Assembly: GCA_944323445.1 (NCBI GenBank)
Contig: CALUSM010000001.1
Coordinates: 62,001 to 126,000, forward strand
Origin: an uncultured Bacteroidales bacterium
GTDB taxonomy: Bacteria > Bacteroidota > Bacteroidia > Bacteroidales > UBA932
DNA: 64,000 bases
Direction of reading: 5' to 3'
The translations under genes were made by a program, and so were the position numbers. Shown here piece by piece: positions 1 to 64,000 of this stretch; the stretch's first letter is position 1; each line of letters begins with the position of its first letter. Below the pieces are notes generated by a model, which made no database searches, was not told the DNA's origin, and saw only the letters and a list, made by a program, of their open reading frames with translations.

Positions 1-691
1 CCGCCCGGTGCGGGGTGAGCCTGACGAACTTGCGGTACTCCTCAACCCGGAAGAGGATGATCAGGAAGGCTATTGCACCCAGTACTCTGGATATCAGCGT
101 AGACCAGGCTGCTCCTGCCACTCCTAAGGCGGGAGCACCGAGTTTTCCGTAGATGAGCACCCAGTTGAGGAAGATGTTGAGGATGTTCGTACCTATCGTT
201 ATCCACATCTCGTTGCGGGTGTTGCCGATGCCCTCGGAGAAGAAGCGGACGTTGAAGAAGGCAATCATGGGTATGAATCCCGCGACAATGATGAAATAGT
301 ACTGCCTGGCGTACCGGAGCACTTCCGGGTCCTGACCCATCCGGTCCATGAAGGCGCCGACGGTCAGCATGATGCCGGTGAGGACCACTGCCATGATGGC
401 GTTGAGGGCGGCCGAGTTGCTCAGGGCCACCGCCACGGCCCGTCCGTCACCCTTGCCGAAGTGCTGTCCCACCACCGGGGTTACGCCCTGCGCGAAGCCT
501 ATCGCGAAGACCAGCCCGATCATGATGATGGCGTTGGCGAAGGACACTCCCGCCAGCTGGGCCGCGCCTAGGTGCCCGACCATGATGTTGTCCGCCAGCT
601 GCACCAGCACCTGCCCGGCCTGGGTAATCATCACGGGGAAGGCCACTTTCAGGTTGCGCTTATAGAAAGGTACGTATTCTCTTAAAGTCAT
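1..691 (-). CDS. MATE family multidrug efflux transporter, 5' part only
   Basis: The translation begins MTLREYVPFYKRNLKVAFPV and continues through hydrophobic segments typical of the NorM/MATE family, including QAGQVLVQLADNIMVGHLG near residues 24-42 and GQHFGKGDG near residue 75. MATE proteins export cationic drugs and metabolites across the inner membrane using an H+ or Na+ gradient. About 230 residues of an expected 440-460 are present; the C-terminal half lies beyond the window's left edge, so the truncation is a window artefact. The start is the ATG at 691, about 30 bases downstream of a TATATTTG -7 box on the same strand. Substrate cannot be inferred. Confidence 0.88.
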   Translation of the reverse strand, partial: MTLREYVPFYKRNLKVAFPVMITQAGQVLVQLADNIMVGHLGAAQLAGVSFANAIIMIGLVFAIGFAQGVTPVVGQHFGKGDGRAVAVALSNSAALNAIMAVVLTGIMLTVGAFMDRMGQDPEVLRYARQYYFIIVAGFIPMIAFFNVRFFSEGIGNTRNEMWITIGTNILNIFLNWVLIYGKLGAPALGVAGAAWSTLISRVLGAIAFLIILFRVEEYRKFVRLTPHRA

Positions 692-719
692 ATTGTATTT
701 GTCTGTAGGAAACGGGACG

Positions 720-727
720 CAAATATA
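720..727 (-). promoter_or_regulatory. Bacteroidetes -7 box (TATATTTG) for the MATE gene
   Basis: TATATTTG read on the minus strand matches the TAnnTTTG consensus of the Bacteroidetes primary sigma factor and lies about 30 bases upstream of the MATE start codon. No convincing TTTG -33 element is seen at 19-21 bp spacing. Confidence 0.55.
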
Positions 728-837
728 AGTTTAAACCGGCAATCGTGGATATAAAATAAAAATGTCAGTTGGTAGCAGATGTGGATTTTCACCGTCACCT
801 TAAGCTCTATACTTCCGGATAACATAAAAATATTGCG

Positions 838-1020
838 ATGAAAAAGGAACTTATCGACTACGAAGCCCTGAAGGAGAAGATATTCTCTCTGGCGAGGAAA
901 GCGGGTCGGGCCGGGGCGCGGCCTCTCCTGCTGTTTTATTATGTGATGAGAAGAGTGCAGTGGAAGGAGAAAGCGGTCATCGGCTGCGAGTATGGGCTGT
1001 TGGATTCAAAACTGGGGTAG
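838..1020 (+). CDS. Small protein, probably a truncated YkvA-like (DUF1232) protein
   Basis: This 60-residue frame begins with two lysines and an acidic residue. Residues 7-38 (DYEALKEKIF to LLFYYVMR) resemble the N-terminal half of Bacteroidetes DUF1232 proteins, which carry a basic helix followed by a hydrophobic YYVM segment. Full-length members run to about 120 residues and continue with a long hydrophobic hairpin. Here the frame stops after KAVIGCEYGLL, so it looks truncated or decayed. The next gene begins 12 bases downstream, suggesting one transcript. The family match is from memory of its pattern. It could also be an unrelated short protein. Confidence 0.4.
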   Translation: MKKELIDYEALKEKIFSLARKAGRAGARPLLLFYYVMRRVQWKEKAVIGCEYGLLDSKLG

Positions 1021-1032
1021 GAGGGTCTTGCG

Positions 1033-1587
1033 ATGCCGACCAAAGCGCAGAAACGGGAGCACCGCCGCCGGTATGAGGAACAGAAGGCCAGGGGAGGAGT
1101 TATGTTCCGCGGGAAGATGACTCTTCCGGAGGAGCTTGCGGAGATTTTCCGGCCGCGTCTTGTTCAGGATTGCGGTGCATACACTATATGGAAATATGAC
1201 GTTGAGGCTCCGATTACCGTTTTCGGCCATACTTTCAACGGCATGAAAGATGTTATGCGATGTGTCCAGCTGTCAGCAGTATGTGGTTTCGGAGGAATGA
1301 GTGTTGTTCCGGAAGTACCGGAGCTTGCGGTTCCCGGAATCTATTGTGCCCGGATTTTTCAACCTTATCCTAAATTTGATGTTTATGACCTGGGAGACAG
1401 CAGGGATTACGTCAATGTTTTTTTCTCCCGAACGCCTTTTACATCGGACAGACTGGCGGAATTGTGCGGCCTGGTCAGTGGATATAATTTCTGTATGGTG
1501 CATGACAGGCTGCCTGCCGATGCCCTTCCAGTGCTTTACCGCGATGGTGACAGCCTGGACATGCTGTATGCGTCAGTGTCTGATTGA
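1033..1587 (+). CDS. Hypothetical protein, 184 residues
   Basis: The frame opens with a strongly basic segment (MPTKAQKREHRRRYEEQKAR) and continues with a mixed alpha/beta composition rich in Phe, Tyr, Val and Cys. There is no signal peptide, membrane helix or recognised motif. It follows the short gene at 838-1020 by 12 bases, so the two may be cotranscribed. A hairpin at 1700-1740 could end the transcript. Coding status rests on the open frame and reasonable composition only. I do not recognise the family. Confidence 0.45.
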   Translation: MPTKAQKREHRRRYEEQKARGGVMFRGKMTLPEELAEIFRPRLVQDCGAYTIWKYDVEAPITVFGHTFNGMKDVMRCVQLSAVCGFGGMSVVPEVPELAVPGIYCARIFQPYPKFDVYDLGDSRDYVNVFFSRTPFTSDRLAELCGLVSGYNFCMVHDRLPADALPVLYRDGDSLDMLYASVSD

Positions 1588-1699
1588 CACTGTGAAAGTA
1601 GCAAGAACTCTCCGATGGCTGCAGTCTATGCTTGACGAATTTTTGTCGGACTGAGGGTTGACAGCTTTCGTGCTGGTATTCAGTCTCGTTTGATTGGGG

Positions 1700-1740
1700 C
1701 CTCCCGCCGTAAGCGTTTTGAAAAGCCTTACGGCGGGAGG
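1700..1740 (+). terminator. Strong hairpin, probable transcription terminator
   Basis: CCTCCCGCCGTAAG pairs perfectly with CTTACGGCGGGAGG (14 bp stem, 13-base loop). The following sequence TGTGTTTT is only moderately T-rich, so termination is likely but not certain. It separates the hypothetical gene at 1033-1587 from the TetR-led exporter operon. Confidence 0.6.
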
Positions 1741-1884
1741 TGTGTTTTCAAATGGATGGGTGTCAGTGTTTTGTGAAAAGAGCGTCGGCCCGATAAAATA
1801 TAGTTGAAGAAAAGGAGGGAAAATAGATGCGGAAAGTATGTGAAAAATGACGGGGAACTGGTGCGGAATGTCGCCAAATGGTAT

Positions 1885-1892
1885 TATATTTG
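1885..1892 (+). promoter_or_regulatory. -7 box (TATATTTG) for the TetR-led exporter operon
   Basis: TATATTTG matches TAnnTTTG and lies 37 bases before the TetR start at 1930. A clear -33 TTTG is not visible. The A+T-rich repeat TTTAATAAATCATTTAA just downstream overlaps the likely start site and is a plausible TetR operator region. Confidence 0.55.
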
Positions 1893-1929
1893 CGTTTAAT
1901 AAATCATTTAATTGCTTATTAAATACGCG

Positions 1930-2574
1930 ATGAAAGACAAGGACGACAAAGAAGGCCGGGAGGGCGGCGACAGCAGCATGGAGGAACGGATACTCGCGAG
2001 TGCGGAGAGGCTCTTTCTCAGCAAGGGGTACAATCTCACCAGCATGACCGAGATAGCCCGGGAGACCGGCTGCACCCAGGCTCTGGTGCACTACTATTTC
2101 AGGACAAAGGAGAATCTTTTCTCGAAGATCTTCGAGGCGAAGTTCCACCAGTTCATCGGCTGCATAGTCCAGAGGGAGGACGAGGAACTTCCGTTCGCGG
2201 AGCTTATCTCCGCCCGCACGTCCCGTCTCTTCGACCTGATGGCGGACAATCAGCGGCTGCCGTTCATGTTTCTGAGCGAGTTCGTCATCAATCCGGAGCA
2301 GCGCCTGACCCTCAAGGACAGCATTTTCAACCTCTGCGCGGAGGCTACTTCCCGTCTCGAGGCGATGATCGCCGCTGAGGTGGAGAGCGGCCGCATCCGG
2401 CCCACCGGCACGATGGACATCACGCTCAATATGTTCTCCCTCGTCGTGACATTCTTCGTGGTCCTGCCCTTCCTGGAGGACATGGGCCTGGTCACCGAGG
2501 CCAACAAAGAGGAGTTCATCGCCCAGCGCAAGCAGGAGATAATCAGAACCATAATAGGAAGTCTCAAGCCATGA
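1930..2574 (+). CDS. TetR/AcrR family transcriptional regulator
   Basis: This is a one-component repressor of about 214 residues. An N-terminal helix-turn-helix (ILASAERLFLSKGYNLTSMTEIARETG, then ALVHYYFRTKENLF) is followed by an all-helical ligand-binding domain. The ATG at 1930 is preferred over an upstream TTG. The first 15 residues are unusually charged (KDKDDKEGREGGD). It is the first gene of the exporter operon, and its stop overlaps the tolC-like start in an ATGA arrangement at 2571-2574. The likely role is autoregulation of this efflux operon, relieved by an effector that is also the pump substrate. That role is inferred from position. Confidence 0.9.
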   Translation: MKDKDDKEGREGGDSSMEERILASAERLFLSKGYNLTSMTEIARETGCTQALVHYYFRTKENLFSKIFEAKFHQFIGCIVQREDEELPFAELISARTSRLFDLMADNQRLPFMFLSEFVINPEQRLTLKDSIFNLCAEATSRLEAMIAAEVESGRIRPTGTMDITLNMFSLVVTFFVVLPFLEDMGLVTEANKEEFIAQRKQEIIRTIIGSLKP

Positions 2575-3959
2575 AAAAGATAGGACAATATATACTGGCG
2601 GCGGCCCTCGCAGCTGCAGCGGTGCTCCCGGTGTCCGGGGCGTCCGCCATGTCTGCGGAGCGGGTGCTCACGGGCAGTGAGGAACTGGAAACGTTCCCGC
2701 AGGACAGCCTGGAGCAGGACGCTCCGGACGTTTACACCATAGAGCAGTGCTACGACCTCGTCCGGCAGAACTACCCTCTGGTCAAGCGCTATGAACTGCT
2801 GGACCTGACGGAGGAGTACACCCTGAAGAACGCCTACATGAACTATTTCCCCCAGATATCCCTCCAGGGCTCGGCTTCCTGGCAGACCGACGTGCTGGAG
2901 TTTCCCTTCGACCTGAGCCCCTACGGTATCGAGATGCCGACCTTCAGCAAGGACCAGTACGCGGCCATCATCGAGCTGTCGCAGGTGCTCTGGGACGGCG
3001 GCATGATAGCGGCCAACCGGGCCAACATCCGGGCCAAGGCTGACGTGGACATGGCCCAGCAGGAGATCAACATGTACTCGCTGCGGGAGAAGGTCAACGA
3101 GCTGTACTTCGGCATCCTCTACCTTGACCAGCAGATCCGACAGGTGGACATCCTGATGGAAGAGCTGGAGAGGGAGTACGCCCGCATCGAGGGCTGTATC
3201 GCCAACGGAGTGGCTAACCTTTCCGACTTAGACCTGATCGAGGTCGAGCGTATCACTCAGAATCAGAGCAGGGACCAGCTTTCGTCCATGCTCGAGGCCT
3301 ATCTCCGTGTACTTACCATGATGACCGGGGTCAGGATAGACGACAGCCGGCAGCTGGTCATGCCGTTGCCCGAGGGGATGGACAAGGAGGCGATGCTGGA
3401 CGCCTTGATAGTGTCGGAGATACGCCGCCCCGAACTGGAACTCTACAAGGCTCAGGAACTGGAGATAGACACCCAGCTCGACTACTGGACCGCCGGAGGT
3501 CTGCCCCAGTTCAGCCTCTTCATCCGCGGAGGCTACGGTCGTCCGGGACTCAATATGCTGGACAACAGTTTCCAGCCCTTCGCCATCGGCGGTATCCGTC
3601 TGGTGTGGAACATCAGCCAGCTCTATAGCCTCGGGTACGGCAAGAAGATAGTAGGCTACTCGAAGGAGCAGGTCAATTCGGTGCGCGAGACCTTCCTCTT
3701 CAACACCAACCTCCAGGTGCAGGAGCAGGTGGCGGAGATACAGCGTTATTTCAAGACGGTAGAGGATGACGAGAGGATAGTGGAACTCAGGGAGAAAATC
3801 CGCGAGTCCACCGCTGCCGGAGTGGAGAACGGCACCAAGAACGCCTCCGACCTGGTCTCCGAGATAAACAAGGAGAACGCGGCCCGCAAGCAGCTCATCA
3901 TGCACCAGATAGAGATGATGAAGGCTATGTACGAACTCAAGACTATAAAGAACAGCTGA
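2571..3959 (+). CDS. TolC family outer membrane efflux protein
   Basis: The 462-residue protein has a cleavable signal peptide (hydrophobic residues about 8-26, ending near SGASA). It contains two outer membrane efflux protein repeats with long helices, for example YTIEQCYDLVRQNYPLVKR near residue 55. Such proteins trimerise into an outer membrane channel with a periplasmic tunnel. It starts inside the TetR stop codon and is followed by the HlyD adaptor 29 bases later, so it is the exit duct of the tripartite system encoded here. Family assignment is secure. The exported substrate is unknown. Confidence 0.9.
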   Translation: MKKIGQYILAAALAAAAVLPVSGASAMSAERVLTGSEELETFPQDSLEQDAPDVYTIEQCYDLVRQNYPLVKRYELLDLTEEYTLKNAYMNYFPQISLQGSASWQTDVLEFPFDLSPYGIEMPTFSKDQYAAIIELSQVLWDGGMIAANRANIRAKADVDMAQQEINMYSLREKVNELYFGILYLDQQIRQVDILMEELEREYARIEGCIANGVANLSDLDLIEVERITQNQSRDQLSSMLEAYLRVLTMMTGVRIDDSRQLVMPLPEGMDKEAMLDALIVSEIRRPELELYKAQELEIDTQLDYWTAGGLPQFSLFIRGGYGRPGLNMLDNSFQPFAIGGIRLVWNISQLYSLGYGKKIVGYSKEQVNSVRETFLFNTNLQVQEQVAEIQRYFKTVEDDERIVELREKIRESTAAGVENGTKNASDLVSEINKENAARKQLIMHQIEMMKAMYELKTIKNS

Positions 3960-3988
3960 CAAACGAAAATAGAAACAACACGGATATC

Positions 3989-4900
3989 ATGAAAAAGATC
4001 AGATGGATATACCTCCTGCCGGCAGTGGCCGGCGCAGTGCTGATGACGGTTACTTCCTGCAAGGACACTGACGGGACCAACGATGCCTCGGGTACGTTCG
4101 AGGCCACCGAAGTGATGGTCTCCTCCGAAGCCTCCGGACGCATTCTCGCCCTGAACGTGCACGAGGGCGGGGTGCTCACGGCCGGACAGGACTGCGGCCT
4201 GGTGGATACCCTCCAGCTCTACCTCCAGAAGCGCCAGCTGGAGGCCGGAGTCGCAGCGGCCCTGAGCCGCCGCAGGGACGTGGAGACCCAGACTGCCTAC
4301 ATCAAGGAGCAGATAGAGGTCAACCGCCGGGAGGCCGGCCGCGTGCGTAACCTCATAGCCGCAGACGCCGCCAATACCAAGCAGCTGGACGATATCACCT
4401 CCGCCATCAAACTCCTGGAGACCCAGCTGGCGGCCACCGAAGCCGATATCGCCCAGAACAACACCATAGCCGAGGCCGAGGCCGCCTCCTATCGGGCCCA
4501 GATCGCCCAGGTCGAGGAGTCCCTGCGCCGCTGCCGCATATCCTCTCCGATAGACGGTACGGTGCTGGTCAAGTACGCCGAGGCCGGTGAGCTGACAGCC
4601 GCCGGAAAGCCCCTGTTCAAGATAGCCGACCTGAGCCGGATGAACCTGCGGGCCTACATCACCGCCTCGCAGCTCACGGCCGTCAAGGTAGGCCAGAAGG
4701 TGAGGGTATTCGCCGACTCCGGCGAGGACGGGGTGCGCGAGTACGAAGGCACTGTATCGTGGATATCAGACCAGTCCGAGTTCACCCCCAAGACTATCCA
4801 GACCCGGGACGAGCGGGCCAACCTGGTCTATGCCATCAAGGTCTCGTTCGTCAACGACGGCTATGTCAAGATAGGCATGTACGGCGACCTGAAATTCTAG
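3989..4900 (+). CDS. HlyD/YbhG-type periplasmic adaptor, predicted lipoprotein
   Basis: This membrane fusion protein of 303 residues carries a signal peptide ending in the lipobox VTSC (Cys near residue 24), so it is probably lipid-anchored. A biotinyl-lipoyl-like half motif follows (EATEVMVSSEASGRILALNVHEG), then a long alpha hairpin at roughly residues 70-175, the second lipoyl half (RISSPIDGTVLVKYAEAGE) and a beta-barrel domain. It would bridge the ABC-2 permeases and the TolC channel. The ABC ATPase gene begins 4 bases after its stop. The order adaptor-ATPase-permease-permease matches ybhG-ybhF-ybhS-ybhR. Confidence 0.9.
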   Translation: MKKIRWIYLLPAVAGAVLMTVTSCKDTDGTNDASGTFEATEVMVSSEASGRILALNVHEGGVLTAGQDCGLVDTLQLYLQKRQLEAGVAAALSRRRDVETQTAYIKEQIEVNRREAGRVRNLIAADAANTKQLDDITSAIKLLETQLAATEADIAQNNTIAEAEAASYRAQIAQVEESLRRCRISSPIDGTVLVKYAEAGELTAAGKPLFKIADLSRMNLRAYITASQLTAVKVGQKVRVFADSGEDGVREYEGTVSWISDQSEFTPKTIQTRDERANLVYAIKVSFVNDGYVKIGMYGDLKF

Positions 4901-4903
4901 ACC

Positions 4904-5836
4904 ATGTACAGCGTCGAGGCAGATAATCTCATCAAGCGGTACGGGAGCAGCGAGGCTCTCCGCGGAGTCTCCTTCAGGGTCTCCGAGGGGGAGATATTCG
5001 GCATCATCGGACCCGACGGTGCCGGCAAGACCTCCATCTTCCGGATCCTGACCACCCTCATCCTGCCCGACGGAGGCAGCGCGAGGGTCCTGGGCCTCGA
5101 TGTAGTGCAGGACTACCACGGGATACGCCGCCGCGTGGGCTACATGCCCGGCCGCTTCTCCCTCTACCAGGACCTGAGCGTGGAGGAGAATCTCCGCTTC
5201 TTCGCCACCCTCTTCGGCACCACCATCGAGGAGAACTACGACCTTGTCAAGGACATTTACTCCTACCTGGAGCCGTTCCGCAAACGCAAGGCCGGAGCCC
5301 TTTCCGGCGGCATGAAGCAGAAGCTGGCCCTTTCCTGCGCCCTGATACACAAGCCGGACGTCCTTTTCCTGGACGAGCCTACCACCGGTGTGGACCCCGT
5401 CTCACGCAAGGAGTTCTGGACGATGCTGCGCCGCCTCAGGGAACAGGGACTCTCGATAGTCGTCTCCACCCCCTACATGGACGAGGCGACGCTCTGCGAC
5501 CGGATTGCATTGATCCGCAAAGGCATTTTCCTGGATACCGATACCCCCGCTGATATTATTTCCAAATTTACCCTTCCCCTGCTGGCCGTCAGCGGTCCCC
5601 ACATGCCCTCGCTGCTGCGGGACATCCGCCTGATACCGCAGGTATTCAGCTGCTTCGCCTTCGGGGATACCCACCATGTGGTCATGCGGCCCGGAGAATT
5701 GTCCCTGGAGGCGCAGATCAACTTCCTGAACACCGCCCTCCACGCCAAAGGCCACAGCGGCCTTTCCATCAAGCCGATACGTCCCAATGTGGAGGACTGT
5801 TACATGTATCTTGACACACTGGAGGAACACTCATGA
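4904..5836 (+). CDS. ABC exporter ATP-binding protein 1 (YbhF N-terminal-half-like)
   Basis: This 310-residue ABC ATPase has Walker A GPDGAGKT at residues 36-43, signature LSGGMKQK near residue 133, Walker B DVLFLDEPT and an H-loop position occupied differently (STPYMDEA). A C-terminal extension of about 90 residues follows the nucleotide-binding domain. In E. coli YbhF two such domains are fused in one chain; here they are separate genes overlapping by 4 bases (ATGA at 5833-5836). The pair should form the heterodimeric motor of the exporter. The H-loop His is replaced by Pro or Tyr, so this domain may be catalytically asymmetric. Confidence 0.92.
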   Translation: MYSVEADNLIKRYGSSEALRGVSFRVSEGEIFGIIGPDGAGKTSIFRILTTLILPDGGSARVLGLDVVQDYHGIRRRVGYMPGRFSLYQDLSVEENLRFFATLFGTTIEENYDLVKDIYSYLEPFRKRKAGALSGGMKQKLALSCALIHKPDVLFLDEPTTGVDPVSRKEFWTMLRRLREQGLSIVVSTPYMDEATLCDRIALIRKGIFLDTDTPADIISKFTLPLLAVSGPHMPSLLRDIRLIPQVFSCFAFGDTHHVVMRPGELSLEAQINFLNTALHAKGHSGLSIKPIRPNVEDCYMYLDTLEEHS

Positions 5837-6648
5837 GCAGAGGAGAAAATACCAGAAAGCGCATCCGTGAGCTCCTTGGGTATGCCGACGACGGCTTCCT
5901 CAGGGAGGATGAGGTGATACGCACGGAAGGGCTCACGAAATGTTTCGGGGACTTCACGGCTGTCGACCATATCTCGTTCTCTGTCAATAAGGGGGAGATA
6001 TTCGGTTTCCTCGGGGCCAACGGCGCGGGCAAGACCACGGCCATGAAGATGCTCTGCGGCCTGAGCAAGCCTACGGGAGGCAGGGCGGTGGTGGCCGGCT
6101 ACGACCTGCATTTCAACAGCGACGTCAAGCGGCTCAAGAAGGTCATCGGCTACATGAGCCAGAAGTTCTCCCTCTACGAGAATCTCAGGGTGTGGGAAAA
6201 TATCCGGCTCTTCGGAGGCATCTACGGGATGAAGGACCGGGATATCGCGGAGAAGACCGATGAGCTGCTGCAGCGGCTCGACCTTACGGAGCAGAGGAAC
6301 CGTATGGTGCGGGACCTGCCGCTGGGATGGAAGCAGAAGCTGGCATTTTCCGTGGCAATATTCCATGAGCCGAGGATCGTCTTCCTCGACGAGCCTACGG
6401 GGGGAGTGGATCCGGCGACCCGCCGCGGGTTCTGGGAGATGATCTACGATGCCGCCGAGAGGGGTATCACGGTGTTTGTAACGACCCACTACATGGATGA
6501 GGCGGAGTACTGCAACCGCGTCTCCATCATGGTGGACGGCAGGATAGAGGCGCTCGACTCGCCGGCGGCTCTCAAGCAGCGGTACGGGGCCTCGGGTATG
6601 GACGAGGTATTCAGAATGCTCGCAGGGCGGGCGAAAAGGGAGGAATGA
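5833..6648 (+). CDS. ABC exporter ATP-binding protein 2 (YbhF C-terminal-half-like)
   Basis: This second ABC ATPase has 271 residues, with Walker A GANGAGKT at 61-68, Walker B RIVFLDEPT, and H-loop TTHYMDEA with the His present. Its signature reads LPLGWKQK rather than LSGGQ; this LPLGWKQ variant is known from YbhF-type proteins. About 30 extra residues precede the ATPase fold. With the first ATPase, which has a canonical signature but no H-loop His, it would make complementary ATP sites. It is translationally coupled to the gene before and ends 4 bases before the permease start. Confidence 0.92.
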   Translation: MSRGENTRKRIRELLGYADDGFLREDEVIRTEGLTKCFGDFTAVDHISFSVNKGEIFGFLGANGAGKTTAMKMLCGLSKPTGGRAVVAGYDLHFNSDVKRLKKVIGYMSQKFSLYENLRVWENIRLFGGIYGMKDRDIAEKTDELLQRLDLTEQRNRMVRDLPLGWKQKLAFSVAIFHEPRIVFLDEPTGGVDPATRRGFWEMIYDAAERGITVFVTTHYMDEAEYCNRVSIMVDGRIEALDSPAALKQRYGASGMDEVFRMLAGRAKREE

Positions 6649-6652
6649 CGCT

Positions 6653-7822
6653 ATGGGAAGGATGAAGGATTTTAAACGGTTCATGTCGTTTGTGGGCAAG
6701 GAGTTCAACCACATTCTCCGGGATACGAGGACCCTCATGGTGCTTATCGTGATGCCGGTGGTGATGATAGTGCTCTTCGGCTTCGCCCTGTCCACGGAGA
6801 TCAAGGATGTCAAGGTGGCCGTCTACGATCCCTCGCGGGATGCCGCCACATCGCGGCTCATCAGTCAGATAGACGCCAGCGAGTATTTCACGGTGACGGC
6901 ATTCATAGACAGTGAGGAGGGTGTGCTGGAGGCCTTCCGCTCCAACTCGGCGGACATCGCCCTGGTCTTCGAGGACAATTTCTACCACCGTGCGGTCCAT
7001 GACTCCGACGGCCGCCTGCAGGTCATCGTGGACGGCTCCAACACCAATATCGGCTCGATGGCGGTATTCTACGTCAGCAGCATAGTCTCCTCCTTCCAGA
7101 AAGAGCTGGCGCAGGAGGCGGCTCTCAACCAGGCTGCTGCGGGCGGCTCATCATCCTCGGCGGAGGCTGTCCCGTCCGTGCAGATACATACCTCCACCCG
7201 CATGATGTACAATCCCCAGATGAAGAGCGCCTTCAACTTCGTGCCCGGAGTCATGGGCATGATTCTCATGCTCGTGTGCGCGATGATGACCTCAGTGTCC
7301 ATCGTCCGCGAGAAGGAGAGGGGGACGATGGAAGTGCTGCTGGTCTCGCCCGTGAAGCCCTTCTCGGTGATATTAGCCAAGGCGATACCCTACTTCGTGG
7401 TCTCGGCCTTCATCCTGCTGACAGTCCTCTGCCTGTCGGTGTTCCTGATCAAGGTGCCGATATCGGGCAGCCTGATGTGGGTGGTGCTGGTGTCGCTGCT
7501 GTTCATCCTCGTGTCGCTGTCGATAGGTATCCTGATATCTACCCTCGTGGCCAAGCAGGAGGTGGCTATACTTATCTCGGGCATGGTGCTCATGCTCCCT
7601 ACGATGCTCCTCTCGGGCATGCTTTTCCCCATCGAGAGCATGCCGAAGGTGCTGCAGTGGATATCCTGGTGTGTACCGGCCAAATGGTATATTGACTCGA
7701 TAAAGGTGATGATGATCCAGGGCCTCGGCATCCGGTACTGCCTCGACGCGGTGCTGATTCTGTGCGGATTCCTGACGGTGATCACCGGACTGAGCGTATT
7801 TAAATTCAAGGACAGGCTATGA
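6653..7822 (+). CDS. ABC-2 type permease (YbhS-like)
   Basis: The 389-residue permease has one N-terminal membrane helix (LMVLIVMPVVMIVLFGFALS), a periplasmic domain of about 150 residues, and five C-terminal helices including the conserved VREKERGTMEVLLVSPVKP elbow preceding TM3. This is the ABC2_membrane_3 architecture. The periplasmic domain carries a low-complexity Ala/Ser stretch (AAAGGSSSSAEA). Its last codons overlap the next permease start by 4 bases (7819-7822). It is one half of the translocation pore driven by the two ATPases upstream. Confidence 0.9.
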   Translation: MGRMKDFKRFMSFVGKEFNHILRDTRTLMVLIVMPVVMIVLFGFALSTEIKDVKVAVYDPSRDAATSRLISQIDASEYFTVTAFIDSEEGVLEAFRSNSADIALVFEDNFYHRAVHDSDGRLQVIVDGSNTNIGSMAVFYVSSIVSSFQKELAQEAALNQAAAGGSSSSAEAVPSVQIHTSTRMMYNPQMKSAFNFVPGVMGMILMLVCAMMTSVSIVREKERGTMEVLLVSPVKPFSVILAKAIPYFVVSAFILLTVLCLSVFLIKVPISGSLMWVVLVSLLFILVSLSIGILISTLVAKQEVAILISGMVLMLPTMLLSGMLFPIESMPKVLQWISWCVPAKWYIDSIKVMMIQGLGIRYCLDAVLILCGFLTVITGLSVFKFKDRL

Positions 7823-8931
7823 TACTCAAATATCTCATAGAAAAGGAATTCAAGCAGATGGCGAGAGACCCCTTCATCCTCTTCATCGTCATAGCCCTGC
7901 CCGTACTGGTGATGCTGGTCTTCCCCTGGGCCACCACCATGGAGATCAAGAACGTCAACGTGGCCGTGGTGGACAACGACCGCTCGGACCTCTCCAGGCT
8001 GCTGACCGAGAAGATAGCCTCGACCGAGTACTTCGACATCACAGGGGTCTTCATGCGCTCGGACGAGGCTCTGGAGCAGGTGGAGTTCGGGGACGCGGAC
8101 ATCATCCTCGAGGTGCCCTACGGATTTGAGCAGGATCTGCTCTCGGAGGGCAGCAGCTCCCTTCTGATAGAGGCCAATGCCGTCAACGGGACCAAGGCCA
8201 GTCTCGGCACGTCCTACCTCGACGTCATAGTGCTGGACTTCACCGAAGAGGTGAACCTGGAGCGCGGGGCCGTGACGCTGACGGCTCCCGGCGGCATAGC
8301 CGTGGACTCCTACTACTGGTTCAATCCCACGATGGACTACAAGATACCCATGATTCCGGCCCTGATCATGCTCGTCGTGGCCCTTATCACCGGCTTCCTC
8401 CCGGCCATGAACATCGTCGGGGAGAAGGAGGCCGGCACCATCGAGCAGATCAATGTCACCCCCGTCCCGAAGATTACCTTCATCGTCGGCAAGCTCATTC
8501 CGTACTGGGTTATCGGTGTCATCGTGCTCAGTGTCGGCATGGTGGTCGCCTGGCTGCTTTACGGCCTGCGTCCGGAGGGCAGCGTGCTTCTGCTCTACGG
8601 CCTGTCGCTGCTCTTCATCTTCGGCCTCTCCGGCCTGGGCCTGATCATCTCCAACTACTCCAGCACGATGCAGCAGGCGATGTTCATGATATTCTTCATC
8701 ATCATCGTATTCATCCTGATGTGCGGTATCTTCACCCCCATCAGCAGCATGCCGGAGTGGGCGAGGGCCATATCCCTCTTCGATCCCTTCACCTATTTCG
8801 CCGAGATCATGCGGATGATCTATCTCAAGGGCAGTACCTTCCGGGACATCCTCCCGTACGTCTACCCGCTCCTGGCCTTCTTCGTGGTCATCATCGGCTG
8901 GGCCGTCCTCAGTTACAAAAAGCGCGGCTGA
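7819..8931 (+). CDS. ABC-2 type permease (YbhR-like)
   Basis: The 370-residue paralogue of the preceding permease has the same layout: N-terminal helix (FILFIVIALPVLVMLVFPWA), periplasmic domain, then GEKEAGTIEQINVTPVPK and five helices. It begins with an ATGA overlap and is the last gene of the exporter operon. Together the genes from 1930 to 8931 encode a complete regulator, ATPases, pore, adaptor and outer membrane duct. Homologous YbhFSR systems have been linked to drug and cation export, but the substrate here is unknown. Confidence 0.9.
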   Translation: MILKYLIEKEFKQMARDPFILFIVIALPVLVMLVFPWATTMEIKNVNVAVVDNDRSDLSRLLTEKIASTEYFDITGVFMRSDEALEQVEFGDADIILEVPYGFEQDLLSEGSSSLLIEANAVNGTKASLGTSYLDVIVLDFTEEVNLERGAVTLTAPGGIAVDSYYWFNPTMDYKIPMIPALIMLVVALITGFLPAMNIVGEKEAGTIEQINVTPVPKITFIVGKLIPYWVIGVIVLSVGMVVAWLLYGLRPEGSVLLLYGLSLLFIFGLSGLGLIISNYSSTMQQAMFMIFFIIIVFILMCGIFTPISSMPEWARAISLFDPFTYFAEIMRMIYLKGSTFRDILPYVYPLLAFFVVIIGWAVLSYKKRG

Positions 8932-8950
8932 TTCCAGATTTATTATAATT

Positions 8951-8972
8951 TTTATGGAGTGTCCTCCATAAA
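8951..8972. repeat. Inverted repeat TTTATGGAG/CTCCATAAA with a third half-copy
   Basis: A 9 bp perfect stem with loop TGTC lies 19 bases after the exporter operon stop. A further direct copy, TTTATGGA, lies at 8983-8990, just upstream of the TATCTTTG box of the next gene. It may be a weak terminator, an operator, or both. The lack of a T tract argues against a classical terminator. Confidence 0.45.
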
Positions 8973-8998
8973 TATTTTAATATTTATGGATTTTTAAG

Positions 8999-9006
8999 TA
9001 TCTTTG
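8999..9006 (+). promoter_or_regulatory. -7 box (TATCTTTG) for the DUF4143 ATPase gene
   Basis: TATCTTTG matches TAnnTTTG and lies 24 bases upstream of the ATG at 9031. It shows that an in-frame TTG at 9004 is promoter sequence rather than a start codon. Confidence 0.6.
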
Positions 9007-9030
9007 TGCAATCAAATACACGGGGTAGTT

Positions 9031-10161
9031 ATGATACATAGAATATTGGAGGACAGAATAAGGAATACTGTTCAGAAGAAAAAAGTCGTGACAATACTCG
9101 GGCCGCGGCAGGTAGGTAAATCCACTTTGGCGTCCGGCTTGGCGGGTTCAGGGACAGAACTGTTGGAACTGAATGGCGATGAGTCTGATGTGCAGTCAAT
9201 GTTTGAGGCCGTGAACGAGACGCAGTTGAGGTATTTGATAGGAGATCGGAAATGGCTTCTCGTGGATGAGGCGCAGAAAATCCGCAATGTCGGCAATATG
9301 TTGAAGATCGTAGCTGACAAATTCAAGGATGTCAGCGTAATAATTACCGGCAGCTCATCATTTAAGTTGGCAGATACTGTCAATGAGTCGCTTACCGGCC
9401 GGAAACGGGAATTCCGTCTTTACCCTTTGTCTTTTAAGGAGATGGTGAATCATTCGTCATTGCTTGAGGAAATCAGGATGTTGGAGCACAGAATGGTGTA
9501 CGGGTATTATCCGGAAGTGGTGACTGATCCCGGAGGAGCGAAGGAGACCTTGAAGGAATTGATAGAAAGTTATCTCTATAAAGATGTGTTCGATGAGAAC
9601 GATATAGGCAAACCGGATAAACTGGAGAAGCTGGTGCAGGCCCTTGCATTCCAGACAGGCTCGATGGTGTCAGCCAATGAGCTGGCTGTACTGGTAGGCA
9701 TTGATGCCAAGACAGTAGAGAGGTATATTGAGATACTGGAGAAGAGCTATATCATTTTCCTCCTGCCTTCCTATGCTACTAATCAGCGCAATGAACTTAA
9801 ATTCTCGCGTAAGGTGTATTTTTACGATATGGGTATACGTAACGGTGTAATAGGCAATATGGCCCCCTTGTCCATGCGCTCCCCGGAAGAGGCAGGGCGT
9901 ATGTGGGAGAATTTCATAATCAGTGAAAGAATAAAACGAAATGATTATGAGGGCCGTACATTTGTCAAGCATTATTTCTGGCGTACGCAGCAGAAAAAGG
10001 AGGTGGATCTTATCGAGGTTGAGGACGGTGTCATGGATGCATTCGAGTTCAAATGGAGACCGGGCAGGACGGTCAGGATTCCGGCTCAGTTCACGCATTC
10101 CTATCCGGCAGCCAGTTATTCATGCATAACCCCTTCCGAATTGCCGGATTTTCTGCTGTAA
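9031..10161 (+). CDS. AAA-like ATPase with DUF4143 domain
   Basis: This protein of about 376 residues has Walker A GPRQVGKS at 24-31, Walker B WLLVDEAQKI near residue 80, an arginine-finger-type region after IITGSSSFKL, and a C-terminal DUF4143 domain resembling a PD-(D/E)XK-like or winged-helix fold (FYDMGIRNGVIGN, then a late VDLIEV). Such ATPases are widespread, usually lone genes in Bacteroidetes, with no firmly assigned function. The ATG at 9031 is chosen because the upstream TTG lies in the promoter. It stands alone, convergent with the next gene at 15 bases distance. Its base composition looks more A+T-rich than the exporter operon, consistent with transfer. Confidence 0.88.
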   Translation: MIHRILEDRIRNTVQKKKVVTILGPRQVGKSTLASGLAGSGTELLELNGDESDVQSMFEAVNETQLRYLIGDRKWLLVDEAQKIRNVGNMLKIVADKFKDVSVIITGSSSFKLADTVNESLTGRKREFRLYPLSFKEMVNHSSLLEEIRMLEHRMVYGYYPEVVTDPGGAKETLKELIESYLYKDVFDENDIGKPDKLEKLVQALAFQTGSMVSANELAVLVGIDAKTVERYIEILEKSYIIFLLPSYATNQRNELKFSRKVYFYDMGIRNGVIGNMAPLSMRSPEEAGRMWENFIISERIKRNDYEGRTFVKHYFWRTQQKKEVDLIEVEDGVMDAFEFKWRPGRTVRIPAQFTHSYPAASYSCITPSELPDFLL

Positions 10162-10176
10162 CAGTCATCGGCAGGG

Positions 10177-11487
10177 TCAGTTGGTTGGTCTGACAGTGCG
10201 GGTTACCGTTCCGTCAATGATCTCGCCGTCTTCGTGCTCTTTATGTGCAACTTTCTTGTCGGCCGCATATCCGCAGTGAGGACATTTGAAATGCTCAGTC
10301 CAGGAAGCGATGAAATCATATATCCTGCGCCGGCCTTTGAATTCCAGTGTCTGATTCCTGCCGGAGTTTTCCATATATTGTCTGTCATTTTCATCGAGGT
10401 TTGAGGTGTAGACCCCGTCCTTGTAATCCTTTGTCTTGTTGAAATTTTCGATATGCGAGCCTACGAGGACACGCCGGAATCCGCTGGTCCGGATGTCCAT
10501 GCCCATCCTGTTGCATTCAGGACATCTTAGTTTCATCATTCCGGCGAGTTCCTCTTTCCAGTTTGCTGTCATCCAGTAAATCAGCCATACGGGGGGACAG
10601 AAGATAGAGCCGGAAAGGATGAAGAAGGCCCACCAGCCTACGCGGTGGCGTGCCTGGGCCTTCGAGCGGGCCTCCCTGTTGGTCAGTTTCTTGTTGTACA
10701 GAGGCTTCAGGGATAAGTAGCTCAGCCAGAAGAAGTACCTGAAAGGTATGTAGAACAGCAGGAACAGGATGCCGGCCACTCCAAGCACCATTCTCACGTT
10801 CCCGGGAATGGCGTACTTGTCTATGATGTAGGGGAAAGAGTAGTAGCCGTCACCTCCGGCGAGAAACATACTTATGGAGTTGTTGTACAGGCGGGATTTT
10901 TTTGCACTCTGGGCCACTTCGTTGTATACGAATACGGGGAAGGCGCGGTCCCTGGAGTTGCTGTCATGGACAAAAGAAATGTCGCTGAACTGGTATGCTC
11001 CACCTGTATCCTTGAGTTTCAGCGCATAGGGCGGTTCCTTAGGGCCTTTGTCCTGCTCTACGAGTCCGGTGATTACAGTCTCGTTGCCCTGACTGTCCCT
11101 GCATTTGAGGCCTATGCATGCTTCCGGAACCTTCGCGTACCCACGTGTGCCGTCAGGCAGTTCGATGTACAGGTCCTGGTAGATGCTGTAGTACTGCGGC
11201 GCGGTCTTATCGAACAGCCCCTCCATGTAGACTGCCAGAATCTTTACACGTGTGCCTGCTGGGACATTTATCCCTGTATACATCCCGTTTTCGTCTTTCT
11301 GCAGCGGGATAGGAGTGAGTGTGGTGGCAAATTGGGTGCGTACAGTCCTTGCACATTCCATGGCGTAGCTTTCATCGGCTTTATTGAAAGAAAGACGGGT
11401 TAGAGTAAAAAAGTTCAGTCCAAGAGCCAGGATTATGCACAATACAATCAGTCTCCAGATAAATCTAAGAATCTTTTTCATCGTCAT
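10177..11487 (-). CDS. Membrane protein with extracytoplasmic SH3-like part and two zinc ribbons
   Basis: The 436-residue protein has an N-terminal membrane helix (FIWRLIVLCIILALGLNFF) and an extracytoplasmic segment of about 200 residues whose start (VPAGTRVKILAVY, GTRGYAKVPEA) resembles an SH3-like domain. Two or more further helices lie near residues 230-330 (VLGVAGILFLLFYIPF, WWAFFILSGSIFCPPVWLIYW). A cytoplasmic tail holds CPEC and CPHC motifs, probably one zinc-ribbon-like unit. Position 11487 is the first of two close ATGs, the other being 11481. I recognise no named family. It has its own canonical promoter and no operon partner. Confidence 0.75.
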   Translation of the reverse strand: MTMKKILRFIWRLIVLCIILALGLNFFTLTRLSFNKADESYAMECARTVRTQFATTLTPIPLQKDENGMYTGINVPAGTRVKILAVYMEGLFDKTAPQYYSIYQDLYIELPDGTRGYAKVPEACIGLKCRDSQGNETVITGLVEQDKGPKEPPYALKLKDTGGAYQFSDISFVHDSNSRDRAFPVFVYNEVAQSAKKSRLYNNSISMFLAGGDGYYSFPYIIDKYAIPGNVRMVLGVAGILFLLFYIPFRYFFWLSYLSLKPLYNKKLTNREARSKAQARHRVGWWAFFILSGSIFCPPVWLIYWMTANWKEELAGMMKLRCPECNRMGMDIRTSGFRRVLVGSHIENFNKTKDYKDGVYTSNLDENDRQYMENSGRNQTLEFKGRRRIYDFIASWTEHFKCPHCGYAADKKVAHKEHEDGEIIDGTVTRTVRPTN

Positions 11488-11510
11488 GGAATTTTGTAAT
11501 TAGTTACGTA

Positions 11511-11542
11511 CAAAGTTAATGATTGCTGTCTACCTTTCCAAA
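11511..11542 (-). promoter_or_regulatory. Canonical -33/-7 promoter for the zinc-ribbon membrane protein
   Basis: On the minus strand, TTTG (11542-11539) and TAACTTTG (11518-11511) are separated by 20 bp, matching the Bacteroidetes consensus. The start codon lies about 24 bases downstream. It is back-to-back with the tRNA-Leu promoter, whose -33 begins only 7 bases away. Confidence 0.7.
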
Positions 11543-11548
11543 TGGAAC

Positions 11549-11578
11549 TTGATGAATTGGAAAAAATGTGTACATTTG
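11549..11578 (+). promoter_or_regulatory. Canonical -33/-7 promoter for tRNA-Leu
   Basis: TTG (11549-11551) and TACATTTG (11571-11578) are separated by 19 bp, and the tRNA begins 16 bases after the -7 box. Confidence 0.7.
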
Positions 11579-11593
11579 CAGTCTGTATCATAG

Positions 11594-11679
11594 GCTCGAG
11601 TGGTGGAATAGGTAGACACGCAGGACTTAAAATCCTGTGGGCAGCAATGTCCGTACGGGTTCGATTCCCGTCTCGAGCA
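11594..11679 (+). tRNA. tRNA-Leu (anticodon UAA)
   Basis: The acceptor arms GCTCGAG and CTCGAGC pair perfectly. The anticodon stem CAGGA/TCCTG encloses CTTAAAA, giving anticodon TAA (Leu, codon UUA). A long variable arm (GTGGGCAGCAATGTCCGTAC region) marks a class II tRNA, and the T arm reads CGGGTTCGATTCCCG. The gene is 86 bases long. The 3' CCA is not encoded (A73 is followed by CAAA). A strong terminator follows directly. Confidence 0.96.
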
Positions 11680-11680
11680 C

Positions 11681-11709
11681 AAAAAAGCCGGTGCAAGCCG
11701 GCTTTTTTT
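11681..11709 (+). terminator. Rho-independent terminator of tRNA-Leu
   Basis: AAAAAAGCCGG pairs with CCGGCTTTTTT around loop TGCAAG, ending in seven T residues immediately after the tRNA. Confidence 0.9.
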
Positions 11710-11757
11710 GTGCTCGGGACGCTTCGCTGTCTTTATCAGACCCCCCAAACCTCCCCT

Positions 11758-11776
11758 CACTCCTTTCGAAGGAGTG
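11758..11776. repeat. Hairpin within a possible intergenic repeat
   Basis: CACTCCTT and AAGGAGTG form an 8 bp perfect stem with loop TCG, followed by a partial repeat GGAGTGAGA. It lies 50 bases after the tRNA-Leu terminator. Confidence 0.5.
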
Positions 11777-12057
11777 GAGTGAGACAGCTTCGCTCCGAAT
11801 GTGTGGCAGGATGGGGACGGCTGCTGGCTGGCGCCTCGCAGCTGGGTGACAACGGTAAGTACGGGCGCAGGGTGTTTTCGTAACCGCTCAGTAATCAAAT
11901 AGTTGGGGAAAGCCGATGTTCTTGCCGTGCCTTCCGGCACCTACTAAAGATACTCGTTAGGATAATAATTGATTGAAAATACGAGTTTTGCATTTATAGG
12001 GTGCTCTTCTGCTTACCGTTGCTTCGTATTCCACGATTGCCTTTTCAAAAAAAGTAT

Positions 12058-12065
12058 TAATTTTG
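12058..12065 (+). promoter_or_regulatory. -7 box (TAATTTTG) for the beta-propeller lipoprotein gene
   Basis: TAATTTTG matches TAnnTTTG. A TTG at 12037-12039 is a candidate -33 at 18 bp spacing. The start codon is 34 bases downstream. Confidence 0.5.
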
Positions 12066-12098
12066 AAGATAGTAGTAACTAAATTCTGAATAATCACA

Positions 12099-13271
12099 AT
12101 GAAAGCAGGAAATTTTAGCAAATTTATTTTTATGACGGTTGCCGGAGCGGCTATGATGCTGATGGTGACGGGATGCGGTAACGGGCGGAAGGTGCCGGAG
12201 AATTCGCTGGCGTTCGCTGATGTGGTGTATGTGGAGGACGGGTATCCGGTGACTTGGGAACTGGCCCAGGGGGATACGCTGGATCTTCCAGTGCTGGGAG
12301 TGAGTGACTTCGTGGTAAAGGATTCGCTGCTGATAGTGAGCAATAACGACAACGCCGGGTGTGTGACGGTCCTCAGTCTGGACGGCAGGACTGTCTACGG
12401 GAAGTTCCTGCGGATGGGACGCGGCCCGGGCGAGGTTGTAAGTTTCAATGGGGTGAGCAGTGTGCAGTTCAGCCACAAGGAGAACGGTCATCTGATGGCA
12501 TCCTGGACGGATTATGCGGGAAATCTGATTGAATGGGATGTGACGGCCTCGCTGGAGAGCGGGCAGACGGAGGTGACGTCGAGGAGTCTTGAACTGCAGG
12601 ATTCGCCATGGTTGCTGAATGCAGTGCCTCTTGGCGGGCAGGAGTATCTGGTAGTACACGTCGGTGCTGACCGCAATTCCATTAACCGCTTTATCCTTAC
12701 TTCAGACGGGGAAAGGAGGACGACACCTCCGCTGGACAGGCTGAACAGCGCAACGGTGAAGGCGGAACCTGAGTCCGGCAGCGGCCGCGTTGTCGGCTCA
12801 GGCAACATGGTGTCGTTCAGCGTGCCCGGATTCAATCTCATAAACGGCAGCCATGCCTATGAAAGCAGCCGCGGTCTGATAGTCGAGGCGGAGCGGACGC
12901 TGAACACCATGAACATCTTCTCTGCAGACGGGACATACGCCCGGACAGTCTGCACCTACGGTGACAGGGTGGACGACATCTCGTCCGTGGAGTACGACAG
13001 CGATGCCAGATTAGCTCTCCGGCCCAAGACTTACCCGGACTTTATCTCTGTCCTGCATTGGTTCCGGGAACCCGAGGTCAAGCAATACGTCCGCCTGTTC
13101 AGCTATGAGGGAGAACCGCTTGCCGAAATACCTCTGCTGAAAGGAGGCATTTTCTACGATATGGATATTCCAGGCGGATGCCTCTACGTCCTGATATCAG
13201 GTCAGGAGCTCCTCGTAAGGTATGATGTCTCCGGCCTTCTGGAGGACATTATTCCATCACCGGAACAGTGA
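12099..13271 (+). CDS. BF3164-like lipoprotein (predicted six-bladed beta-propeller)
   Basis: The 390-residue protein has a lipoprotein signal ending in MVTGC (Cys near residue 26). The body shows repeated beta-propeller style strands, including RMGRGPGEV near residue 108, a hallmark of the Bacteroidetes BF3164/6-bladed propeller lipoproteins (GRGPGEF-like). These are surface or periplasmic proteins of unknown function. It is a monocistronic gene whose last 23 bases overlap the 3' end of convergent bioD. I recognise the family pattern but not a specific role. Confidence 0.78.
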   Translation: MKAGNFSKFIFMTVAGAAMMLMVTGCGNGRKVPENSLAFADVVYVEDGYPVTWELAQGDTLDLPVLGVSDFVVKDSLLIVSNNDNAGCVTVLSLDGRTVYGKFLRMGRGPGEVVSFNGVSSVQFSHKENGHLMASWTDYAGNLIEWDVTASLESGQTEVTSRSLELQDSPWLLNAVPLGGQEYLVVHVGADRNSINRFILTSDGERRTTPPLDRLNSATVKAEPESGSGRVVGSGNMVSFSVPGFNLINGSHAYESSRGLIVEAERTLNTMNIFSADGTYARTVCTYGDRVDDISSVEYDSDARLALRPKTYPDFISVLHWFREPEVKQYVRLFSYEGEPLAEIPLLKGGIFYDMDIPGGCLYVLISGQELLVRYDVSGLLEDIIPSPEQ

Positions 13272-13893
13272 CAAACTGAGTATCCGGCCACTCACGGGCG
13301 AGCACATCGCGGATGTAGCCCTCGGTGTCGCGGCTGATGCGGTCGTCCTCTTCGCGGGGGAAGAGGTTGTAGGCTACGGTGTGCAGACGGATGCGGCGGG
13401 CGCGGATGGCTTCCAGCCCTAAGAGAAAATGGTTGATGCTGCCCAGGCGTCCTGAGGTGACGTAGATCAGCGGGTAGCGTTTCCATGCGATGTAGTCTAT
13501 CGTCAGCAGCTTGCGGGTCAGCGGCACCATGAGTCCGCCGGCTCCCTCGAGCAGTACGGCATCGTAGCGGCCGGCCAGTTCCTCAGTGGTCTTCTGTATC
13601 TTCCAGAAATCGATCTGACGTCCGTCTATCTCGGCGGCCAGGTGGGGAGAGCACGGGTAGGAGAATATCTCGGGCATGGTCAGTCCCTCGCGGTCCTCGG
13701 GCAGCAGGCCGCATCCCATGATCCTGCGGTGCAGCTCTATGTCCTCCGACATGCCTGTGTTCCCTGTCTGAATGAGTTTCTGGGTGATGGTACGCCTGCC
13801 CTCTGAGTTCCAGGTACGGGCTATGAATCCTGTGGCGTAGCTTTTCCCGATGTTGGTGTCGATTCCGCTTACGAAGTATACGTTGTTTTTCAT
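13249..13893 (-). CDS. bioD: Dethiobiotin synthetase
   Basis: BioD converts 7,8-diaminopelargonic acid, CO2 and ATP to dethiobiotin. The 214-residue protein has the P-loop variant SGIDTNIGKSYATGF near residues 9-23 (family GTDTxVGKT), QTGNTG near residue 42 and EGAGGLMVPL near residue 117, all diagnostic. It is the last gene of the biotin operon, 23 bases after bioC. Its 3' end overlaps the convergent lipoprotein gene by 23 bases. Length matches the family. Confidence 0.95.
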   Translation of the reverse strand: MKNNVYFVSGIDTNIGKSYATGFIARTWNSEGRRTITQKLIQTGNTGMSEDIELHRRIMGCGLLPEDREGLTMPEIFSYPCSPHLAAEIDGRQIDFWKIQKTTEELAGRYDAVLLEGAGGLMVPLTRKLLTIDYIAWKRYPLIYVTSGRLGSINHFLLGLEAIRARRIRLHTVAYNLFPREEDDRISRDTEGYIRDVLAREWPDTQFVTVPVME

Positions 13894-13916
13894 GATGAGG
13901 TGGTACTGTATGAAAA

Positions 13917-14687
13917 TTACTTTCTTGCTATCAGGTATACGGGGTGGTAGGTCAGCGGTACGCTTCCGTCGCCGTCGCCGTATCTGGAGGAGTATTCTGC
14001 GGAGAACTCAGCCAGCCGTCCCCGGGTCCAGGAGGTGCGGGTGACACCGGTGACTCCGGTGTGCTTGAGGTGGCGCAGGACTTCGGTGGGGGATGGAAAA
14101 TGCAGGGAGAGGTGCTCGTCCTCCGCCAGAACTGTCCTCAGCCCGGCCTCGTCGAGCAGTCCTTGCAGCCACCCTAAGGGCAGGTAGCTCAGTCCCGTCC
14201 CGGTGACGGCAGTAACCTCCTGCAGGTTGTCCGGGCCGAAGGTGGTCAGGGCGATGCAGCCTCCACCGCGCACCAGCGTCCGGCAGCGGGCGATAAAGGC
14301 TCCGGGGTCTTCGAACCACTGCAGGACGGAGCAGGAGACTATCAGGTCCCGGTCTCCGGGCAGGCTGCAAAGTTCGGCGTCTCCGGCAGTAAATGATATC
14401 TGCGGAGTGCTCTCACCGGCCTGAGGCGTGAGCAGATCGGCCAGTGCCTCCTCTACTTCCGGACAGATGTCGTTGAGGACCATCTCCTCTGGCCGGAACT
14501 GCTTCAGGAACCCTCTGGTGAATGTCCCGGTCCCACAGCCGACTTCCAGCACCCTCCGCGGCTCTTCCATGAGTACTGCGGACAGCAGCGAGCACAGCCT
14601 CGAGGCGATGACCGTCTGAGCCTGGGCGTACTCCGCATAACTCCTTATGGACTTAGCGAAACGTGTGCGTATCAGCTGTTTGTCCAT
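13917..14687 (-). CDS. bioC: Malonyl-ACP O-methyltransferase
   Basis: BioC methylates malonyl-ACP so that fatty acid synthesis can build a pimeloyl chain. This 256-residue SAM methyltransferase starts MDKQLIRTRFAKSIRSYAEYA, a typical BioC beginning. It contains the SAM loop VLEVGCGTGTFT near residue 50 and SCSVLQWFEDP near residue 115. The ATG at 14687 is chosen over longer in-frame extensions because it gives the canonical N-terminus; it overlaps the bioG 3' end by 16 bases, implying coupled translation. Confidence 0.95.
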   Translation of the reverse strand: MDKQLIRTRFAKSIRSYAEYAQAQTVIASRLCSLLSAVLMEEPRRVLEVGCGTGTFTRGFLKQFRPEEMVLNDICPEVEEALADLLTPQAGESTPQISFTAGDAELCSLPGDRDLIVSCSVLQWFEDPGAFIARCRTLVRGGGCIALTTFGPDNLQEVTAVTGTGLSYLPLGWLQGLLDEAGLRTVLAEDEHLSLHFPSPTEVLRHLKHTGVTGVTRTSWTRGRLAEFSAEYSSRYGDGDGSVPLTYHPVYLIARK

Positions 14688-15358
14688 GTATTGTCCAGGT
14701 AGATAAGTTTTCTGAGGATGTCTTTGCTCCAGTGCGGTATGTCGAGCACGCTCACGGGCACTCCTGCAGCGGCCCACGCGGCTTTCTGGTTGGCGGCCGG
14801 AAATATCATGTCCTCCAGCCCGGCCACGGCATGGGTCCAGGCAAATGGCCGGGGCCTGCAGCCGCGCACTGCCTTTCCAAGGGCATCCAGTTCCTCCCGC
14901 TGCTCTTCCAGTGTCCTGGACAGCGAGCAGCTCATCAGTCTCTCGAAAGCCTCGGCTGAGCCGCACATCCGCCTGCGGAACTTATTCAAAGTCTTGTCGG
15001 ACAGCATGGCCAGCGTCCCGTCGAATACGGCCTCGGGGATGCCCAGGCTGTCGTGGATGGGAAATGGAGTGCCGTTGACCGCCACCCGGTAGCCCGGTGC
15101 CATGTCCAGTCCGGACAGCACCTGACCGGCCACCCAGACGCCCATCGACCATGCCAGCACCCTCGTAGTGCTGTAGCCTTCGAGCACTCCGGCGTCGAAA
15201 TTCAGGTCACGGTAGTCCCAGCACATCATCACATCGCTGGTACCGCTTCCGTCAGTCAATTCATCGTACTTAAACATACCGGGCTCGGCGCCCCAGCCTG
15301 CGAAGAACAGCAGCAGGTCGGAGGCCCCCTCAACTCGTCTCAGAAAAACCTGTTTCAT
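14672..15358 (-). CDS. bioG: Pimeloyl-ACP methyl ester esterase, BioG type
   Basis: BioG removes the methyl ester from pimeloyl-ACP methyl ester, ending the disguised fatty-acid phase of biotin synthesis. The 228-residue alpha/beta hydrolase has FFAGWGAEP near residue 18 (oxyanion region) and the nucleophile elbow AWSMGVW near residue 70 with the catalytic Ser. A late His lies in IPHWSKD. It belongs to the DUF452/BioG family rather than BioH. ATG 15358 is used; an upstream TTG is less likely. It overlaps bioF by 29 bases and bioC by 16. Confidence 0.92.
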   Translation of the reverse strand: MKQVFLRRVEGASDLLLFFAGWGAEPGMFKYDELTDGSGTSDVMMCWDYRDLNFDAGVLEGYSTTRVLAWSMGVWVAGQVLSGLDMAPGYRVAVNGTPFPIHDSLGIPEAVFDGTLAMLSDKTLNKFRRRMCGSAEAFERLMSCSLSRTLEEQREELDALGKAVRGCRPRPFAWTHAVAGLEDMIFPAANQKAAWAAAGVPVSVLDIPHWSKDILRKLIYLDNTWTNS

Positions 15359-16541
15359 ATTCAATCAACTTTGCTATATCCTCCTCTTTTAGGGAAGCAG
15401 TCAGCGAGAACCGCAGCCGAGAAGTCCCCTCCGGGACAGTAGGAGGACGGATGGGCAGCACATAGAATCCGTGCCGCTGCATGTCTTCGGCCCGCAGCAC
15501 CGCATCGGCGCTGGAGCCTATGATCATCGGTATGATATGGCTTCCGGAGGGCATTTGCATCCCGCGCAGGGCGAATGCCTTCCGTACCTCAGAGGATATC
15601 CTGTCCAGATGTTCCCTGCGTCCTCCGAATAGCTGCAGCCGCTCCATGATGAAGAGGCTCCATGCGACATTGACCGGAGGCAGGGCGGTGGTGAATATCA
15701 GGGTGCGCATCTTATTGACCAGATATTCCTTGATTACCCGGTCGCAGACCACGTATGCCCCTACTGAGGCCAGGGCCTTGCCGAATGTGCCGCAGAGCAG
15801 GTCGATGTCCCCGATGCAGCCGCATTCCTCCGCGAGGCCGAGCCCGTTGGCCCCGCGTACTCCCACGGCGTGGGCCTCGTCCACGTAGAGCATCACTGAC
15901 GGCCACCTCCGCTTGATTTCCACGAGCCGCTGCAGCGGAGCCAGGTCTCCGTCCATGCTGAAGATGCTCTCGGTGACGATGAATATGCGCTCGTACCCTC
16001 CGGCCTCCTTCTCTAAGATGCTCTCCACCTGAGCATAGTCCTGGTGCCGGAACCGCACGTACCGCCCTTCGCACAGCCGTATGCCGTCGATGAGGCTTGC
16101 GTGTACCAGTTTGTCCGCCAGTATGAGGGTTTTCCGGTCGCAGAGGGCAGGCAGCACCCCGCTGTTCATGTGGTAGCCGCTGCTCAGCACCAAGGCGCTC
16201 TCCCGGCCGTACATGGCGGCCAGCCGTTCCTCCAGAGCCCCGTATGCCTCATGGTTGCCGGTCAGCAGCCGGGACGAGGAGGAGGACAGGGGCAGCCATC
16301 CCCCGCCGGAGGAGGTAGAATGCAGGCTGTCCGCAAATTCCTCCGCCAGACTCCGTTCCGCGGCCAGGCCGAGGTAGTCGTTGGAGGAGAGATTGAGCAT
16401 CCTGCGACCGTCACGGCTGATCCACCGGCCCAGGCTTTCGGCCTGCGGCAGAGCTCTCAGGCTCCCCGTGACTCCCAGCCGTTCCAGCTCGGCGGCATAA
16501 CTTCCGTAAACAGCTCTATTTGTTTCCATGATCAGCGGCAT
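15330..16541 (-). CDS. bioF: 8-amino-7-oxononanoate synthase
   Basis: BioF condenses pimeloyl-ACP with L-alanine using PLP. The protein has about 403 residues. NLSSNDYLGLA lies near residue 50, the cofactor-stacking region at SSGYHMNSG, DEAHAVGVRG near residue 220, and the PLP lysine in GTFGKALAS near residue 250. The ATG at 16541 follows the bioA stop by 6 bases; another in-frame ATG at 16529 is possible. It is the third gene of the biotin operon. Confidence 0.95.
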   Translation of the reverse strand: MPLIMETNRAVYGSYAAELERLGVTGSLRALPQAESLGRWISRDGRRMLNLSSNDYLGLAAERSLAEEFADSLHSTSSGGGWLPLSSSSSRLLTGNHEAYGALEERLAAMYGRESALVLSSGYHMNSGVLPALCDRKTLILADKLVHASLIDGIRLCEGRYVRFRHQDYAQVESILEKEAGGYERIFIVTESIFSMDGDLAPLQRLVEIKRRWPSVMLYVDEAHAVGVRGANGLGLAEECGCIGDIDLLCGTFGKALASVGAYVVCDRVIKEYLVNKMRTLIFTTALPPVNVAWSLFIMERLQLFGGRREHLDRISSEVRKAFALRGMQMPSGSHIIPMIIGSSADAVLRAEDMQRHGFYVLPIRPPTVPEGTSRLRFSLTASLKEEDIAKLIEYETGFSETS

Positions 16542-16547
16542 CAAAAG

Positions 16548-17849
16548 TTATCCGGGAATTTCGCTTACTATTTTCAGCATCCGGGAGGTCAGCACGGACA
16601 GTTCCCCGGGTTCAATGATGAAGGGCGGCATGGTGTACACCAGCTTTCCGAAGGGCCTGAGCCAGATGCCTTCCTCTACGAAGCGCTTCTGCATCCAGGC
16701 CATGTCCACCGGCTGCTTCATCTCCAGTACTCCTATGGCTCCGAGCACCCTCACGTCCGCTACCGACGGTATCCGGCGGGCGGGAGCCAGTTCTTCCCTC
16801 AGCTGTGCCTCTATCCTGCGCACCTTCTCCTGCCAGCCGCTCTCGAGCAGCAGGCGGGTGGATGCTATGGCTACGGAGCAGGCCAGGGGATTGCCCATGA
16901 AAGTGGGTCCGTGCATGAATACCCTCGGGTCGTGCGAGGATATAGTATCCGCTACCAGGTCATTGGCCAGCACCGCCGAGAAGGTCATATAGCCTCCGGT
17001 GATGGCCTTGCCCACGCACATGATGTCCGGTTCCACCCCGGCGTGCTCCCAGGCGAAGAGCTTTCCTGTGCGGCCGAATCCGGTGGCTATCTCGTCAAAT
17101 ATCAGCAGCAGTCCGTGCTCCCGGCAGAGGGCGGCCGCCTCCCGCAGGTACTGGGGATGGTAGAACCGCATTCCCCCGGCTCCCTGTACTATAGGTTCGA
17201 GGATAAGGGCCGCTATGCCCTTTCCGTGCTTCTCTATGATCTCCCGCAGCGGGTCTATGTCGTGCGGGTCCCAGCCTCCGTCGAAACGGCTGTGGGGCGA
17301 GGGTGCGAAATACCTCACCGGCAGGGCTGAGCCGAAGAGGGAGTGCATCCCGGTGACGGGGTCGCATACAGACATGGCGTTCCAGGTGTCGCCGTGGTAG
17401 CCGGTGCGTATGGTTACGAAATTGGTCCTGTCGGGATGTCCGGCGGCCACCTGGTACTGCACTGCCATCTTCATGGCCACCTCCACGGCCACCGAACCGC
17501 TGTCGGCGTAGAAGATGTGGCTCATCGAGGGCGGAGCGATGCTCAGCAGCAGCTTGCCCAGCTCTATGGCCGGCTCATGTGTCAGCCCTCCGAACATGAC
17601 GTGGGCCATACTGTCCAGCTGCCGGCGGACGGCCTCGTTGAGCACCGGATGGTTGTAGCCGTGCACGGCGCACCACCATGATGACATGCCTTCGATAAGC
17701 TCGGTGCCGTCCTCGAGGGTTATCCGGCAGCCCCGTGCGTTGCGCACCTTGTAGGTCGGCAGGGGGTTGATGGTGGAGGTATAGGGATGCCACAGATGGT
17801 CGTGGTCAAACGTGTCGAAGTTGGGGCTGGCAGTGGTTTCAGAGTTCAT
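16548..17849 (-). CDS. bioA: Adenosylmethionine-8-amino-7-oxononanoate aminotransferase
   Basis: BioA makes 7,8-diaminopelargonic acid from the BioF product, using SAM as amino donor. The 433-residue class III PLP aminotransferase shows [11 protein letters not shown] near the N-terminus, [15 protein letters not shown] near residue 55, [11 protein letters not shown] near residue 240 and the PLP lysine in [10 protein letters not shown] near residue 275. [12 protein letters not shown] is a BioA hallmark. Its start lies inside bioB, overlapping by 11 bases. Confidence 0.96.
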
Positions 17850-18795
17850 ATCCGGCTTGCTTGATAAGTTCTTGGTCCTCGGCTACTTTTGAGCCTACAG
17901 TGGTCAGCAGGTCTCCGGCGATGGCCGAGTTGATGCCGATGCGCATGGCCTCCAGCACTGCTTGGCGGGAGAGTCTGGCGCGTCCGCCCGCGAAACGCAG
18001 GTAGACCGCAGGATGAATGAGGCGGAATAGGGCAATGCACCGGAGAATATCCTCCTCCGATATGGGCGGTATGTTCTCTAACGGTGTCCCCGGAATAGGG
18101 GAGAGGATGTTCAGGGGAATGGACCGCACGTCCAGTTTCTTTAGTGTAAATGCCAGCTCAATCCTCTGCTCCTCGCTCTCGCCCATGCCGATGATGCCGC
18201 CCGAGCAGATATCCATCCCGACGCGGCGGGCAGCCTCGAGGGTCTGTATCTTCTGCTGCTGGGTGTGGGTGGTGCATAGGGTCGGGAAAAATGAGGGAGC
18301 GGCCTCTAGGTTGCAGTGGTATCTGGTCACTCCGGCCTCGTATAGTTTGCGCAGGCTGTCCTCGGAGAGCAGCCCGAGGGACGCGCAGAAGCTGAGTCCG
18401 CATTTTCCGCGCAGGAAACGGACCCTTGAGCAGACTTCGTCCACCTCCCTGTCGGAGAGCTTGCGGCCGCTGGTGACTATGGAGAAGCGGCCGATGCCGG
18501 CAGCCTCGTTGGCGGAGGCGTGGCGCAGACATTCCTCCTCGGATACCAGCCCGTATTCCTGGGCTCCGGTATGGTAGTGTGCCGACTGGGCGCACCACTT
18601 GCAGTCCTCCGGGCAGCGGCCCGACTTGGCGTTGATGATCGAGCAGAGGTCGAATTTCCGCGGGGCGCAGCTTTCCGTAATCTCCGCAGCGGCCCTGTAC
18701 AGTTCATCGGTCTCTGTCTCATGGGCAATCTTTAAAACGGTCTCCAGCGTGACCTTCCTTCCTTCCTTGATATAACTTATGAGTGTCCTGGACAT
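17839..18795 (-). CDS. bioB: Biotin synthase
   Basis: BioB is the radical SAM enzyme that inserts sulfur into dethiobiotin. The 318-residue protein holds the radical SAM cluster motif in [13 protein letters not shown] (CxxxCxxC) near residues 59-71, preceded by CSIINAKSG. The auxiliary cluster arginine region is in [10 protein letters not shown] near residue 265. It leads the operon bioB-A-F-G-C-D. A TATCTTTG box lies 21 bases upstream of the ATG. No BirA operator is obvious, and birA is not in the window. Confidence 0.96.
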
Positions 18796-18815
18796 TCCAC
18801 TGTATTTTAGGACTG

Positions 18816-18823
18816 CAAAGATA
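18816..18823 (-). promoter_or_regulatory. -7 box (TATCTTTG) for the biotin operon
   Basis: TATCTTTG on the minus strand matches TAnnTTTG and lies 21 bases upstream of the bioB start. The A/T-rich region further upstream is shared with the terminator of the neighbouring lipoprotein gene. Confidence 0.6.
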
Positions 18824-18837
18824 CAAAACTCCTGGAC

Positions 18838-18879
18838 ATAAAAAAGGCTGCATCGTGACGAGTTTTACGGTGCAGCCTT
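18838..18879 (-). terminator. Rho-independent terminator of the FnIII lipoprotein gene
   Basis: Read on the minus strand, AAGGCTGCACCGT pairs with ACGATGCAGCCTT (one G-T pair) around a 10-base loop and is followed by TTTTTTAT. It lies just after the lipoprotein stop and just before the biotin promoter. Confidence 0.88.
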
Positions 18880-18897
18880 CGATGTTTCCGGGCAGGG

Positions 18898-20211
18898 TTA
18901 TTGCCGTGCTGAGGACAGGGATGTTGTTGTGGCATTGCCGGCTGCTTTTCTGCCGGTTACCGAAGTGGAAAGCTTGGCTGATGTGTTTTCAGAAGAGGTT
19001 TTAACCAAGGTTAACTCTCCGGCAGGCAGGTATGCAGGCAGCTCATGCGGAATATTCACCAGGTCGCCTGAGATGGAGAAGACGTCAGCGGCATAAACGG
19101 TGTAGGTGCGTCCGTCCTGCAGGTCTCCGCTGCATGCCTGTGATGTGATTACTCCGTCATTGTTGTAGAATGTGAATATGTATGGCGTGCCGTTTACAAA
19201 AGTGTAGGTTCCGTCGCTGGTAGAGCAGATAGGCATCCATGTGCCTGTAGCAACTACGGCGCACAGCATCTGAAGCCCTCCGTCCTCAGTCAGGACAGCG
19301 TAATCGGCAATAGTCGGGTCGTATTGACTGAAGCCTGTGATTGCCAGTGTGCTGTAAGAATTTTTTGTAATACTGATTTCAAATTCCATGGGCTCCTGTA
19401 TACCTTTGAGAGTTACAACGCCGCTCTCGTCAACTGCAATTTCCATCTGTTCTGTCGAGGTTACGGTATAGGTTCCGATCCATGCTGCCAGTGCGGGGTC
19501 CATCTCTGGTTCGGGGTCAGTGGTGACAGAATTGGTCACTACCAGTTTCGTGACACCATCTGTGCGTGTAGCGTATGCGCCTACGACGTATGATGTCTCA
19601 GGCTCGACAAACAGGATATTTATAGTTATCCCTTCTTCGTTGAGAGTCGCCACGGAGTATTCGTCTACGGGTATCAGACGTTCCAGAATCTCCTCATCAC
19701 TCAGTCCTTCCGCCTCTTCAGTAGGGATTGCAGCATACTGTAGGGCGGCTACGTCATGTCCTGTAATATTGAACCAGATAGTCTCGAAGGTATTGAACCC
19801 GTCATCTGAAGAAAGGTACGGATCTCCTACGTTGAACCAGTCGTCATCAGGATCTTCTCCGTTCTCTACAGTCACCGTTATACTGGCCCATCCGGAGTCT
19901 GTATAATCACTGCCGGAGGGTGCGGACGCTTTGACGTCGACTTTGTAAGTGCCGGGAGCCATATCAGTGAATACTGCCTCGCATTGAGTAGTGGTCTGTT
20001 CATTTCCTTCATCCAGGCGGTAGATGTAGGAATCTGCATTCTCAACGGCTTCCCATGTTACGGTGAAGCCGGTCTCAGTAGTTTCATAGGCCAGAACCGG
20101 AGTCGCGAGAGGTGTTGTTTCGGTGTTTTCCGGCTCATCGGGCTTTTCGCAGGATGCCAATGCCAGAGATGCAGCAAGCATCAGGCTTGCATAAAAAGTG
20201 GTTTTTTTCAT
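18898..20211 (-). CDS. FnIII-domain lipoprotein (paralogue of the gene at 43425)
   Basis: The 437-residue predicted surface lipoprotein has lipobox LASC (Cys near residue 21). A fibronectin type III-like domain spans residues 35-115 (GFTVTWEAVENADSYIYRLD). An all-beta C-terminal region holds IGTYTVTSTEQMEI near residue 250 and IPHELPAYLPAGELTLVKTSS near residue 395. The same two landmarks occur in the protein at 43425-44735, so they are paralogues. It diverges from the LuxR regulator across a control region with palindromes. Function is unknown. Confidence 0.85.
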   Translation of the reverse strand: MKKTTFYASLMLAASLALASCEKPDEPENTETTPLATPVLAYETTETGFTVTWEAVENADSYIYRLDEGNEQTTTQCEAVFTDMAPGTYKVDVKASAPSGSDYTDSGWASITVTVENGEDPDDDWFNVGDPYLSSDDGFNTFETIWFNITGHDVAALQYAAIPTEEAEGLSDEEILERLIPVDEYSVATLNEEGITINILFVEPETSYVVGAYATRTDGVTKLVVTNSVTTDPEPEMDPALAAWIGTYTVTSTEQMEIAVDESGVVTLKGIQEPMEFEISITKNSYSTLAITGFSQYDPTIADYAVLTEDGGLQMLCAVVATGTWMPICSTSDGTYTFVNGTPYIFTFYNNDGVITSQACSGDLQDGRTYTVYAADVFSISGDLVNIPHELPAYLPAGELTLVKTSSENTSAKLSTSVTGRKAAGNATTTSLSSARQ

Positions 20212-20236
20212 AAAAATAGATTTAAGGTTGTTAAAT

Positions 20237-20248
20237 AAACGTACGTTT
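20237..20248. promoter_or_regulatory. Palindrome AAACGTACGTTT, candidate operator 1
   Basis: This 12 bp perfect palindrome is immediately downstream of a TAACTTTA -7-like box (20256-20249, minus strand), so it would cover the transcription start of the lipoprotein gene. The same 12-mer lies inside a 16 bp palindrome 116 bp away. Confidence 0.6.
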
Positions 20249-20256
20249 TAAAGTTA
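20249..20256 (-). promoter_or_regulatory. -7-like box (TAACTTTA) for the FnIII lipoprotein gene
   Basis: This box differs from TAnnTTTG at the last base only. It is adjacent to the first AAACGTACGTTT palindrome and 38 bases upstream of the lipoprotein start codon. Confidence 0.4.
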
Positions 20257-20337
20257 ATCCGTCAGTAAATGAGTTGATGAATTTAACAAATTGAAAATTA
20301 ATATTTAAAAATATATCCAACGTTAAATAAAATTTAT

Positions 20338-20345
20338 TAGATTTG
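20338..20345 (+). promoter_or_regulatory. -7 box (TAGATTTG), upstream plus-strand promoter toward luxR
   Basis: TAGATTTG matches TAnnTTTG. The expected start site, about 7 bases downstream, falls at the edge of the 16 bp palindrome at 20351-20366. No good -33 element is visible. Confidence 0.4.
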
Positions 20346-20350
20346 TCACA

Positions 20351-20366
20351 TTAAACGTACGTTTAA
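20351..20366. promoter_or_regulatory. Palindrome TTAAACGTACGTTTAA, candidate operator 2
   Basis: This 16 bp perfect palindrome contains the same core as the site at 20237-20248. It sits 6 bases after the plus-strand TAGATTTG box, mirroring the arrangement on the other side. Confidence 0.6.
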
Positions 20367-20426
20367 CATACGGTTCTCCCGCCTTATTGGAAACGGTGGC
20401 GATGAGAGGAAAAATCCCTTGGACTT

Positions 20427-20457
20427 TTTGATTATTCGAACAGATTAGTTAAATTTG
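20427..20457 (+). promoter_or_regulatory. Canonical -33/-7 promoter for the PAS-LuxR gene
   Basis: TTTG (20427-20430) and TAAATTTG (20450-20457) are separated by exactly 19 bp. The ATG at 20499 lies 41 bases downstream, which also excludes an in-frame upstream start that would fall inside the promoter. Confidence 0.75.
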
Positions 20458-20498
20458 GCTTGTTTATTATATTGGCAATTCCAAAACATTTTTTAACT

Positions 20499-21281
20499 AT
20501 GAGTGACAATAATAGAACTGCCTCTACGTCAGGCCTCCTCATAGGAAACGAGCCGCTCGCCAGAGTTTCCGATGTGGAGTACAGCAAAGTCCAGTCCTAT
20601 TTCGAGATGCTGGATGCGGTGTCAAGACTTACTTATCAGTCAATCTATGTAATGGATTATTGTAAGATGAACTTCCTGTATGTTTCGGACAATCCTATTT
20701 TTCTTTGCGGCTGTTCCCGGGAGGACGTCATGTCCAAAGGTTTCGATTTCCTTCTCGAACAGTGTAAGCCGGAAGAGGTTAATGCGTTGATTGAGATCAA
20801 CAGAGCATCACTGGATTTTCTCTACAATAATGTACCGGTATCCGAGCGTATGCGGTACAGTATGTCTTATAACTATCATATCCGAAGTCCGCGTATGGGT
20901 GAGTGGAGACTGGTCCATCACAAGCGGACACCTCTGGCGCTTTCGGATACCGGAGAACTGTGGCTTATTCTGTGCTCGGTGGAATGGGCACCGGATGATT
21001 CCAATCTGAGAGCGACTATAACCAGTGAAACCTCTTCGAAAGTATGGTACTATGACCCGGACATGATGACATGGAACGAAAGTCTCCAGGAGTCTCTTAC
21101 GGATTTGGAAAAAGCGGTTCTAGTACTGTCCAACAGAGGTTTTACCATGAGTGAGATAGCTGATACCATCTTCAAATCTGTAGATTCTGTCAAAGGTTAC
21201 CGCAAGTCCCTGTTCGGCAAGCTTGGGGTAAGCAATATAACAGAGGCCATAGCCTGCGCCAAAGTCAGAAAGCTGGTATAG
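20499..21281 (+). CDS. PAS-like domain plus LuxR-type helix-turn-helix regulator
   Basis: The 260-residue protein ends in a LuxR/GerE helix-turn-helix at about residues 198-255: LTDLEKAVLVLSNRGFTMSE, then IADTIFKSVDSVKGYRKSLF. The N-terminal 180 residues look like a PAS fold (YVMDYCKMNFLYVSDNP, WRLVHHKRTPLALSD) and lack a receiver aspartate pattern. Such proteins sense a ligand or envelope signal directly. ATG 20499 is supported by the promoter position. It is divergent from the FnIII lipoprotein gene, with paired palindromes between; regulation of that gene and of itself is an inference. Confidence 0.82.
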   Translation: MSDNNRTASTSGLLIGNEPLARVSDVEYSKVQSYFEMLDAVSRLTYQSIYVMDYCKMNFLYVSDNPIFLCGCSREDVMSKGFDFLLEQCKPEEVNALIEINRASLDFLYNNVPVSERMRYSMSYNYHIRSPRMGEWRLVHHKRTPLALSDTGELWLILCSVEWAPDDSNLRATITSETSSKVWYYDPDMMTWNESLQESLTDLEKAVLVLSNRGFTMSEIADTIFKSVDSVKGYRKSLFGKLGVSNITEAIACAKVRKLV

Positions 21282-21328
21282 TCCGGAAACCCATGGGTTC
21301 AGGACAGATCCCAGTTCATATATGAAAT

Positions 21329-21363
21329 GCCCCGCAGCTGTCCGGTGTGCTGGGCTGCGGGGC
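21329..21363 (+). terminator. Hairpin after the LuxR gene
   Basis: GCCCCGCAGC pairs perfectly with GCTGCGGGGC around a 15-base loop. There is no T tract on the plus strand (GTTAAC follows). It sits between the convergent LuxR gene and the minus-strand gene at 21387 and may serve both. Confidence 0.55.
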
Positions 21364-21386
21364 GTTAACTCGGCGGGTATTGTATA

Positions 21387-21923
21387 TTATAGAGAACCCA
21401 GTTCTCCTGTCCAGGAGCCTGATATCGTATGAGGCTCAGTGGGGTTGTCGTCTATACAATTGAACACTATGGTGTATGTGCCGTCTTCATTGATGGTTAT
21501 ATCTATCGTGCCGTCTGTTATCAGGCTCTTTGGGTCTATGTAGGACTCATAACCCTGTCTGTGATAGAAGCAGGTGCCAAGCCAGTATGTGTAGGAGGAT
21601 GTGCTGGCATCAGAGCCTGGTATGAAAGTGTTCTCTGCGTAGTCTGTGCCCATAGTGAAATGGCCGGCCGGTAGTCCTGTGTCCTCATTGTAGGAAGAGG
21701 AGGTGTATATATCCGCAAAGAAAACCTGGGTGTCGGACATTATCATCAGGGTCCAGTTATTTGTTCCTGAGTTGCTGTAATCGCCGAAAAATGTAGCAAC
21801 AGCTTCCGCTTCTGTCAGGTCTGCTGTAAAGTCGCTATCAAATGTGCTGGTGTAATTCTGCTCATCTTCTCCCGAACCGTCAGTCAGAATGACAGGACCG
21901 CTGTACGAGATACGGTGCGGCAT
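21387..21923 (-). CDS. Orphan lipoprotein-like beta domain without signal peptide
   Basis: The 178-residue frame has FFGDYSNSGTNNWTLMIMSD near residue 45, GLPAGHFTMG near 83, a FIPGSDAS stretch near 98 and a final SGSWTGEL. This is a pattern I associate with the C-terminal domain of Bacteroidales FnIII-type lipoproteins. It has no signal peptide or lipobox and starts 16 bases after the purN stop. It may be a decayed C-terminal remnant or a real cytoplasmic protein. The ATG at 21923 is the first start in the frame. Family membership is inferred. Confidence 0.5.
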   Translation of the reverse strand: MPHRISYSGPVILTDGSGEDEQNYTSTFDSDFTADLTEAEAVATFFGDYSNSGTNNWTLMIMSDTQVFFADIYTSSSYNEDTGLPAGHFTMGTDYAENTFIPGSDASTSSYTYWLGTCFYHRQGYESYIDPKSLITDGTIDITINEDGTYTIVFNCIDDNPTEPHTISGSWTGELGSL

Positions 21924-21939
21924 TCCGTCTTTTAAAGAA

Positions 21940-22539
21940 TCATAGAGAATTTACGTACTTATCTATGACTTCAGGGTATGCCCGCTCAAGCAGATGTACT
22001 TTTTTGAACAGTGTCTCGGGAGTATCTTCCGGCGAGACGGAGCATCTGGCCTGATATAGAATGCGGCCATGGTCATACTGGCTGTCGGTCAGATGTATGG
22101 TGATGCCCGACTCCTTCTCTCCTGCGGCTATGACGGCTTTGTGGACATGATCCCCGTACATTCCCTTGCCTCCGTATGAAGGCAGGAGGGCGGGATGGAT
22201 GTTCAGTATACGTTCGGGATAAGCTTCCAGCAGGTAGTCCGGCACTTTCAGCAGGAATCCTGCCAGTACGATGCAGTCTGTGTCGAGATCTGCAAGGACG
22301 GCAGTGAGGGACGCTGCCTCACCATTATATATTATAGTATTGTCCTTGAATTCCTTTCTGCTGAAAGTCCAGGCAGGAACTCCTAGCCGTTCTGCGCGGG
22401 TGAGGACGTACGCGTCTTTCCGGTTGCAGAACACGCCTTTTACGCGGTACGTGTCCCTGTCTTTCGACCAGTTAATGATGTTCTCTGCGTTAGAGCCTGA
22501 ACCTGAGGCGAATATGACGATATTTGGAGTTCTTTCCAT
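21940..22539 (-). CDS. purN: Phosphoribosylglycinamide formyltransferase
   Basis: PurN transfers formyl from 10-formyl-THF to GAR in purine synthesis. The protein has about 199 residues. NIVIFASGSGSNAENII lies near the start, and catalytic Asn, His and Asp occur in NIHPALLPSYGGKGMYG (N and H) and in SQYDHGRILYQ (D). The ATG at 22539 is used: the longer frame's start at 22575 overlaps the predicted -7 box and cannot be transcribed from it. It is divergent from acpP. Confidence 0.95.
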   Translation of the reverse strand: MERTPNIVIFASGSGSNAENIINWSKDRDTYRVKGVFCNRKDAYVLTRAERLGVPAWTFSRKEFKDNTIIYNGEAASLTAVLADLDTDCIVLAGFLLKVPDYLLEAYPERILNIHPALLPSYGGKGMYGDHVHKAVIAAGEKESGITIHLTDSQYDHGRILYQARCSVSPEDTPETLFKKVHLLERAYPEVIDKYVNSL

Positions 22540-22565
22540 CTTCGGGGAATAGGTTTGGATTCCTG

Positions 22566-22595
22566 CAAAGTTCATAAAAATTTCATTATTTCAAA
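22566..22595 (-). promoter_or_regulatory. Probable promoter of purN
   Basis: On the minus strand TTTG (22595-22592) and GAACTTTG (22573-22566) are separated by 18 bp. The -7 element keeps the CTTTG core but lacks the TA. It lies 26 bases upstream of the chosen ATG. Confidence 0.45.
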
Positions 22596-22658
22596 AATTA
22601 TATGTTTTTTTGCAGCAAAATTTGATTTAACAACTAATTATTAACTAAAATTTAGACC

Positions 22659-22895
22659 ATGGCAGATATTGTATCAGAAGTAACAGCCATCATCGTCAAC
22701 AAACTCGGTGTTGATGAAAGCGAAGTAACACGCAATGCAAGTTTTACCAATGATTTAGGTGCTGACTCTCTCGACACAGTCGAACTGATTATGGAATTCG
22801 AGAAGAAGTTCAACATAGAGATTCCCGATGACGCCGCAGAGAAGATTTCGACAGTAGGAGAAGCCATCGACTATATTGAGGAGCACACTAAATAA
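22659..22895 (+). CDS. acpP: Acyl carrier protein
   Basis: The 78-residue acidic carrier protein has the phosphopantetheine attachment motif [15 protein letters not shown] near residue 36 (Ser in DSL). It carries growing acyl chains in type II fatty acid synthesis and here also supplies the biotin pathway. fabF follows 9 bases later, the usual pairing. An imperfect promoter (TATG followed by a T7G run) lies at about 22601-22612. Confidence 0.97.
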
Positions 22896-22904
22896 ATTGA
22901 GCGT

Positions 22905-24167
22905 ATGGGTCTGCGGAGAGTGGTCGTCACAGGTCTCGGTACGATTAACCCTCTGGGCAATACTGTAGAGGAATATTTCTCCAGCCTGGACAGGGGCGTC
23001 AGCGGGGCTGCGCTTATAACATCGTTCGACACCTCCCGTTTCAAGACCAGATTTGCCTGTACAGTTAAAAATTTTGATCCCGCGGCGCACGGTATCGAAC
23101 GCAAGGAACTGAGGCGGATTGACCGTTTCGCACAGTTCGCGATGGCCGCGGCCGCACAGGCAGTCGAGGACAGCGGTCTTGACCTGAGCAGGATAGACCT
23201 GGACAGGGCAGGAGTCGTACTCGGCTCGGGGATCGGAGGCATAGGCAGCCTCACAGAAGAGATAATGGGTTATTGCGGGGGTGACAGTATCCCTCGCTTT
23301 AGCCCTTTTCTTATTACCAAGATGATATCGGACATGGCTTCCGGTCTGATATCCATTCATTACGGTTTCGCGGGGCCGAACTATACCACTACCTCGGCCT
23401 GCGCTTCGTCATCCCATGCGATGGCCGATGCCCTGAACCTTATCCGTCTTGGAAAGGCAGACGTGATGCTTACGGGCGGTGCCGAGGCTCCGGTGACCAT
23501 TCCTTCCATCGGAGGATTCAACGCCTCGAAGGCCTTGTCTACGAACAACGATGAGTATCGGACTGCTTCCCGTCCGTTCGATGCGACCCGTGACGGTTTC
23601 GTTATGGGCGAGGGGTCTGCTGTTCTGGTATTCGAGGAGAGGGAGCATGCAATTGCGCGTGGTGCCCGCATATATGCGGAGGTGGCCGGTGCCGGTATGA
23701 GCGCTGATGCCTATCATATTACTGCGCCTCTTCCGGACGGGAGCGGTGCGGCGAAAGTCATGCGTCTGGCACTTGAGGATGCGGACCTGAGACCGGAGGA
23801 TGTGGACTACATCAATGTTCACGGGACTTCCACTCCGCTAGGAGATGTCGCGGAGCTCAAGGGCGTCAGGACTGTTTTCGGAAAGCATGCGTACAGACTG
23901 TCTGTCAGTTCGACCAAGTCAATGCACGGCCATCTTCTGGGTGCTGCCGGTGCGGTAGAGGCCCTTGCATGTATCCATGCCCTATGTTCGTCTGTCATTC
24001 CTCCTACCATCAATTTCAAATACGAGGATCCGGATATTGATTACGGCATGGACCTTACACTCAACAGTGCTGGGCACAGGGACGTCCGTGTTGCGCTTAA
24101 CAACACGTTCGGTTTCGGAGGCCACAATTCATGTCTTGTGTTTATTTCCTCATCACTCCGTAGGTAA
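22905..24167 (+). CDS. fabF: Beta-ketoacyl-ACP synthase II
   Basis: FabF elongates acyl-ACP with malonyl-ACP. The 420-residue thiolase-fold enzyme has the active-site Cys in TTSACASSSHAM near residue 163, His in VHGTSTPLGD near residue 304, and Lys/His in KSMHGHLLGAAGA near residue 336. The glycine-rich end FNNTFGFGGHN is also seen. It is cotranscribed with acpP, and its last 26 bases overlap the convergent DUF4270 gene. Confidence 0.97.
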   Translation: MGLRRVVVTGLGTINPLGNTVEEYFSSLDRGVSGAALITSFDTSRFKTRFACTVKNFDPAAHGIERKELRRIDRFAQFAMAAAAQAVEDSGLDLSRIDLDRAGVVLGSGIGGIGSLTEEIMGYCGGDSIPRFSPFLITKMISDMASGLISIHYGFAGPNYTTTSACASSSHAMADALNLIRLGKADVMLTGGAEAPVTIPSIGGFNASKALSTNNDEYRTASRPFDATRDGFVMGEGSAVLVFEEREHAIARGARIYAEVAGAGMSADAYHITAPLPDGSGAAKVMRLALEDADLRPEDVDYINVHGTSTPLGDVAELKGVRTVFGKHAYRLSVSSTKSMHGHLLGAAGAVEALACIHALCSSVIPPTINFKYEDPDIDYGMDLTLNSAGHRDVRVALNNTFGFGGHNSCLVFISSSLRR

Positions 24168-25515
24168 GCGTGAGTGTGGGTTTTCTTTCAGCAGTGGGGC
24201 CGTTGAGAATAATCTTGTTGTAGTTCTGATTGTCGAATGAGTAGTATGTCTCGCCGGTGTTTCTGTCGGAGAGCTGCAGCATTGGGGCTATCCAGAGGTC
24301 CATCGATGCGTCTATCTCCGATGCGTCCGCAGAGAGCAGCTGCTGTACATATGCGGTGATATCCATGCTGTACTGCATCGTAGAGCGGTTTATGATGCCG
24401 ATGTTGTAGACATTGAACACCTCTTCCAGGGGCATGTAGTACCTCAGGGTGTCATTGGAAGCCGGGTCGGATGTGAAGGCATAGATGATGTCGGGATGTT
24501 CGGCATTGAACCTCTCGTAGTCCTGAGGCATTTCGTAGGGGAACGTGAGTTCGGCTCTGGACAGAATCAGTGCGTGGTCGTCCAGGCCTGTCTCATCTAG
24601 CCAACTGTCCAGCATGGACTTGAGATCGCCGGCGGATATGTGGGGCTTGACGCCGGAGAGGCCTTCCAGGAAGAGAGAGTCTCCCGGCATGCTGTTCTCC
24701 AGATGTCCTGAGCCGGTGGTGAAGAAGTTCAGTGCCGTGTAGTAGCCGAATACGAATGATTCTGTGGTGTCGATTCTCTCCGTACTGCCGTTGGACCTCT
24801 CTACATCCGTGCGATAGTCGAGGCTGATGGTGGAATAGCCGAGGTTGAGGTAGTTGAGGCGTCCTCCGGATAGGTTGCCCAGCGGCTCTTCCACTTCCAG
24901 GTAGAGTCCGTTGATACGTTCGAGGAACAGCTCCAGGTCTTCGAACTCCTCAGGAGTGGTGGCCAGGAGTTCCGAGGCAAACTCATCGGTCAGGTCAATG
25001 CGTATCTGTCCTGTGCCGTAGACAACAGGGTCGCTTACAGTCACCGGGACAGGGTCGTAGTATTCGGGTTTCATCGAGTTGCAGAACTCAAGCGTGCTGT
25101 CCAGCTCATGTGTCATCCTGTAGACGCGGATGCGTTGGTGTATGCCTTCCTGATTGCTCTCCAGGTAGTAGGTGGAGTCGATGGAGAGCGTGATGTAGGC
25201 GCCGATCAGTTCAGGGTCGGTGCCGAAGTCGGTGGAGTCGGAGTAAGGGATTATGTAAGATGCGGCATTGGACGTGACGGTCCCGAAAAGAGGATCCGAG
25301 ATAGTGCCGATGAGCATGTTGGTGGAGTTGGAGGACTGTACTGAGTCACTGATGCGGTTGGTGACCGGTACGTCGAATGTCATCATGCCGACTTCGGGAA
25401 CGTATCCGTCGGGCAGTATTCCGCTGCCTGTCTCCCGGTTGTTCTCCACGCACGATACGGCCGCTGCTGCGGCTGCTGATATCAGGACAGCATAGAAGGC
25501 TGTCTTAAAGGACAT
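24142..25515 (-). CDS. DUF4270 family lipoprotein
   Basis: The protein has about 457 residues with lipobox AVSC (Cys near residue 22). The start of the mature part (GSGILPDGYVPEVGMMTFDVPV) is typical of DUF4270, followed by LIGTISDPLFGTVTSNAASYI and a late LWIAPML/LTLTYGV. The family is confined to Bacteroidetes and its function is unknown. ATG 25515, 1 base after the upstream stop, gives a clean signal peptide; an ATG at 25536 would overlap the upstream gene. It pairs with the GT5-like gene, a conserved neighbour. Confidence 0.85.
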   Translation of the reverse strand: MSFKTAFYAVLISAAAAAAVSCVENNRETGSGILPDGYVPEVGMMTFDVPVTNRISDSVQSSNSTNMLIGTISDPLFGTVTSNAASYIIPYSDSTDFGTDPELIGAYITLSIDSTYYLESNQEGIHQRIRVYRMTHELDSTLEFCNSMKPEYYDPVPVTVSDPVVYGTGQIRIDLTDEFASELLATTPEEFEDLELFLERINGLYLEVEEPLGNLSGGRLNYLNLGYSTISLDYRTDVERSNGSTERIDTTESFVFGYYTALNFFTTGSGHLENSMPGDSLFLEGLSGVKPHISAGDLKSMLDSWLDETGLDDHALILSRAELTFPYEMPQDYERFNAEHPDIIYAFTSDPASNDTLRYYMPLEEVFNVYNIGIINRSTMQYSMDITAYVQQLLSADASEIDASMDLWIAPMLQLSDRNTGETYYSFDNQNYNKIILNGPTAERKPTLTLTYGVMRK

Positions 25516-25516
25516 T

Positions 25517-26338
25517 TTAATCCAGTAATTTGTCATAAAACTCGTTGTACTTCTGAATGTAGGTGCCGTCAGGGTGGTCTATCGGAACATATTCCAGCAG
25601 CGGCAGCCTGCGGGAAGCTATGTGTTCGGAGATTTCTGGATCAGTCTCCTCCGAGGCCAGGATGACGGCGTCTGCATACTGTACCGCCAGTTTTGCAAGA
25701 TTTGTGCCAGTAGGGACCTTGAGCAGTTCTATGTCCTTTGCCTTGACTCCGGCTACGGGAACCTTGGACTTCATGTCGGGAGCGAATCCGCATCCGGTGT
25801 ATTCGTTGTACAGGGAGAGGACGACCTTGGCATCGGAGAAAATAGGGTCGTTCTTGTATGCTTTTTTCAGATACAGGGGCACCAGATGTGATATCCATCC
25901 GGAGCAGTGGACGATGTCCGGTTTCCAGCGGAGCTTCTTTACTGTCTCGAGTATGCCGCGGGCGAAGAATATGGCTCTCTCGTCGTTGTCTTCCATGAAA
26001 TTGCCCTCTTCGTCCACGCTGACGGTCTTGCGGTGGAAATAGTCATCGTTGTCTATGAAGTAGACCTGCATCCTGGCAGAGGATATGGAGGCTACCTTGA
26101 TGACAAGAGGGCGGTCTATGTCGTGGATTACCATGTTCATCCCGGAGAGCCTTATGACTTCGTGCAGCTGGTTGCGCCTCTCGTTGATACATCCGTAACG
26201 GGGCATGAATGTCCGGATTTCTTTTCCTGCCTCCTGTATGCCCTGCGGAAGATATCTTCCGACGATAGAGACAGTTGTCTCCGGCAGATAGGGGTAAATC
26301 TCGGAATTGACGAATAAAACTCTTTTGGGATCTTTCAT
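25517..26338 (-). CDS. Glycogen/starch synthase N-terminal (GT5) domain protein
   Basis: The 273-residue protein resembles the N-terminal catalytic half of GT5 glycogen synthases: VLFVNSEIYPYLPETTVS near residue 7 (family KVxxVxxEExP), YFIDNDDYFHRK near 92 and KPDIVHCSGWISHLVP near 140. The C-terminal nucleotide-sugar binding half of a GT-B enzyme is missing, so normal ADP-glucose transfer is doubtful. Short proteins like this are known in Bacteroidetes next to DUF4270. Its -7 box is at 26355-26362. Function is unproven. Confidence 0.82.
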   Translation of the reverse strand: MKDPKRVLFVNSEIYPYLPETTVSIVGRYLPQGIQEAGKEIRTFMPRYGCINERRNQLHEVIRLSGMNMVIHDIDRPLVIKVASISSARMQVYFIDNDDYFHRKTVSVDEEGNFMEDNDERAIFFARGILETVKKLRWKPDIVHCSGWISHLVPLYLKKAYKNDPIFSDAKVVLSLYNEYTGCGFAPDMKSKVPVAGVKAKDIELLKVPTGTNLAKLAVQYADAVILASEETDPEISEHIASRRLPLLEYVPIDHPDGTYIQKYNEFYDKLLD

Positions 26339-26354
26339 TTTGGGTACTTTTCTG

Positions 26355-26362
26355 CAAATATA
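26355..26362 (-). promoter_or_regulatory. -7 box (TATATTTG) for the GT5-like/DUF4270 pair
   Basis: TATATTTG on the minus strand matches TAnnTTTG, 17 bases upstream of the start. It is divergent from the ftsX promoter. Confidence 0.6.
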
Positions 26363-26396
26363 CGAATAAAATAGCTAAGATAATCATCTTTTTCTT

Positions 26397-26404
26397 TATC
26401 TTTG
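26397..26404 (+). promoter_or_regulatory. -7 box (TATCTTTG) for ftsX
   Basis: TATCTTTG matches TAnnTTTG, 23 bases before the ftsX ATG. Confidence 0.6.
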
Positions 26405-26427
26405 AAACTTCTAATAAATGGACACAG

Positions 26428-27306
26428 ATGGCAAAGAATGAAAGTAACATCTTGTACCGCAGGTTGTTGAGGTCTTATTTCTCGTCAGTGATAAGTATCA
26501 GTCTGGTACTTTTCCTGGCGGGAATGGTCGGTGTCCTCGTGGTCAACGCCCGCTCTGTATCCAATTATTTCAAGGAGAATATCACAGTGACAGCGATTCT
26601 CAACGTGGAGGCTGACGAGGCCGATGCCTCCGGTCTGGCGGACGAGCTGGAGAAGACGGGATATATAAAAGGTGTGAGAATCGTGACTAAGGAGGAGGGC
26701 GTCGAGGAGATGAAGGAGATTCTGGGGGAAGACTTCATGGATGTGTTCGAGGTCAATCCCATCCCTGTCTCCATGGAACTGCAGGTGGCGGCTGACCATG
26801 TCCTGACGGACAGTCTGGCTGTGATAGAGGAGGCCCTCCGCGGATATCCGGCGGTGGACGATGTGGTATATCAGCAGTCCCTGGTGGAGCTCCTCAATGC
26901 AAATCTTGAGCGTATTGGTCTGGTGGCCGGTATATTTGTCCTGCTTCTGCTCTTCATCTCCGTGGTGCTGATCAACAATACAGTGCGTCTCAACGTCTAT
27001 GCCAAGCGCTTTACAATCCACACCATGCGTCTGGTGGGAGCGACCAAGGGCTTCATAACCCGTCCTTTCGTAGGTCAGGCCTTTTTCCAGGGTCTGATTT
27101 CGGGAGCGATAGCGGATGTGTTCATCCTGTGTGCCCTGTATCTTATCCGCAATGAATTTTACCAGCTCTTTACTCTTTTCGATGCCATGCTGCTCGGACT
27201 GGTGATGGTAGCAGTGGTGCTGTTGGGCATGATTATCTGCATGGTGTCCACCTCGGCTGGAGTCAGAAGCCTTATCTCCCTTAACAGAAATGAACTTTAT
27301 TATTGA
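26428..27306 (+). CDS. ftsX: Cell division protein FtsX
   Basis: FtsX is the membrane partner of FtsE and activates septal peptidoglycan hydrolases. The 292-residue protein has an N-terminal membrane helix (VISISLVLFLAGMVGVLVV), an extracytoplasmic loop of about 130 residues and three C-terminal helices. MRLVGATKGFITRPFVGQAFFQG near residue 210 is the conserved FtsX core. ftsE is not adjacent. It leads a run ftsX-DUF3098-uppP-lpxH. Confidence 0.94.
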   Translation: MAKNESNILYRRLLRSYFSSVISISLVLFLAGMVGVLVVNARSVSNYFKENITVTAILNVEADEADASGLADELEKTGYIKGVRIVTKEEGVEEMKEILGEDFMDVFEVNPIPVSMELQVAADHVLTDSLAVIEEALRGYPAVDDVVYQQSLVELLNANLERIGLVAGIFVLLLLFISVVLINNTVRLNVYAKRFTIHTMRLVGATKGFITRPFVGQAFFQGLISGAIADVFILCALYLIRNEFYQLFTLFDAMLLGLVMVAVVLLGMIICMVSTSAGVRSLISLNRNELYY

Positions 27307-27324
27307 AAATAAAACAGTAACAGA

Positions 27325-27567
27325 ATGGATAAACTAGCTGTTCCCAAAGAGAATATTCTCTACCTCATCATCGGCCTGGCCGTTATGGTCCTGGGCTATC
27401 TCTTCCTTCTGGGAGGAGGCTCCGGAGATCCGGAACGATTCAGTTATGCGCTTTTCAGCTTCTCCCGCCTGTACATTGCCCCTCTGCTTATCGTAGGCGG
27501 CTTTGTGATAGAGCTTGCAGTGCTTCTCCAAAAGAAACCGATAACCGTTTTTAAAAAGAAGAAATAG
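27325..27567 (+). CDS. DUF3098 small membrane protein
   Basis: The 80-residue protein has two membrane helices (ILYLIIGLAVMVLGYLFLL and LYIAPLLIVGGFVIELAVLL), with FSFSRLYIAP between them and a basic tail (FKKKK). The Bacteroidetes DUF3098 family is usually encoded between ftsX and uppP, as here, and may have a role in the envelope. It begins 18 bases after ftsX and ends 3 bases before uppP. Confidence 0.88.
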   Translation: MDKLAVPKENILYLIIGLAVMVLGYLFLLGGGSGDPERFSYALFSFSRLYIAPLLIVGGFVIELAVLLQKKPITVFKKKK

Positions 27568-27570
27568 TCT

Positions 27571-28398
27571 ATGGAGTGGTTTCAAGCAGTCGTCCTCGGC
27601 CTGATTCAGGGGCTGACGGAGTTCCTTCCAGTCAGCAGCAGCGGGCATCTTACTATATTCAAGGCGATATTCGGAATAGAGGCGGACAATCTCAGTTTCG
27701 AGGTGGCCGTCCATGCCGCTACAGTTCTCAGCACGATCGTGGCATTCCGCAAGGAGATTTGGAATATCCTGGGAGGAGTACTCAAGTTCAAGTACAATCC
27801 GCAGAGCGAGTATTTCCTCAAGATATGTGTCTCCATGATACCGGTGTTCATCGTAGGTGTATTTTTCAAGGATTTTGTGACCGATATATTCGGCTCCGGG
27901 CTGATTATCGTCGGCAGCATGCTCCTGCTGACGGCGGTGCTGCTCACTCTCGGAGAGCTCCTTTCCAACCGTCAGGCCCGCAGGGCTGTTACTGAGGGAC
28001 GCGAGCCTGGACATGAGGTAGGCTGGTGGGACGCCCTGATTATAGGTATTGCCCAGGCTTTTGCCGTGATGCCGGGTCTTTCCCGTTCCGGCACCACTAT
28101 CTCCACGGGTCTGATGCTCGGCGTAAAGAAGAGCTCGATGGCTCAGTTCTCGTTCCTGATGGTCCTGATTCCTATCCTGGGAGAGGCGTTTCTGCAGCTG
28201 GTCGGAGGGGATTTTACGGCATCTTCTTCCGGTATCTCGACCCTCTCCTTGATTCTCGGCACCCTTACTGCCTTCATCTCGGGATATGTTGCCTGCAGGT
28301 GGATGATCCGCATTGTGCAGAAGGCCCGTCTGCGCTGGTTTGCCCTCTACTGCGTGCTGGCGGCGGCTTTCTGTTTTATTTTTGAGTATGTAGCCTAG
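27571..28398 (+). CDS. uppP: Undecaprenyl-diphosphatase
   Basis: UppP (BacA) dephosphorylates undecaprenyl pyrophosphate to recycle the lipid carrier of peptidoglycan and other glycans. The 275-residue polytopic protein has both signature regions: [15 protein letters not shown] at residues 10-24 and [12 protein letters not shown] near residue 170, with the catalytic Glu and Arg. Overexpression of this family gives bacitracin resistance. It is cotranscribed with DUF3098 and lpxH. Confidence 0.97.
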
Positions 28399-28405
28399 GC
28401 CGCGG

Positions 28406-29200
28406 ATGAGTGCCGGAGGAAAATACTATTTCATCTCCGATGTTCACCTGGGTGTCTCCGGCTGTGACCGGCAGGAGCTGGAAGCCCGGTTCGTATCGCT
28501 GCTGGACAGCATAGGACCTGATGCTGGAGGAGTCTTCCTTCTGGGAGACATTTTCGATTTCTGGTATGAATACAGATATGTCATTCCCCGCGGACACACC
28601 AGGGCTTTGGGAGCTCTGGCGCGTTTGACGGACAAGGGCGTGCCTGTGTGGTTCTTCCCCGGCAACCACGATGTGTGGGCCTACTCCTATTTTGCCCGGG
28701 AGCTGGGGGTACGGGTCATACGGGAGACGCCATATGTCACGGAGCTCTGCGGACGCCGCTTCTGCCTGGGGCACGGAGACGGGCTCGGGCGTACCGGCAT
28801 GGGGTTCAGGTTCATAAGGTGGATGTTCCACAACCGCGTGCTCCAGGTACTTTTCTCGTCCATTCATCCCAGATGGGCCTTTGGTCTTGGTTATGCCTGG
28901 GCTTCGCATTCCAGAAAAATAAAGAATGATCCGGAACGTTCCTCCATGTATTTTTTCAGAGGGACGGAAGAACCGCTGTACCGCTTCGCCGACGCATTCG
29001 GCGCGGAGTACGGGGCATCGCATGGCGGCAGCGGCATAGATTACTATATTTTCGGGCATTACCATACTCCAGGTTCGGTCGATATCCCTTCCGGAGGACG
29101 GATATATGTGCTCGGATGCTGGGTGGACGGCGGAGAGTATGCGGTGTTCGACGGGCAGGAACTCAGGGTCAGCGCTGTTCCACGTCCAGGCGGGATCTGA
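28406..29200 (+). CDS. lpxH: UDP-2,3-diacylglucosamine diphosphatase (LpxH-like)
   Basis: This calcineurin-like metallophosphoesterase, predicted to make lipid X in lipid A synthesis, has 264 residues. Metal-ligand motifs are FISDVHLG near residue 10, GDIFDFWYEY near 49, GNHDVW near 85, GHGDGLG near 118 and FGHYHTPG near 215. The C-terminus overlaps the convergent DUF4294 gene by 32 bases. Length is slightly above E. coli LpxH, as usual in Bacteroidetes. Confidence 0.92.
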   Translation: MSAGGKYYFISDVHLGVSGCDRQELEARFVSLLDSIGPDAGGVFLLGDIFDFWYEYRYVIPRGHTRALGALARLTDKGVPVWFFPGNHDVWAYSYFARELGVRVIRETPYVTELCGRRFCLGHGDGLGRTGMGFRFIRWMFHNRVLQVLFSSIHPRWAFGLGYAWASHSRKIKNDPERSSMYFFRGTEEPLYRFADAFGAEYGASHGGSGIDYYIFGHYHTPGSVDIPSGGRIYVLGCWVDGGEYAVFDGQELRVSAVPRPGGI

Positions 29201-29897
29201 CTACCGGTTCGGGCGGATTCTTCCCGAAGATAGAGCGGTACAGTATGTTGAATTCTCCTTTTCTGTAGATTTCCACCAGTTCTTCAGTCTGCTTGTCCGC
29301 GCCTTCGGGGTCGTACGGCAGTTTCATGTCCGAGCCGAAGATCTTGGCGATGCCCTGCCAGAATCCTGCGGCGGCCCTTCCCTTGTAGTTGTCGATGATC
29401 TCGTAGGGAGTGATGCCGGTCTGCCTGTCGATGAGTCTCAGAAGCAGTTTCCCCTGGGTGATGGTAAGGTTTTTAAGGGGTTTCTCGAAGGTCTCGAACA
29501 GCTCTTTCTGGAGGACGTTGATGTACCTGTTGCGCTTGCCTTTGCGGAGTCCGTCGGCGGTGATGGTGGAGTCCGCTTCCATGAGTTTCTCCTCTGCCAG
29601 CAGGGCGTAGGGATATGCCTTTGAGAAATTGTGTACATGGCGGTAGTACTTTCTCCATTCTTTCCCTTTGCGTCTGGCTGTCTTGACAACGGGGTCCAGT
29701 TCGTCAAGGTATATCGTATCTCCGTAGTCATCCACTATATACTGCATCATCTGGAGGCTGTCCTGCTGATGCGTGCGTACCTTGGCCGGGCGTACAACCG
29801 TGGCCTTGGACCTGTGGTTTACATTCTGTGCGTCAAGCGCCGGGGCCTGTATGAGCGGCAGCAGGAGGAATATTATGTACTTCAGGTACCTTTTCAT
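29169..29897 (-). CDS. DUF4294 family exported protein
   Basis: The protein has about 242 residues with a signal peptide (YIIFLLLPLIQAPALDAQ). DUF4294 features include YGDTIYLDELDPVVKTARRKGKEWRKYYRHVHN near residue 60 and KNLTITQGKLLLRLIDRQTG near residue 140. Function is unknown; the family is restricted to Bacteroidetes. The ATG at 29897 gives the signal peptide, and longer frames add implausible sequence. It is monocistronic and convergent with lpxH. Confidence 0.86.
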   Translation of the reverse strand: MKRYLKYIIFLLLPLIQAPALDAQNVNHRSKATVVRPAKVRTHQQDSLQMMQYIVDDYGDTIYLDELDPVVKTARRKGKEWRKYYRHVHNFSKAYPYALLAEEKLMEADSTITADGLRKGKRNRYINVLQKELFETFEKPLKNLTITQGKLLLRLIDRQTGITPYEIIDNYKGRAAAGFWQGIAKIFGSDMKLPYDPEGADKQTEELVEIYRKGEFNILYRSIFGKNPPEPVVRSRLDVEQR

Positions 29898-29989
29898 GAT
29901 TATTCCGCGAATATAGGTGATTAATTCCAAACTTGCTCTGATGATTCGAATTTCTTGCAGGGCCTGTCCTGTCAAAGCCGTGGATATTG

Positions 29990-30031
29990 CAAAATACGGT
30001 GTCCCGTCCAAGTACTGACGGAACACCGTAT
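29990..30031 (-). terminator. Terminator hairpin of the NagB-like gene
   Basis: ATACGGTGT and ACACCGTAT pair, with an inner CCGTC/GACGG stem, and the minus-strand transcript then reads TTTTG. It lies 26 bases after the stop at 30057. Confidence 0.72.
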
Positions 30032-30056
30032 CTTCTTTTACCGGAGCGCTCTCCGT

Positions 30057-32369
30057 TTACATCGTCATCGACTTCTGGAGCTCGCGTGCGGACTGAAGGA
30101 ACTCCTCCACGCTCATCTCCTTGAAGAAGAGCAGTCCGTGAGTGGTCCTGAGCCTCGGGCTGGGGTTCTGGTAGAAGAACGGTTTGCCTAGCACTCTCTG
30201 TACCTTCGCCAGCTGGTCCACCCAGATGGTCTTGGCCAGGTCGCTGAACTTGCCGTCGAGCATGTAGCTCGGGAAGTCGGCATGTACCTGGGACTCATAG
30301 CAGTTGCAGAATGCGTTGTCGAATACGCTCATGGCGTTGAGCGACACAGGAACGATATGTGTGGCCTCAGAGGGAAGGAACCGGTACCATACGTTGCGGT
30401 AACCCCATATCCTGAGATTGCTCAGGTCCGTCTCCCTGCTCCATTCGCGGATGGCTTCGGCAATGGCCTGGAGCACCTTGTAGTGGGTGTCCGGACCGCT
30501 GCCCTCGGGGTCGAACGCGATGCTTATCACGGTCGGCTTGATGGTGCGCAGCTCAGCGAGGATGGGGGCCACGTCGCGCTCGCGGTTGGGCTGCTCGGTG
30601 AAGATGTCGCCGGTGTAGAAGCCCAGGCGGAGGTGATGTACGTTCTCGTTCCTGATTCCGAAGAATCCCCATACCAGCTCCTCCTCGAACTCGCGGATCA
30701 TGCCCTTGAGCAGGCGGATGTCGGCGGACATCTTCTGGCCGTCGTAGCTCCGGCGGGTCTCGTCTATCACGTCTAGGATCTTGTTGCGCAGCTCTTCTTT
30801 GGTCCTGACGCCGTATATCTCGATGAAGTCGCGTACCAGGCGGTGCGAGCGGCCTCTGCGGCGCTCCTCCGTGTTGCCGGATGCTACGTTGATGAGTGAG
30901 TGGTAAATGTCTTTGTCGCGTTTCCGTTTCCATCCCTCGGTGAAGAAGTCGGGATAGTCGGTCATCTGGATTTTACCTGAGTCGAGGAATCCAAGCGTCT
31001 CCTGGAGGGCATCGATCAGGAAGTGGTTGGTGACCGCGTTGAATCCGGAGGTCATGACGGAGAAGTGCGACTGATTGGTTTCGTTGCGGGATACCCTGTG
31101 GATGTGCGGCAGAAGACCCAGCAGTATGTCGTCGTGGTGGGGCCCTGTGTAGTAGAAGTTCTGGTTGCTCCAGGTGGAAGTGCCGCGGGCGATTTTCCTC
31201 GTAAGGGAGTCGATCACGCTCTTGACCGTATCCTCTCCCAGATCGGGTATCATGCTGCAGTACTCGTCTGCCTTGAGGTCCTCCAGGGTGATCTTGTCAC
31301 CGTACTTGTTTATGCGGTTGCAGCAGTCGATGACGGCGCGGTCGGTCTTTTCCTGGGACCAGGGAGAGTCCGCATAGTAGTGGTAGACTGACTCGTGCAG
31401 CATCGATGCGGCGCCTGTGGTGAGGTAGAAGCGGGCGTTGGGCAGTTTTGTGAGGACGGATGCAGGGTAGAGGTTGCAGGGAGTCTTTTCCAGAGCATCG
31501 GCCACTACGGGGGCCTTGGCCTCTCCGGCCGCGAAGATGATCGCCACAGCGTCCTGGTTGTGGGTGATGGTCTCCAGACCTATGGTGATTACGGGTTTGG
31601 TACGCGATATCTCGATGCCTCCCAGGTCGCTCGCCGATGCGGCCTGAGTCTCGTAGTTGGTGTGGGTAAGGCGAGTGGTGGAGTGGGGGTCGCTGCCGCG
31701 GACATTGAACGCAATGTGTCCGTCAGGACCGATGCCTCCGAGGAAGAAGCCTATACCGCCCATGTCCCTGACTTTCTGGTCATAGTCCGCGCACCAGTTG
31801 TCTATCATGAAGATGGACTTCTGCTGTATGTCCTCTGCGGCCGACCTTGCGTTGCGGTAGCGCAGGCTCAGGTCGATGATGCCGTCGGGGAACACCTCTG
31901 TGAAGTGTCTGCCGCCGTAGAGCGGTATCTTGTCGCAGTTTATGAATATGCCTCTGGATGCGTCCAGCCCGAAGTCCTCAACATAATATTTCTGTACATA
32001 GTTGTAGAAACTGTTGTGCTGTGAGGGGTCAATAGGGTAGAACTCGTCTATCTGTACGAAGTGCAGTCCTTTGAGTTCGGGTTTTTTGGGCAGGGTCAGA
32101 CCGCTCTCCTCGCGTGAGGCGGCGCCTTCCCTGGTGTCCCATTCTGTCAGAATTTTCTTGACCCATGCGATGAAGTACTCGGGAGTCTTGCCGGTAGGGA
32201 GGCTGATGACTCCTTCAGGGTGTCCGGCGGCCCATTCCAGGAACCGGAATGCGGTCAGTTTGCCGAGTTTCGGGAAATTCTCCACAGTGATGTAGGGAAT
32301 GTTGGTGGAAAATCTGTGTTCGACGGAGCCTGAGTAGGCTTTTTCGACGTTAGTGAAATTGTTGTACAT
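30057..32369 (-). CDS. Glucosamine-6-phosphate deaminase domain fused to PIG-L deacetylase-like domain
   Basis: The protein has about 770 residues. Residues 20-330 form a NagB-like domain: SLPTGKTPEYF near residue 60, DEFYPI near 105, and GIGPDGHIAF near 205 with the catalytic Asp-Gly-His. The Glu after that motif in E. coli NagB (FNE) is Val here (FNV). The C-terminal half carries the PIG-L/LmbE zinc motif PHHDD near residue 408. NagB makes fructose-6-P and ammonia; PIG-L enzymes deacetylate GlcNAc derivatives, so the fusion could couple deacetylation and deamination. The fused architecture is known in Bacteroides. Start ATG 32369. Confidence 0.88.
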   Translation of the reverse strand: MYNNFTNVEKAYSGSVEHRFSTNIPYITVENFPKLGKLTAFRFLEWAAGHPEGVISLPTGKTPEYFIAWVKKILTEWDTREGAASREESGLTLPKKPELKGLHFVQIDEFYPIDPSQHNSFYNYVQKYYVEDFGLDASRGIFINCDKIPLYGGRHFTEVFPDGIIDLSLRYRNARSAAEDIQQKSIFMIDNWCADYDQKVRDMGGIGFFLGGIGPDGHIAFNVRGSDPHSTTRLTHTNYETQAASASDLGGIEISRTKPVITIGLETITHNQDAVAIIFAAGEAKAPVVADALEKTPCNLYPASVLTKLPNARFYLTTGAASMLHESVYHYYADSPWSQEKTDRAVIDCCNRINKYGDKITLEDLKADEYCSMIPDLGEDTVKSVIDSLTRKIARGTSTWSNQNFYYTGPHHDDILLGLLPHIHRVSRNETNQSHFSVMTSGFNAVTNHFLIDALQETLGFLDSGKIQMTDYPDFFTEGWKRKRDKDIYHSLINVASGNTEERRRGRSHRLVRDFIEIYGVRTKEELRNKILDVIDETRRSYDGQKMSADIRLLKGMIREFEEELVWGFFGIRNENVHHLRLGFYTGDIFTEQPNRERDVAPILAELRTIKPTVISIAFDPEGSGPDTHYKVLQAIAEAIREWSRETDLSNLRIWGYRNVWYRFLPSEATHIVPVSLNAMSVFDNAFCNCYESQVHADFPSYMLDGKFSDLAKTIWVDQLAKVQRVLGKPFFYQNPSPRLRTTHGLLFFKEMSVEEFLQSARELQKSMTM

Positions 32370-32391
32370 ACAAAGACGGTTTTTTAAACTA

Positions 32392-32399
32392 CAAATATA
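32392..32399 (-). promoter_or_regulatory. -7 box (TATATTTG) for the NagB-like gene
   Basis: TATATTTG on the minus strand lies 22 bases upstream of the ATG at 32369. It is divergent from the ribosomal operon promoter about 160 bases away. Confidence 0.6.
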
Positions 32400-32560
32400 T
32401 GAAATTTCACAGAATAACGGTCCCCTGCGTGTCACGTCGGTCGAAAATGGATGTCGCGGATTATTTTTGATTTTTATAAGTTGCTGAGCAGAGGAAAATT
32501 GACCTTCAAATTCTGTGGTCGAAAACATGCTGAAATTTTTCTAAAAAATTGCTAAAAAAG

Positions 32561-32591
32561 TTTGGTGTTACAGGAATTTGTAATATCTTTG
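32561..32591 (+). promoter_or_regulatory. Strong canonical promoter of the rplP-led ribosomal operon
   Basis: TTTG (32561-32564) and TATCTTTG (32584-32591) are separated by exactly 19 bp. The start site would be near 32598, giving a leader of about 60 bases before rplP. Confidence 0.8.
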
Positions 32592-32658
32592 CAGCCCCGT
32601 TTATGGGAGAAGTGTGTTTAGTTAACTGGAAATAATAGACTTACAAAAAGTATAGACA

Positions 32659-33081
32659 ATGTTACAACCAAAGAAAACCAAGTTCAGAAGGCAGCAGAAA
32701 GGCCGCATGAAAGGAAATGCTCACCGTGGTACTGAGCTTTCTTTCGGCTCTTTCGGTATCAAGACCCTCGAGTCGGCATGGCTCACAGGTCAGCAGATTG
32801 AGGCTGCCCGTCAGGCTGTAGTGCGTTACATGAAACGTGAAGGTAAGATTTGGATTCGCGTTTTCCCTGACAAACCTTACACAAAGAAACCTGCGGAGGT
32901 ACGTATGGGTAAAGGTAAAGGTAATCCCGAGGGATTCGTGGCTCCCATCACTCCCGGCCGCATGCTTATCGAGGCAGAGGGTGTGCCTTTGGAAGTCGCC
33001 AAGGAGGCGCTTCGTCTTGGAGCCCAGAAGCTGCCCGTCACCACCAAGTTTGTGGTCCGCAGAGATTATGTTGAACAGTAA
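32659..33081 (+). CDS. rplP: 50S ribosomal protein L16
   Basis: L16 is a core large-subunit protein near the A-site and peptidyl transferase centre. The 140-residue protein starts [19 protein letters not shown] and has the [21 protein letters not shown] region near residue 82. It is the first gene of this operon. Normally rpsC precedes it, but here the upstream neighbour is a divergent metabolic gene and a promoter lies directly in front. Confidence 0.98.
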
Positions 33082-33099
33082 TAACACGGAGGAGAAGAA

Positions 33100-33303
33100 A
33101 TGAAACCCAAGGAAATCAGAGAAATGTCTATCAAGGACCTGCGCGAGCGCATCGAGACCGAGAAGGCCAACCTGGCGCAGATGAAGCTCAACCATGCCGT
33201 CTCCCCCATTGAGGACACCTCAAAGATCAGAAAGGCAGGAAAGGACATCGCCCGCATGCTCACCATCCTGACTGAAAAGGAAAACCAGGCTAAAGCAGAG
33301 TAA
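33100..33303 (+). CDS. rpmC: 50S ribosomal protein L29
   Basis: The 67-residue two-helix protein contains [25 protein letters not shown], followed by a C-terminal helix with [14 protein letters not shown]. It binds 23S rRNA near the exit tunnel and is part of the trigger factor and SRP docking site. It lies 18 bases after rplP and 5 bases before rpsQ. Confidence 0.96.
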
Positions 33304-33308
33304 CAGTT

Positions 33309-33563
33309 ATGGAAAGAAATTTACGCAAGGAAAGAATCGGGGTGGTGGTCAGCAACAAGATGGACAAGTCCATCGTAGTGGCTGTAAGAGTTAAGGAGAA
33401 ACACCCTATTTACGGCAAGTTCGTAAACAAGACCACCAAGTTCGTCGCTCACGACGAGAAGAACGTATGCGACGAGGGCGATACAGTCCGCATCATGGAG
33501 ACCCGTCCCCTGAGCAAGACCAAACGCTGGAGATTAGTAGAAATCGTAGAAAAAGTGAAGTAA
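33309..33563 (+). CDS. rpsQ: 30S ribosomal protein S17
   Basis: The 84-residue OB-fold protein starts [20 protein letters not shown] and contains [19 protein letters not shown], both S17 signatures. It binds 16S rRNA early in 30S assembly. Order rplP-rpmC-rpsQ is standard. The next gene starts 1 base after the stop. Confidence 0.97.
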
Positions 33564-33564
33564 A

Positions 33565-33930
33565 ATGATACAACAGGAATCACGTTTAATGGTAGCTGAC
33601 AACAGCGGTGCTAAAGAGGTGCTCTGCATCCGTGTTCTCGGAGGTACCCGCCGCCGTTACGCCAGCGTCGGCGACAAGATAGTAGTCGCTGTCAAGAGCG
33701 CTATCCCCGGCGGAGACGCCAAGAAGGGATCGGTCTCCAAGGCCGTTGTAGTGCGCACCAAGAAAGAGATCCGTCGTCCGGACGGCTCGTATATCCGTTT
33801 CGACGACAATGCCTGCGTGCTTTTGAACAACCAGGGCGAGGTCCGCGGAACCCGTATCTTCGGTCCCGTTGCCCGCGAGCTGCGCGACAATTACATGAAG
33901 ATTGTCTCTCTTGCACCCGAGGTACTTTAA
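33565..33930 (+). CDS. rplN: 50S ribosomal protein L14
   Basis: The 121-residue protein begins [27 protein letters not shown] and ends [19 protein letters not shown], matching L14 throughout. It forms an intersubunit bridge with 16S rRNA and binds the silencing factor RsfS. Length is typical. Confidence 0.98.
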
Positions 33931-33948
33931 TATATAGGAGGCACAGAC

Positions 33949-34272
33949 ATGAACAAGAAATTACATATCAAGAAAGGAGACATGGTCTACGTGAACGCCG
34001 GCAACGACAAGGGCAAGACCGGAAAGGTTCTGGAGATCATCACCAAGAAGGACCGCGCCATCGTGGAGGGTGTCAACATGGTGAGCAAGCACACCAAACC
34101 CAACGCAAAGCATCCCCAGGGCGGTATTATCAAACAGGAAGCAGGTGTCCATATTTCCAACCTTCAGGTAGTGGATCCCGCCAAGGGAGGTCCCACCAGG
34201 ATCGGCCGCCGCGTGGGCGAGAATGGAAAGTTGGTCCGTTATGCTAAAAAATCAGGAGAGGAGATCAAATAA
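33949..34272 (+). CDS. rplX: 50S ribosomal protein L24
   Basis: The 107-residue KOW-domain protein reads [24 protein letters not shown] near the start, then [10 protein letters not shown] near residue 68. It initiates 50S assembly. Its TAA stop shares one base with the rplE ATG (TAATG), implying coupled translation. Confidence 0.97.
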
Positions 34273-34877
34273 TGGCAAAGAAAAAAGTAGAAGAGGCCAA
34301 GCAGGAGCAGCATGTAAGCTTGGAAGGATACGTTCCTAACCTCCAGAAGAAATACAAAGAGGAGATTGTGGCCAAGCTCCAGAAGGAGTTCGGTTTTGCA
34401 ACCGTAATGCAGGTGCCCAGGCTTCTGAAGATTACCCTCAACCAGGGTATCGGCGATGCCACCGGAGACAAGAAACTCGTGGAGGTCGCTCAGCAGGAGC
34501 TTACCGCCATCGCAGGACAGAAGGCCGTGACCACATATTCCAGAAAGGATATCTCCAACTTCAAGCTCCGCCGCGGCACCGCCATCGGAGTCAAGGTGAC
34601 CCTCAGGGGCGCGCGCATGTATGAGTTCCTCGAGAGGCTCATCGCCGTATCCCTGCCACGTATCCGTGACTTCAACGGTATCAACGAGAAGTTCGACGGA
34701 CGCGGCAACTATACCCTCGGTATCAAGGAGCAGATTATCTTCCCTGAGATTGACATTGACAAGATAACCAAGATTTTCGGACTTGAGATTACCTTTGTGA
34801 CATCCACAGAGAATGACGAGCAGGCTCATGCTCTTCTCCGTGAGTTCGGACTGCCTTTTAAGAACAAAAAATCGTAA
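34272..34877 (+). CDS. rplE: 50S ribosomal protein L5
   Basis: The 201-residue L5 contacts 5S rRNA and tRNA. The core begins [18 protein letters not shown] near residue 17; ALTEAR-like positions are replaced by [14 protein letters not shown] near 50, and [13 protein letters not shown] and [20 protein letters not shown] near 110-150 are diagnostic. It is about 20 residues longer than the usual 179-185, because of a Lys/Glu/Gln-rich N-terminal extension ([12 protein letters not shown]). Confidence 0.98.
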
Positions 34878-34886
34878 TCAGAAGAT

Positions 34887-35156
34887 ATGGCAAAAGAATC
34901 AATGAAAGCTCGCGAAGTGAAACGTGCGAGAATGTGCGCTAAGTACGCAGAAAAACGTAAAGCTCTCAAGGAAGCCGGCGACTGGGCCGCTCTCGACAGA
35001 CTCCCCAAGAACTCGAGTCCCTGCCGTCAGCACAACCGTTGCTCCATCACCGGACGTCCCAAAGGCTACATGCGTGTTTTCGGCATCAGCCGTATTCAGT
35101 TCAGGGAAATGGCAAGTAAAGGTCTGATTCCCGGAGTAAGAAAAGCTTCCTGGTAG
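34887..35156 (+). CDS. rpsN: 30S ribosomal protein S14, zinc-free type
   Basis: The 89-residue S14 is of the longer, zinc-independent class. It has [15 protein letters not shown] and the conserved C-terminus [25 protein letters not shown]. The paired CxxC motifs of the zinc class are absent (only CRQHNRC remains). It sits in the 3' head of 16S rRNA. An unusually long 81-base gap follows before rpsH. Confidence 0.97.
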
Positions 35157-35237
35157 AAGAAATCAAACAAATTAATTTATAAACCATTGGATATCGGGCG
35201 CCGGAAGGTGTCGAACCACTAAAACAAAACAAACAAA

Positions 35238-35633
35238 ATGACTGATCCAATAGCAGATTACCTGACGAGAGTCAGAAACGCGTATCTCGCAAAGCACAAG
35301 ATCGTTGAGATTCCCGCGTCAAAGATGAAGATGGAGATTACCCGTATTCTCCATGAGAAGGGTTACATCCTCAGCTACAAGCTGGTGGAGGGTACTCCCT
35401 ACAACACCATCAAGATCGCCCTGAAGTATCATCCCACTACCAAGCAGGCCGCTGTAAAGAAGATTCAGAGAGTCTCTACCCCCGGTCTGAGGCGTTACGT
35501 AGGCGTAGAGGATATGCCCCGCGTGCTCAACGGCATGGGTATAGCTATCCTCTCCACTTCCAAGGGTATCATCACCGACAAGGAAGCCAAGGACATGAAT
35601 GTCGGCGGCGAGGTGCTCTGTTATGTTTATTAA
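35238..35633 (+). CDS. rpsH: 30S ribosomal protein S8
   Basis: The 131-residue S8 opens with MTDPIADYLTRVRNAYLAKH and ends in GIAILSTSKGIITDKEAKDMNVGGEVLCYVY, both signatures. S8 binds 16S helix 21 and in E. coli represses the spc operon by binding its mRNA; whether it does so here is unknown. Confidence 0.98.
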   Translation: MTDPIADYLTRVRNAYLAKHKIVEIPASKMKMEITRILHEKGYILSYKLVEGTPYNTIKIALKYHPTTKQAAVKKIQRVSTPGLRRYVGVEDMPRVLNGMGIAILSTSKGIITDKEAKDMNVGGEVLCYVY

Positions 35634-35654
35634 TGTTAAAAAAGAAAGAATACA

Positions 35655-36215
35655 ATGTCAAGAATTGGAAAATTACCTGTACACCTGCCGCAGGGCGTGA
35701 CCGTGACGGTCGGCGCCGATAATGTGGTACTGGTTAAAGGACCGCTCGGACAACTGAGTCAGAAAGTTGATCCTGACATCAAAGTATCCGTTGAAGGGAA
35801 TACACTCACGGTAAGCCGTCCCACGGACCAGCCCCGTCACCGTTCCCTGCACGGACTCTACCGTGCACTCATTCACAATATGGTGACTGGAGTGTCCACA
35901 GGTTTCACTATCAAGCAGGAACTGATAGGTGTAGGTTACCGCGTTGAGGTCAAGGGCCAGATCCTTGAGCTCGCTCTCGGATACTCCCACGACATCCACT
36001 TCATGCTCCCCTCGGAGATTAAGGCCGAGGCCGAGCCCGTGAAGAAGGGTCAGAATCCTGTTCTCGTACTCAAGAGCTGCGACAAGCAGCTGCTCGGCCA
36101 GGTAGCCGCCAAGATCCGCTCTATGCGTGCTCCCGAGCCTTACAAGGGTAAAGGTATCAAGTTCGTAGGCGAACAGCTCCGCCGCAAGGCAGGTAAGTCC
36201 GCAGGCGCTAAATAA
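35655..36215 (+). CDS. rplF: 50S ribosomal protein L6
   Basis: The 186-residue duplicated-fold protein starts SRIGKLPVHLPQGVTVTV. GYRVEVKGQILELALGYSHDI lies near residue 95 and EPYKGKGIKFVGEQLRRKAGKSAGAK at the end. It lies near the factor-binding stalk. Length is typical. Confidence 0.98.
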   Translation: MSRIGKLPVHLPQGVTVTVGADNVVLVKGPLGQLSQKVDPDIKVSVEGNTLTVSRPTDQPRHRSLHGLYRALIHNMVTGVSTGFTIKQELIGVGYRVEVKGQILELALGYSHDIHFMLPSEIKAEAEPVKKGQNPVLVLKSCDKQLLGQVAAKIRSMRAPEPYKGKGIKFVGEQLRRKAGKSAGAK

Positions 36216-36231
36216 TTAGGAGGATAGGAAT

Positions 36232-36594
36232 ATGGCAATGACTAAAATACAGAGAAGACAGAGAATACGCTACCGCATCCGCAAGGTCGTAAACGGTACT
36301 CCCGAGAGACCCAGGATGTCTGTATTCAGAAGCAACAAGCAGATCTACGTTCAGGTGATCGATGACACCAAGGGCATTACCCTCGTGTCTGCCGGCTCCA
36401 CCGACAAGTCTCTCGCAGAGGCTGTAAAGGGCAAGACCGCTACAGAGGTGGCTGCTCTGGTCGGCAAGCTCATCGCCGAGCGTGCTGTAGAGAAGGGTAT
36501 CTCCACCGTCTCTTTCGACCGCGGAGGCTACCTCTATCACGGAAGAGTTAAAAGTTTGGCAGACGCAGCCCGCGAGGGCGGTCTTAAATTCTAA
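36232..36594 (+). CDS. rplR: 50S ribosomal protein L18
   Basis: The 120-residue 5S rRNA-binding protein has [20 protein letters not shown] near residue 25 and a C-terminus [26 protein letters not shown]. An alternative start two codons later (MTKIQ) is possible. It lies 16 bases after rplF. Confidence 0.98.
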
Positions 36595-36600
36595 GAGACT

Positions 36601-37119
36601 ATGGCAGATATCAACGTAAAGAAAGTAAAGACCACCGATCTGGAGCTTAAGGACAGATTGGTAGCAGTACAGAGGGTTACCAAGGTAACCAAGGGCGGAC
36701 GCCACTTCAGCTTCGCCGCTATCGTAGTAGTGGGCGACGAGAAGGGTGTGGTAGGCTATGGTCTCGGAAAGGCCAACGAAGTTACCACCGCTATCTCCAA
36801 GGGTATTGAGGACGCCAAGAAGAACCTCGTAAAAGTGCCTCTGAACAAGAGGACCATCCCTCATGAGCAGGAAGCCAAGTTCGGCGGTGCCAGGGTATTC
36901 ATGAAGCCTGCGGCTCCCGGTACCGGAGTGAAGGCCGGAGGTGCGATGCGTGCCGTGTTCGAGTCAGTAGGCGTTCAGGACGTGCTGGCTAAGTCCAAGG
37001 GCTCGTCCAACCCTCACAACCTGGTTAAAGCCACCATCGCTGCCCTCGCAGAGCTCCGCGATGCCTATACTGTGGCAGGTGTCCGCGGTATTCCCATGCA
37101 AAGAGTATTTAAAGGATAA
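36601..37119 (+). CDS. rpsE: 30S ribosomal protein S5
   Basis: The 172-residue S5 has the N-terminal dsRNA-binding-like motif [21 protein letters not shown] and the C-terminal region VRAVFESVG-like ([26 protein letters not shown]). It contributes to decoding fidelity and mRNA helicase activity. Six bases separate it from rplR. Confidence 0.98.
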
Positions 37120-37131
37120 GGAGGCAAGACA

Positions 37132-37314
37132 ATGGCAAAAGTTAAAGTTACTCAGATCAAGAGCAAGAACGGCTCGACCCAGAGGCAGAGGGCCAACCTC
37201 GAGTCTCTCGGACTGCGCCGCATGCACCAGTCGGTGGAGATTGAGCTCACACCCGTTACCAACGGCATGATTCAGAAAGTTCTCCATCTTGTAAAAGTAG
37301 AAGAGATTAACTAA
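37132..37314 (+). CDS. rpmD: 50S ribosomal protein L30
   Basis: The 60-residue protein reads KVKVTQIKSKNGSTQRQRANLESLGLRRM, the standard L30 signature. It lies 12 bases after rpsE and 18 before rplO. Length is typical. Confidence 0.97.
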   Translation: MAKVKVTQIKSKNGSTQRQRANLESLGLRRMHQSVEIELTPVTNGMIQKVLHLVKVEEIN

Positions 37315-37332
37315 ATTCTAAGGTAAAAAGAG

Positions 37333-37776
37333 ATGAAACTACATAATTTAACACCTGCAGAAGGCTCCCGTAAGAATGTCAAACGTGTCGGCAGGGGCGA
37401 GGGCTCCGGTCACGGCGGACAGTCTACCCGCGGTATGAACGGTGCCAAGTCCCGCTCCGGTTATCGTCACAAAATCGGATTCGAGGGCGGTCAGATGCCT
37501 ATTCAGAGGCGTCTGCCCAAGTTCGGATTCAAGAACCCTACCAGGGTGGAATACAAGGCCGTGAATCTCTCCACACTCCAGACTCTGAGCGAGAAGGGTC
37601 TTACGGTAATTGACTTCGATACACTCGTGACAGCCGGTTTCGTTTCCAAGAATGACAAGGTGAAGATTCTCGGCAACGGTGAGCTTACTGCAAAGCTCGA
37701 GGTCACCGCTGACGCATTCTCCAAGTCTGCCAAGGAGAAAATCGAGGCTCTCGGCGGCAAGGCAACAATACTCTAA
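37333..37776 (+). CDS. rplO: 50S ribosomal protein L15
   Basis: The 147-residue protein has the glycine/arginine-rich N-terminus VGRGEGSGHGGQSTRGMNGAKSR and the mid motif GGQMPIQRRLPKFGF, both diagnostic of L15. It is a late assembly protein. It is followed by secY 15 bases later, the canonical order. Confidence 0.98.
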   Translation: MKLHNLTPAEGSRKNVKRVGRGEGSGHGGQSTRGMNGAKSRSGYRHKIGFEGGQMPIQRRLPKFGFKNPTRVEYKAVNLSTLQTLSEKGLTVIDFDTLVTAGFVSKNDKVKILGNGELTAKLEVTADAFSKSAKEKIEALGGKATIL

Positions 37777-37791
37777 TAAGAAAAGCGGCCG

Positions 37792-39111
37792 ATGAAAAGA
37801 TTTATACAGACAATCAAAAATATCTTCAAGATTGAAGAGTTGAGGAAAAGGTTGGGATACACCTTTCTTCTCCTGCTTGTGTATCGCCTCGGGTGCTACA
37901 TCGTAGTGCCCGGTATCGACCCCACCAAGCTTCAGGAGCTTGAGGCACAGGCGTCCACAGGCCTCCTCAGTCTGTTGGATATGTTTTCCGGCGGCGCTTT
38001 CGGCAACGCTTCCATCTTCGCGCTGGGAGTGATGCCGTATATCTCCGCGTCCATCGTCATCCAGCTTCTGGGTGTGATGGTCCCCTACTTCCAGAAAATG
38101 CAGAGGGAAGGGGAGAGCGGACGTAGAAAAATGAACCAGTGGACACGCTATCTGACAATTGTAATCCTTCTGCTTCAAGGACCTGCGTACATTACCAACC
38201 TTCACGCACAATTGCCTGCAGATGCGTTCCTAGTACAGGGTTTCGGATTCAACATCTTTGCAACCATCGTGCTGATGGCAGGTACGATGTTCGTGATGTG
38301 GCTCGGCGAGCGTATCACCGACAGGGGTATTGGTAACGGTATCTCCCTGATCATTATGGTCGGTATCATCGCACGTCTGCCCTTCGCGGTCTTCGCTGAA
38401 GCTGCGCAGAGATTCAACCAGACCAATGGCGGAGCTCTCATGTTCCTCATTGAGATTGTGATTCTCTTCCTCGTCTTCATCGCCACCATCGCCCTCGTGC
38501 AGGGAGTACGCAAAGTTCCCGTACAGTATGCCAAGAGAGTGGTCGGAAACCGTCAGTACGGTGGAGTCCGTCAGTATATACCTCTGAAAATAAACGCGGC
38601 CGGCGTAATGCCGATTATTTTCGCCCAGGCCCTGATGATGTTCCCGCTCCTGCTCTCGCGTTTCGATGCATCGCAGGGACTTGCAGCAACACTCAGTGAC
38701 TATACCGGATTCTGGTACAATCTCATCTTCGCGTTTCTCGTGATAGTGTTCACCTACTTCTACACCGCAGTAACGGTGAACCCCAACATGATGGCCGAGG
38801 AGATGAAAAAGAACGGCGGTTTTATCCCCGGAGTGAAGCCCGGGAAGAAGACCGCGGACTACCTTGATGCAATCATGTCGCGTATCACAGGGCCCGGATC
38901 ATTCTTCCTGGCTATCGTTGCGATACTTCCGGCATTTGCGATGATGTTCGGGATAAACAACCAGTTCGCCCAGTTCTACGGCGGCACTTCGCTGCTTATC
39001 CTCGTAGGCGTAGTGCTCGATACCCTGCAGCAGATCGAATCACATCTGCTCATGCGTCACTACGACGGTTTGATGAAGACCGGACGTCTTAAAGGCCGTT
39101 CGGGAATGTAA
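37792..39111 (+). CDS. secY: Preprotein translocase subunit SecY
   Basis: SecY is the channel of the general secretion translocon. The 439-residue polytopic protein has the plug region after GIDPTKLQELEAQ and GLLSLLDMFSGGAFGNASIFALGVMPYISASI near residue 60. GNGISLIIMVGI lies near 180 and the cytosolic loop RKVPVQYAKRVVG near 245 contains the conserved Arg used in SecA/ribosome contact. Ten helices are expected. It is in the canonical place after rplO. Confidence 0.98.
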   Translation: MKRFIQTIKNIFKIEELRKRLGYTFLLLLVYRLGCYIVVPGIDPTKLQELEAQASTGLLSLLDMFSGGAFGNASIFALGVMPYISASIVIQLLGVMVPYFQKMQREGESGRRKMNQWTRYLTIVILLLQGPAYITNLHAQLPADAFLVQGFGFNIFATIVLMAGTMFVMWLGERITDRGIGNGISLIIMVGIIARLPFAVFAEAAQRFNQTNGGALMFLIEIVILFLVFIATIALVQGVRKVPVQYAKRVVGNRQYGGVRQYIPLKINAAGVMPIIFAQALMMFPLLLSRFDASQGLAATLSDYTGFWYNLIFAFLVIVFTYFYTAVTVNPNMMAEEMKKNGGFIPGVKPGKKTADYLDAIMSRITGPGSFFLAIVAILPAFAMMFGINNQFAQFYGGTSLLILVGVVLDTLQQIESHLLMRHYDGLMKTGRLKGRSGM

Positions 39112-39132
39112 TTCTCAAAAAGTTCTTTGAGT

Positions 39133-39906
39133 ATGATAAGAATAAAATCCGAAGAAGAAATCGAGATTCTCAGAGAGAATGCGATCCTCGTCTCCAAGAC
39201 GTTGGCGGAAGTCGGCAGGCATGTAGCTCCCGGTGTCACCACCATGCAGCTGGACAAGATCGCCGAGACATTTATCCGCGACAACGGAGCGGAGCCGGGC
39301 TTCTTGGGATACGGCGGCTTCCCCTATACGCTCTGTCTGTCCGTCAACGACGTAGTGGTCCACGGTTTTCCGTCGGACTACAAGCTCCGCGAGGGCGACA
39401 TAGTGTCCGTCGACTGTGGAACTATATACAAGGGTTACTATGGTGACTCCGCGTACACCTTCCCTGTCGGGGAGGTGGACGAGGAGACTGCAAAACTCCT
39501 GAGAGTCACCAAGGAGTCCCTGTATCGCGGCATAGAGAAGGCAGTCGCGGGCAATAGGATAGGGGACATCGGCCATGCCATCCAGTCATACACCGAAGGC
39601 TTCGGTTTTTCGGTGGTCCGCGAGATGGTAGGACACGGAATCGGAAAGGACATGCACGAGCATCCCGAGGTTCCGAACTACGGCAAGGCGGGCACCGGCA
39701 AGAAGCTGGTGAAGGGTATGACTATCTGCATCGAGCCGATGATCAACGCCGGAGGCAAAGCGATTTACCTCCACGAGAACGGATGGGCTGTCAGCACCTG
39801 TGACAAGAAGAAGTCAGCCCACTTCGAACTCACGGTCGCCGTCGGGGACGAGAAAGCCGATATTCTGTCTACTTTTGACTTTATAGAAGGTAAGAGACAA
39901 TATTAA
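39133..39906 (+). CDS. map: Methionine aminopeptidase type I
   Basis: This metalloenzyme, which removes the initiator Met, has about 257 residues. The five metal ligands are visible: Asp in [18 protein letters not shown] (two Asp), His in [14 protein letters not shown], Glu in CIEPMIN and Glu in [11 protein letters not shown] 39133 is preferred over an in-frame TTG at 39127. It sits between secY and infA, the usual position. Confidence 0.97.
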
Positions 39907-39926
39907 GTTGTAAGAGACAAGTACTT

Positions 39927-40145
39927 ATGCCCAAACAAGCTGCTATAGAAAAGGATGGAACTATAATCGAGGCCCTCTCCAACGCCATGTTCCGTGTGGA
40001 GCTGGACAACGGCCATGTAATTATAGCCCACATCTCCGGCAAGATGCGCATGCACTACATCCGTATCCTGCCCGGTGACAAGGTCAGAGTAGAGATGTCC
40101 CCTTATGATTTATCAAAAGGAAGAATTTCTTTCAGGTACAAATAA
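39927..40145 (+). CDS. infA: Translation initiation factor IF-1
   Basis: The 72-residue OB-fold protein has [43 protein letters not shown], the IF-1 signature. It occupies the A site during initiation. It precedes rpmJ by 12 bases. Confidence 0.98.
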
Positions 40146-40157
40146 AAATTTACGACA

Positions 40158-40274
40158 ATGAAAGTTAAAGCATCCATCAAGAAGCGCAGCGAGGATTGCA
40201 AAATAGTAAAGCGCAAAGGTCGCCTTTATGTCATCTGCAAAAAGAATCCTAAGTTCAAGATGCGCCAGGGATAA
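40158..40274 (+). CDS. rpmJ: 50S ribosomal protein L36, partly degraded zinc ribbon
   Basis: The 38-residue protein starts [17 protein letters not shown] and ends FKMRQG. The zinc-binding class has Cys11, Cys14, Cys27 and His33. Here Cys14 and Cys27 remain but positions 11 and 33 are Ser and Phe, so zinc binding is unlikely. The stop is TAA at 40272-40274. It is a small gene easily missed; its place between infA and rpsM is canonical. Confidence 0.96.
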
Positions 40275-40310
40275 TTAAATGTGTAAAAACAAATAAAAAA
40301 GTAATATAAT

Positions 40311-40688
40311 ATGGCACGTATAGCCGGTGTAGATTTACCTAAAAACAAAAGAGGAGAGATAGGTCTTACCTATATCTACGGTATCGGCCGCAGTTCCGCC
40401 CGTAAGATTCTCACCGATTGCGGTATCGATTTCGACACCAAGGTGAGCGACTGGAACGACGACCAGATCGCAGCGATCAGGTCCACTATCGCTGAGCACT
40501 ACAAGATCGAGGGTGAACTTCGTTCATCCGTTCAGATGAACATCAAGCGTCTGATGGATATCGGATGCTACAGAGGAATCCGTCACCGTCTCGGACTCCC
40601 CGTACGCGGACAGAGCACAAAGAACAACGCCCGTACACGTAAGGGTAAGAAGAAGACAGTGGCCAACAAGAAAAAAGCAACTAAGTAA
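40311..40688 (+). CDS. rpsM: 30S ribosomal protein S13
   Basis: The 125-residue S13 starts [29 protein letters not shown] and has the C-terminal [22 protein letters not shown] tail. It contacts P-site tRNA and bridges to the 50S subunit. It is the first gene of the alpha-operon block, cotranscribed with spc here. Confidence 0.98.
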
Positions 40689-40701
40689 CAAGTAACTGAA
40701 T

Positions 40702-41094
40702 ATGGCAAAGAAAACAGGAACAACCAATAAGAAGAGAGTCGTAAAGGTAGACGCCTACGGCGAGGCCCACATCTCCTCGACTTTCAACAATGTGATCGTA
40801 ACCTTGACCAACAGTCTCGGTCAGGTTATCAGTTGGTCTTCGGCCGGCAAGATGGGATTCCGCGGTTCCAAGAAGAATACTCCCTATGCCGCGCAGGTAG
40901 CAGCAGCTGACGCCGCAAAAGTTGCTTACGACTTGGGTTTACGCAAGATCAAGGCATATGTCAAAGGTCCCGGCGCGGGCCGCGAGTCTGCGATCCGCAC
41001 CATCCATGGAGCCGGTATTGAAGTTACCGAGATTGTCGACGTAACACCGCTTCCCCACAATGGATGCCGTCCCAAAGGACGCCGTAAAGTATAA
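40702..41094 (+). CDS. rpsK: 30S ribosomal protein S11
   Basis: The 130-residue protein has [38 protein letters not shown] and ends [18 protein letters not shown], both S11 signatures. It forms part of the 30S platform. It lies 13 bases after rpsM. Confidence 0.98.
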
Positions 41095-41132
41095 TTTGGT
41101 ATAGTAAAACAGTTGATTAAAAGTTTAGAATT

Positions 41133-41735
41133 ATGGCAAGATATACAGGACCTACCACAAAGATAGCCCGCAAGTTCGGTGAACCGATCTACGGTCCGGA
41201 TAAGTATTTCGAGAAGAAAAACTATCCTCCCGGACAGCACGGAATGGCCAAGAAACGCAAGAAAGTCTCTGAGTACGGAAACCAGCTCAAGGAGAAACAG
41301 AAGGTTAAATATACCTACGGAGTTCTCGAGAGACAGTTCCGCAACACCTACGCAAAGGCCCGCAGGATGCAGGGACGTACAGGCGAGAATCTGCTTATGC
41401 TCCTCGAGTCACGTCTTGACAACCTCGTTTACCGTATGGGTATCGCTCCCACGCGTGCGGCTGCCCGTCAGCTCGTATCGCACTGTCACATTGTGCTCAA
41501 CGGTGAGGTATGCAACGTACCCTCGACCATCGTAAAACCCGGAGCAGTAATAGGCGTGCGCGAGAGATCCAAGAGCCTCGAGGTGATTCAGAACAGCGTG
41601 GCCGACACCTGCAAGTACGCATGGATCGAGTGGAACCGCACCGATCTTTCCGGTAAATTCCTCAATCTCCCCGAGAGAACTGAGATTCCTGAGAATATCA
41701 ACGAGCAGCTGATCGTCGAACTGTACTCCAAATAA
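41133..41735 (+). CDS. rpsD: 30S ribosomal protein S4
   Basis: The 200-residue S4 reads [20 protein letters not shown] at the N-terminus and has the S4 RNA-binding domain in [34 protein letters not shown] near residues 90-120. It nucleates 30S assembly and in E. coli autoregulates the alpha operon. The CxxC pairs of zinc-type S4 are absent. Confidence 0.98.
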
Positions 41736-41746
41736 TAAATGACGTC

Positions 41747-42778
41747 ATGGCAATTTTAGCATTTCAGAAACCGGACAAAGTAATAATGCTCGAATCGACC
41801 GACACTTTCGGAAAGTTCGAGTTCCGCCCGCTGGAACCCGGATACGGGATTACAATAGGCAATGCCCTGCGCAGAGTCCTGTTGTCCTCGTTGGAGGGAT
41901 TTGCCATCACATCCGTCAGGATTGAAGGGGTGAGTCATGAGTTTGACACAATCCCTGGAGTTATTGAGAGTGTAGTAGACATCATTCTGAATCTCAAGCA
42001 GGTACGTTTTAAAAGAGAGGTCAAGGAAGAGGAGTCCGAGACAGTCAGCTTCACCGTTACCGGCAAGCAGGAGTTCACAGCCGAGGATATATCCAAGAAT
42101 CTGTGCAACTTCTCGGTCCTCAATCCCGGGCTGCACATCTGCGCCATGGAGCCTACCGTGAAGCTCGTAGTCGAGCTTCATATCGGCAAGGGCCGCGGAT
42201 ATGTCCCCTCGGATGAGAACAAAGTTGACTCGGCCCCCCTGGGCACAATACCGATCGACTCGATTTTCACGCCTATCAAGAACGTCAACTACTCGGTAGA
42301 GGACTATCGCGTAGAGCAGAAGACTGACTACGACAAGCTGAATCTCGAGATCACTACAGACGGTTCCATCCATCCCAAGGATGCCCTGACCGAGGCCGCC
42401 AAGATACTCATCTACCACTTCATGCTCTTCTCCGATGAGAAAATCTCCCTCGAGACCCCTCCTGAGAAGAGCGCTCCCGAGGCACTTGACGAGGAGGCAC
42501 TCCGCATGAGGCACCTGCTGCTGACCAAACTCTCCGACATGGAGCTCTCCGTGAGGGCTTTGAACTGTCTGAAAGCAGCCGACATCGAGACATTTGCCGA
42601 TCTGGTTTCCCACCAGAGGTCAGAGCTCATCCGCTTCAGGAACTTCGGTAAGAAGTCCATGAACGAGATAGACGTTCTGATGGACCGTGTGAAGCTCAAC
42701 TTCGGCATGGATGTCAGCAAATACAATATTGAAGTTAAAAAGAAGAAAACAGACGTAGAAAACAATGAGGCACAATAG
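41747..42778 (+). CDS. rpoA: RNA polymerase alpha subunit
   Basis: The 343-residue protein has an N-terminal dimerisation domain ([36 protein letters not shown]) and a C-terminal DNA-binding domain after a linker ([44 protein letters not shown]). A Lys/Glu-rich tail of about 20 residues extends past the usual end. The last 14 bases overlap rplQ. Confidence 0.98.
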
Positions 42779-43244
42779 GACAATCAATCATTTAGGACGC
42801 AAGAGCGGTCACCGCAAGTCGATGCTGGCCAACATGGCCTGCTCTCTCATCCTCCACAAGAGGATCGAGACCACCGTCGCCAAGGCTAAAGCACTGAGAG
42901 TGTATGTAGAGCCCCTGATCACCAAGTCGAAGGACGACTCCACCCACTCCCGCCGTACTGTCTTCGCTTACCTGAAGCAGAAAGAGGCCGTGACAGAGCT
43001 CTTCCGCAACGTGGCTCCCAAGATCGCCGACCGTCCCGGCGGATACACACGCATCATCAAGACCGGTTTCCGTCAGGGTGACGCTGCAGACATGGCGTTC
43101 ATCGAGCTGGTAGACTTCAACGAGGCAGCCCTCGGCACATCGAAGGCAGCCGAGAAGAAGACCGCTACCCGCCGCAGCCGCAGGAAATCCGCTCCCAAGG
43201 CGGAGTCCGCACCTGCCGAGGCAGAGACATCCAAGGCCGAATAG
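42765..43244 (+). CDS. rplQ: 50S ribosomal protein L17
   Basis: The 159-residue protein starts [29 protein letters not shown], the conserved L17 start, which fixes the ATG at 42765 inside the rpoA coding end. Core L17 is about 120 residues. The last 40 residues are an Ala/Lys/Glu-rich extension ([19 protein letters not shown]). It ends the operon, and a terminator follows. Confidence 0.97.
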
Positions 43245-43268
43245 GTCCGTAGACTGAGCACAGAAAAG

Positions 43269-43301
43269 AGGATGACGGAACAGTTTCGTCATCCTTTTTT
43301 T
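43269..43301 (+). terminator. Rho-independent terminator of the ribosomal operon
   Basis: AGGATGACG pairs with CGTCATCCT around loop GAACAGTTT and is followed by a run of T residues. It lies 25 bases after the rplQ stop. Confidence 0.92.
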
Positions 43302-43332
43302 ATGTTTAATGATGATTTTAAAAAAATATTGC

Positions 43333-43340
43333 TATTTTTG
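43333..43340 (+). promoter_or_regulatory. -7 box (TATTTTTG) for the second FnIII lipoprotein
   Basis: TATTTTTG matches TAnnTTTG and gives a leader of about 78 bases. No AAACGTACGTTT palindrome is present here, unlike the paralogue's control region. Confidence 0.5.
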
Positions 43341-43424
43341 TTACGAATTTTAAACCCGGATGCAGCATTTCAGGAAGATGGTGCATCTAATAATTTAACT
43401 TAATATTTAAAACCAAAAAACACA

Positions 43425-44735
43425 ATGAAAAGAGTTTTTTACGGCGCTATGATCGCCTTGATGGCTACCGCCTTCCTTACCTCCTGCGAAGAAGAGGCGA
43501 AAAAACCTGCAGAGCCTGTTGCGCTCGATGCCCCTACCCTTACTGTTGCAGAACAGACAGAGACATCCTTTATGGTGATATGGGATCTGGTAGAGAATGC
43601 TGTTTCCTACACCTACACCATTGATAACGGAGCCGAGCAGAGCACTACCAATGAGTCTGCAGAGTTCACAGACCTTACTGCCGGTACAACCTATACCGTC
43701 AAAGTAAAGGCCGTGGCTGCTGAGGACAGTGAATATCTCGATTCTCAGTGGGCAACTCTGTCTGTCACCACACTCGAAGGCGAGGATCCTGTGGTGGAGC
43801 CTCAGAAGCTCGATACTCCTGAGCTCTCTATCGAGCAGCAGGGTGAGAACCTGGTAATCTCCTGGTCAGCTGTTGAGAACGCTGCTTCTTACAGGTATGT
43901 GCTGGATCAGGAGGCTCCTGCTACTACAGAGGAGCTTTCAGTAACCTTTGCTATGGCTGATCTTGCTGTCGGCGAGCACTCTGTCTCTGTAACAGCTCTC
44001 CCTGAGGAGGGTTCCGAGGAATTCCTTGAGTCAGATCCCGCTACCGGCAACTTCACAATCTCCGGCGGCACTCCTGACGCTGATTTCTCCGAGTGGCTCG
44101 GTACATACACCATGACCTCAACACATACACTTGAGTTCGGTGTCGATGATCAGAACTATCTTACCATGAATTACTATGATGAGCCTATTACTGCTGAGGT
44201 AAGCATCGTTGAATCCGAGGATCCCGACTATGTATATGTTTACGGTATCTCCCAGCTTTTCGATTCAGAAGGCAACGGATTCCCTCTCCTGGCTTCCCTC
44301 TTCTACGACAACTATGATCCCAACAAGACATATCTCGGAATTCTTACCGATGTGATACTCGGAGAGGACTCCGAAGGCACAGACATGATGTCCATGCCTA
44401 TCTGCGATGCAGGTGCACAGGGTCTTACTTTCGTAAGCGGCTGTCAGTATGCATTTATCATTGATCCTGAGACCATGACTACCGAGCCTTACAGCAGCCA
44501 GCTCTCGAGCGGTGCTTCGTTCACTGTAGTGGCAGTCGATGTATTCGGTCTTTCCGGAAACAGCGTAAGCATCTACCACGAGATTCCCAGCTACCTGCCT
44601 GCAGGAACCTTCTCATTCGAGAAGACCAGCTCTTCTTCGTCAGCTGCTTTCTCCCGCAGCTTCAAGGGCTTCGACAAGATCCGCGGCAGCGCTTTCGGTC
44701 TGCTTCCCTACAGCATCGCCCAGAGCTGCAGGTAG
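43425..44735 (+). CDS. FnIII-domain lipoprotein (paralogue of the gene at 18898)
   Basis: The 436-residue lipoprotein has lipobox LTSC (Cys near residue 21). Two FnIII-like repeats follow (SFMVIWDLVENAVSYTYTID near 48 and NLVISWSAVENAASYRYVLD near 142), against one in the paralogue. The C-terminal region, with LGTYTMTSTHTLEFGVDD near 225 and IYHEIPSYLPAGTFSFEKTSS near 386, aligns with the other protein. Function is unknown; surface exposure is likely. It is monocistronic between two similar terminators. Confidence 0.85.
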   Translation: MKRVFYGAMIALMATAFLTSCEEEAKKPAEPVALDAPTLTVAEQTETSFMVIWDLVENAVSYTYTIDNGAEQSTTNESAEFTDLTAGTTYTVKVKAVAAEDSEYLDSQWATLSVTTLEGEDPVVEPQKLDTPELSIEQQGENLVISWSAVENAASYRYVLDQEAPATTEELSVTFAMADLAVGEHSVSVTALPEEGSEEFLESDPATGNFTISGGTPDADFSEWLGTYTMTSTHTLEFGVDDQNYLTMNYYDEPITAEVSIVESEDPDYVYVYGISQLFDSEGNGFPLLASLFYDNYDPNKTYLGILTDVILGEDSEGTDMMSMPICDAGAQGLTFVSGCQYAFIIDPETMTTEPYSSQLSSGASFTVVAVDVFGLSGNSVSIYHEIPSYLPAGTFSFEKTSSSSSAAFSRSFKGFDKIRGSAFGLLPYSIAQSCR

Positions 44736-44757
44736 TCCGGCCATTGCGGTTTAAAAC

Positions 44758-44793
44758 AAAGAGGATGATCCCTTCGGAGGTCATCCTCTTTTT
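44758..44793 (+). terminator. Rho-independent terminator of the FnIII lipoprotein
   Basis: AAAGAGGATGA pairs with TCATCCTCTTT around an interior TCCCTTCGGAGG, ending in TTTTTAT. The stem shares AGGATGA/TCATCCT with the terminator at 43269-43301. Confidence 0.88.
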
Positions 44794-44808
44794 ATAACAT
44801 TTGTTCTC

Positions 44809-45624
44809 ATGAATGTAGACAAAGACTGCACGGTGCTTTCTCTCGGCTCATGTTTTTCCGATGAGGTGGGGAAGAGAATGTCTGCCGAGGGGCTGAATGT
44901 GTGCTGTAATCCTTTCGGAGTGCTGTACAACCCGGCTTCTATTGCCTCTTCTCTGCTGCGGCTTGCTGAGGGCAGGCCTTTCACTGCTGAAGACGTTATT
45001 CCCAGGGATACCAATCCGGTCAGGGAAGGTCGGCGTCGGAAAGCCGTGTCGCCGGAGCACCGGCCCATTGCCCCTGACGGCGGGGGTTACGTTTCGTTCT
45101 GGCATCACGGATCTTTTGCACGGAAGACTCCGGAGGAATTTCTGGAGCACGCCAACGCAGTCCTTGCAACAGCCTCGGAAACACTCCGTCGGGCCCGTAC
45201 TGTCATCATCACATTCGGTACCGCATGGGTGTTCCGCCATCTGGAGCGGGACATCATCGTATCGAACTGCCATAAGCATCCGGCATGGGAGTTCAGCCGC
45301 GAACGCCTCACGGTCGGGGATATCGTTACTCTCTGGGCTCCGATTCTCGAGAGATTCAGCGACAGGCACTTCATTCTGACAGTCTCTCCCATCCGGCACC
45401 TGAAGGACGGCCTGCACGGCAATCAGCTCTCCAAGGCCATCCTCCTTCTGGCCGAAGATATTCTCGTCAGGACGTACTCCAACGTTGAGTATTTCCCTTC
45501 TTACGAGATAGTTCTCGACGAGCTCCGCGACCGCACGTGGTTCGAGGCCGACGGCGTGCATCCTACCGGGGCCGCTGTTGACATCGTATGGGACCACTTT
45601 AAGAATGCCGTGCAGATTTTGTAG
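44809..45624 (+). CDS. GSCFA domain protein
   Basis: The 271-residue protein has the name-giving motif LSLGSCFSDEVG near residues 11-22, then NPFGVLYNP near 34, FGTAWVF near 135, SPIRHLKDG near 201 and FEADGVHPT near 250. The GSC and DxxH pattern suggests an SGNH-like hydrolase fold. The family is common in Bacteroidetes; substrate is unknown. The N-terminus is short compared with typical members (usually about 20-30 residues before GSC), yet no earlier start is available outside the preceding terminator. Confidence 0.85.
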   Translation: MNVDKDCTVLSLGSCFSDEVGKRMSAEGLNVCCNPFGVLYNPASIASSLLRLAEGRPFTAEDVIPRDTNPVREGRRRKAVSPEHRPIAPDGGGYVSFWHHGSFARKTPEEFLEHANAVLATASETLRRARTVIITFGTAWVFRHLERDIIVSNCHKHPAWEFSRERLTVGDIVTLWAPILERFSDRHFILTVSPIRHLKDGLHGNQLSKAILLLAEDILVRTYSNVEYFPSYEIVLDELRDRTWFEADGVHPTGAAVDIVWDHFKNAVQIL

Positions 45625-45643
45625 AAGATTTGTAGAAAAATGC

Positions 45644-45651
45644 TATTTTTG
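45644..45651 (+). promoter_or_regulatory. -7 box (TATTTTTG) for the SDR dehydrogenase
   Basis: TATTTTTG matches TAnnTTTG, 35 bases before the ATG at 45687. A TTTG at 45618-45621 is a possible -33 at 22 bp, slightly long. Confidence 0.5.
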
Positions 45652-45686
45652 CCGTTTAGAAAACACTTAATAAAACAATAAAGGAT

Positions 45687-46640
45687 ATGAAACGCATATT
45701 AGTAATCGGTGCAGGCGGACAGATCGGAACAGAGCTGGTTCCCCACCTTCAGAAAGTCTATGGCCATGACAACGTCATCGGTGCTGACCTCAAGGACGAG
45801 GCAGTAGCCAAAATCGGCACATACGCCAGGGCCATCAAGCTCGATGCCCTCGACTTCAACGCTTTCGGTCAAGCCGTAAAGGACAATAACATTGACGCTA
45901 TCTTCAACCTCGTCGCTCTCCTCTCGGCCACCGGTGAGAAGAACCCCGAACTCGCATGGAAGATCAATATGGGCGCACTGGTCAACTCCCTGACCCTCGC
46001 CAAGGAGTTCAAGACTGCAGTGTTCACCCCCAGTTCCATCGGAGCGTTCGGCGAAAGCACTCCTCACGACATGACTCCCCAGGATACGGTCATGAGGCCC
46101 GACACCATCTACGGCGTGTGCAAGGTGACCGGTGAGCTCCTCTCCGACTACTACTACCACCGTTTCGGTGTAGACGCCAGGAGCGTGCGTTTCCCCGGCA
46201 TTATCTCCAACGGCTGCCTGCCCGGCGGCGGTACCACCGACTACGCGGTGGAGGTCTTCTACGAGATACTCAAGACCGGACACTACACCTGCCCTATTCC
46301 CGAGGATTCCTACATGGACATGCTCTACATGCCTGACGCACTGAATGCAGTGGTACAGCTGATGGAAGCCGACCCTTCCAGGCTGAAACACCGCAACAGC
46401 TTCAACATCACATGCATGAGCTTCTGCCCGAAGGAACTCTTCGCCAAGATTAAGGAGCGCATTCCTTCGGCCACTTTCGACTACAACGTAGACCCTGTGA
46501 AGGCCGCCATCGCCGATTCATGGCCCAACATGATGGATGACAGCTGCGCCCGCGAGGAGTGGGGCTGGAATCCCCAGTGGCACATCGACGCCATGGTGGA
46601 CGACATGCTCAAGGCTGTCGGAGCCAAGCTCGGAAAGTAG
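45687..46640 (+). CDS. SDR-type L-threonine 3-dehydrogenase / NAD-dependent epimerase family protein
   Basis: The 317-residue extended SDR protein has the nucleotide-binding GAGGQIGTELVPHL at residues 8-21. The catalytic YxxxK lies in YGVCKVTGELL near 145, and SVRFPGIISNGCLPGGGTTDYAVE near 165-190 is a hallmark of SDR threonine dehydrogenases. These oxidise L-threonine to 2-amino-3-ketobutyrate. The partner kbl ligase is not seen nearby. Assignment as Tdh is likely but other sugar epimerase-like roles are possible. Confidence 0.85.
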   Translation: MKRILVIGAGGQIGTELVPHLQKVYGHDNVIGADLKDEAVAKIGTYARAIKLDALDFNAFGQAVKDNNIDAIFNLVALLSATGEKNPELAWKINMGALVNSLTLAKEFKTAVFTPSSIGAFGESTPHDMTPQDTVMRPDTIYGVCKVTGELLSDYYYHRFGVDARSVRFPGIISNGCLPGGGTTDYAVEVFYEILKTGHYTCPIPEDSYMDMLYMPDALNAVVQLMEADPSRLKHRNSFNITCMSFCPKELFAKIKERIPSATFDYNVDPVKAAIADSWPNMMDDSCAREEWGWNPQWHIDAMVDDMLKAVGAKLGK

Positions 46641-46663
46641 CGGTGTGTGCTAAATGGCGGATA

Positions 46664-47308
46664 ATGAAGCATATCTCCAAGGTAATATTCGCAACGGTAC
46701 TTCTGGCAACAGTCGCCTGGAGTACCGTTGACTTGTCTGCAAGGGACCGGTCCGAAGCTCCGTTCTATCAGGGAAGCGATGTCAGGCTCACCTGGGGCTG
46801 GCTCCAGCTGGACTATCCTCAGTTCTTCTATTCGGGTCCGGCGGATTTTTCGTGGCAGTATTCCGATAATATTGCCGAATATCTGTATGATACCCGCTAT
46901 TATGGCGGTAACGGCTATCTTACCGGAGCTGTGGGCGTGACCTATTCGTACCGTTTCAGGAAGTGGTTCGAGCTCTCGGCCGTAGCCGTCTACTCGGGTT
47001 ATCACCGTTCATTTTACGATAAGTTTACAGGAGATTTCGCCTACAGGCAGAACCTGTGTTCCGTATCCATCATGCCCTACGTCCGTTTCAACTGGCTGTA
47101 CCGCGAGTGGGTACGGCTGTATTCGGGCATAGGCGTAGGCCTGTCTTTTGTAGTAGACGATGACAGGACAGGCTGTGAGCCCGGAGTCGCTCCGGCCGCT
47201 GCTGTCACGCCTTTCGGTATCGCTGTAGGGCGGAATTTCTACGGGCTTGCCGAATTGTCGCTCGGAACTACCGGTATGTTCATAGTGGGAGTTGGTTACA
47301 GATTTTAA
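46664..47308 (+). CDS. Outer membrane beta-barrel-like protein
   Basis: The 214-residue protein has a signal peptide (VIFATVLLATVAWSTVDLSA) and alternating aromatic strands ending in FIVGVGYRF, the terminal aromatic typical of outer membrane barrels. Start ATG 46664 gives the signal peptide; the longer frame upstream runs into the previous gene. It precedes a lipoprotein gene by 11 bases, so the two are probably cotranscribed and may form an envelope pair. Family is not identified. Confidence 0.75.
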   Translation: MKHISKVIFATVLLATVAWSTVDLSARDRSEAPFYQGSDVRLTWGWLQLDYPQFFYSGPADFSWQYSDNIAEYLYDTRYYGGNGYLTGAVGVTYSYRFRKWFELSAVAVYSGYHRSFYDKFTGDFAYRQNLCSVSIMPYVRFNWLYREWVRLYSGIGVGLSFVVDDDRTGCEPGVAPAAAVTPFGIAVGRNFYGLAELSLGTTGMFIVGVGYRF

Positions 47309-47319
47309 AATAGTCATAA

Positions 47320-48177
47320 ATGAGAAAGACGACATATATTTCAGCACTTCTCGCAGCGGTCCTGACGCTTGCTCCGTCCTGCCGTGTGGTTTCTTCCGAT
47401 GAACCGGAGGCCGATATAGTGCGTGAAGGTTATTTTGTCTACATGGCAGTGGCCGGTTATGTGCTGGATCCTACGCTTAAATGCCTGGATCTTACTCTCA
47501 AGGTGGACAGATATCTCAAGGCGGACGATCAATTCGAAAAATTTTATGTCCGTGGAAGACTCCTGAACGGCAGCAGTGTGCTGGTGGATGAGGAGAACTC
47601 CACGGTAAAGATTTCGTATTCCGAGGAGGAGGATTTCGAGTATCCCAGAGCTGTAGTGGTGTATTCGGATGAGTCGATACTTACTCCGGGAGCGGAATGG
47701 AGATGTACTATGGGTGGAGAGTCCGTGTATGTCCGCTGTACGGACCTCAATACATGGGACGTGATTCTGGAAACAGATTACAGCGACGGATATTACGGTA
47801 CGGTGGAGCAGTTGCGGTTTTCAGCAACGGTGTCGGATATCGGGCAGCTGGATCTGACGGAACAGACCGCCACCGATGACCAGGTGTGCCTGACCTATGC
47901 GCTGGAGACATCGGGCAGGCTGGTTCAGACGGGGACGGTAGATATGCAGAAAACATTGACGAATGTGGATTTCATGACTCTGGAGCCCACAAAAGCCACT
48001 GTAGTCCTTTATTCCGCGTATGTCTATGACGGTTCGTTCTCGCTTCACCTGGATGCCTACGGACCTGAGCAGCGCAACGAGGATATAAAAGTGACTCTCT
48101 CCGAGTCCAGATTCAATACCCGTGTGACGGTAGACTACATGGGAGAGAGGAATTACTGGATAGCGAACAGGCAATGA
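47320..48177 (+). CDS. Hypothetical lipoprotein
   Basis: The 285-residue protein has lipobox APSC (Cys near residue 21), then a beta-rich sequence with no recognised domain. It follows the barrel protein by 11 bases and overlaps tgt by 4 bases (ATGA at 48174-48177). Translational coupling to tgt is therefore likely, although a functional link is not implied. Confidence 0.75.
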   Translation: MRKTTYISALLAAVLTLAPSCRVVSSDEPEADIVREGYFVYMAVAGYVLDPTLKCLDLTLKVDRYLKADDQFEKFYVRGRLLNGSSVLVDEENSTVKISYSEEEDFEYPRAVVVYSDESILTPGAEWRCTMGGESVYVRCTDLNTWDVILETDYSDGYYGTVEQLRFSATVSDIGQLDLTEQTATDDQVCLTYALETSGRLVQTGTVDMQKTLTNVDFMTLEPTKATVVLYSAYVYDGSFSLHLDAYGPEQRNEDIKVTLSESRFNTRVTVDYMGERNYWIANRQ

Positions 48178-49304
48178 GGTTTACCCTCCTGGGAACGGAT
48201 TCCGCGTCCAATGCCCGCAGAGGCAGGATAGAGACGGACCACGGTGTGATAGAGACACCTGTCTTCATGCCGGTGGGCACTGTGGGCTCTGTCAAGGGTG
48301 TGTACCACCGGGACCTTAAATCCGATATCGGAGCGCAGATAATACTGGGGAACACGTATCATCTGTATCTTCGTCCCGGGCTGGAGACCCTCCGTATGGC
48401 GGGCGGCCTGCATAAGTTCGCCGGCTGGGACCGGCCGATACTCACGGACAGCGGCGGATTCCAGGTATTTTCCCTGGCCGACAGCCGGAAACTCACTCCG
48501 GAGGGCTGCACTTTCCGCTCGCATATCGACGGTTCGTCCCACAGCTTCACCCCGGAGAACAATGTGGATACTCAGCGCATCATCGGGGCCGACATCATCA
48601 TGGCCCTGGATGAGTGCACACCCGGTGACGCCGACAGGAATTATGCCCGCAAATCCCTGGACCTGACCGAACAGTGGCTTAAGAGGGGTATGGCCCGTTT
48701 CCGGGAGACAGAGCCGTTGTACGGATATTCACAGGCCTTTTTCCCAATAGTCCAGGGCTGTGTCTATCCGGACCTGAGGGTCGAGGCGGCCGAGAACGTA
48801 GCCTCCTATGACTGCGAGGGATATGCCATCGGCGGACTGTCCGTGGGAGAGCCTACCGAAGTTATGTATGAGATGATAGAGGCGGTGCATCCCGTCCTGC
48901 CCCAGGACCGGCCGCGCTACCTGATGGGGGTGGGAACTCCCGAAAACCTGCTGGAGGGCATAGCCCGCGGTATCGACATGTTCGACTGCGTGATGCCCAC
49001 CCGCAACGGACGCAACGGCATGCTGTTTACCTGGGAGGGGAGGATGAACATGCGTAACAGGAAGTGGGAGAGGGATTTCTCTCCGATAGATCCTCGCGGC
49101 ACGTCATTTGTTGACACTGCCTATACCAAGGCCTATCTGCGTCATCTTTTTATCGCCGGGGAGATGCTGGCAGCCCAGATAGCCAGCGAGCACAATCTGG
49201 CATTCTACCTGGATGTCGTGGCGCAGGCCAGAAAGCATATCGAGGCAGGCGATTTCCTGCCATGGAAGGAGGCTGCGGTGAAGCGCCTTCAGAACCGATT
49301 GTAG
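48174..49304 (+). CDS. tgt: Queuine tRNA-ribosyltransferase lacking zinc cysteines
   Basis: TGT swaps guanine-34 for preQ1 in GUN tRNAs. The 376-residue protein has LTDSGGFQVFSL near residue 92 (general base Asp) and FDCVMPTRNGRNGMLFTWEGRMNMRN near 270-295 (nucleophile Asp), both intact. The bacterial zinc site CxCxxC is replaced near residues 306-314 (DPRGTSFVD); a later His (SEHNLAFY) remains. The same loss seems common in Bacteroidetes, from memory. It is followed by an LptG-like gene 30 bases later. Confidence 0.95.
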   Translation: MRFTLLGTDSASNARRGRIETDHGVIETPVFMPVGTVGSVKGVYHRDLKSDIGAQIILGNTYHLYLRPGLETLRMAGGLHKFAGWDRPILTDSGGFQVFSLADSRKLTPEGCTFRSHIDGSSHSFTPENNVDTQRIIGADIIMALDECTPGDADRNYARKSLDLTEQWLKRGMARFRETEPLYGYSQAFFPIVQGCVYPDLRVEAAENVASYDCEGYAIGGLSVGEPTEVMYEMIEAVHPVLPQDRPRYLMGVGTPENLLEGIARGIDMFDCVMPTRNGRNGMLFTWEGRMNMRNRKWERDFSPIDPRGTSFVDTAYTKAYLRHLFIAGEMLAAQIASEHNLAFYLDVVAQARKHIEAGDFLPWKEAAVKRLQNRL

Positions 49305-49334
49305 AACAGACGAAGAAGAACAGGCACACTGACG

Positions 49335-50435
49335 ATGAATCTCAATACATTCAGAATACGCATACTGGACCGGTATATCATCAAGGAGTTCATAGGAACT
49401 TTCTTCGTGGCCCTGCTGCTGATCATCGTCATAGTGATTATCTTCGACATCAGCGAGAAGATAGACGACTTCGTGGACAAGGAGGCTCCCCTCCGCGCCA
49501 TCATTGTGGATTACTATCTCAATTTCATCCCGTATTTCATGAACATGTTCAGTCCGCTTTTCGTGTTCATAACGGTGATTTTCTTTACCTCGAAACTGGC
49601 CGGCAACAGCGAGATCATCGCCATGCTGTCGGGCGGCGTGAGTTTCGGGCGGTTGATGTACCCGTATTTCCTGTCCGCCCTGTTCATCGCAGTGATGAGT
49701 CTGTCGCTCAACCTGTTCGTCATACCGAGCGCCAATGAGAGGCGCCTGGCGTTCGAGGAGCAGTATATCAAAGGCCAGAAGTTCTACAACACCAACCGCA
49801 ACATTCACTATCAGATAGCTCCGGGACAGTTTGTCTATGTCGAGTCCTTCAGTACGTGGAACAATACGGCCTATAAGTTTACGCTCGAGAGCATCCGGGA
49901 CAGCCGGTTGACCCACAAGCTGACTGCCGAGAGCGCGGCATGGGACAGTACGTCAGGGGCATGGCATCTCAGAAACTACACTCTCAGGGACTACAGCACC
50001 TCGCAGCAGCAGATAGTGTCGGGCAAGGAGAAGGATACGGTCATAAGTCTTACGGTGGATGACTTCTACCGCCGGGAGAATACGGTGGAGACGCTTACGT
50101 ACAGGGAACTCGACAATCTGATAAATGTTCAGCGCATGAGGGGGGACAGCATGGTCAAATATTCCCTTATCGAGAAGCACACCCGTTTCGCGGTGCCTTT
50201 CTCCGCCTTTATCCTTACTCTTATAGGAGTATCGCTCTCCTCGAAGAAACGCCGTGGAGGCATCGGCCTGAACCTAGGAGTCGGCATCGCCCTAAGCTTC
50301 TCCTATATCCTGTTCCTGCGCTTCAGCCAGATGTTCGTCATAACCGACACCCTCCCGCCCTGGCTGGCGATGTGGCTGCCCAATATCCTGTACGCGGTGA
50401 TTGCGGCGGTCCTTTACCGCCTTGCTCCTAAATAG
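49335..50435 (+). CDS. LptF/LptG (YjgP/YjgQ) family permease
   Basis: The 366-residue permease has three N-terminal helices (FFVALLLIIVIVIIF, MNMFSPLFVFITVIFF, YFLSALFIAVMSLSLNLF), a periplasmic jellyroll-type domain (IAPGQFVYVESF), and three C-terminal helices starting FAVPFSAFILTLIGVSLSSKKRRGGIGLNLGVGI. LptF/G with LptB extract LPS from the inner membrane. tgt followed by this permease is a common Bacteroidetes pair. The second such permease lies just after alaS as part of a fusion. Confidence 0.9.
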   Translation: MNLNTFRIRILDRYIIKEFIGTFFVALLLIIVIVIIFDISEKIDDFVDKEAPLRAIIVDYYLNFIPYFMNMFSPLFVFITVIFFTSKLAGNSEIIAMLSGGVSFGRLMYPYFLSALFIAVMSLSLNLFVIPSANERRLAFEEQYIKGQKFYNTNRNIHYQIAPGQFVYVESFSTWNNTAYKFTLESIRDSRLTHKLTAESAAWDSTSGAWHLRNYTLRDYSTSQQQIVSGKEKDTVISLTVDDFYRRENTVETLTYRELDNLINVQRMRGDSMVKYSLIEKHTRFAVPFSAFILTLIGVSLSSKKRRGGIGLNLGVGIALSFSYILFLRFSQMFVITDTLPPWLAMWLPNILYAVIAAVLYRLAPK

Positions 50436-50451
50436 TGTGTATTATTTATTG

Positions 50452-50459
50452 TATATTTG
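50452..50459 (+). promoter_or_regulatory. -7 box (TATATTTG) for alaS
   Basis: TATATTTG matches TAnnTTTG, 27 bases before the ATG at 50487. The frame's earlier TTG at 50457 lies inside this box. Confidence 0.6.
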
Positions 50460-50486
50460 CGATTTTGTACTGATCAGCTACGCTAT

Positions 50487-53114
50487 ATGACATCGAAAGA
50501 GATTAGAAAACAGTTCCTGGACTTCTTCGCCTCGAAGGGCCACAGGATTGTTCCCTCTGCCCCGATGGTGGTCAAGGGGGACCCCACGCTCATGTTCACC
50601 AACGCCGGCATGAACCAGTTCAAGGACTGGTTCCTCGGCAACACACCCATACTCTACCCGAGGGTGGCGGACAGCCAGAAGTGCCTCAGGGTAAGCGGCA
50701 AGCACAATGACCTGGAGGAGGTCGGCCACGATTCCTACCATCACACCATGTTCGAGATGCTGGGCAACTGGAGCTTCGGCGACTATTTCAAGAAAGAGGC
50801 CATAGCCTGGGCATGGGAGCTGCTGACGCAGGTCTACAAGCTTGACCCTGATCGGCTCTATGCGACTGTCTGTGAGGGCAGTCCCGAGGACGGACTGGGT
50901 CCGGACCAGGAGGCCCTGGACATCTGGAAGCAGTATCTGCCTGAGGACAGAATCCTCTACGGCAGCAAGAAGGACAATTTCTGGGAGATGGGCGACACCG
51001 GCCCCTGCGGCCCCTGCAGCGAGATACACATCGACCTGCGCGACGAGGCCGACCGCAAGGCGGTGCCCGGCCGTGACCTGGTCAACCAGAGCGACCCCCT
51101 GGTAATCGAAATATGGAACCTCGTCTTCATCCAGTACAACCGCAAGGCTGACGGTACCCTCGAGCAGCTGCCCCTGCATCACGTGGACACCGGCATGGGC
51201 TTCGAGCGCCTGGTGATGGCCGTCAACGGCAACAAGAGCAACTACGACGGAGACATGTTTCAGGACATCATAGCCAGGATAGGGGAGCTCTCAGGACATA
51301 AATACGGAGCGGAGTCCGAGGATGTGGATGTCGCCATGAGGGTGGTGGCCGACCATATCAGGGCCATCTCCTTCTCCATAGCCGACGGTCAGCTGCCCTC
51401 CAACGTCAAGGCCGGCTATGTCATCCGCCGCATCCTGCGCCGTGCAGTGCGCTACGGCTACACCTTCCTGGGCTTCAACGAGCCTTTCCTGTGCCGTCTC
51501 GTACCGGTGCTGGTCGATGTCATGGGCGAGGCCTATCCCGAACTGGCCAGGCAGCAGGCTCTTATCGAGAATGTTATCCGGGAGGAGGAGGAAGCCTTCC
51601 TGCGTACCCTCGCCAAGGGTATCGGCCTGATCAACACTATCATGGAGCGCAATGCTGATACGAAGCGCATCTCAGGCAAGGATGCCTTCACCCTCTACGA
51701 CACCTACGGTTTCCCGATCGACCTGAGCGAGCTGATAGCCCGCGAGCACGGATACAGCATCGACCTGGAGGCGTTTGAGGTCGAGCTGGGCAAGCAGAAG
51801 GCCAGGGCCCGCAACGCCGCAGCCGTGGAGGCCGGGGACTGGGTGGTGCTCAACGATACAGACGAGCACTCCTTCGTGGGCTACGACCTGCTGGAGACAG
51901 ATGTGCAGATAGTCAAGTACCGCACTGTCAAGACCAAGGGCAAGGAGGTCTATCAGCTCGTCTTTGACCGTACTCCCTTCTACGCCGAGAGCGGCGGACA
52001 GGTCGGGGACTGCGGATACATCGTATCTCCTTCCGGCGAGATGATCAGCATCGTCAATACTATAAAGGAAAATAACCTCAGCATCCATATCGCCGACCGC
52101 ATCCCTTCGGAGCCCGAGGCCGGCTTCCACGCTGTGGTGGACGGACAGAAGCGTCAGGAGACGGCCAACAACCACTCGGCCACCCACCTTCTGCACCAGG
52201 CCCTGCGCTCCGTACTCGGAACTCACATCGAGCAGAAGGGCTCCTACGTCTGCCCCGCCTATTTCCGGTTCGACTTCTCCCACTATGAGAAAGTCTCTCC
52301 CGAGAAGCTGCGCGAGGTCGAGAGGATGGTCAACCGTCTGATCCGTTCCGACTTTCCCCGTCAGGAGTACCGCGACATCCCCATCGCCGAGGCCAAGGCT
52401 ATGGGTGCAATGGCTCTCTTCGGAGAGAAATACGGGGACAAAGTCCGCGCTATCCGTTTCGGGGACTCGATAGAACTCTGCGGAGGTACCCATACCGCAT
52501 CGACGGGCCGTATCGGCATGCTCAAGATAGTGTCAGAGTCGGCGGTCGCCGCCGGAGTACGCCGTATTCAGGCCGTCACCGGCAGCTACGTAGAGGATAT
52601 GTTTGACGGGGTAGAGGACCAGATAGCGGCCGTGCGCTCCTTCTTCGAGAATACACCGGACGTGATCACGGCCATCAAGAAACTCGTGGCCGAGAACGAT
52701 TCGTTCCGTCATTCCCTCGAGGAGGTGGCCCGCGAGAGAGCCGCCGCCCTCAAGAAGACTCTGGTTGAGAAGAGCGGGGAGACACCTGCGGGAGTCCGTC
52801 TGTTCACCCTGACAGGAGTGTATTCGCCCGATATTATCAAGGAAGTGGCCTTCGAGCTGCGCAAGGAGAATACCCGTGCCGCTATGGTGGCCGCCATCAT
52901 GACTCCGGACCGCAAGCCATCGCTGCTGATGATGTACACCGACGACCTGGTGGCCGCCGGAGCTCATGCCGGAAAGGATGTCAAGGCTGCCGCTGCCCAT
53001 ATCAAGGGAGGCGGAGGCGGACAGCCCTTCCTGGCCACGGCCGGAGGCAAGGATGCCGACGGTCTGATGGCCGCGCTGACCGCGATGGTTGAATCTGTCA
53101 ATAAGTTGGATTAA
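50487..53114 (+). CDS. alaS: Alanyl-tRNA synthetase
   Basis: The 875-residue class II synthetase starts [18 protein letters not shown]. It has the motif-2 region [33 protein letters not shown] near residue 70 and the editing domain zinc motif [14 protein letters not shown] near 560 with [13 protein letters not shown] near 665. A C-Ala domain ends in [14 protein letters not shown]. The promoter position fixes the start at 50487. It is flanked by two LPS-transport permease genes. Confidence 0.98.
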
Positions 53115-53132
53115 CACACAAGGCCGCGCTGA

Positions 53133-55583
53133 ATGAAGAAACTGGACCTCTTCCTGCTTAAGTCGTTTTTCGGCCCGTTCGTGATGACGTTCTTCATCAC
53201 CGTATTCATACTGGTGATGCAGTTCCTGTGGCTGTACATCGACGAGCTGGTGGGAAAGGGTTTGAGTTTCTGGGTCATCATGGAGTTCCTGGGGTGGGGG
53301 TCGGCGACCATCCTGCCTCTGGCCATGCCTCTGGCTACCCTGCTGGCCTCCATCATGACCTTCGGCAACCTGGGCGAGAACAACGAGCTGCTGGCCATGA
53401 AGGCGGCCGGCATATCCCTGCAGAGGATATTTCTTCCGCTGATATTCGTGGCTTTTGCGATAAGTGTAGGTGCATTTTTCGTTTCCAATAATCTTATCCC
53501 TTTGGCTTACAATAAGATATACACACTTCAGTATGATATAGCCAAGACCAAGGACGAGATAAAGATTCCTACAGGTACGTTCTACAACGGCATCGACGGA
53601 TACTCTATCCGGGTGGACTCCCGCAACAAGGAGACGGACATGATGTACAATGTGATGATATACAACCACACCAAGAACAAGGGAAATGTATCCCTGGCGG
53701 TGGCCGACTCCGGTCTGATACGCTCGACGCCGGACAAGAAGTCGCTTATATTCACTCTTTTCAACGGTGTGTCCTACGAAGAGGAGAATGCCCGCAAATA
53801 CAGGGATACCACCTATCAGCTCCGTCAGATTGAGTTCCGGATGCAGGAAGTGGTGATAAAGCTGGAGAACTACGCTTTCCAGAAATCCGAGGAGGAACGC
53901 TACGGCAGTGACATCATGGCCCGTAATCTGGAGCAGCTCCATCATGACCGGGATTCTCTGGGTGCACTTTATGATGAGACTCTGGGGGCCCAGCGCACCA
54001 AGATAGCCTACAATATATCCCTGAATACACCGCGTCAGCTGGATTCGGCTGTCAACAAGGGCTACCGGGAGAATTTCCCTGTCGACACCATCGCGTGGGA
54101 GGACGCCCAGAGCGAGATGGACGCCGTCCTGGAGGCCAAGAAGGCCGTGCAGAAGGCTATCCAGACGGTGCAGAGCTATGACCGTGAGTCATTGCAGTAT
54201 ACTTTTTACCTGCGGCGCATCGACCTGGAATCATTGAGGAAGTTCACCCTTTCTTTCGCCTGCTTCATATTCTTCTTCATCGGGGCACCGCTCGGTGCCA
54301 TCATACGGAAGGGAGGTCTGGGAACGCCGGTCATAGTCTCGGCCCTGTTCTTCGTTCTCTACTGGGTGGTGGACACCTCAGGACGCAAGCTGGCCAGGGA
54401 CGGGGCGATCTCTCCGGAGATGGGCGCCTTCATCTCCACGGCGGTGCTGCTGCCGATAGGCATCTTCCTGACATGGAAGTCCACCAAGGATTCCTCGATG
54501 TTCAATCTGGAGACATATCTGATACCTGTCAAGAAATTTTTTGCGAAACTGTCAATGAGAAAACGTAAGAATGCCGGCTCCACTGACGGACTGTTGAGCC
54601 GTGCCGGCCGGTCAAGGATAGTGTTTATGGGTACGCCCGAGTTTGCGGTGAGTCCGCTCAGGGCGCTTGTCGACGGCGGATACGATGTGGCGGGAGTGGT
54701 CACGGTGCCTGACCGCAAGGCAGGTCGGGGACTGAAGACAGTGCCCTCTCCTGTAAAGGAATACGCCGTGTCGCGCGGACTGCCGCTGCTGCAGCCCGAG
54801 TCGCTGAAGGATCCTGGGTTCCTGGAGGCGCTGAGGGAATGGAATGCGGATCTGTTCGTGGTGGTGGCGTTCAGGATGCTGCCCCGGGCAGTGTGGTCGA
54901 TGCCGCCCAAGGGTACGTTCAATCTGCACGCCTCACTGCTGCCAGCCTACCGCGGTGCTGCGCCTATAAACTGGGCGCTCATCAACGGGGAGACACGTAC
55001 AGGAGTGACGACCTTCCTGCTGGACGAGCATGTGGATACCGGCTCCATTCTTTTTCAGGAAGAGGTGGATATCCTCCCGGACGAGGATTACGGAAGTCTT
55101 TACAGCCGGCTCATGGAGACCGGGGCATCGCTTGTGCTCAGGACGGTCGACGCACTTGGCTCGGGTACTGCCGTGCCCTGTCCTCAGGATGATTCGGACC
55201 TGAGACCGCGGCAGGCTGCAGCGCCGAAGCTCAACCGCGATACTGGACATATGGACTGGAACAGGGATGCGTTCTCCCTGCACAATCTGGTGCGCGGACT
55301 TTCTCCAAGGCCGGGTGCGCACGGAACAGTTGTCCTGGACGGACAGGAGCTGGAGCTGAAGATATACCGTACGGCCGTGCTTTCGGATGCAGAGACGGAC
55401 GCGCTGGGGCTCCGGGAGGATTGCGCCGGAGCGGCTCCGGGGACTGCGTTTACGGACCACCGTTCTTTCATAGCCGTGCGCTGCTGTGACGGGCTTCTGT
55501 CGCTCAAGGAGCTGCAGGCTCCGGCCAAGAAGCGGATGGATGCCAGAAGTTTTCTCGCCGGATGGAGGGGCGCGTCCAGATGA
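53133..55583 (+). CDS. LptF/LptG-type permease fused to methionyl-tRNA formyltransferase
   Basis: A single 816-residue frame. Residues 1-455 form an LptF/G permease: helices near 12-36, 47-78 and 98-124, a periplasmic domain, a helical insert near 250-360 and helices near 370-390, 396-416 and 430-450. After a basic Ser/Gly linker (MRKRKNAGSTDGLLSRAGR), residues 495-816 are a full Fmt: IVFMGTPEFAVSPL, GRGLKTVPSPV, then NLHASLLPAYRGAAPINWAL and HVDTGSIL with the catalytic Asn, His and Asp. Both termini of LptF/G are cytoplasmic, so Fmt would face the cytosol. An internal ATG at 54556 could also start free Fmt. Confidence 0.9.
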   Translation: MKKLDLFLLKSFFGPFVMTFFITVFILVMQFLWLYIDELVGKGLSFWVIMEFLGWGSATILPLAMPLATLLASIMTFGNLGENNELLAMKAAGISLQRIFLPLIFVAFAISVGAFFVSNNLIPLAYNKIYTLQYDIAKTKDEIKIPTGTFYNGIDGYSIRVDSRNKETDMMYNVMIYNHTKNKGNVSLAVADSGLIRSTPDKKSLIFTLFNGVSYEEENARKYRDTTYQLRQIEFRMQEVVIKLENYAFQKSEEERYGSDIMARNLEQLHHDRDSLGALYDETLGAQRTKIAYNISLNTPRQLDSAVNKGYRENFPVDTIAWEDAQSEMDAVLEAKKAVQKAIQTVQSYDRESLQYTFYLRRIDLESLRKFTLSFACFIFFFIGAPLGAIIRKGGLGTPVIVSALFFVLYWVVDTSGRKLARDGAISPEMGAFISTAVLLPIGIFLTWKSTKDSSMFNLETYLIPVKKFFAKLSMRKRKNAGSTDGLLSRAGRSRIVFMGTPEFAVSPLRALVDGGYDVAGVVTVPDRKAGRGLKTVPSPVKEYAVSRGLPLLQPESLKDPGFLEALREWNADLFVVVAFRMLPRAVWSMPPKGTFNLHASLLPAYRGAAPINWALINGETRTGVTTFLLDEHVDTGSILFQEEVDILPDEDYGSLYSRLMETGASLVLRTVDALGSGTAVPCPQDDSDLRPRQAAAPKLNRDTGHMDWNRDAFSLHNLVRGLSPRPGAHGTVVLDGQELELKIYRTAVLSDAETDALGLREDCAGAAPGTAFTDHRSFIAVRCCDGLLSLKELQAPAKKRMDARSFLAGWRGASR

Positions 55584-56284
55584 GGCCCTCTGTGTCATAT
55601 GGGATTCTGTGCAACGGGGATTTCCCCGGCAATCCGGATGTCAGGGACAGGCTCTTGTCCTGCGATGTCGTGGTGTGCTGCGATGGTGCAGCGGCTTCGT
55701 TCATGCGTTTCCGCAAGCCTGAGTTTGTGGTCGGAGACATGGATTCACTGCCGGAAGACGTGCGTCAGGAACTGGCCGACCAGCTGTTCCCGGTGGGAGA
55801 GCAGGAGAGCAACGACCTTTCCAAGGCATTCCGCTGGATCTGCTCCCTGCTGCGGATAGGCAGGGGCGGGACTCTGCCGGAGTTCTCGATTACTGTGTTC
55901 GGGGCTGCAGGCAAGCGGGAGGACCATACTCTGGGGAATATATCCCTGCTGGCGGACTTCGCGGAGTATCTGGGGGGCTGTGGCGTCCGCGGAGGCCTGA
56001 CGATGATGACCGACTACGGGATGTTTGTGCCGGTGCTGGACTCGTGCCGTATGGTTCTGCCTGAGGGGCAGCCTGTGTCGCTGTTTGCCTTTGACCCCGA
56101 ACTGAGGATTGAGAGCTCGGGACTGGAATATCCTACAGACAGCGTCCGTTTCGACATGTGGTGGAAAGCTACTCTCAACCGTGTCAGCTACCAGGTGGTG
56201 GAGCTGCGGATGAGCCGTCCTGCGAAGGTCCTGCTGTATCTTCCGGGGTGGATTGACAGGCCATTGGACATGGAAAGACTATAA
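55580..56284 (+). CDS. Thiamine pyrophosphokinase
   Basis: The enzyme makes thiamine diphosphate from thiamine and ATP. The 234-residue protein has CCDGAAASFMRF near residue 35, FVVGDMDSLPED near 50, EQESNDLSKAFRW near 75 and VFGAAGKREDHTLGNISLL near 105, all family signatures. ATG 55580 overlaps the Fmt stop (ATGA); an earlier ATG at 55562 is possible. Its adjacency to fmt suggests one transcript. Confidence 0.92.
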   Translation: MRPSVSYGILCNGDFPGNPDVRDRLLSCDVVVCCDGAAASFMRFRKPEFVVGDMDSLPEDVRQELADQLFPVGEQESNDLSKAFRWICSLLRIGRGGTLPEFSITVFGAAGKREDHTLGNISLLADFAEYLGGCGVRGGLTMMTDYGMFVPVLDSCRMVLPEGQPVSLFAFDPELRIESSGLEYPTDSVRFDMWWKATLNRVSYQVVELRMSRPAKVLLYLPGWIDRPLDMERL

Positions 56285-56320
56285 AATGCAGAAAATTGTT
56301 ATCTTGAAAAAGAATTTTTG

Positions 56321-56328
56321 TATTTTTG
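56321..56328 (+). promoter_or_regulatory. -7 box (TATTTTTG) for the M23 peptidase run
   Basis: TATTTTTG matches TAnnTTTG, 23 bases before the ATG at 56352, and rules out the in-frame TTG at 56337 as the likely start. Confidence 0.55.
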
Positions 56329-56351
56329 CCGATTGATTGGGAAAAGTTTAT

Positions 56352-57347
56352 ATGCGCAGAAAAACCGATAGAGAATACATACTCAACCGCGAAACTCTCG
56401 ACTACGATGTAGTGGAGCAGCCCTCTGCCCTCAGGCAGTCTCTGAAAACAGTTCTGCTCTATGCAGTTTCCAGTATATCGGTTTTCATTCTTTCCCTCTT
56501 CCTCCTGACGGATGTGTTCCATCTGAAGACTCCCCGGCGTATGCTTGTAGAAAGGGAAGCCCGCGAGTGGCATTCCCAGCTGGACATGCTCCAGAGAAGA
56601 CTTGAGTCCGCGTCCATGGCCTTGGGGGACATGGAGCGCAGGGACAATGCCCTCTACCGTTCGGTGTTCGGAATGGAGAAGATACCCGATGACATCCGCG
56701 CGGCCGGTTACGGAGGTGTGGACCGCTATGCCGACATAAGGGACAGGGACTATACCGGCGGACTGACAGCGGCCGTGATGCTCTCTGACGTGCTTATGAA
56801 GAGGGCATACGTGCAGTCCAAGTCTTTCGATCAGGTGATGCTGGTGTCCGAGAGGGCTGCGGAGATGGCGCTGTGCGCTCCCACTATTCCGCCTGTGGAC
56901 TATGCCCATGTCCGTCAGGCATCCGGATTCGGCACGAGGGTGGATCCTATCCTCAAGGACCGCTACGGCCGCCATCTGGGAGTAGATCTCGCGCCTAAGT
57001 CCGGCAAGGAGGGCGAGCCCGTCTATGTCACCGGCAACGGAGTGGTCAAGGCGGTCGGATACGATGCAGGCGGCTACGGACGCTATGTGCTGGTGGATCA
57101 TGGCTTCGGCTATGAGACCCGTTACGCCCACCTGCGCAAGGCCATGGTGGTGAAAGGCCAGGAGGTCAAGCGCGGCCAGCAGATAGCCGAGATGGGCAAT
57201 ACGGGCCGTTCTACCGGAACGCATCTCCATTACGAGGTCATCTATATGAACCGCCACGTCAATCCCGTGAACTACTACAACAAGGATATTCTTCCTGAGG
57301 ACTACGCCGCTATCATCGATTCATCCAACGAGACTCCTCTGAGCTGA
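56352..57347 (+). CDS. M23 family metallopeptidase, membrane-anchored
   Basis: The 331-residue protein has an N-terminal membrane helix (LLYAVSSISVFILSLFLL), a coiled-coil segment (EWHSQLDMLQRRLESASMALGDMERR) and a LytM-type domain with zinc ligands in HLGVDL (HxxxD) and HLHYEV (HxH), both intact. Predicted to cut peptidoglycan crosslinks or to activate amidases. A paralogue follows 4 bases later. Confidence 0.92.
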   Translation: MRRKTDREYILNRETLDYDVVEQPSALRQSLKTVLLYAVSSISVFILSLFLLTDVFHLKTPRRMLVEREAREWHSQLDMLQRRLESASMALGDMERRDNALYRSVFGMEKIPDDIRAAGYGGVDRYADIRDRDYTGGLTAAVMLSDVLMKRAYVQSKSFDQVMLVSERAAEMALCAPTIPPVDYAHVRQASGFGTRVDPILKDRYGRHLGVDLAPKSGKEGEPVYVTGNGVVKAVGYDAGGYGRYVLVDHGFGYETRYAHLRKAMVVKGQEVKRGQQIAEMGNTGRSTGTHLHYEVIYMNRHVNPVNYYNKDILPEDYAAIIDSSNETPLS

Positions 57348-57351
57348 CGAG

Positions 57352-58308
57352 ATGGGCAAGCTGAAATACGATAAGGACCTGCTGGACTACGTTGAGGAGA
57401 AGCACTCGCTGGGATACCATATCCTGCGTGTTCTCAAGTTCGTGGCCTATACCCTGGGTCTGGTTGTCCTGTACTATCTTGTCTTCACGCTTTTCTTCTC
57501 TTCCGACGAGGAGAAGAGAATGATATCGGAGAGCCGTCTCATAGAGGAGCGCTATGATGAGCTGGCCAGCCGTACCCAGCTGTTGGAGAGCGTGGTGGGC
57601 GAGCTGTCCCAGAAGGACGAGAGGATCTACCGGGAGCTGTTCAACACTGATTTCCCTGAATTCACCTTTCAGGATTCGTCATCAGTGGATTACATGTCCG
57701 ATACAGTGTTCAGTGAGGCAGTGATCAGCCATACCGCACAGAGCATCGTCAGGCTGAGAGTTCAGTTTGACTACTGCGAAGACTTGATATCCCGGGTTAT
57801 GGACTCGCTGCAGCTCATCAGCGCCGACTCGTTGGTGAGGATCCCGGCTATACTGCCGGTCGCAGATTTCCCCCTGGGCAATGTAGGCGCATCGTTGGGA
57901 CGCAAGATGCATCCTTTTTATAAGAAGGTGGTGTTCCACGGCGGTCTGGACCTGGTGGCTCCCGAGGGTGTCGAGGTGCGCGCGACCGCAGACGGGCAGG
58001 TCAAGTCAGTGGAGAGGGCCCAGAAGCTGCAGGGCACCCGCATCGTCATAGATCACGGTAACGGCTACGAGACCGTCTACGCCCATCTCTCAGACCTGCT
58101 GGTAAGGAGAGGACAGAAAGTCAGCCGCGGCGATATAATCGGCCGGACCGGCAACAGCGGAACATCGTTCGCCCCCCATCTCCATTATGAGGTCCTGCTG
58201 AACGGAGTGCAGCTGGATCCCATCAACTACTTTAACGGGGAACTGAACCCGTACCGTTTCGGAGAGCTGCTCCTCTATGCCGTCAATACCGGACAATCAC
58301 TTGATTAA
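57352..58308 (+). CDS. M23 family metallopeptidase, paralogue
   Basis: The 318-residue protein has the same layout: membrane helix (LKFVAYTLGLVVLYYLVFTLFF), a short coiled coil, then LytM domain with HGGLDLVAP (HxxxD) and HLHYEV (HxH). The first and second peptidases are similar in order of motifs but only modestly alike in the N-terminal half, suggesting an old duplication. It ends 13 bases before the MerR-type gene. Confidence 0.92.
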   Translation: MGKLKYDKDLLDYVEEKHSLGYHILRVLKFVAYTLGLVVLYYLVFTLFFSSDEEKRMISESRLIEERYDELASRTQLLESVVGELSQKDERIYRELFNTDFPEFTFQDSSSVDYMSDTVFSEAVISHTAQSIVRLRVQFDYCEDLISRVMDSLQLISADSLVRIPAILPVADFPLGNVGASLGRKMHPFYKKVVFHGGLDLVAPEGVEVRATADGQVKSVERAQKLQGTRIVIDHGNGYETVYAHLSDLLVRRGQKVSRGDIIGRTGNSGTSFAPHLHYEVLLNGVQLDPINYFNGELNPYRFGELLLYAVNTGQSLD

Positions 58309-58321
58309 CAACAATACTGCT

Positions 58322-58663
58322 ATGCCGTACAAAGAATATAAACCGGAAAAGCTGTACTACAGCATCGGCGAGGTGGCCGGAATACTCGGCGAGAGCACAT
58401 CGCTGGTCCGATTCTGGTCGGACACGTTCTCGGACTTCGTCAGGCCCGAGCGCAACCGCAAGGGCAACCGCAGGTTCACTCCCGCGGATGTGGAGAATCT
58501 CAAGATCATACATCATCTGGTCAAGGACCTGAAGATGACTCTTGACGGTGCGGCTGCCAGGATGAGGCACAACCGCGAGGGTCTTGACCACCGTACGGAG
58601 GTAATCGGACGTCTGCGCGGTATCAGGGAGTCACTTCTGGAAATATCCAAAAATCTCGGCTGA
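58322..58663 (+). CDS. MerR family regulator
   Basis: The 113-residue protein has the MerR helix-turn-helix KLYYSIGEVAGILGESTSLVRFW near residues 10-32 and a wing RNRKGNRRFTPADVENLKII near 44-63, then a short C-terminal helix without an effector domain. It begins 13 bases after the second M23 gene and its last base is shared with the nif3 ATG. It may control this envelope gene run; that is inference. Confidence 0.88.
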   Translation: MPYKEYKPEKLYYSIGEVAGILGESTSLVRFWSDTFSDFVRPERNRKGNRRFTPADVENLKIIHHLVKDLKMTLDGAAARMRHNREGLDHRTEVIGRLRGIRESLLEISKNLG

Positions 58664-59439
58664 TGAAGGCATCCATAGTAGCTGCGGCCATCGAGGAGAC
58701 GGCCCCTCTTGCCCTGCAGGAGTCGTGGGACAACAGTGGATTCTGTATCGGCAACGGCAGTTCCGAAGTGCACTCCGCACTTATAGGCTTTGACTGCACT
58801 CCCGGACTGATAGAGGAGGCAGTCTTGTCAGGGGCCGACATGGTCATCACCCACCATCCGCTTATATTCGGAGGAATAAAGAAAATATCCGATGAGACTC
58901 TTGTCGGGAGGACTGTCATGGCGGCCATCCGCCACGGCATAACAGTGTATGCATGCCACACCAATATGGACAAGGTGCTCCGGGGCGTAAGCGGTGCCAC
59001 GGCTTCGCGTCTGGGACTTCTGGATGTGAGGGTACTGGATCAGGATGCGGACGGCAACGGACTGGGAATCATCGGACATCTTCCGGGACCGGTACCGGCG
59101 GAGGATTTTCTGGAAGAGATGAAGGCGCGCCTGGGGCTCAGCTCTGTGCGTCATTCGCGGCTTCCGGATGCCCCCGTGTACACGGTGGCTCTGTGCGGAG
59201 GTGCCGGCCGTTCCCTGATAGGCGCGGCGGCAGCTGCCGGAGCGGACGTCTATGTCTCGGGAGACATATCCTACCACGATTTCTATGCTCCGGACGGGAT
59301 GATGATAGCCGATATCGGGCATTTTGAGAGTGAGGTGGAGATAATCGGCGTGATATGTGACACCATTAGGGAAAAAATTCCTAACTTTGCCGTCCGTATT
59401 GCGCGGAACAGCACAGTAAACCCAGTATATTATTTTTAA
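58663..59439 (+). CDS. Nif3-like dinuclear metal protein
   Basis: The 258-residue Nif3/YbgI family protein has WDNSGFCIGN near residue 20, HHPLIFGG near 64 and CHTNMDKVLRGVSGATA near 97. DISYHDFYAPDGMMIADIGHFESE lies near 205-228, with His and Glu metal ligands. The family is structurally known but its reaction is unsettled (sometimes labelled GTP cyclohydrolase). It starts on the last base of the MerR gene and precedes the zinc-ribbon coiled-coil gene, a conserved pair. Confidence 0.92.
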   Translation: MKASIVAAAIEETAPLALQESWDNSGFCIGNGSSEVHSALIGFDCTPGLIEEAVLSGADMVITHHPLIFGGIKKISDETLVGRTVMAAIRHGITVYACHTNMDKVLRGVSGATASRLGLLDVRVLDQDADGNGLGIIGHLPGPVPAEDFLEEMKARLGLSSVRHSRLPDAPVYTVALCGGAGRSLIGAAAAAGADVYVSGDISYHDFYAPDGMMIADIGHFESEVEIIGVICDTIREKIPNFAVRIARNSTVNPVYYF

Positions 59440-59445
59440 GAGCAT

Positions 59446-60279
59446 ATGGCTACAACTAAACAGAAGAATGTGATAGACACCCCTATCGACAGGCGGGAGA
59501 CATTCGTGTCCCTCTCCAAGAGCATCAATGACAGCGACGCCGGAATGGAGCACAAGCTTCATACCCTGTATTTGATCCAGCAGAAGGATTCCAAAATAGA
59601 CGAGATCCACATGCTGCTCGGAGAGCTTCCGGACGAGATCCGCGACCTGGAGGATGAGATAGAGGGTCTGAAGACCCGTGTAGGCAAGATCCGCGAGGAG
59701 ATTGCCGATGCCGAGAAGTTCGTGGCTCAGAAAAAAATAGAGGCAGAGAACAGCAAGGCATCCATCGCCCGGTACCAGGAGCAGCAGGCCAATGTCAAGA
59801 ATAACCGCGAGTATGTCTCCATCTCCCGTGAGATAGAGTACCAGCAGCTTGAGCTCGAGCTGGCCAACAAGCGCATCAGCGAGAAGAACACAGGCATTGC
59901 CCAGCTCAAGAGCGCCGTTGCCGCGACTCAGAACGCCATCGTTCAGAAAGAGGCGGATCTGGAGGAAAAGAAAAAAGAGTGCGAGTCCATCACTGAGGAG
60001 ACAGCCAAGGAGGAGGAGGCTCTGACGAAGGAAATAGCCGAGCTCAAGGGATCCATCGATGCCAGGACCCTGGCCGCCTACGAGAAGGTGAGGGCCAACG
60101 CCCACAACGGTCTGGCCGTAGTGACCGTCAAGAGGGATGCCTGCGGCGGATGCTTCAACAAGATACCTCCTCAGAGGCAGCTCGACATCGCCCAGAACAA
60201 GAAGATCATAGTGTGCGAGTACTGCGGCCGTATCCTGGTAAGTCCCGATTTCGAAGAGGATTCAGAGGTGAAGGACTAA
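59446..60279 (+). CDS. Coiled-coil protein with C4 zinc ribbon (zf-RING_7/DUF164 type)
   Basis: The 277-residue protein has a helical hairpin coiled coil over about residues 35-210. A C-terminal zinc ribbon follows with CGGCFNKIPPQRQ and CEYCGRILVS, the hallmark of this family. It is almost always next to nif3. Role unknown; homologues have been proposed to bind nucleic acid. A 30-residue N-terminal tail precedes the usual HTLYLIQQKDSKI start. Confidence 0.9.
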   Translation: MATTKQKNVIDTPIDRRETFVSLSKSINDSDAGMEHKLHTLYLIQQKDSKIDEIHMLLGELPDEIRDLEDEIEGLKTRVGKIREEIADAEKFVAQKKIEAENSKASIARYQEQQANVKNNREYVSISREIEYQQLELELANKRISEKNTGIAQLKSAVAATQNAIVQKEADLEEKKKECESITEETAKEEEALTKEIAELKGSIDARTLAAYEKVRANAHNGLAVVTVKRDACGGCFNKIPPQRQLDIAQNKKIIVCEYCGRILVSPDFEEDSEVKD

Positions 60280-60285
60280 GGGACT

Positions 60286-61464
60286 ATGATCAGCCGTACG
60301 TTCTTCAGGCATGTAGGACAGACATCGCCATCCCCCCTGGCCCTAGAGGTCGATAGGGCGGATGGTGTTTTTCTATACAGCGGTGACCGCAGGTATCTGG
60401 ACCTGGTATCGGGGGTCTGTGTGAGCAATGTGGGGCACGGCTGTCCCGAAGTGGTCGAGGCGGTGCGCCGTCAGGCCGGAGACTATTTTCATCTTATGGT
60501 CTATGGAGAGATGGTGGAGGCCCCGCAGGTGATGCACGCATCGCTGCTGACGTCCATACTTCCTCCATCACTGGACTGCATTTATTATGTCAATTCCGGG
60601 TCGGAAGCCGTGGATGCCGCCCTCAAGCTGGCCAAGCGCCTGACCGGCCGCCGCCGGACGGCTTCTTTCGTAAACTGCTATCACGGTTCCTCGCACACAT
60701 CCATGAGTCTGATGAGCGATACTGCCCGTCAGGATGCATTCCGTCCACTTCTGCCGGAGGTGGACCATCTGCGGTTCAACCGCGTGGAGGACCTGGTGCG
60801 CATCACCGGGGAGACAGCCTGCGTCATTGTGGAACCCGTGCAGGGCGAGGCGGGTGTGATACTGCCTGCACCGGGATTCCTGGAGGCTCTCCGCGAGAGA
60901 TGCGACAGGGTGGGAGCGCTGCTCATATTCGACGAGGTGCAGACCGGATTCGGACGGACCGGAAGGATGTTTGCTTTTGAGAAATTCGGAGTTGTCCCTG
61001 ATATCCTGGTGCTGGCAAAAGCCCTTGGAGGAGGCATGCCCCTCGGAGGAGTGGTCTCGTCGAAACATAGGCTGGACGCATTTACATGCGATCCGGTTTT
61101 GGGACATATCACCACATTCGGAGGCCATCCCGTGTGCTGTGCCGCGGCACTGGCTTCTCTCCGCCTGTTGCTCAGCGAACCCTGGGTGGCTGAAGCCGAG
61201 GACAAGGGTCTCCGCATTCAGAAGGCGCTGGAAATCCATCCGGCAGTCCGGGAGATACGGCGGGCCGGTCTGCTGCTGGCCGTGGACCTGGGGTCTTCCG
61301 TGGCGGCTGAGAGAATGCTGTCCCTGCTGCTGGAGGAGGGTGCCGTGAGCGACTATTTCCTTTACAATCCTACATCGTTCCGCATAGCGCCTCCGCTGTG
61401 CATAAGCGATGCCGAGACGGAGGAGGCAGTCAATATCGTAATCAGAGCTTTAAACCGTCTGTAG
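60286..61464 (+). CDS. Class III aminotransferase
   Basis: The 392-residue PLP enzyme has YVNSGSEAVDAALKLAKRLTGR near residue 105, CYHGSSHTSMSLMS near 133, IFDEVQTGFGRTGRMFAF near 214 and the PLP lysine in VLAKALGGGMPLGG near 245. It resembles acetylornithine and 4-aminobutyrate aminotransferases, but neither arginine nor other pathway genes lie nearby, so the substrate is open. It starts 6 bases after the zinc-ribbon gene and is followed 3 bases later by dnaB. Confidence 0.9.
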   Translation: MISRTFFRHVGQTSPSPLALEVDRADGVFLYSGDRRYLDLVSGVCVSNVGHGCPEVVEAVRRQAGDYFHLMVYGEMVEAPQVMHASLLTSILPPSLDCIYYVNSGSEAVDAALKLAKRLTGRRRTASFVNCYHGSSHTSMSLMSDTARQDAFRPLLPEVDHLRFNRVEDLVRITGETACVIVEPVQGEAGVILPAPGFLEALRERCDRVGALLIFDEVQTGFGRTGRMFAFEKFGVVPDILVLAKALGGGMPLGGVVSSKHRLDAFTCDPVLGHITTFGGHPVCCAAALASLRLLLSEPWVAEAEDKGLRIQKALEIHPAVREIRRAGLLLAVDLGSSVAAERMLSLLLEEGAVSDYFLYNPTSFRIAPPLCISDAETEEAVNIVIRALNRL

Positions 61465-61467
61465 AAT

Positions 61468-62946
61468 ATGACCAAGACAGTCAGAACCAAAAACAAGGAA
61501 GTCTCCCTCGACGCGCTGGGACTGGAGGCAGGCAAGGTACCTCCCCAAGCGCTGGATGTCGAGGAAGCGGTGCTGGGTGCCATGATGATCGAGCCTGGAT
61601 GTGTCCCGGACGTGTTGGAGTCCCTGACCGCGGGATGTTTTTACAAGGAGGCGCACCGCCGGATTTTCACCGCTATATCGGACTTGGCCCGTGACCACGA
61701 GCCGGTGGACATTTATACTGTTGCCGAGGCTCTCAAGCGCTCGGGCTCCCTGGACGAGGTGGGCGGACCATATTACCTGAGCCTGCTGTCCTCCAAGGTC
61801 GGTGCTGCGGCCCATGTGGATTATCATGTCAAAATACTGCTTCAGAAATACATACAGAGGGAACTCATAACCATCTCCGCCGAGGTGCAGCGGGATTCCT
61901 TCGACGACAGCATACCTGTGGACGATCTGCTCAACAACGCGCAGCAGAAGCTGTTCGAGCTGGCTGAGAGAAATATGAAGCGGGAGACCCTTCCCGTACA
62001 GGACGTCCTCAAGGACGCGGTGGCCGAGATAGAGGCCAATCAGGACCGTACCGACGGTCTGAGCGGAGTGCCTTCCGGCTTTACGGGCATAGACAAGGTG
62101 ACCCTCGGCTGGCAGGAGTCCGACCTGGTGATCATTGCCGCCCGTCCGTCGATGGGTAAGACGGCCTTCGTGCTGACCATGGCCCGCAATATGGCTGTGG
62201 ACCATCATATCCCGGTGGCCTTCTTCTCTCTCGAAATGTCATCCAAGCAGCTGGTTAAAAGGCTTTTGGTGTCTGAAACCGGATTGTCTTCCGAGAAAAT
62301 CCGAGGAGGTCAGCGGCTGCGGGACTACGAGCTGGTGCAGCTCCACGAGAGGATAAAGGACCTGGCCGCGGCGCCTCTGTTCATTGATGACACTCCGTCG
62401 ATTTCGGTCTACGAGCTGCGCTCCAAGGTAAGGCGCCTGGTGCGCAATGCCGGGGTCAAGCTCATCATAGTCGACTATCTTCAGCTGATGACCGGTCCTC
62501 CGGAACTGCGCGGTATGAGGGAGCAGGAAGTCTCCAATATATCCAGGTCCCTCAAGGCCATAGCAAAGGAGATGTCCATCCCTGTCATAGCCCTGTCACA
62601 GCTCAGCCGTGACGTAGAGAAGCGCGGAGGCAACAAGATTCCCCAGCTGAGTGACCTGCGTGAGTCGGGCGCCATCGAGCAGGATGCGGATATCGTGATG
62701 TTCATACACCGTCCGGACTATTACGGGACGGAGGATGAGAAGTCCCTGCCCGGCCAGGCTCAGATTATCATTGCCAAGCACCGTAACGGTTCGACAGGCG
62801 ATGTCTCTATGATCTTCCGGAAGAGCGAGGCACGCTTCGTGGACAGCAATGACATCGGTTTCCAGCCGCCGGAGGACGATATCGAGGGGTATCAGGGTGT
62901 TGAGTCAAGCATGAATAATCCTTCAGATTTTGAGTCGGCGTTCTAG
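61468..62946 (+). CDS. dnaB: Replicative DNA helicase DnaB
   Basis: The 492-residue protein has an N-terminal primase-interacting domain (PPQALDVEEAVLGAMMIEPG near residue 24) and a RecA-like motor. Walker A ARPSMGKTA lies near residue 226, Walker B KLIIVDYLQLMTG near 332 and QLSRDVEKRGGNKIPQLSDLRESGAIEQDADIV near 373. No intein interrupts the ATPase. Its end overlaps the DUF3108 start by 17 bases. Confidence 0.97.
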   Translation: MTKTVRTKNKEVSLDALGLEAGKVPPQALDVEEAVLGAMMIEPGCVPDVLESLTAGCFYKEAHRRIFTAISDLARDHEPVDIYTVAEALKRSGSLDEVGGPYYLSLLSSKVGAAAHVDYHVKILLQKYIQRELITISAEVQRDSFDDSIPVDDLLNNAQQKLFELAERNMKRETLPVQDVLKDAVAEIEANQDRTDGLSGVPSGFTGIDKVTLGWQESDLVIIAARPSMGKTAFVLTMARNMAVDHHIPVAFFSLEMSSKQLVKRLLVSETGLSSEKIRGGQRLRDYELVQLHERIKDLAAAPLFIDDTPSISVYELRSKVRRLVRNAGVKLIIVDYLQLMTGPPELRGMREQEVSNISRSLKAIAKEMSIPVIALSQLSRDVEKRGGNKIPQLSDLRESGAIEQDADIVMFIHRPDYYGTEDEKSLPGQAQIIIAKHRNGSTGDVSMIFRKSEARFVDSNDIGFQPPEDDIEGYQGVESSMNNPSDFESAF

Positions 62947-63793
62947 ACATATAGTTTTGTCGGTCTGGACGGTGCTCGTGCTGGTCACGGCCTTTCCAGG
63001 GCAGCTTTCGGGGCAGTGCTTTCCCGTCCATCCCGAACTTGCCTCAGACCATGCTTTCACTGAGGGGGAGCGCCTCTCCTATATCATTCATTACAAGTGG
63101 CTCGGAATCAGGACGGATGTCGGGGCGGCCGAGGTTACGCTGCTGGACGGGGGGGAAAGGAACGGACGACGGCTCCTGCATCCTGTGGCCGTAGGTGCCA
63201 CCTACAGGTTTTGGGATGTGTTCTTCAAAGTCCGGGACAGGTATGAGTCCGTCTTCTATGAGGACAGTGTCCGTCCGGTCTACTTCCACCGCGACATCCA
63301 CGAGGGCAAGTACACGATAAAGAATTACTACAGCTGGGACGACAGTACGCACGCCATCAGTGCCGAGGTCATCAAGGCGGAAGGAGTCATAGATACGCTC
63401 CTGCCCGGGCACGAGTGCACCTTCGACATACTGACTCTGTTCTACAATGCCCGCAATATGGACCTGGAAGCTCTGGAGACCGGGGTCAACAATCCCGTGT
63501 CGTTCGCGATAGACGAGGAGATATTCGACATATATTTCCGGTATATCGGGCGCGAGGAGAAGCGCATACCCGGGCTGGGAACCTACAGGACGCTGAAGTT
63601 TGCGGCCAAGGTGGTGGCTGGGGAAGTCTTCACCGGAGAGCAGGAGATGCTCATCTGGGTCTCGGATGACATGAACAGGGTTCCGCTGCTGTTCGAGTCT
63701 CCGATAATCGTCGGTTCGGTGTTCGGGCGCCTGTCGGACTGGGACGGGCTGCGCAGCCCTCTAGAGGAATGTAAGGTCAAAAAAGGAAAATAG
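62930..63793 (+). CDS. DUF3108 family exported protein
   Basis: The protein has up to 287 residues, with a signal peptide (IVLSVWTVLVLVTAFPGQLSGQ) and the DUF3108 pattern GERLSYIIHYKWLGIRTDVGAAEVTL near residue 47. The late region FRYIGREEKRIPGLGTYRTLKF and MLIWVSDDMNRVPLLFES is also typical. No ATG fits the signal peptide; a TTG start at 62930, overlapping dnaB, or another non-ATG start nearby is likely. Function is unknown. Confidence 0.82.
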   Translation: MSRRSRHIVLSVWTVLVLVTAFPGQLSGQCFPVHPELASDHAFTEGERLSYIIHYKWLGIRTDVGAAEVTLLDGGERNGRRLLHPVAVGATYRFWDVFFKVRDRYESVFYEDSVRPVYFHRDIHEGKYTIKNYYSWDDSTHAISAEVIKAEGVIDTLLPGHECTFDILTLFYNARNMDLEALETGVNNPVSFAIDEEIFDIYFRYIGREEKRIPGLGTYRTLKFAAKVVAGEVFTGEQEMLIWVSDDMNRVPLLFESPIIVGSVFGRLSDWDGLRSPLEECKVKKGK

Positions 63794-63796
63794 AAA

Positions 63797-64000
63797 ATGA
63801 AAAATCAGAAAGACACAGTCATCAGGCATGCCGGAACGGTAATATCCGTGACATCCTCCATGGTGAAAGTGGAGATACAGGCGCAGACTGCCTGCGCGGC
63901 ATGTCATGCCAGAACTGTATGCGGAGCCTCCTCCGGAGAGAGCCGCGTCATACCGGTGCGGCGGGACGATGACGGGACTTTCAAGCCCGGGGATGAGGTC
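63797..64000 (+). CDS. RseC/SoxR-reducing system-like protein, 5' part only
   Basis: The first 68 codons are present: a start MKNQKDTVIRHAGTVISV, then a beta segment KVEIQAQTACAACHARTVCG with Cys residues in the RseC pattern (CxxC-x5-C). The window ends before the expected membrane helices. In many Bacteroidetes an RseC-like gene precedes the rnf operon, so rnf genes may follow outside the window. Start ATG at 63797, 3 bases after the upstream stop. Confidence 0.82.
   Translation, partial: MKNQKDTVIRHAGTVISVTSSMVKVEIQAQTACAACHARTVCGASSGESRVIPVRRDDDGTFKPGDEV

Follow-up and report, generated by a model that had tools for sequence, protein, structure and literature searches.

In-frame fusion of an LptF-like permease to methionyl-tRNA formyltransferase in one family of Bacteroidales

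Can a subunit of the lipopolysaccharide exporter and the enzyme which formylates initiator tRNA be encoded by one gene? This question is raised by a locus in the window, that is, the whole stretch of 64,000 nucleotides analyzed here. In translation of the window a single frame runs from the ATG at 53133 to the TGA at 55581-55583 through 816 codons, with no stop between them. The first-pass annotation had read it as an in-frame fusion of a complete permease with a complete methionyl-tRNA formyltransferase (Fmt), and both parts of this claim were borne out: three Pfam domains score over their curated cut-offs in the 816-residue product, the permease match is near full length, and both Fmt domains are present with their key residues kept. 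The window gene is a genuine in-frame fusion, conserved among relatives (Table 1).

Table 1. Coordinates in the window of the fused gene, its parts and the expected partner gene.
Feature	Coordinates	Strand	Basis
Fused lptF-fmt gene	53133..55583	+	816 codons plus stop TGA; open in 18/18 fmt-positive genus genomes
LptF/LptG-type permease half, residues 8-449 (helices 1-3, periplasmic part, helices 4-6)	53154..54479	+	Pfam PF03739, PDB match, hydropathy
Codon Glu85, aligns with coupling-helix E84 of E. coli LptF	53385..53387	+	Alignment
Basic linker, residues 450-493	54480..54611	+	(S/T)TDGxL(S/N)R in 15/18 genus sequences; pN/pS 0.37
Linker in-frame ATG, best candidate internal Fmt start	54555..54557	+	Same place in 9/18 genus sequences
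Linker in-frame TTG, second candidate internal start	54594..54596	+	Sequence
Fmt catalytic domain, residues 495-671	54615..55145	+	Pfam PF00551; TIGR00460; 1fmt, E 2e-57
NLH motif, codons N597 to H599 (N108 and H110 in E. coli Fmt)	54921..54929	+	Alignment
Codon D635, equivalent of D146 in E. coli Fmt	55035..55037	+	Alignment with 1fmt
Fmt C-terminal domain, residues 699-810	55227..55562	+	Pfam PF02911
Separate LptG-like permease, expected partner of the LptF half	49335..50435	+	Pfam LptF_LptG over cut-off

The N-terminal half matched Pfam LptF_LptG (E 4e-73; 246.8 bits against a cut-off of 27.9) over positions 3-353 of the 353 in the profile. Hydropathy regions at residues 4-42, 53-81 and 86-126, then at 365-396, 390-418 and 426-450, give three plus three helical regions around the periplasmic part. 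The PDB matches of this half were LptF chains of LptB2FG structures (for example 6mit_F, E 1e-11). Residue Glu85 is invariant in 54/54 fused proteins; the E. coli LptF residue to which it aligns, the coupling-helix glutamate E84, matters for assembly with LptB according to PMC5082905. The NCBIfam LptF model TIGR04407 gave 149 bits, under its curated cut-off of 230, and the LptG model gave less (98). On these scores we file the permease half as an LptF-like member of the LptF/LptG family and not as a TIGR04407 equivalog.

With LptF (YjgP), the LptB2FG subunit, the half shares the Pfam family across its length, the helical pattern and the coupling-helix Glu; a candidate LptG-like partner gene lies 2.7 kb upstream of the fused gene, in the same orientation. 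It differs from E. coli-type LptF chains in being about 100 residues longer between the periplasmic strands and helix 4, in staying under the NCBIfam LptF cut-off, and in a C-terminus which bears Fmt. In the established LptF topology this C-terminus is expected in the cytoplasm. AlphaFold modeling of the whole chain with 16 close rows gave a mean pLDDT of 55.8 overall. The Fmt blocks lay mostly at 70-90; most permease residues were under 50, and the helix pattern there fits at low confidence.

Two further features of the permease were observed. LptF from other Bacteroidales families (L146, L147, L148 and L149, from genomes G054, G058, G052 and G036) measures 626-681 aa from the match start, with 150-200 residues past helix 6 that include further hydrophobic stretches; after helix 6 the fused chains continue into Fmt, and most adjacent split pairs have a short basic tail only. 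At codons 17-37 (53181-53243) synonymous variation is very low (observed/expected 0.15-0.34 in 12-codon windows, 14 Coprenecus sequences), which hints at an extra DNA or RNA signal.

Around the fused gene lie the LptG-like permease gene and alaS, and a gene for thiamine diphosphokinase follows. The LptG-like product scored 181.6 bits with the LptG model TIGR04408, against 143.6 with the LptF model; the curated LptG cut-off is 240. The gene alaS sits between the LptG-like and the fused gene (49335-53114). The fused stop overlaps a possible thiamine diphosphokinase start (ATGA, 55580-55583), so three functions may be translationally coupled.

In the C-terminal half, Pfam Formyl_trans_N at residues 495-671 (E 3e-37) and Formyl_trans_C at 699-810 (E 1e-18) both exceed curated cut-offs, as does the NCBIfam fmt model TIGR00460 (233.1 bits, cut-off 201.5), and PDB matches included E. 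coli Fmt, 1fmt. The equivalents of the catalytic E. coli Fmt residues N108, H110 and D146, and of the loop arginine R42, are invariant in 54/54 fused proteins. The half is therefore like Fmt in both domains, in these four residues and in its score; unlike Fmt, its N-terminus is joined to a membrane permease, and some members have no start codon of their own. ArnA, among the PDB matches, also carries a Formyl_trans domain within a bifunctional chain, and serves as an analogy for fusion only: it formylates a sugar nucleotide, and the domain to which its formyltransferase is joined is soluble, unlike that of the window protein.

How strongly has each part been held by selection? Across 14 of the 18 Coprenecus sequences pN/pS ranged from 0.05 to 0.24 over the permease parts; the linker gave 0.37, and the two Fmt domains 0.26 and 0.37. 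By these ratios both halves and the linker are under purifying selection, and the value for the linker argues that it is read as protein. Both halves look functional on domain content and key residues, and we infer that both are active.

The closest named relatives are Candidatus Coprenecus genomes and Bacteroidales bins, with 65-84% identity for the 15 fused ones. According to PMC8035907, Coprenecus is the GTDB genus CAG-831 of family UBA932 at release 95; NCBI taxonomy gives Rikenellaceae incertae sedis. Here f1 denotes the family in a later GTDB release and g1 the genus Coprenecus. Relatives with both domains in one chain, for which the first-pass annotation had proposed a search, proved numerous. 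Among 19 genomes of the genus, the window's own included, 18 gave an fmt match and 18/18 of these were fused; G005 had no match. The family survey took in 249 genomes, an even sample of a larger group (G031 came from a separate search). At E 1e-40 an fmt match was obtained in 230 of them, and 106 were fused and 124 not, a frame of at least 600 aa around the match being counted as fused. Since contig ends truncate some of the 124, the figure of 106 is a minimum.

By genus, the fused state was found in 18/18 genomes of g1, 23/24 of g14, 29/29 of g15, 29/30 of g46 and 3/3 of g16, and in the small samples of g3 (1/1), g5 (1/1), g2 (1/3) and g47 (1/3). The g14 and g46 exceptions (G203 and G250) have frames which begin at contig ends. 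Fused frames are thus present in nine genera, four of them (g2, g3, g5 and g47) on one genome each, and the suggestion that the fusion belonged to the window's own lineage was too narrow.

An even sample of 149 Bacteroidales held 143 genomes with fmt, of which three were fused, all of f1; in 148 Bacteroidota, 147 had fmt and the only fused genome was the window's own. The Fmt frames of two distant Bacteroidota, G725 and G702, have 457 and 523 aa and may be other fusions or mere long open frames. A search of 393 Bacteroidales with the whole protein at E 1e-125 matched 13 genomes, over both halves in four f1 genomes and in G048 of another family, where the genes are parted by stops. For comparison of the joint, 84 loci were chosen by hand, non-randomly, to span genera, and both halves were sought directly; 54 were fused and 30 were not.

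A stop near the joint in relatives had been named beforehand as evidence against the fusion, and none of the 18 fmt-positive genus genomes has one. One stop within the match in each of four members (G013, G015, G017 and G018) was considered as a split state and rejected, since it is the gene end: it lies 808-811 codons past the start and downstream of the Fmt domain, and no stop interrupts the linker. The same architecture, open in 18/18 genus genomes with an fmt match, together with the pN/pS of the linker, speaks for more than chance or error.

From which arrangement did the fusion arise? In 22 of the 29 unfused family rows lptF lies directly before fmt on the same strand. Two more have lptF about 1.2 kb off, and five have no lptF in the fetched stretch, which in two of these held less than 1.4 kb of upstream DNA. 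Adjacent pairs, for example in g4, g11 and g42, resemble the fused gene in order, strand and both proteins; they differ in having two frames, with the lptF stop and the fmt start overlapping or close, and two proteins. The pairs overlap in 18/22 cases, by 1 to 31 bases, and lie in different frames in 21/22, when the start codon nearest the Fmt motif in the usual range is taken as the true one. With 21/22 in different frames, a small indel where the genes meet is required to fuse them; losing a stop would not be enough. Of the first-pass proposal that a stop was lost between adjacent genes, the adjacency therefore stood and stop loss alone did not. In g47 the split G064 and its near relative G099, the one fused genome there, differ at the junction by a four-base gap and substitutions.

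Parsimony on a tree built from the two halves but not the linker required at least five changes of state (78 of the 84 rows, the six without an lptF half of 300 aa being left out), and six changes on Fmt alone (84 rows); parsimony is blind to gains versus reversals, and the trees were made by a quick method. A single origin of the fusion was rejected by the AU test (p 0.0002) when 53 fused rows were constrained to one group apart from the remaining 21 (20 split rows and the fused G099), with G048, G061, G023 and G024 excluded. By these trees the joint has formed, or been lost, on more than one occasion within a single Bacteroidales family. The deepest branches are split, which makes the fusion the derived state, with later splitting possible.

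The reading we favor, at a probability of about 0.7, is a bifunctional fusion: an LptF-type subunit of LptB2FG whose cytoplasmic C-terminus would run via the basic linker into the sole Fmt found. Neighboring lptF and fmt genes, mostly overlapping and out of frame, would have been brought into one frame by a small indel at the joint, and this joining (or its reversal) would have occurred more than once within the family. We infer translation as one chain, membrane tethering of Fmt, and formylation at the membrane. Linkers among fused proteins have 27-44 residues (about 40 in our explanation of the window-type product), a length which would leave Fmt mobile near the membrane. The tether itself is most likely tolerated rather than needed.

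Is a free Fmt encoded elsewhere in these genomes? At E 1e-40 no separate second fmt was found in the fused genomes surveyed. Each gave one match save G208, where two fragments matched, each at the start of a contig (query 2-130 and 112-321), and several fused genomes, such as G063, G082 and G268, are 98-100% complete. In the window's genome, where a free copy had been thought worth seeking, none was found. A second PF00551 match there, in a 216-aa frame, was rejected as a second fmt: the matched stretch scores 62.7 of the 201.5 bits required with Fmt, and its best model is PurN (138.5 bits, just under the cut-off of 150.1). This genome is 89% complete, so a missed free fmt is possible in that one genome. 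With no other Fmt found, initiator tRNA would probably be formylated mainly by an enzyme tethered at the inner membrane, one copy per LptF. Two deformylase matches over cut-off in the window's genome fit an active formylation cycle.

The main alternative is one transcript with two products, in which internal initiation or proteolysis in the linker frees a soluble, formylating Fmt; we consider it possible, though clearly the less probable course. The linker is of a kind that a protease could cut. It was described as basic from the start, and this was confirmed across 54 fused relatives (net charge +3 to +12, median +7); it is also little conserved, as the alignment of linker sequences between genera has no invariant position. 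The (S/T)TDGxL(S/N)R stretch of the Coprenecus linkers is absent from three members of the genus and from the other fused genera. Internal starts give the alternative further ground. An ATG lies at -25 in 9/18 Coprenecus sequences and at -13 or -14 in 7/18, and one stands at -9 or -12 relative to the Fmt motif in 10/13 g46 sequences. With an ATG kept in g46 and in part of Coprenecus, internal initiation could produce free Fmt in both, in g46 above all, and in the window the linker ATG and TTG could likewise serve as starts. Just before the window's ATG there is a slight dip in synonymous variation (observed/expected 0.74, codons 457-474), and AAG AAA TTT TTT is nearly invariant in the 14 sequences.

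However, this dip is far weaker than that at the 5′ end of the gene, and internal starts do not keep to one position. Where the fetched stretch includes lptF, unfused rows have a start codon 6-16 codons before the GTPEF motif in 25/25 cases (one row from another family), ATG in 23 of them. Fused rows have one in 28/54 (ATG in 18), and the other 26/54 have neither ATG, GTG nor TTG in this range, which suggests that the separate Fmt start has decayed there. In seven of the 54, from four genera (one g1, three g14, two g15 and one g3), none of the three codons occurs from -40 to -5. Fmt in these seven probably exists only as the fusion, and a free form would need an unusual start or proteolysis. 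With a start that shifts and is absent from some linkers, internal initiation as a general rule was rejected as unsupported.

Could the tether have a function of its own? Membrane-bound Fmt would then connect lipopolysaccharide export with initiator-tRNA formylation or with one-carbon supply. Four well-sampled genera retain the fused state, and it is spread over several branches, which is consistent with such a role. Yet overlapping neighbors make such fusions easy, the split sisters g4, g9, g11 and g42 live without fusion, linkers of different genera do not share a conserved sequence, and nothing was found linking both activities; we regard this alternative as unlikely. Similarly improbable is its widest form, in which a whole group of gut Bacteroidales would carry out all initiator-tRNA formylation on the exporter at the inner membrane, and the tether would keep initiation, or local production of membrane and envelope proteins, in step with lipopolysaccharide export.

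That a sequencing or assembly error joined two genes, an option left by the first-pass annotation, can practically be set aside: although the named relatives are titled as metagenome bins, and the fused state of G099 and G019 (from genera with split members too) rests on one genome each, the joint is open in 106 family genomes of nine genera, the linker is under purifying selection, and 17 other genomes of the genus refute such an error for the window.

A search of titles and abstract openings in the open-access literature found no description of an LptF-Fmt fusion; PMC4378268, in the portion available, concerns Fmt loss and a different fusion. As both protein families are already known, what is new is the architecture and not the type of system. 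Fmt is the sole NCBIfam model over its cut-off on the chain, so automatic annotation may name the protein Fmt only and hide the exporter subunit.

In 106 of the surveyed genomes of this family, a single gene thus encodes two conserved housekeeping proteins of unrelated processes. The series within the family, from adjacent to overlapping to fused, offers a clear case of overlapping genes turning into fusions. If the chain stays whole, it would be a natural membrane-tethered initiator-tRNA formyltransferase, and would raise the questions of whether soluble formylation is necessary and whether initiation is coupled to envelope building. The host group consists of gut bacteria, in which a single chain, if true, would tie the start step of protein synthesis to the cell envelope.
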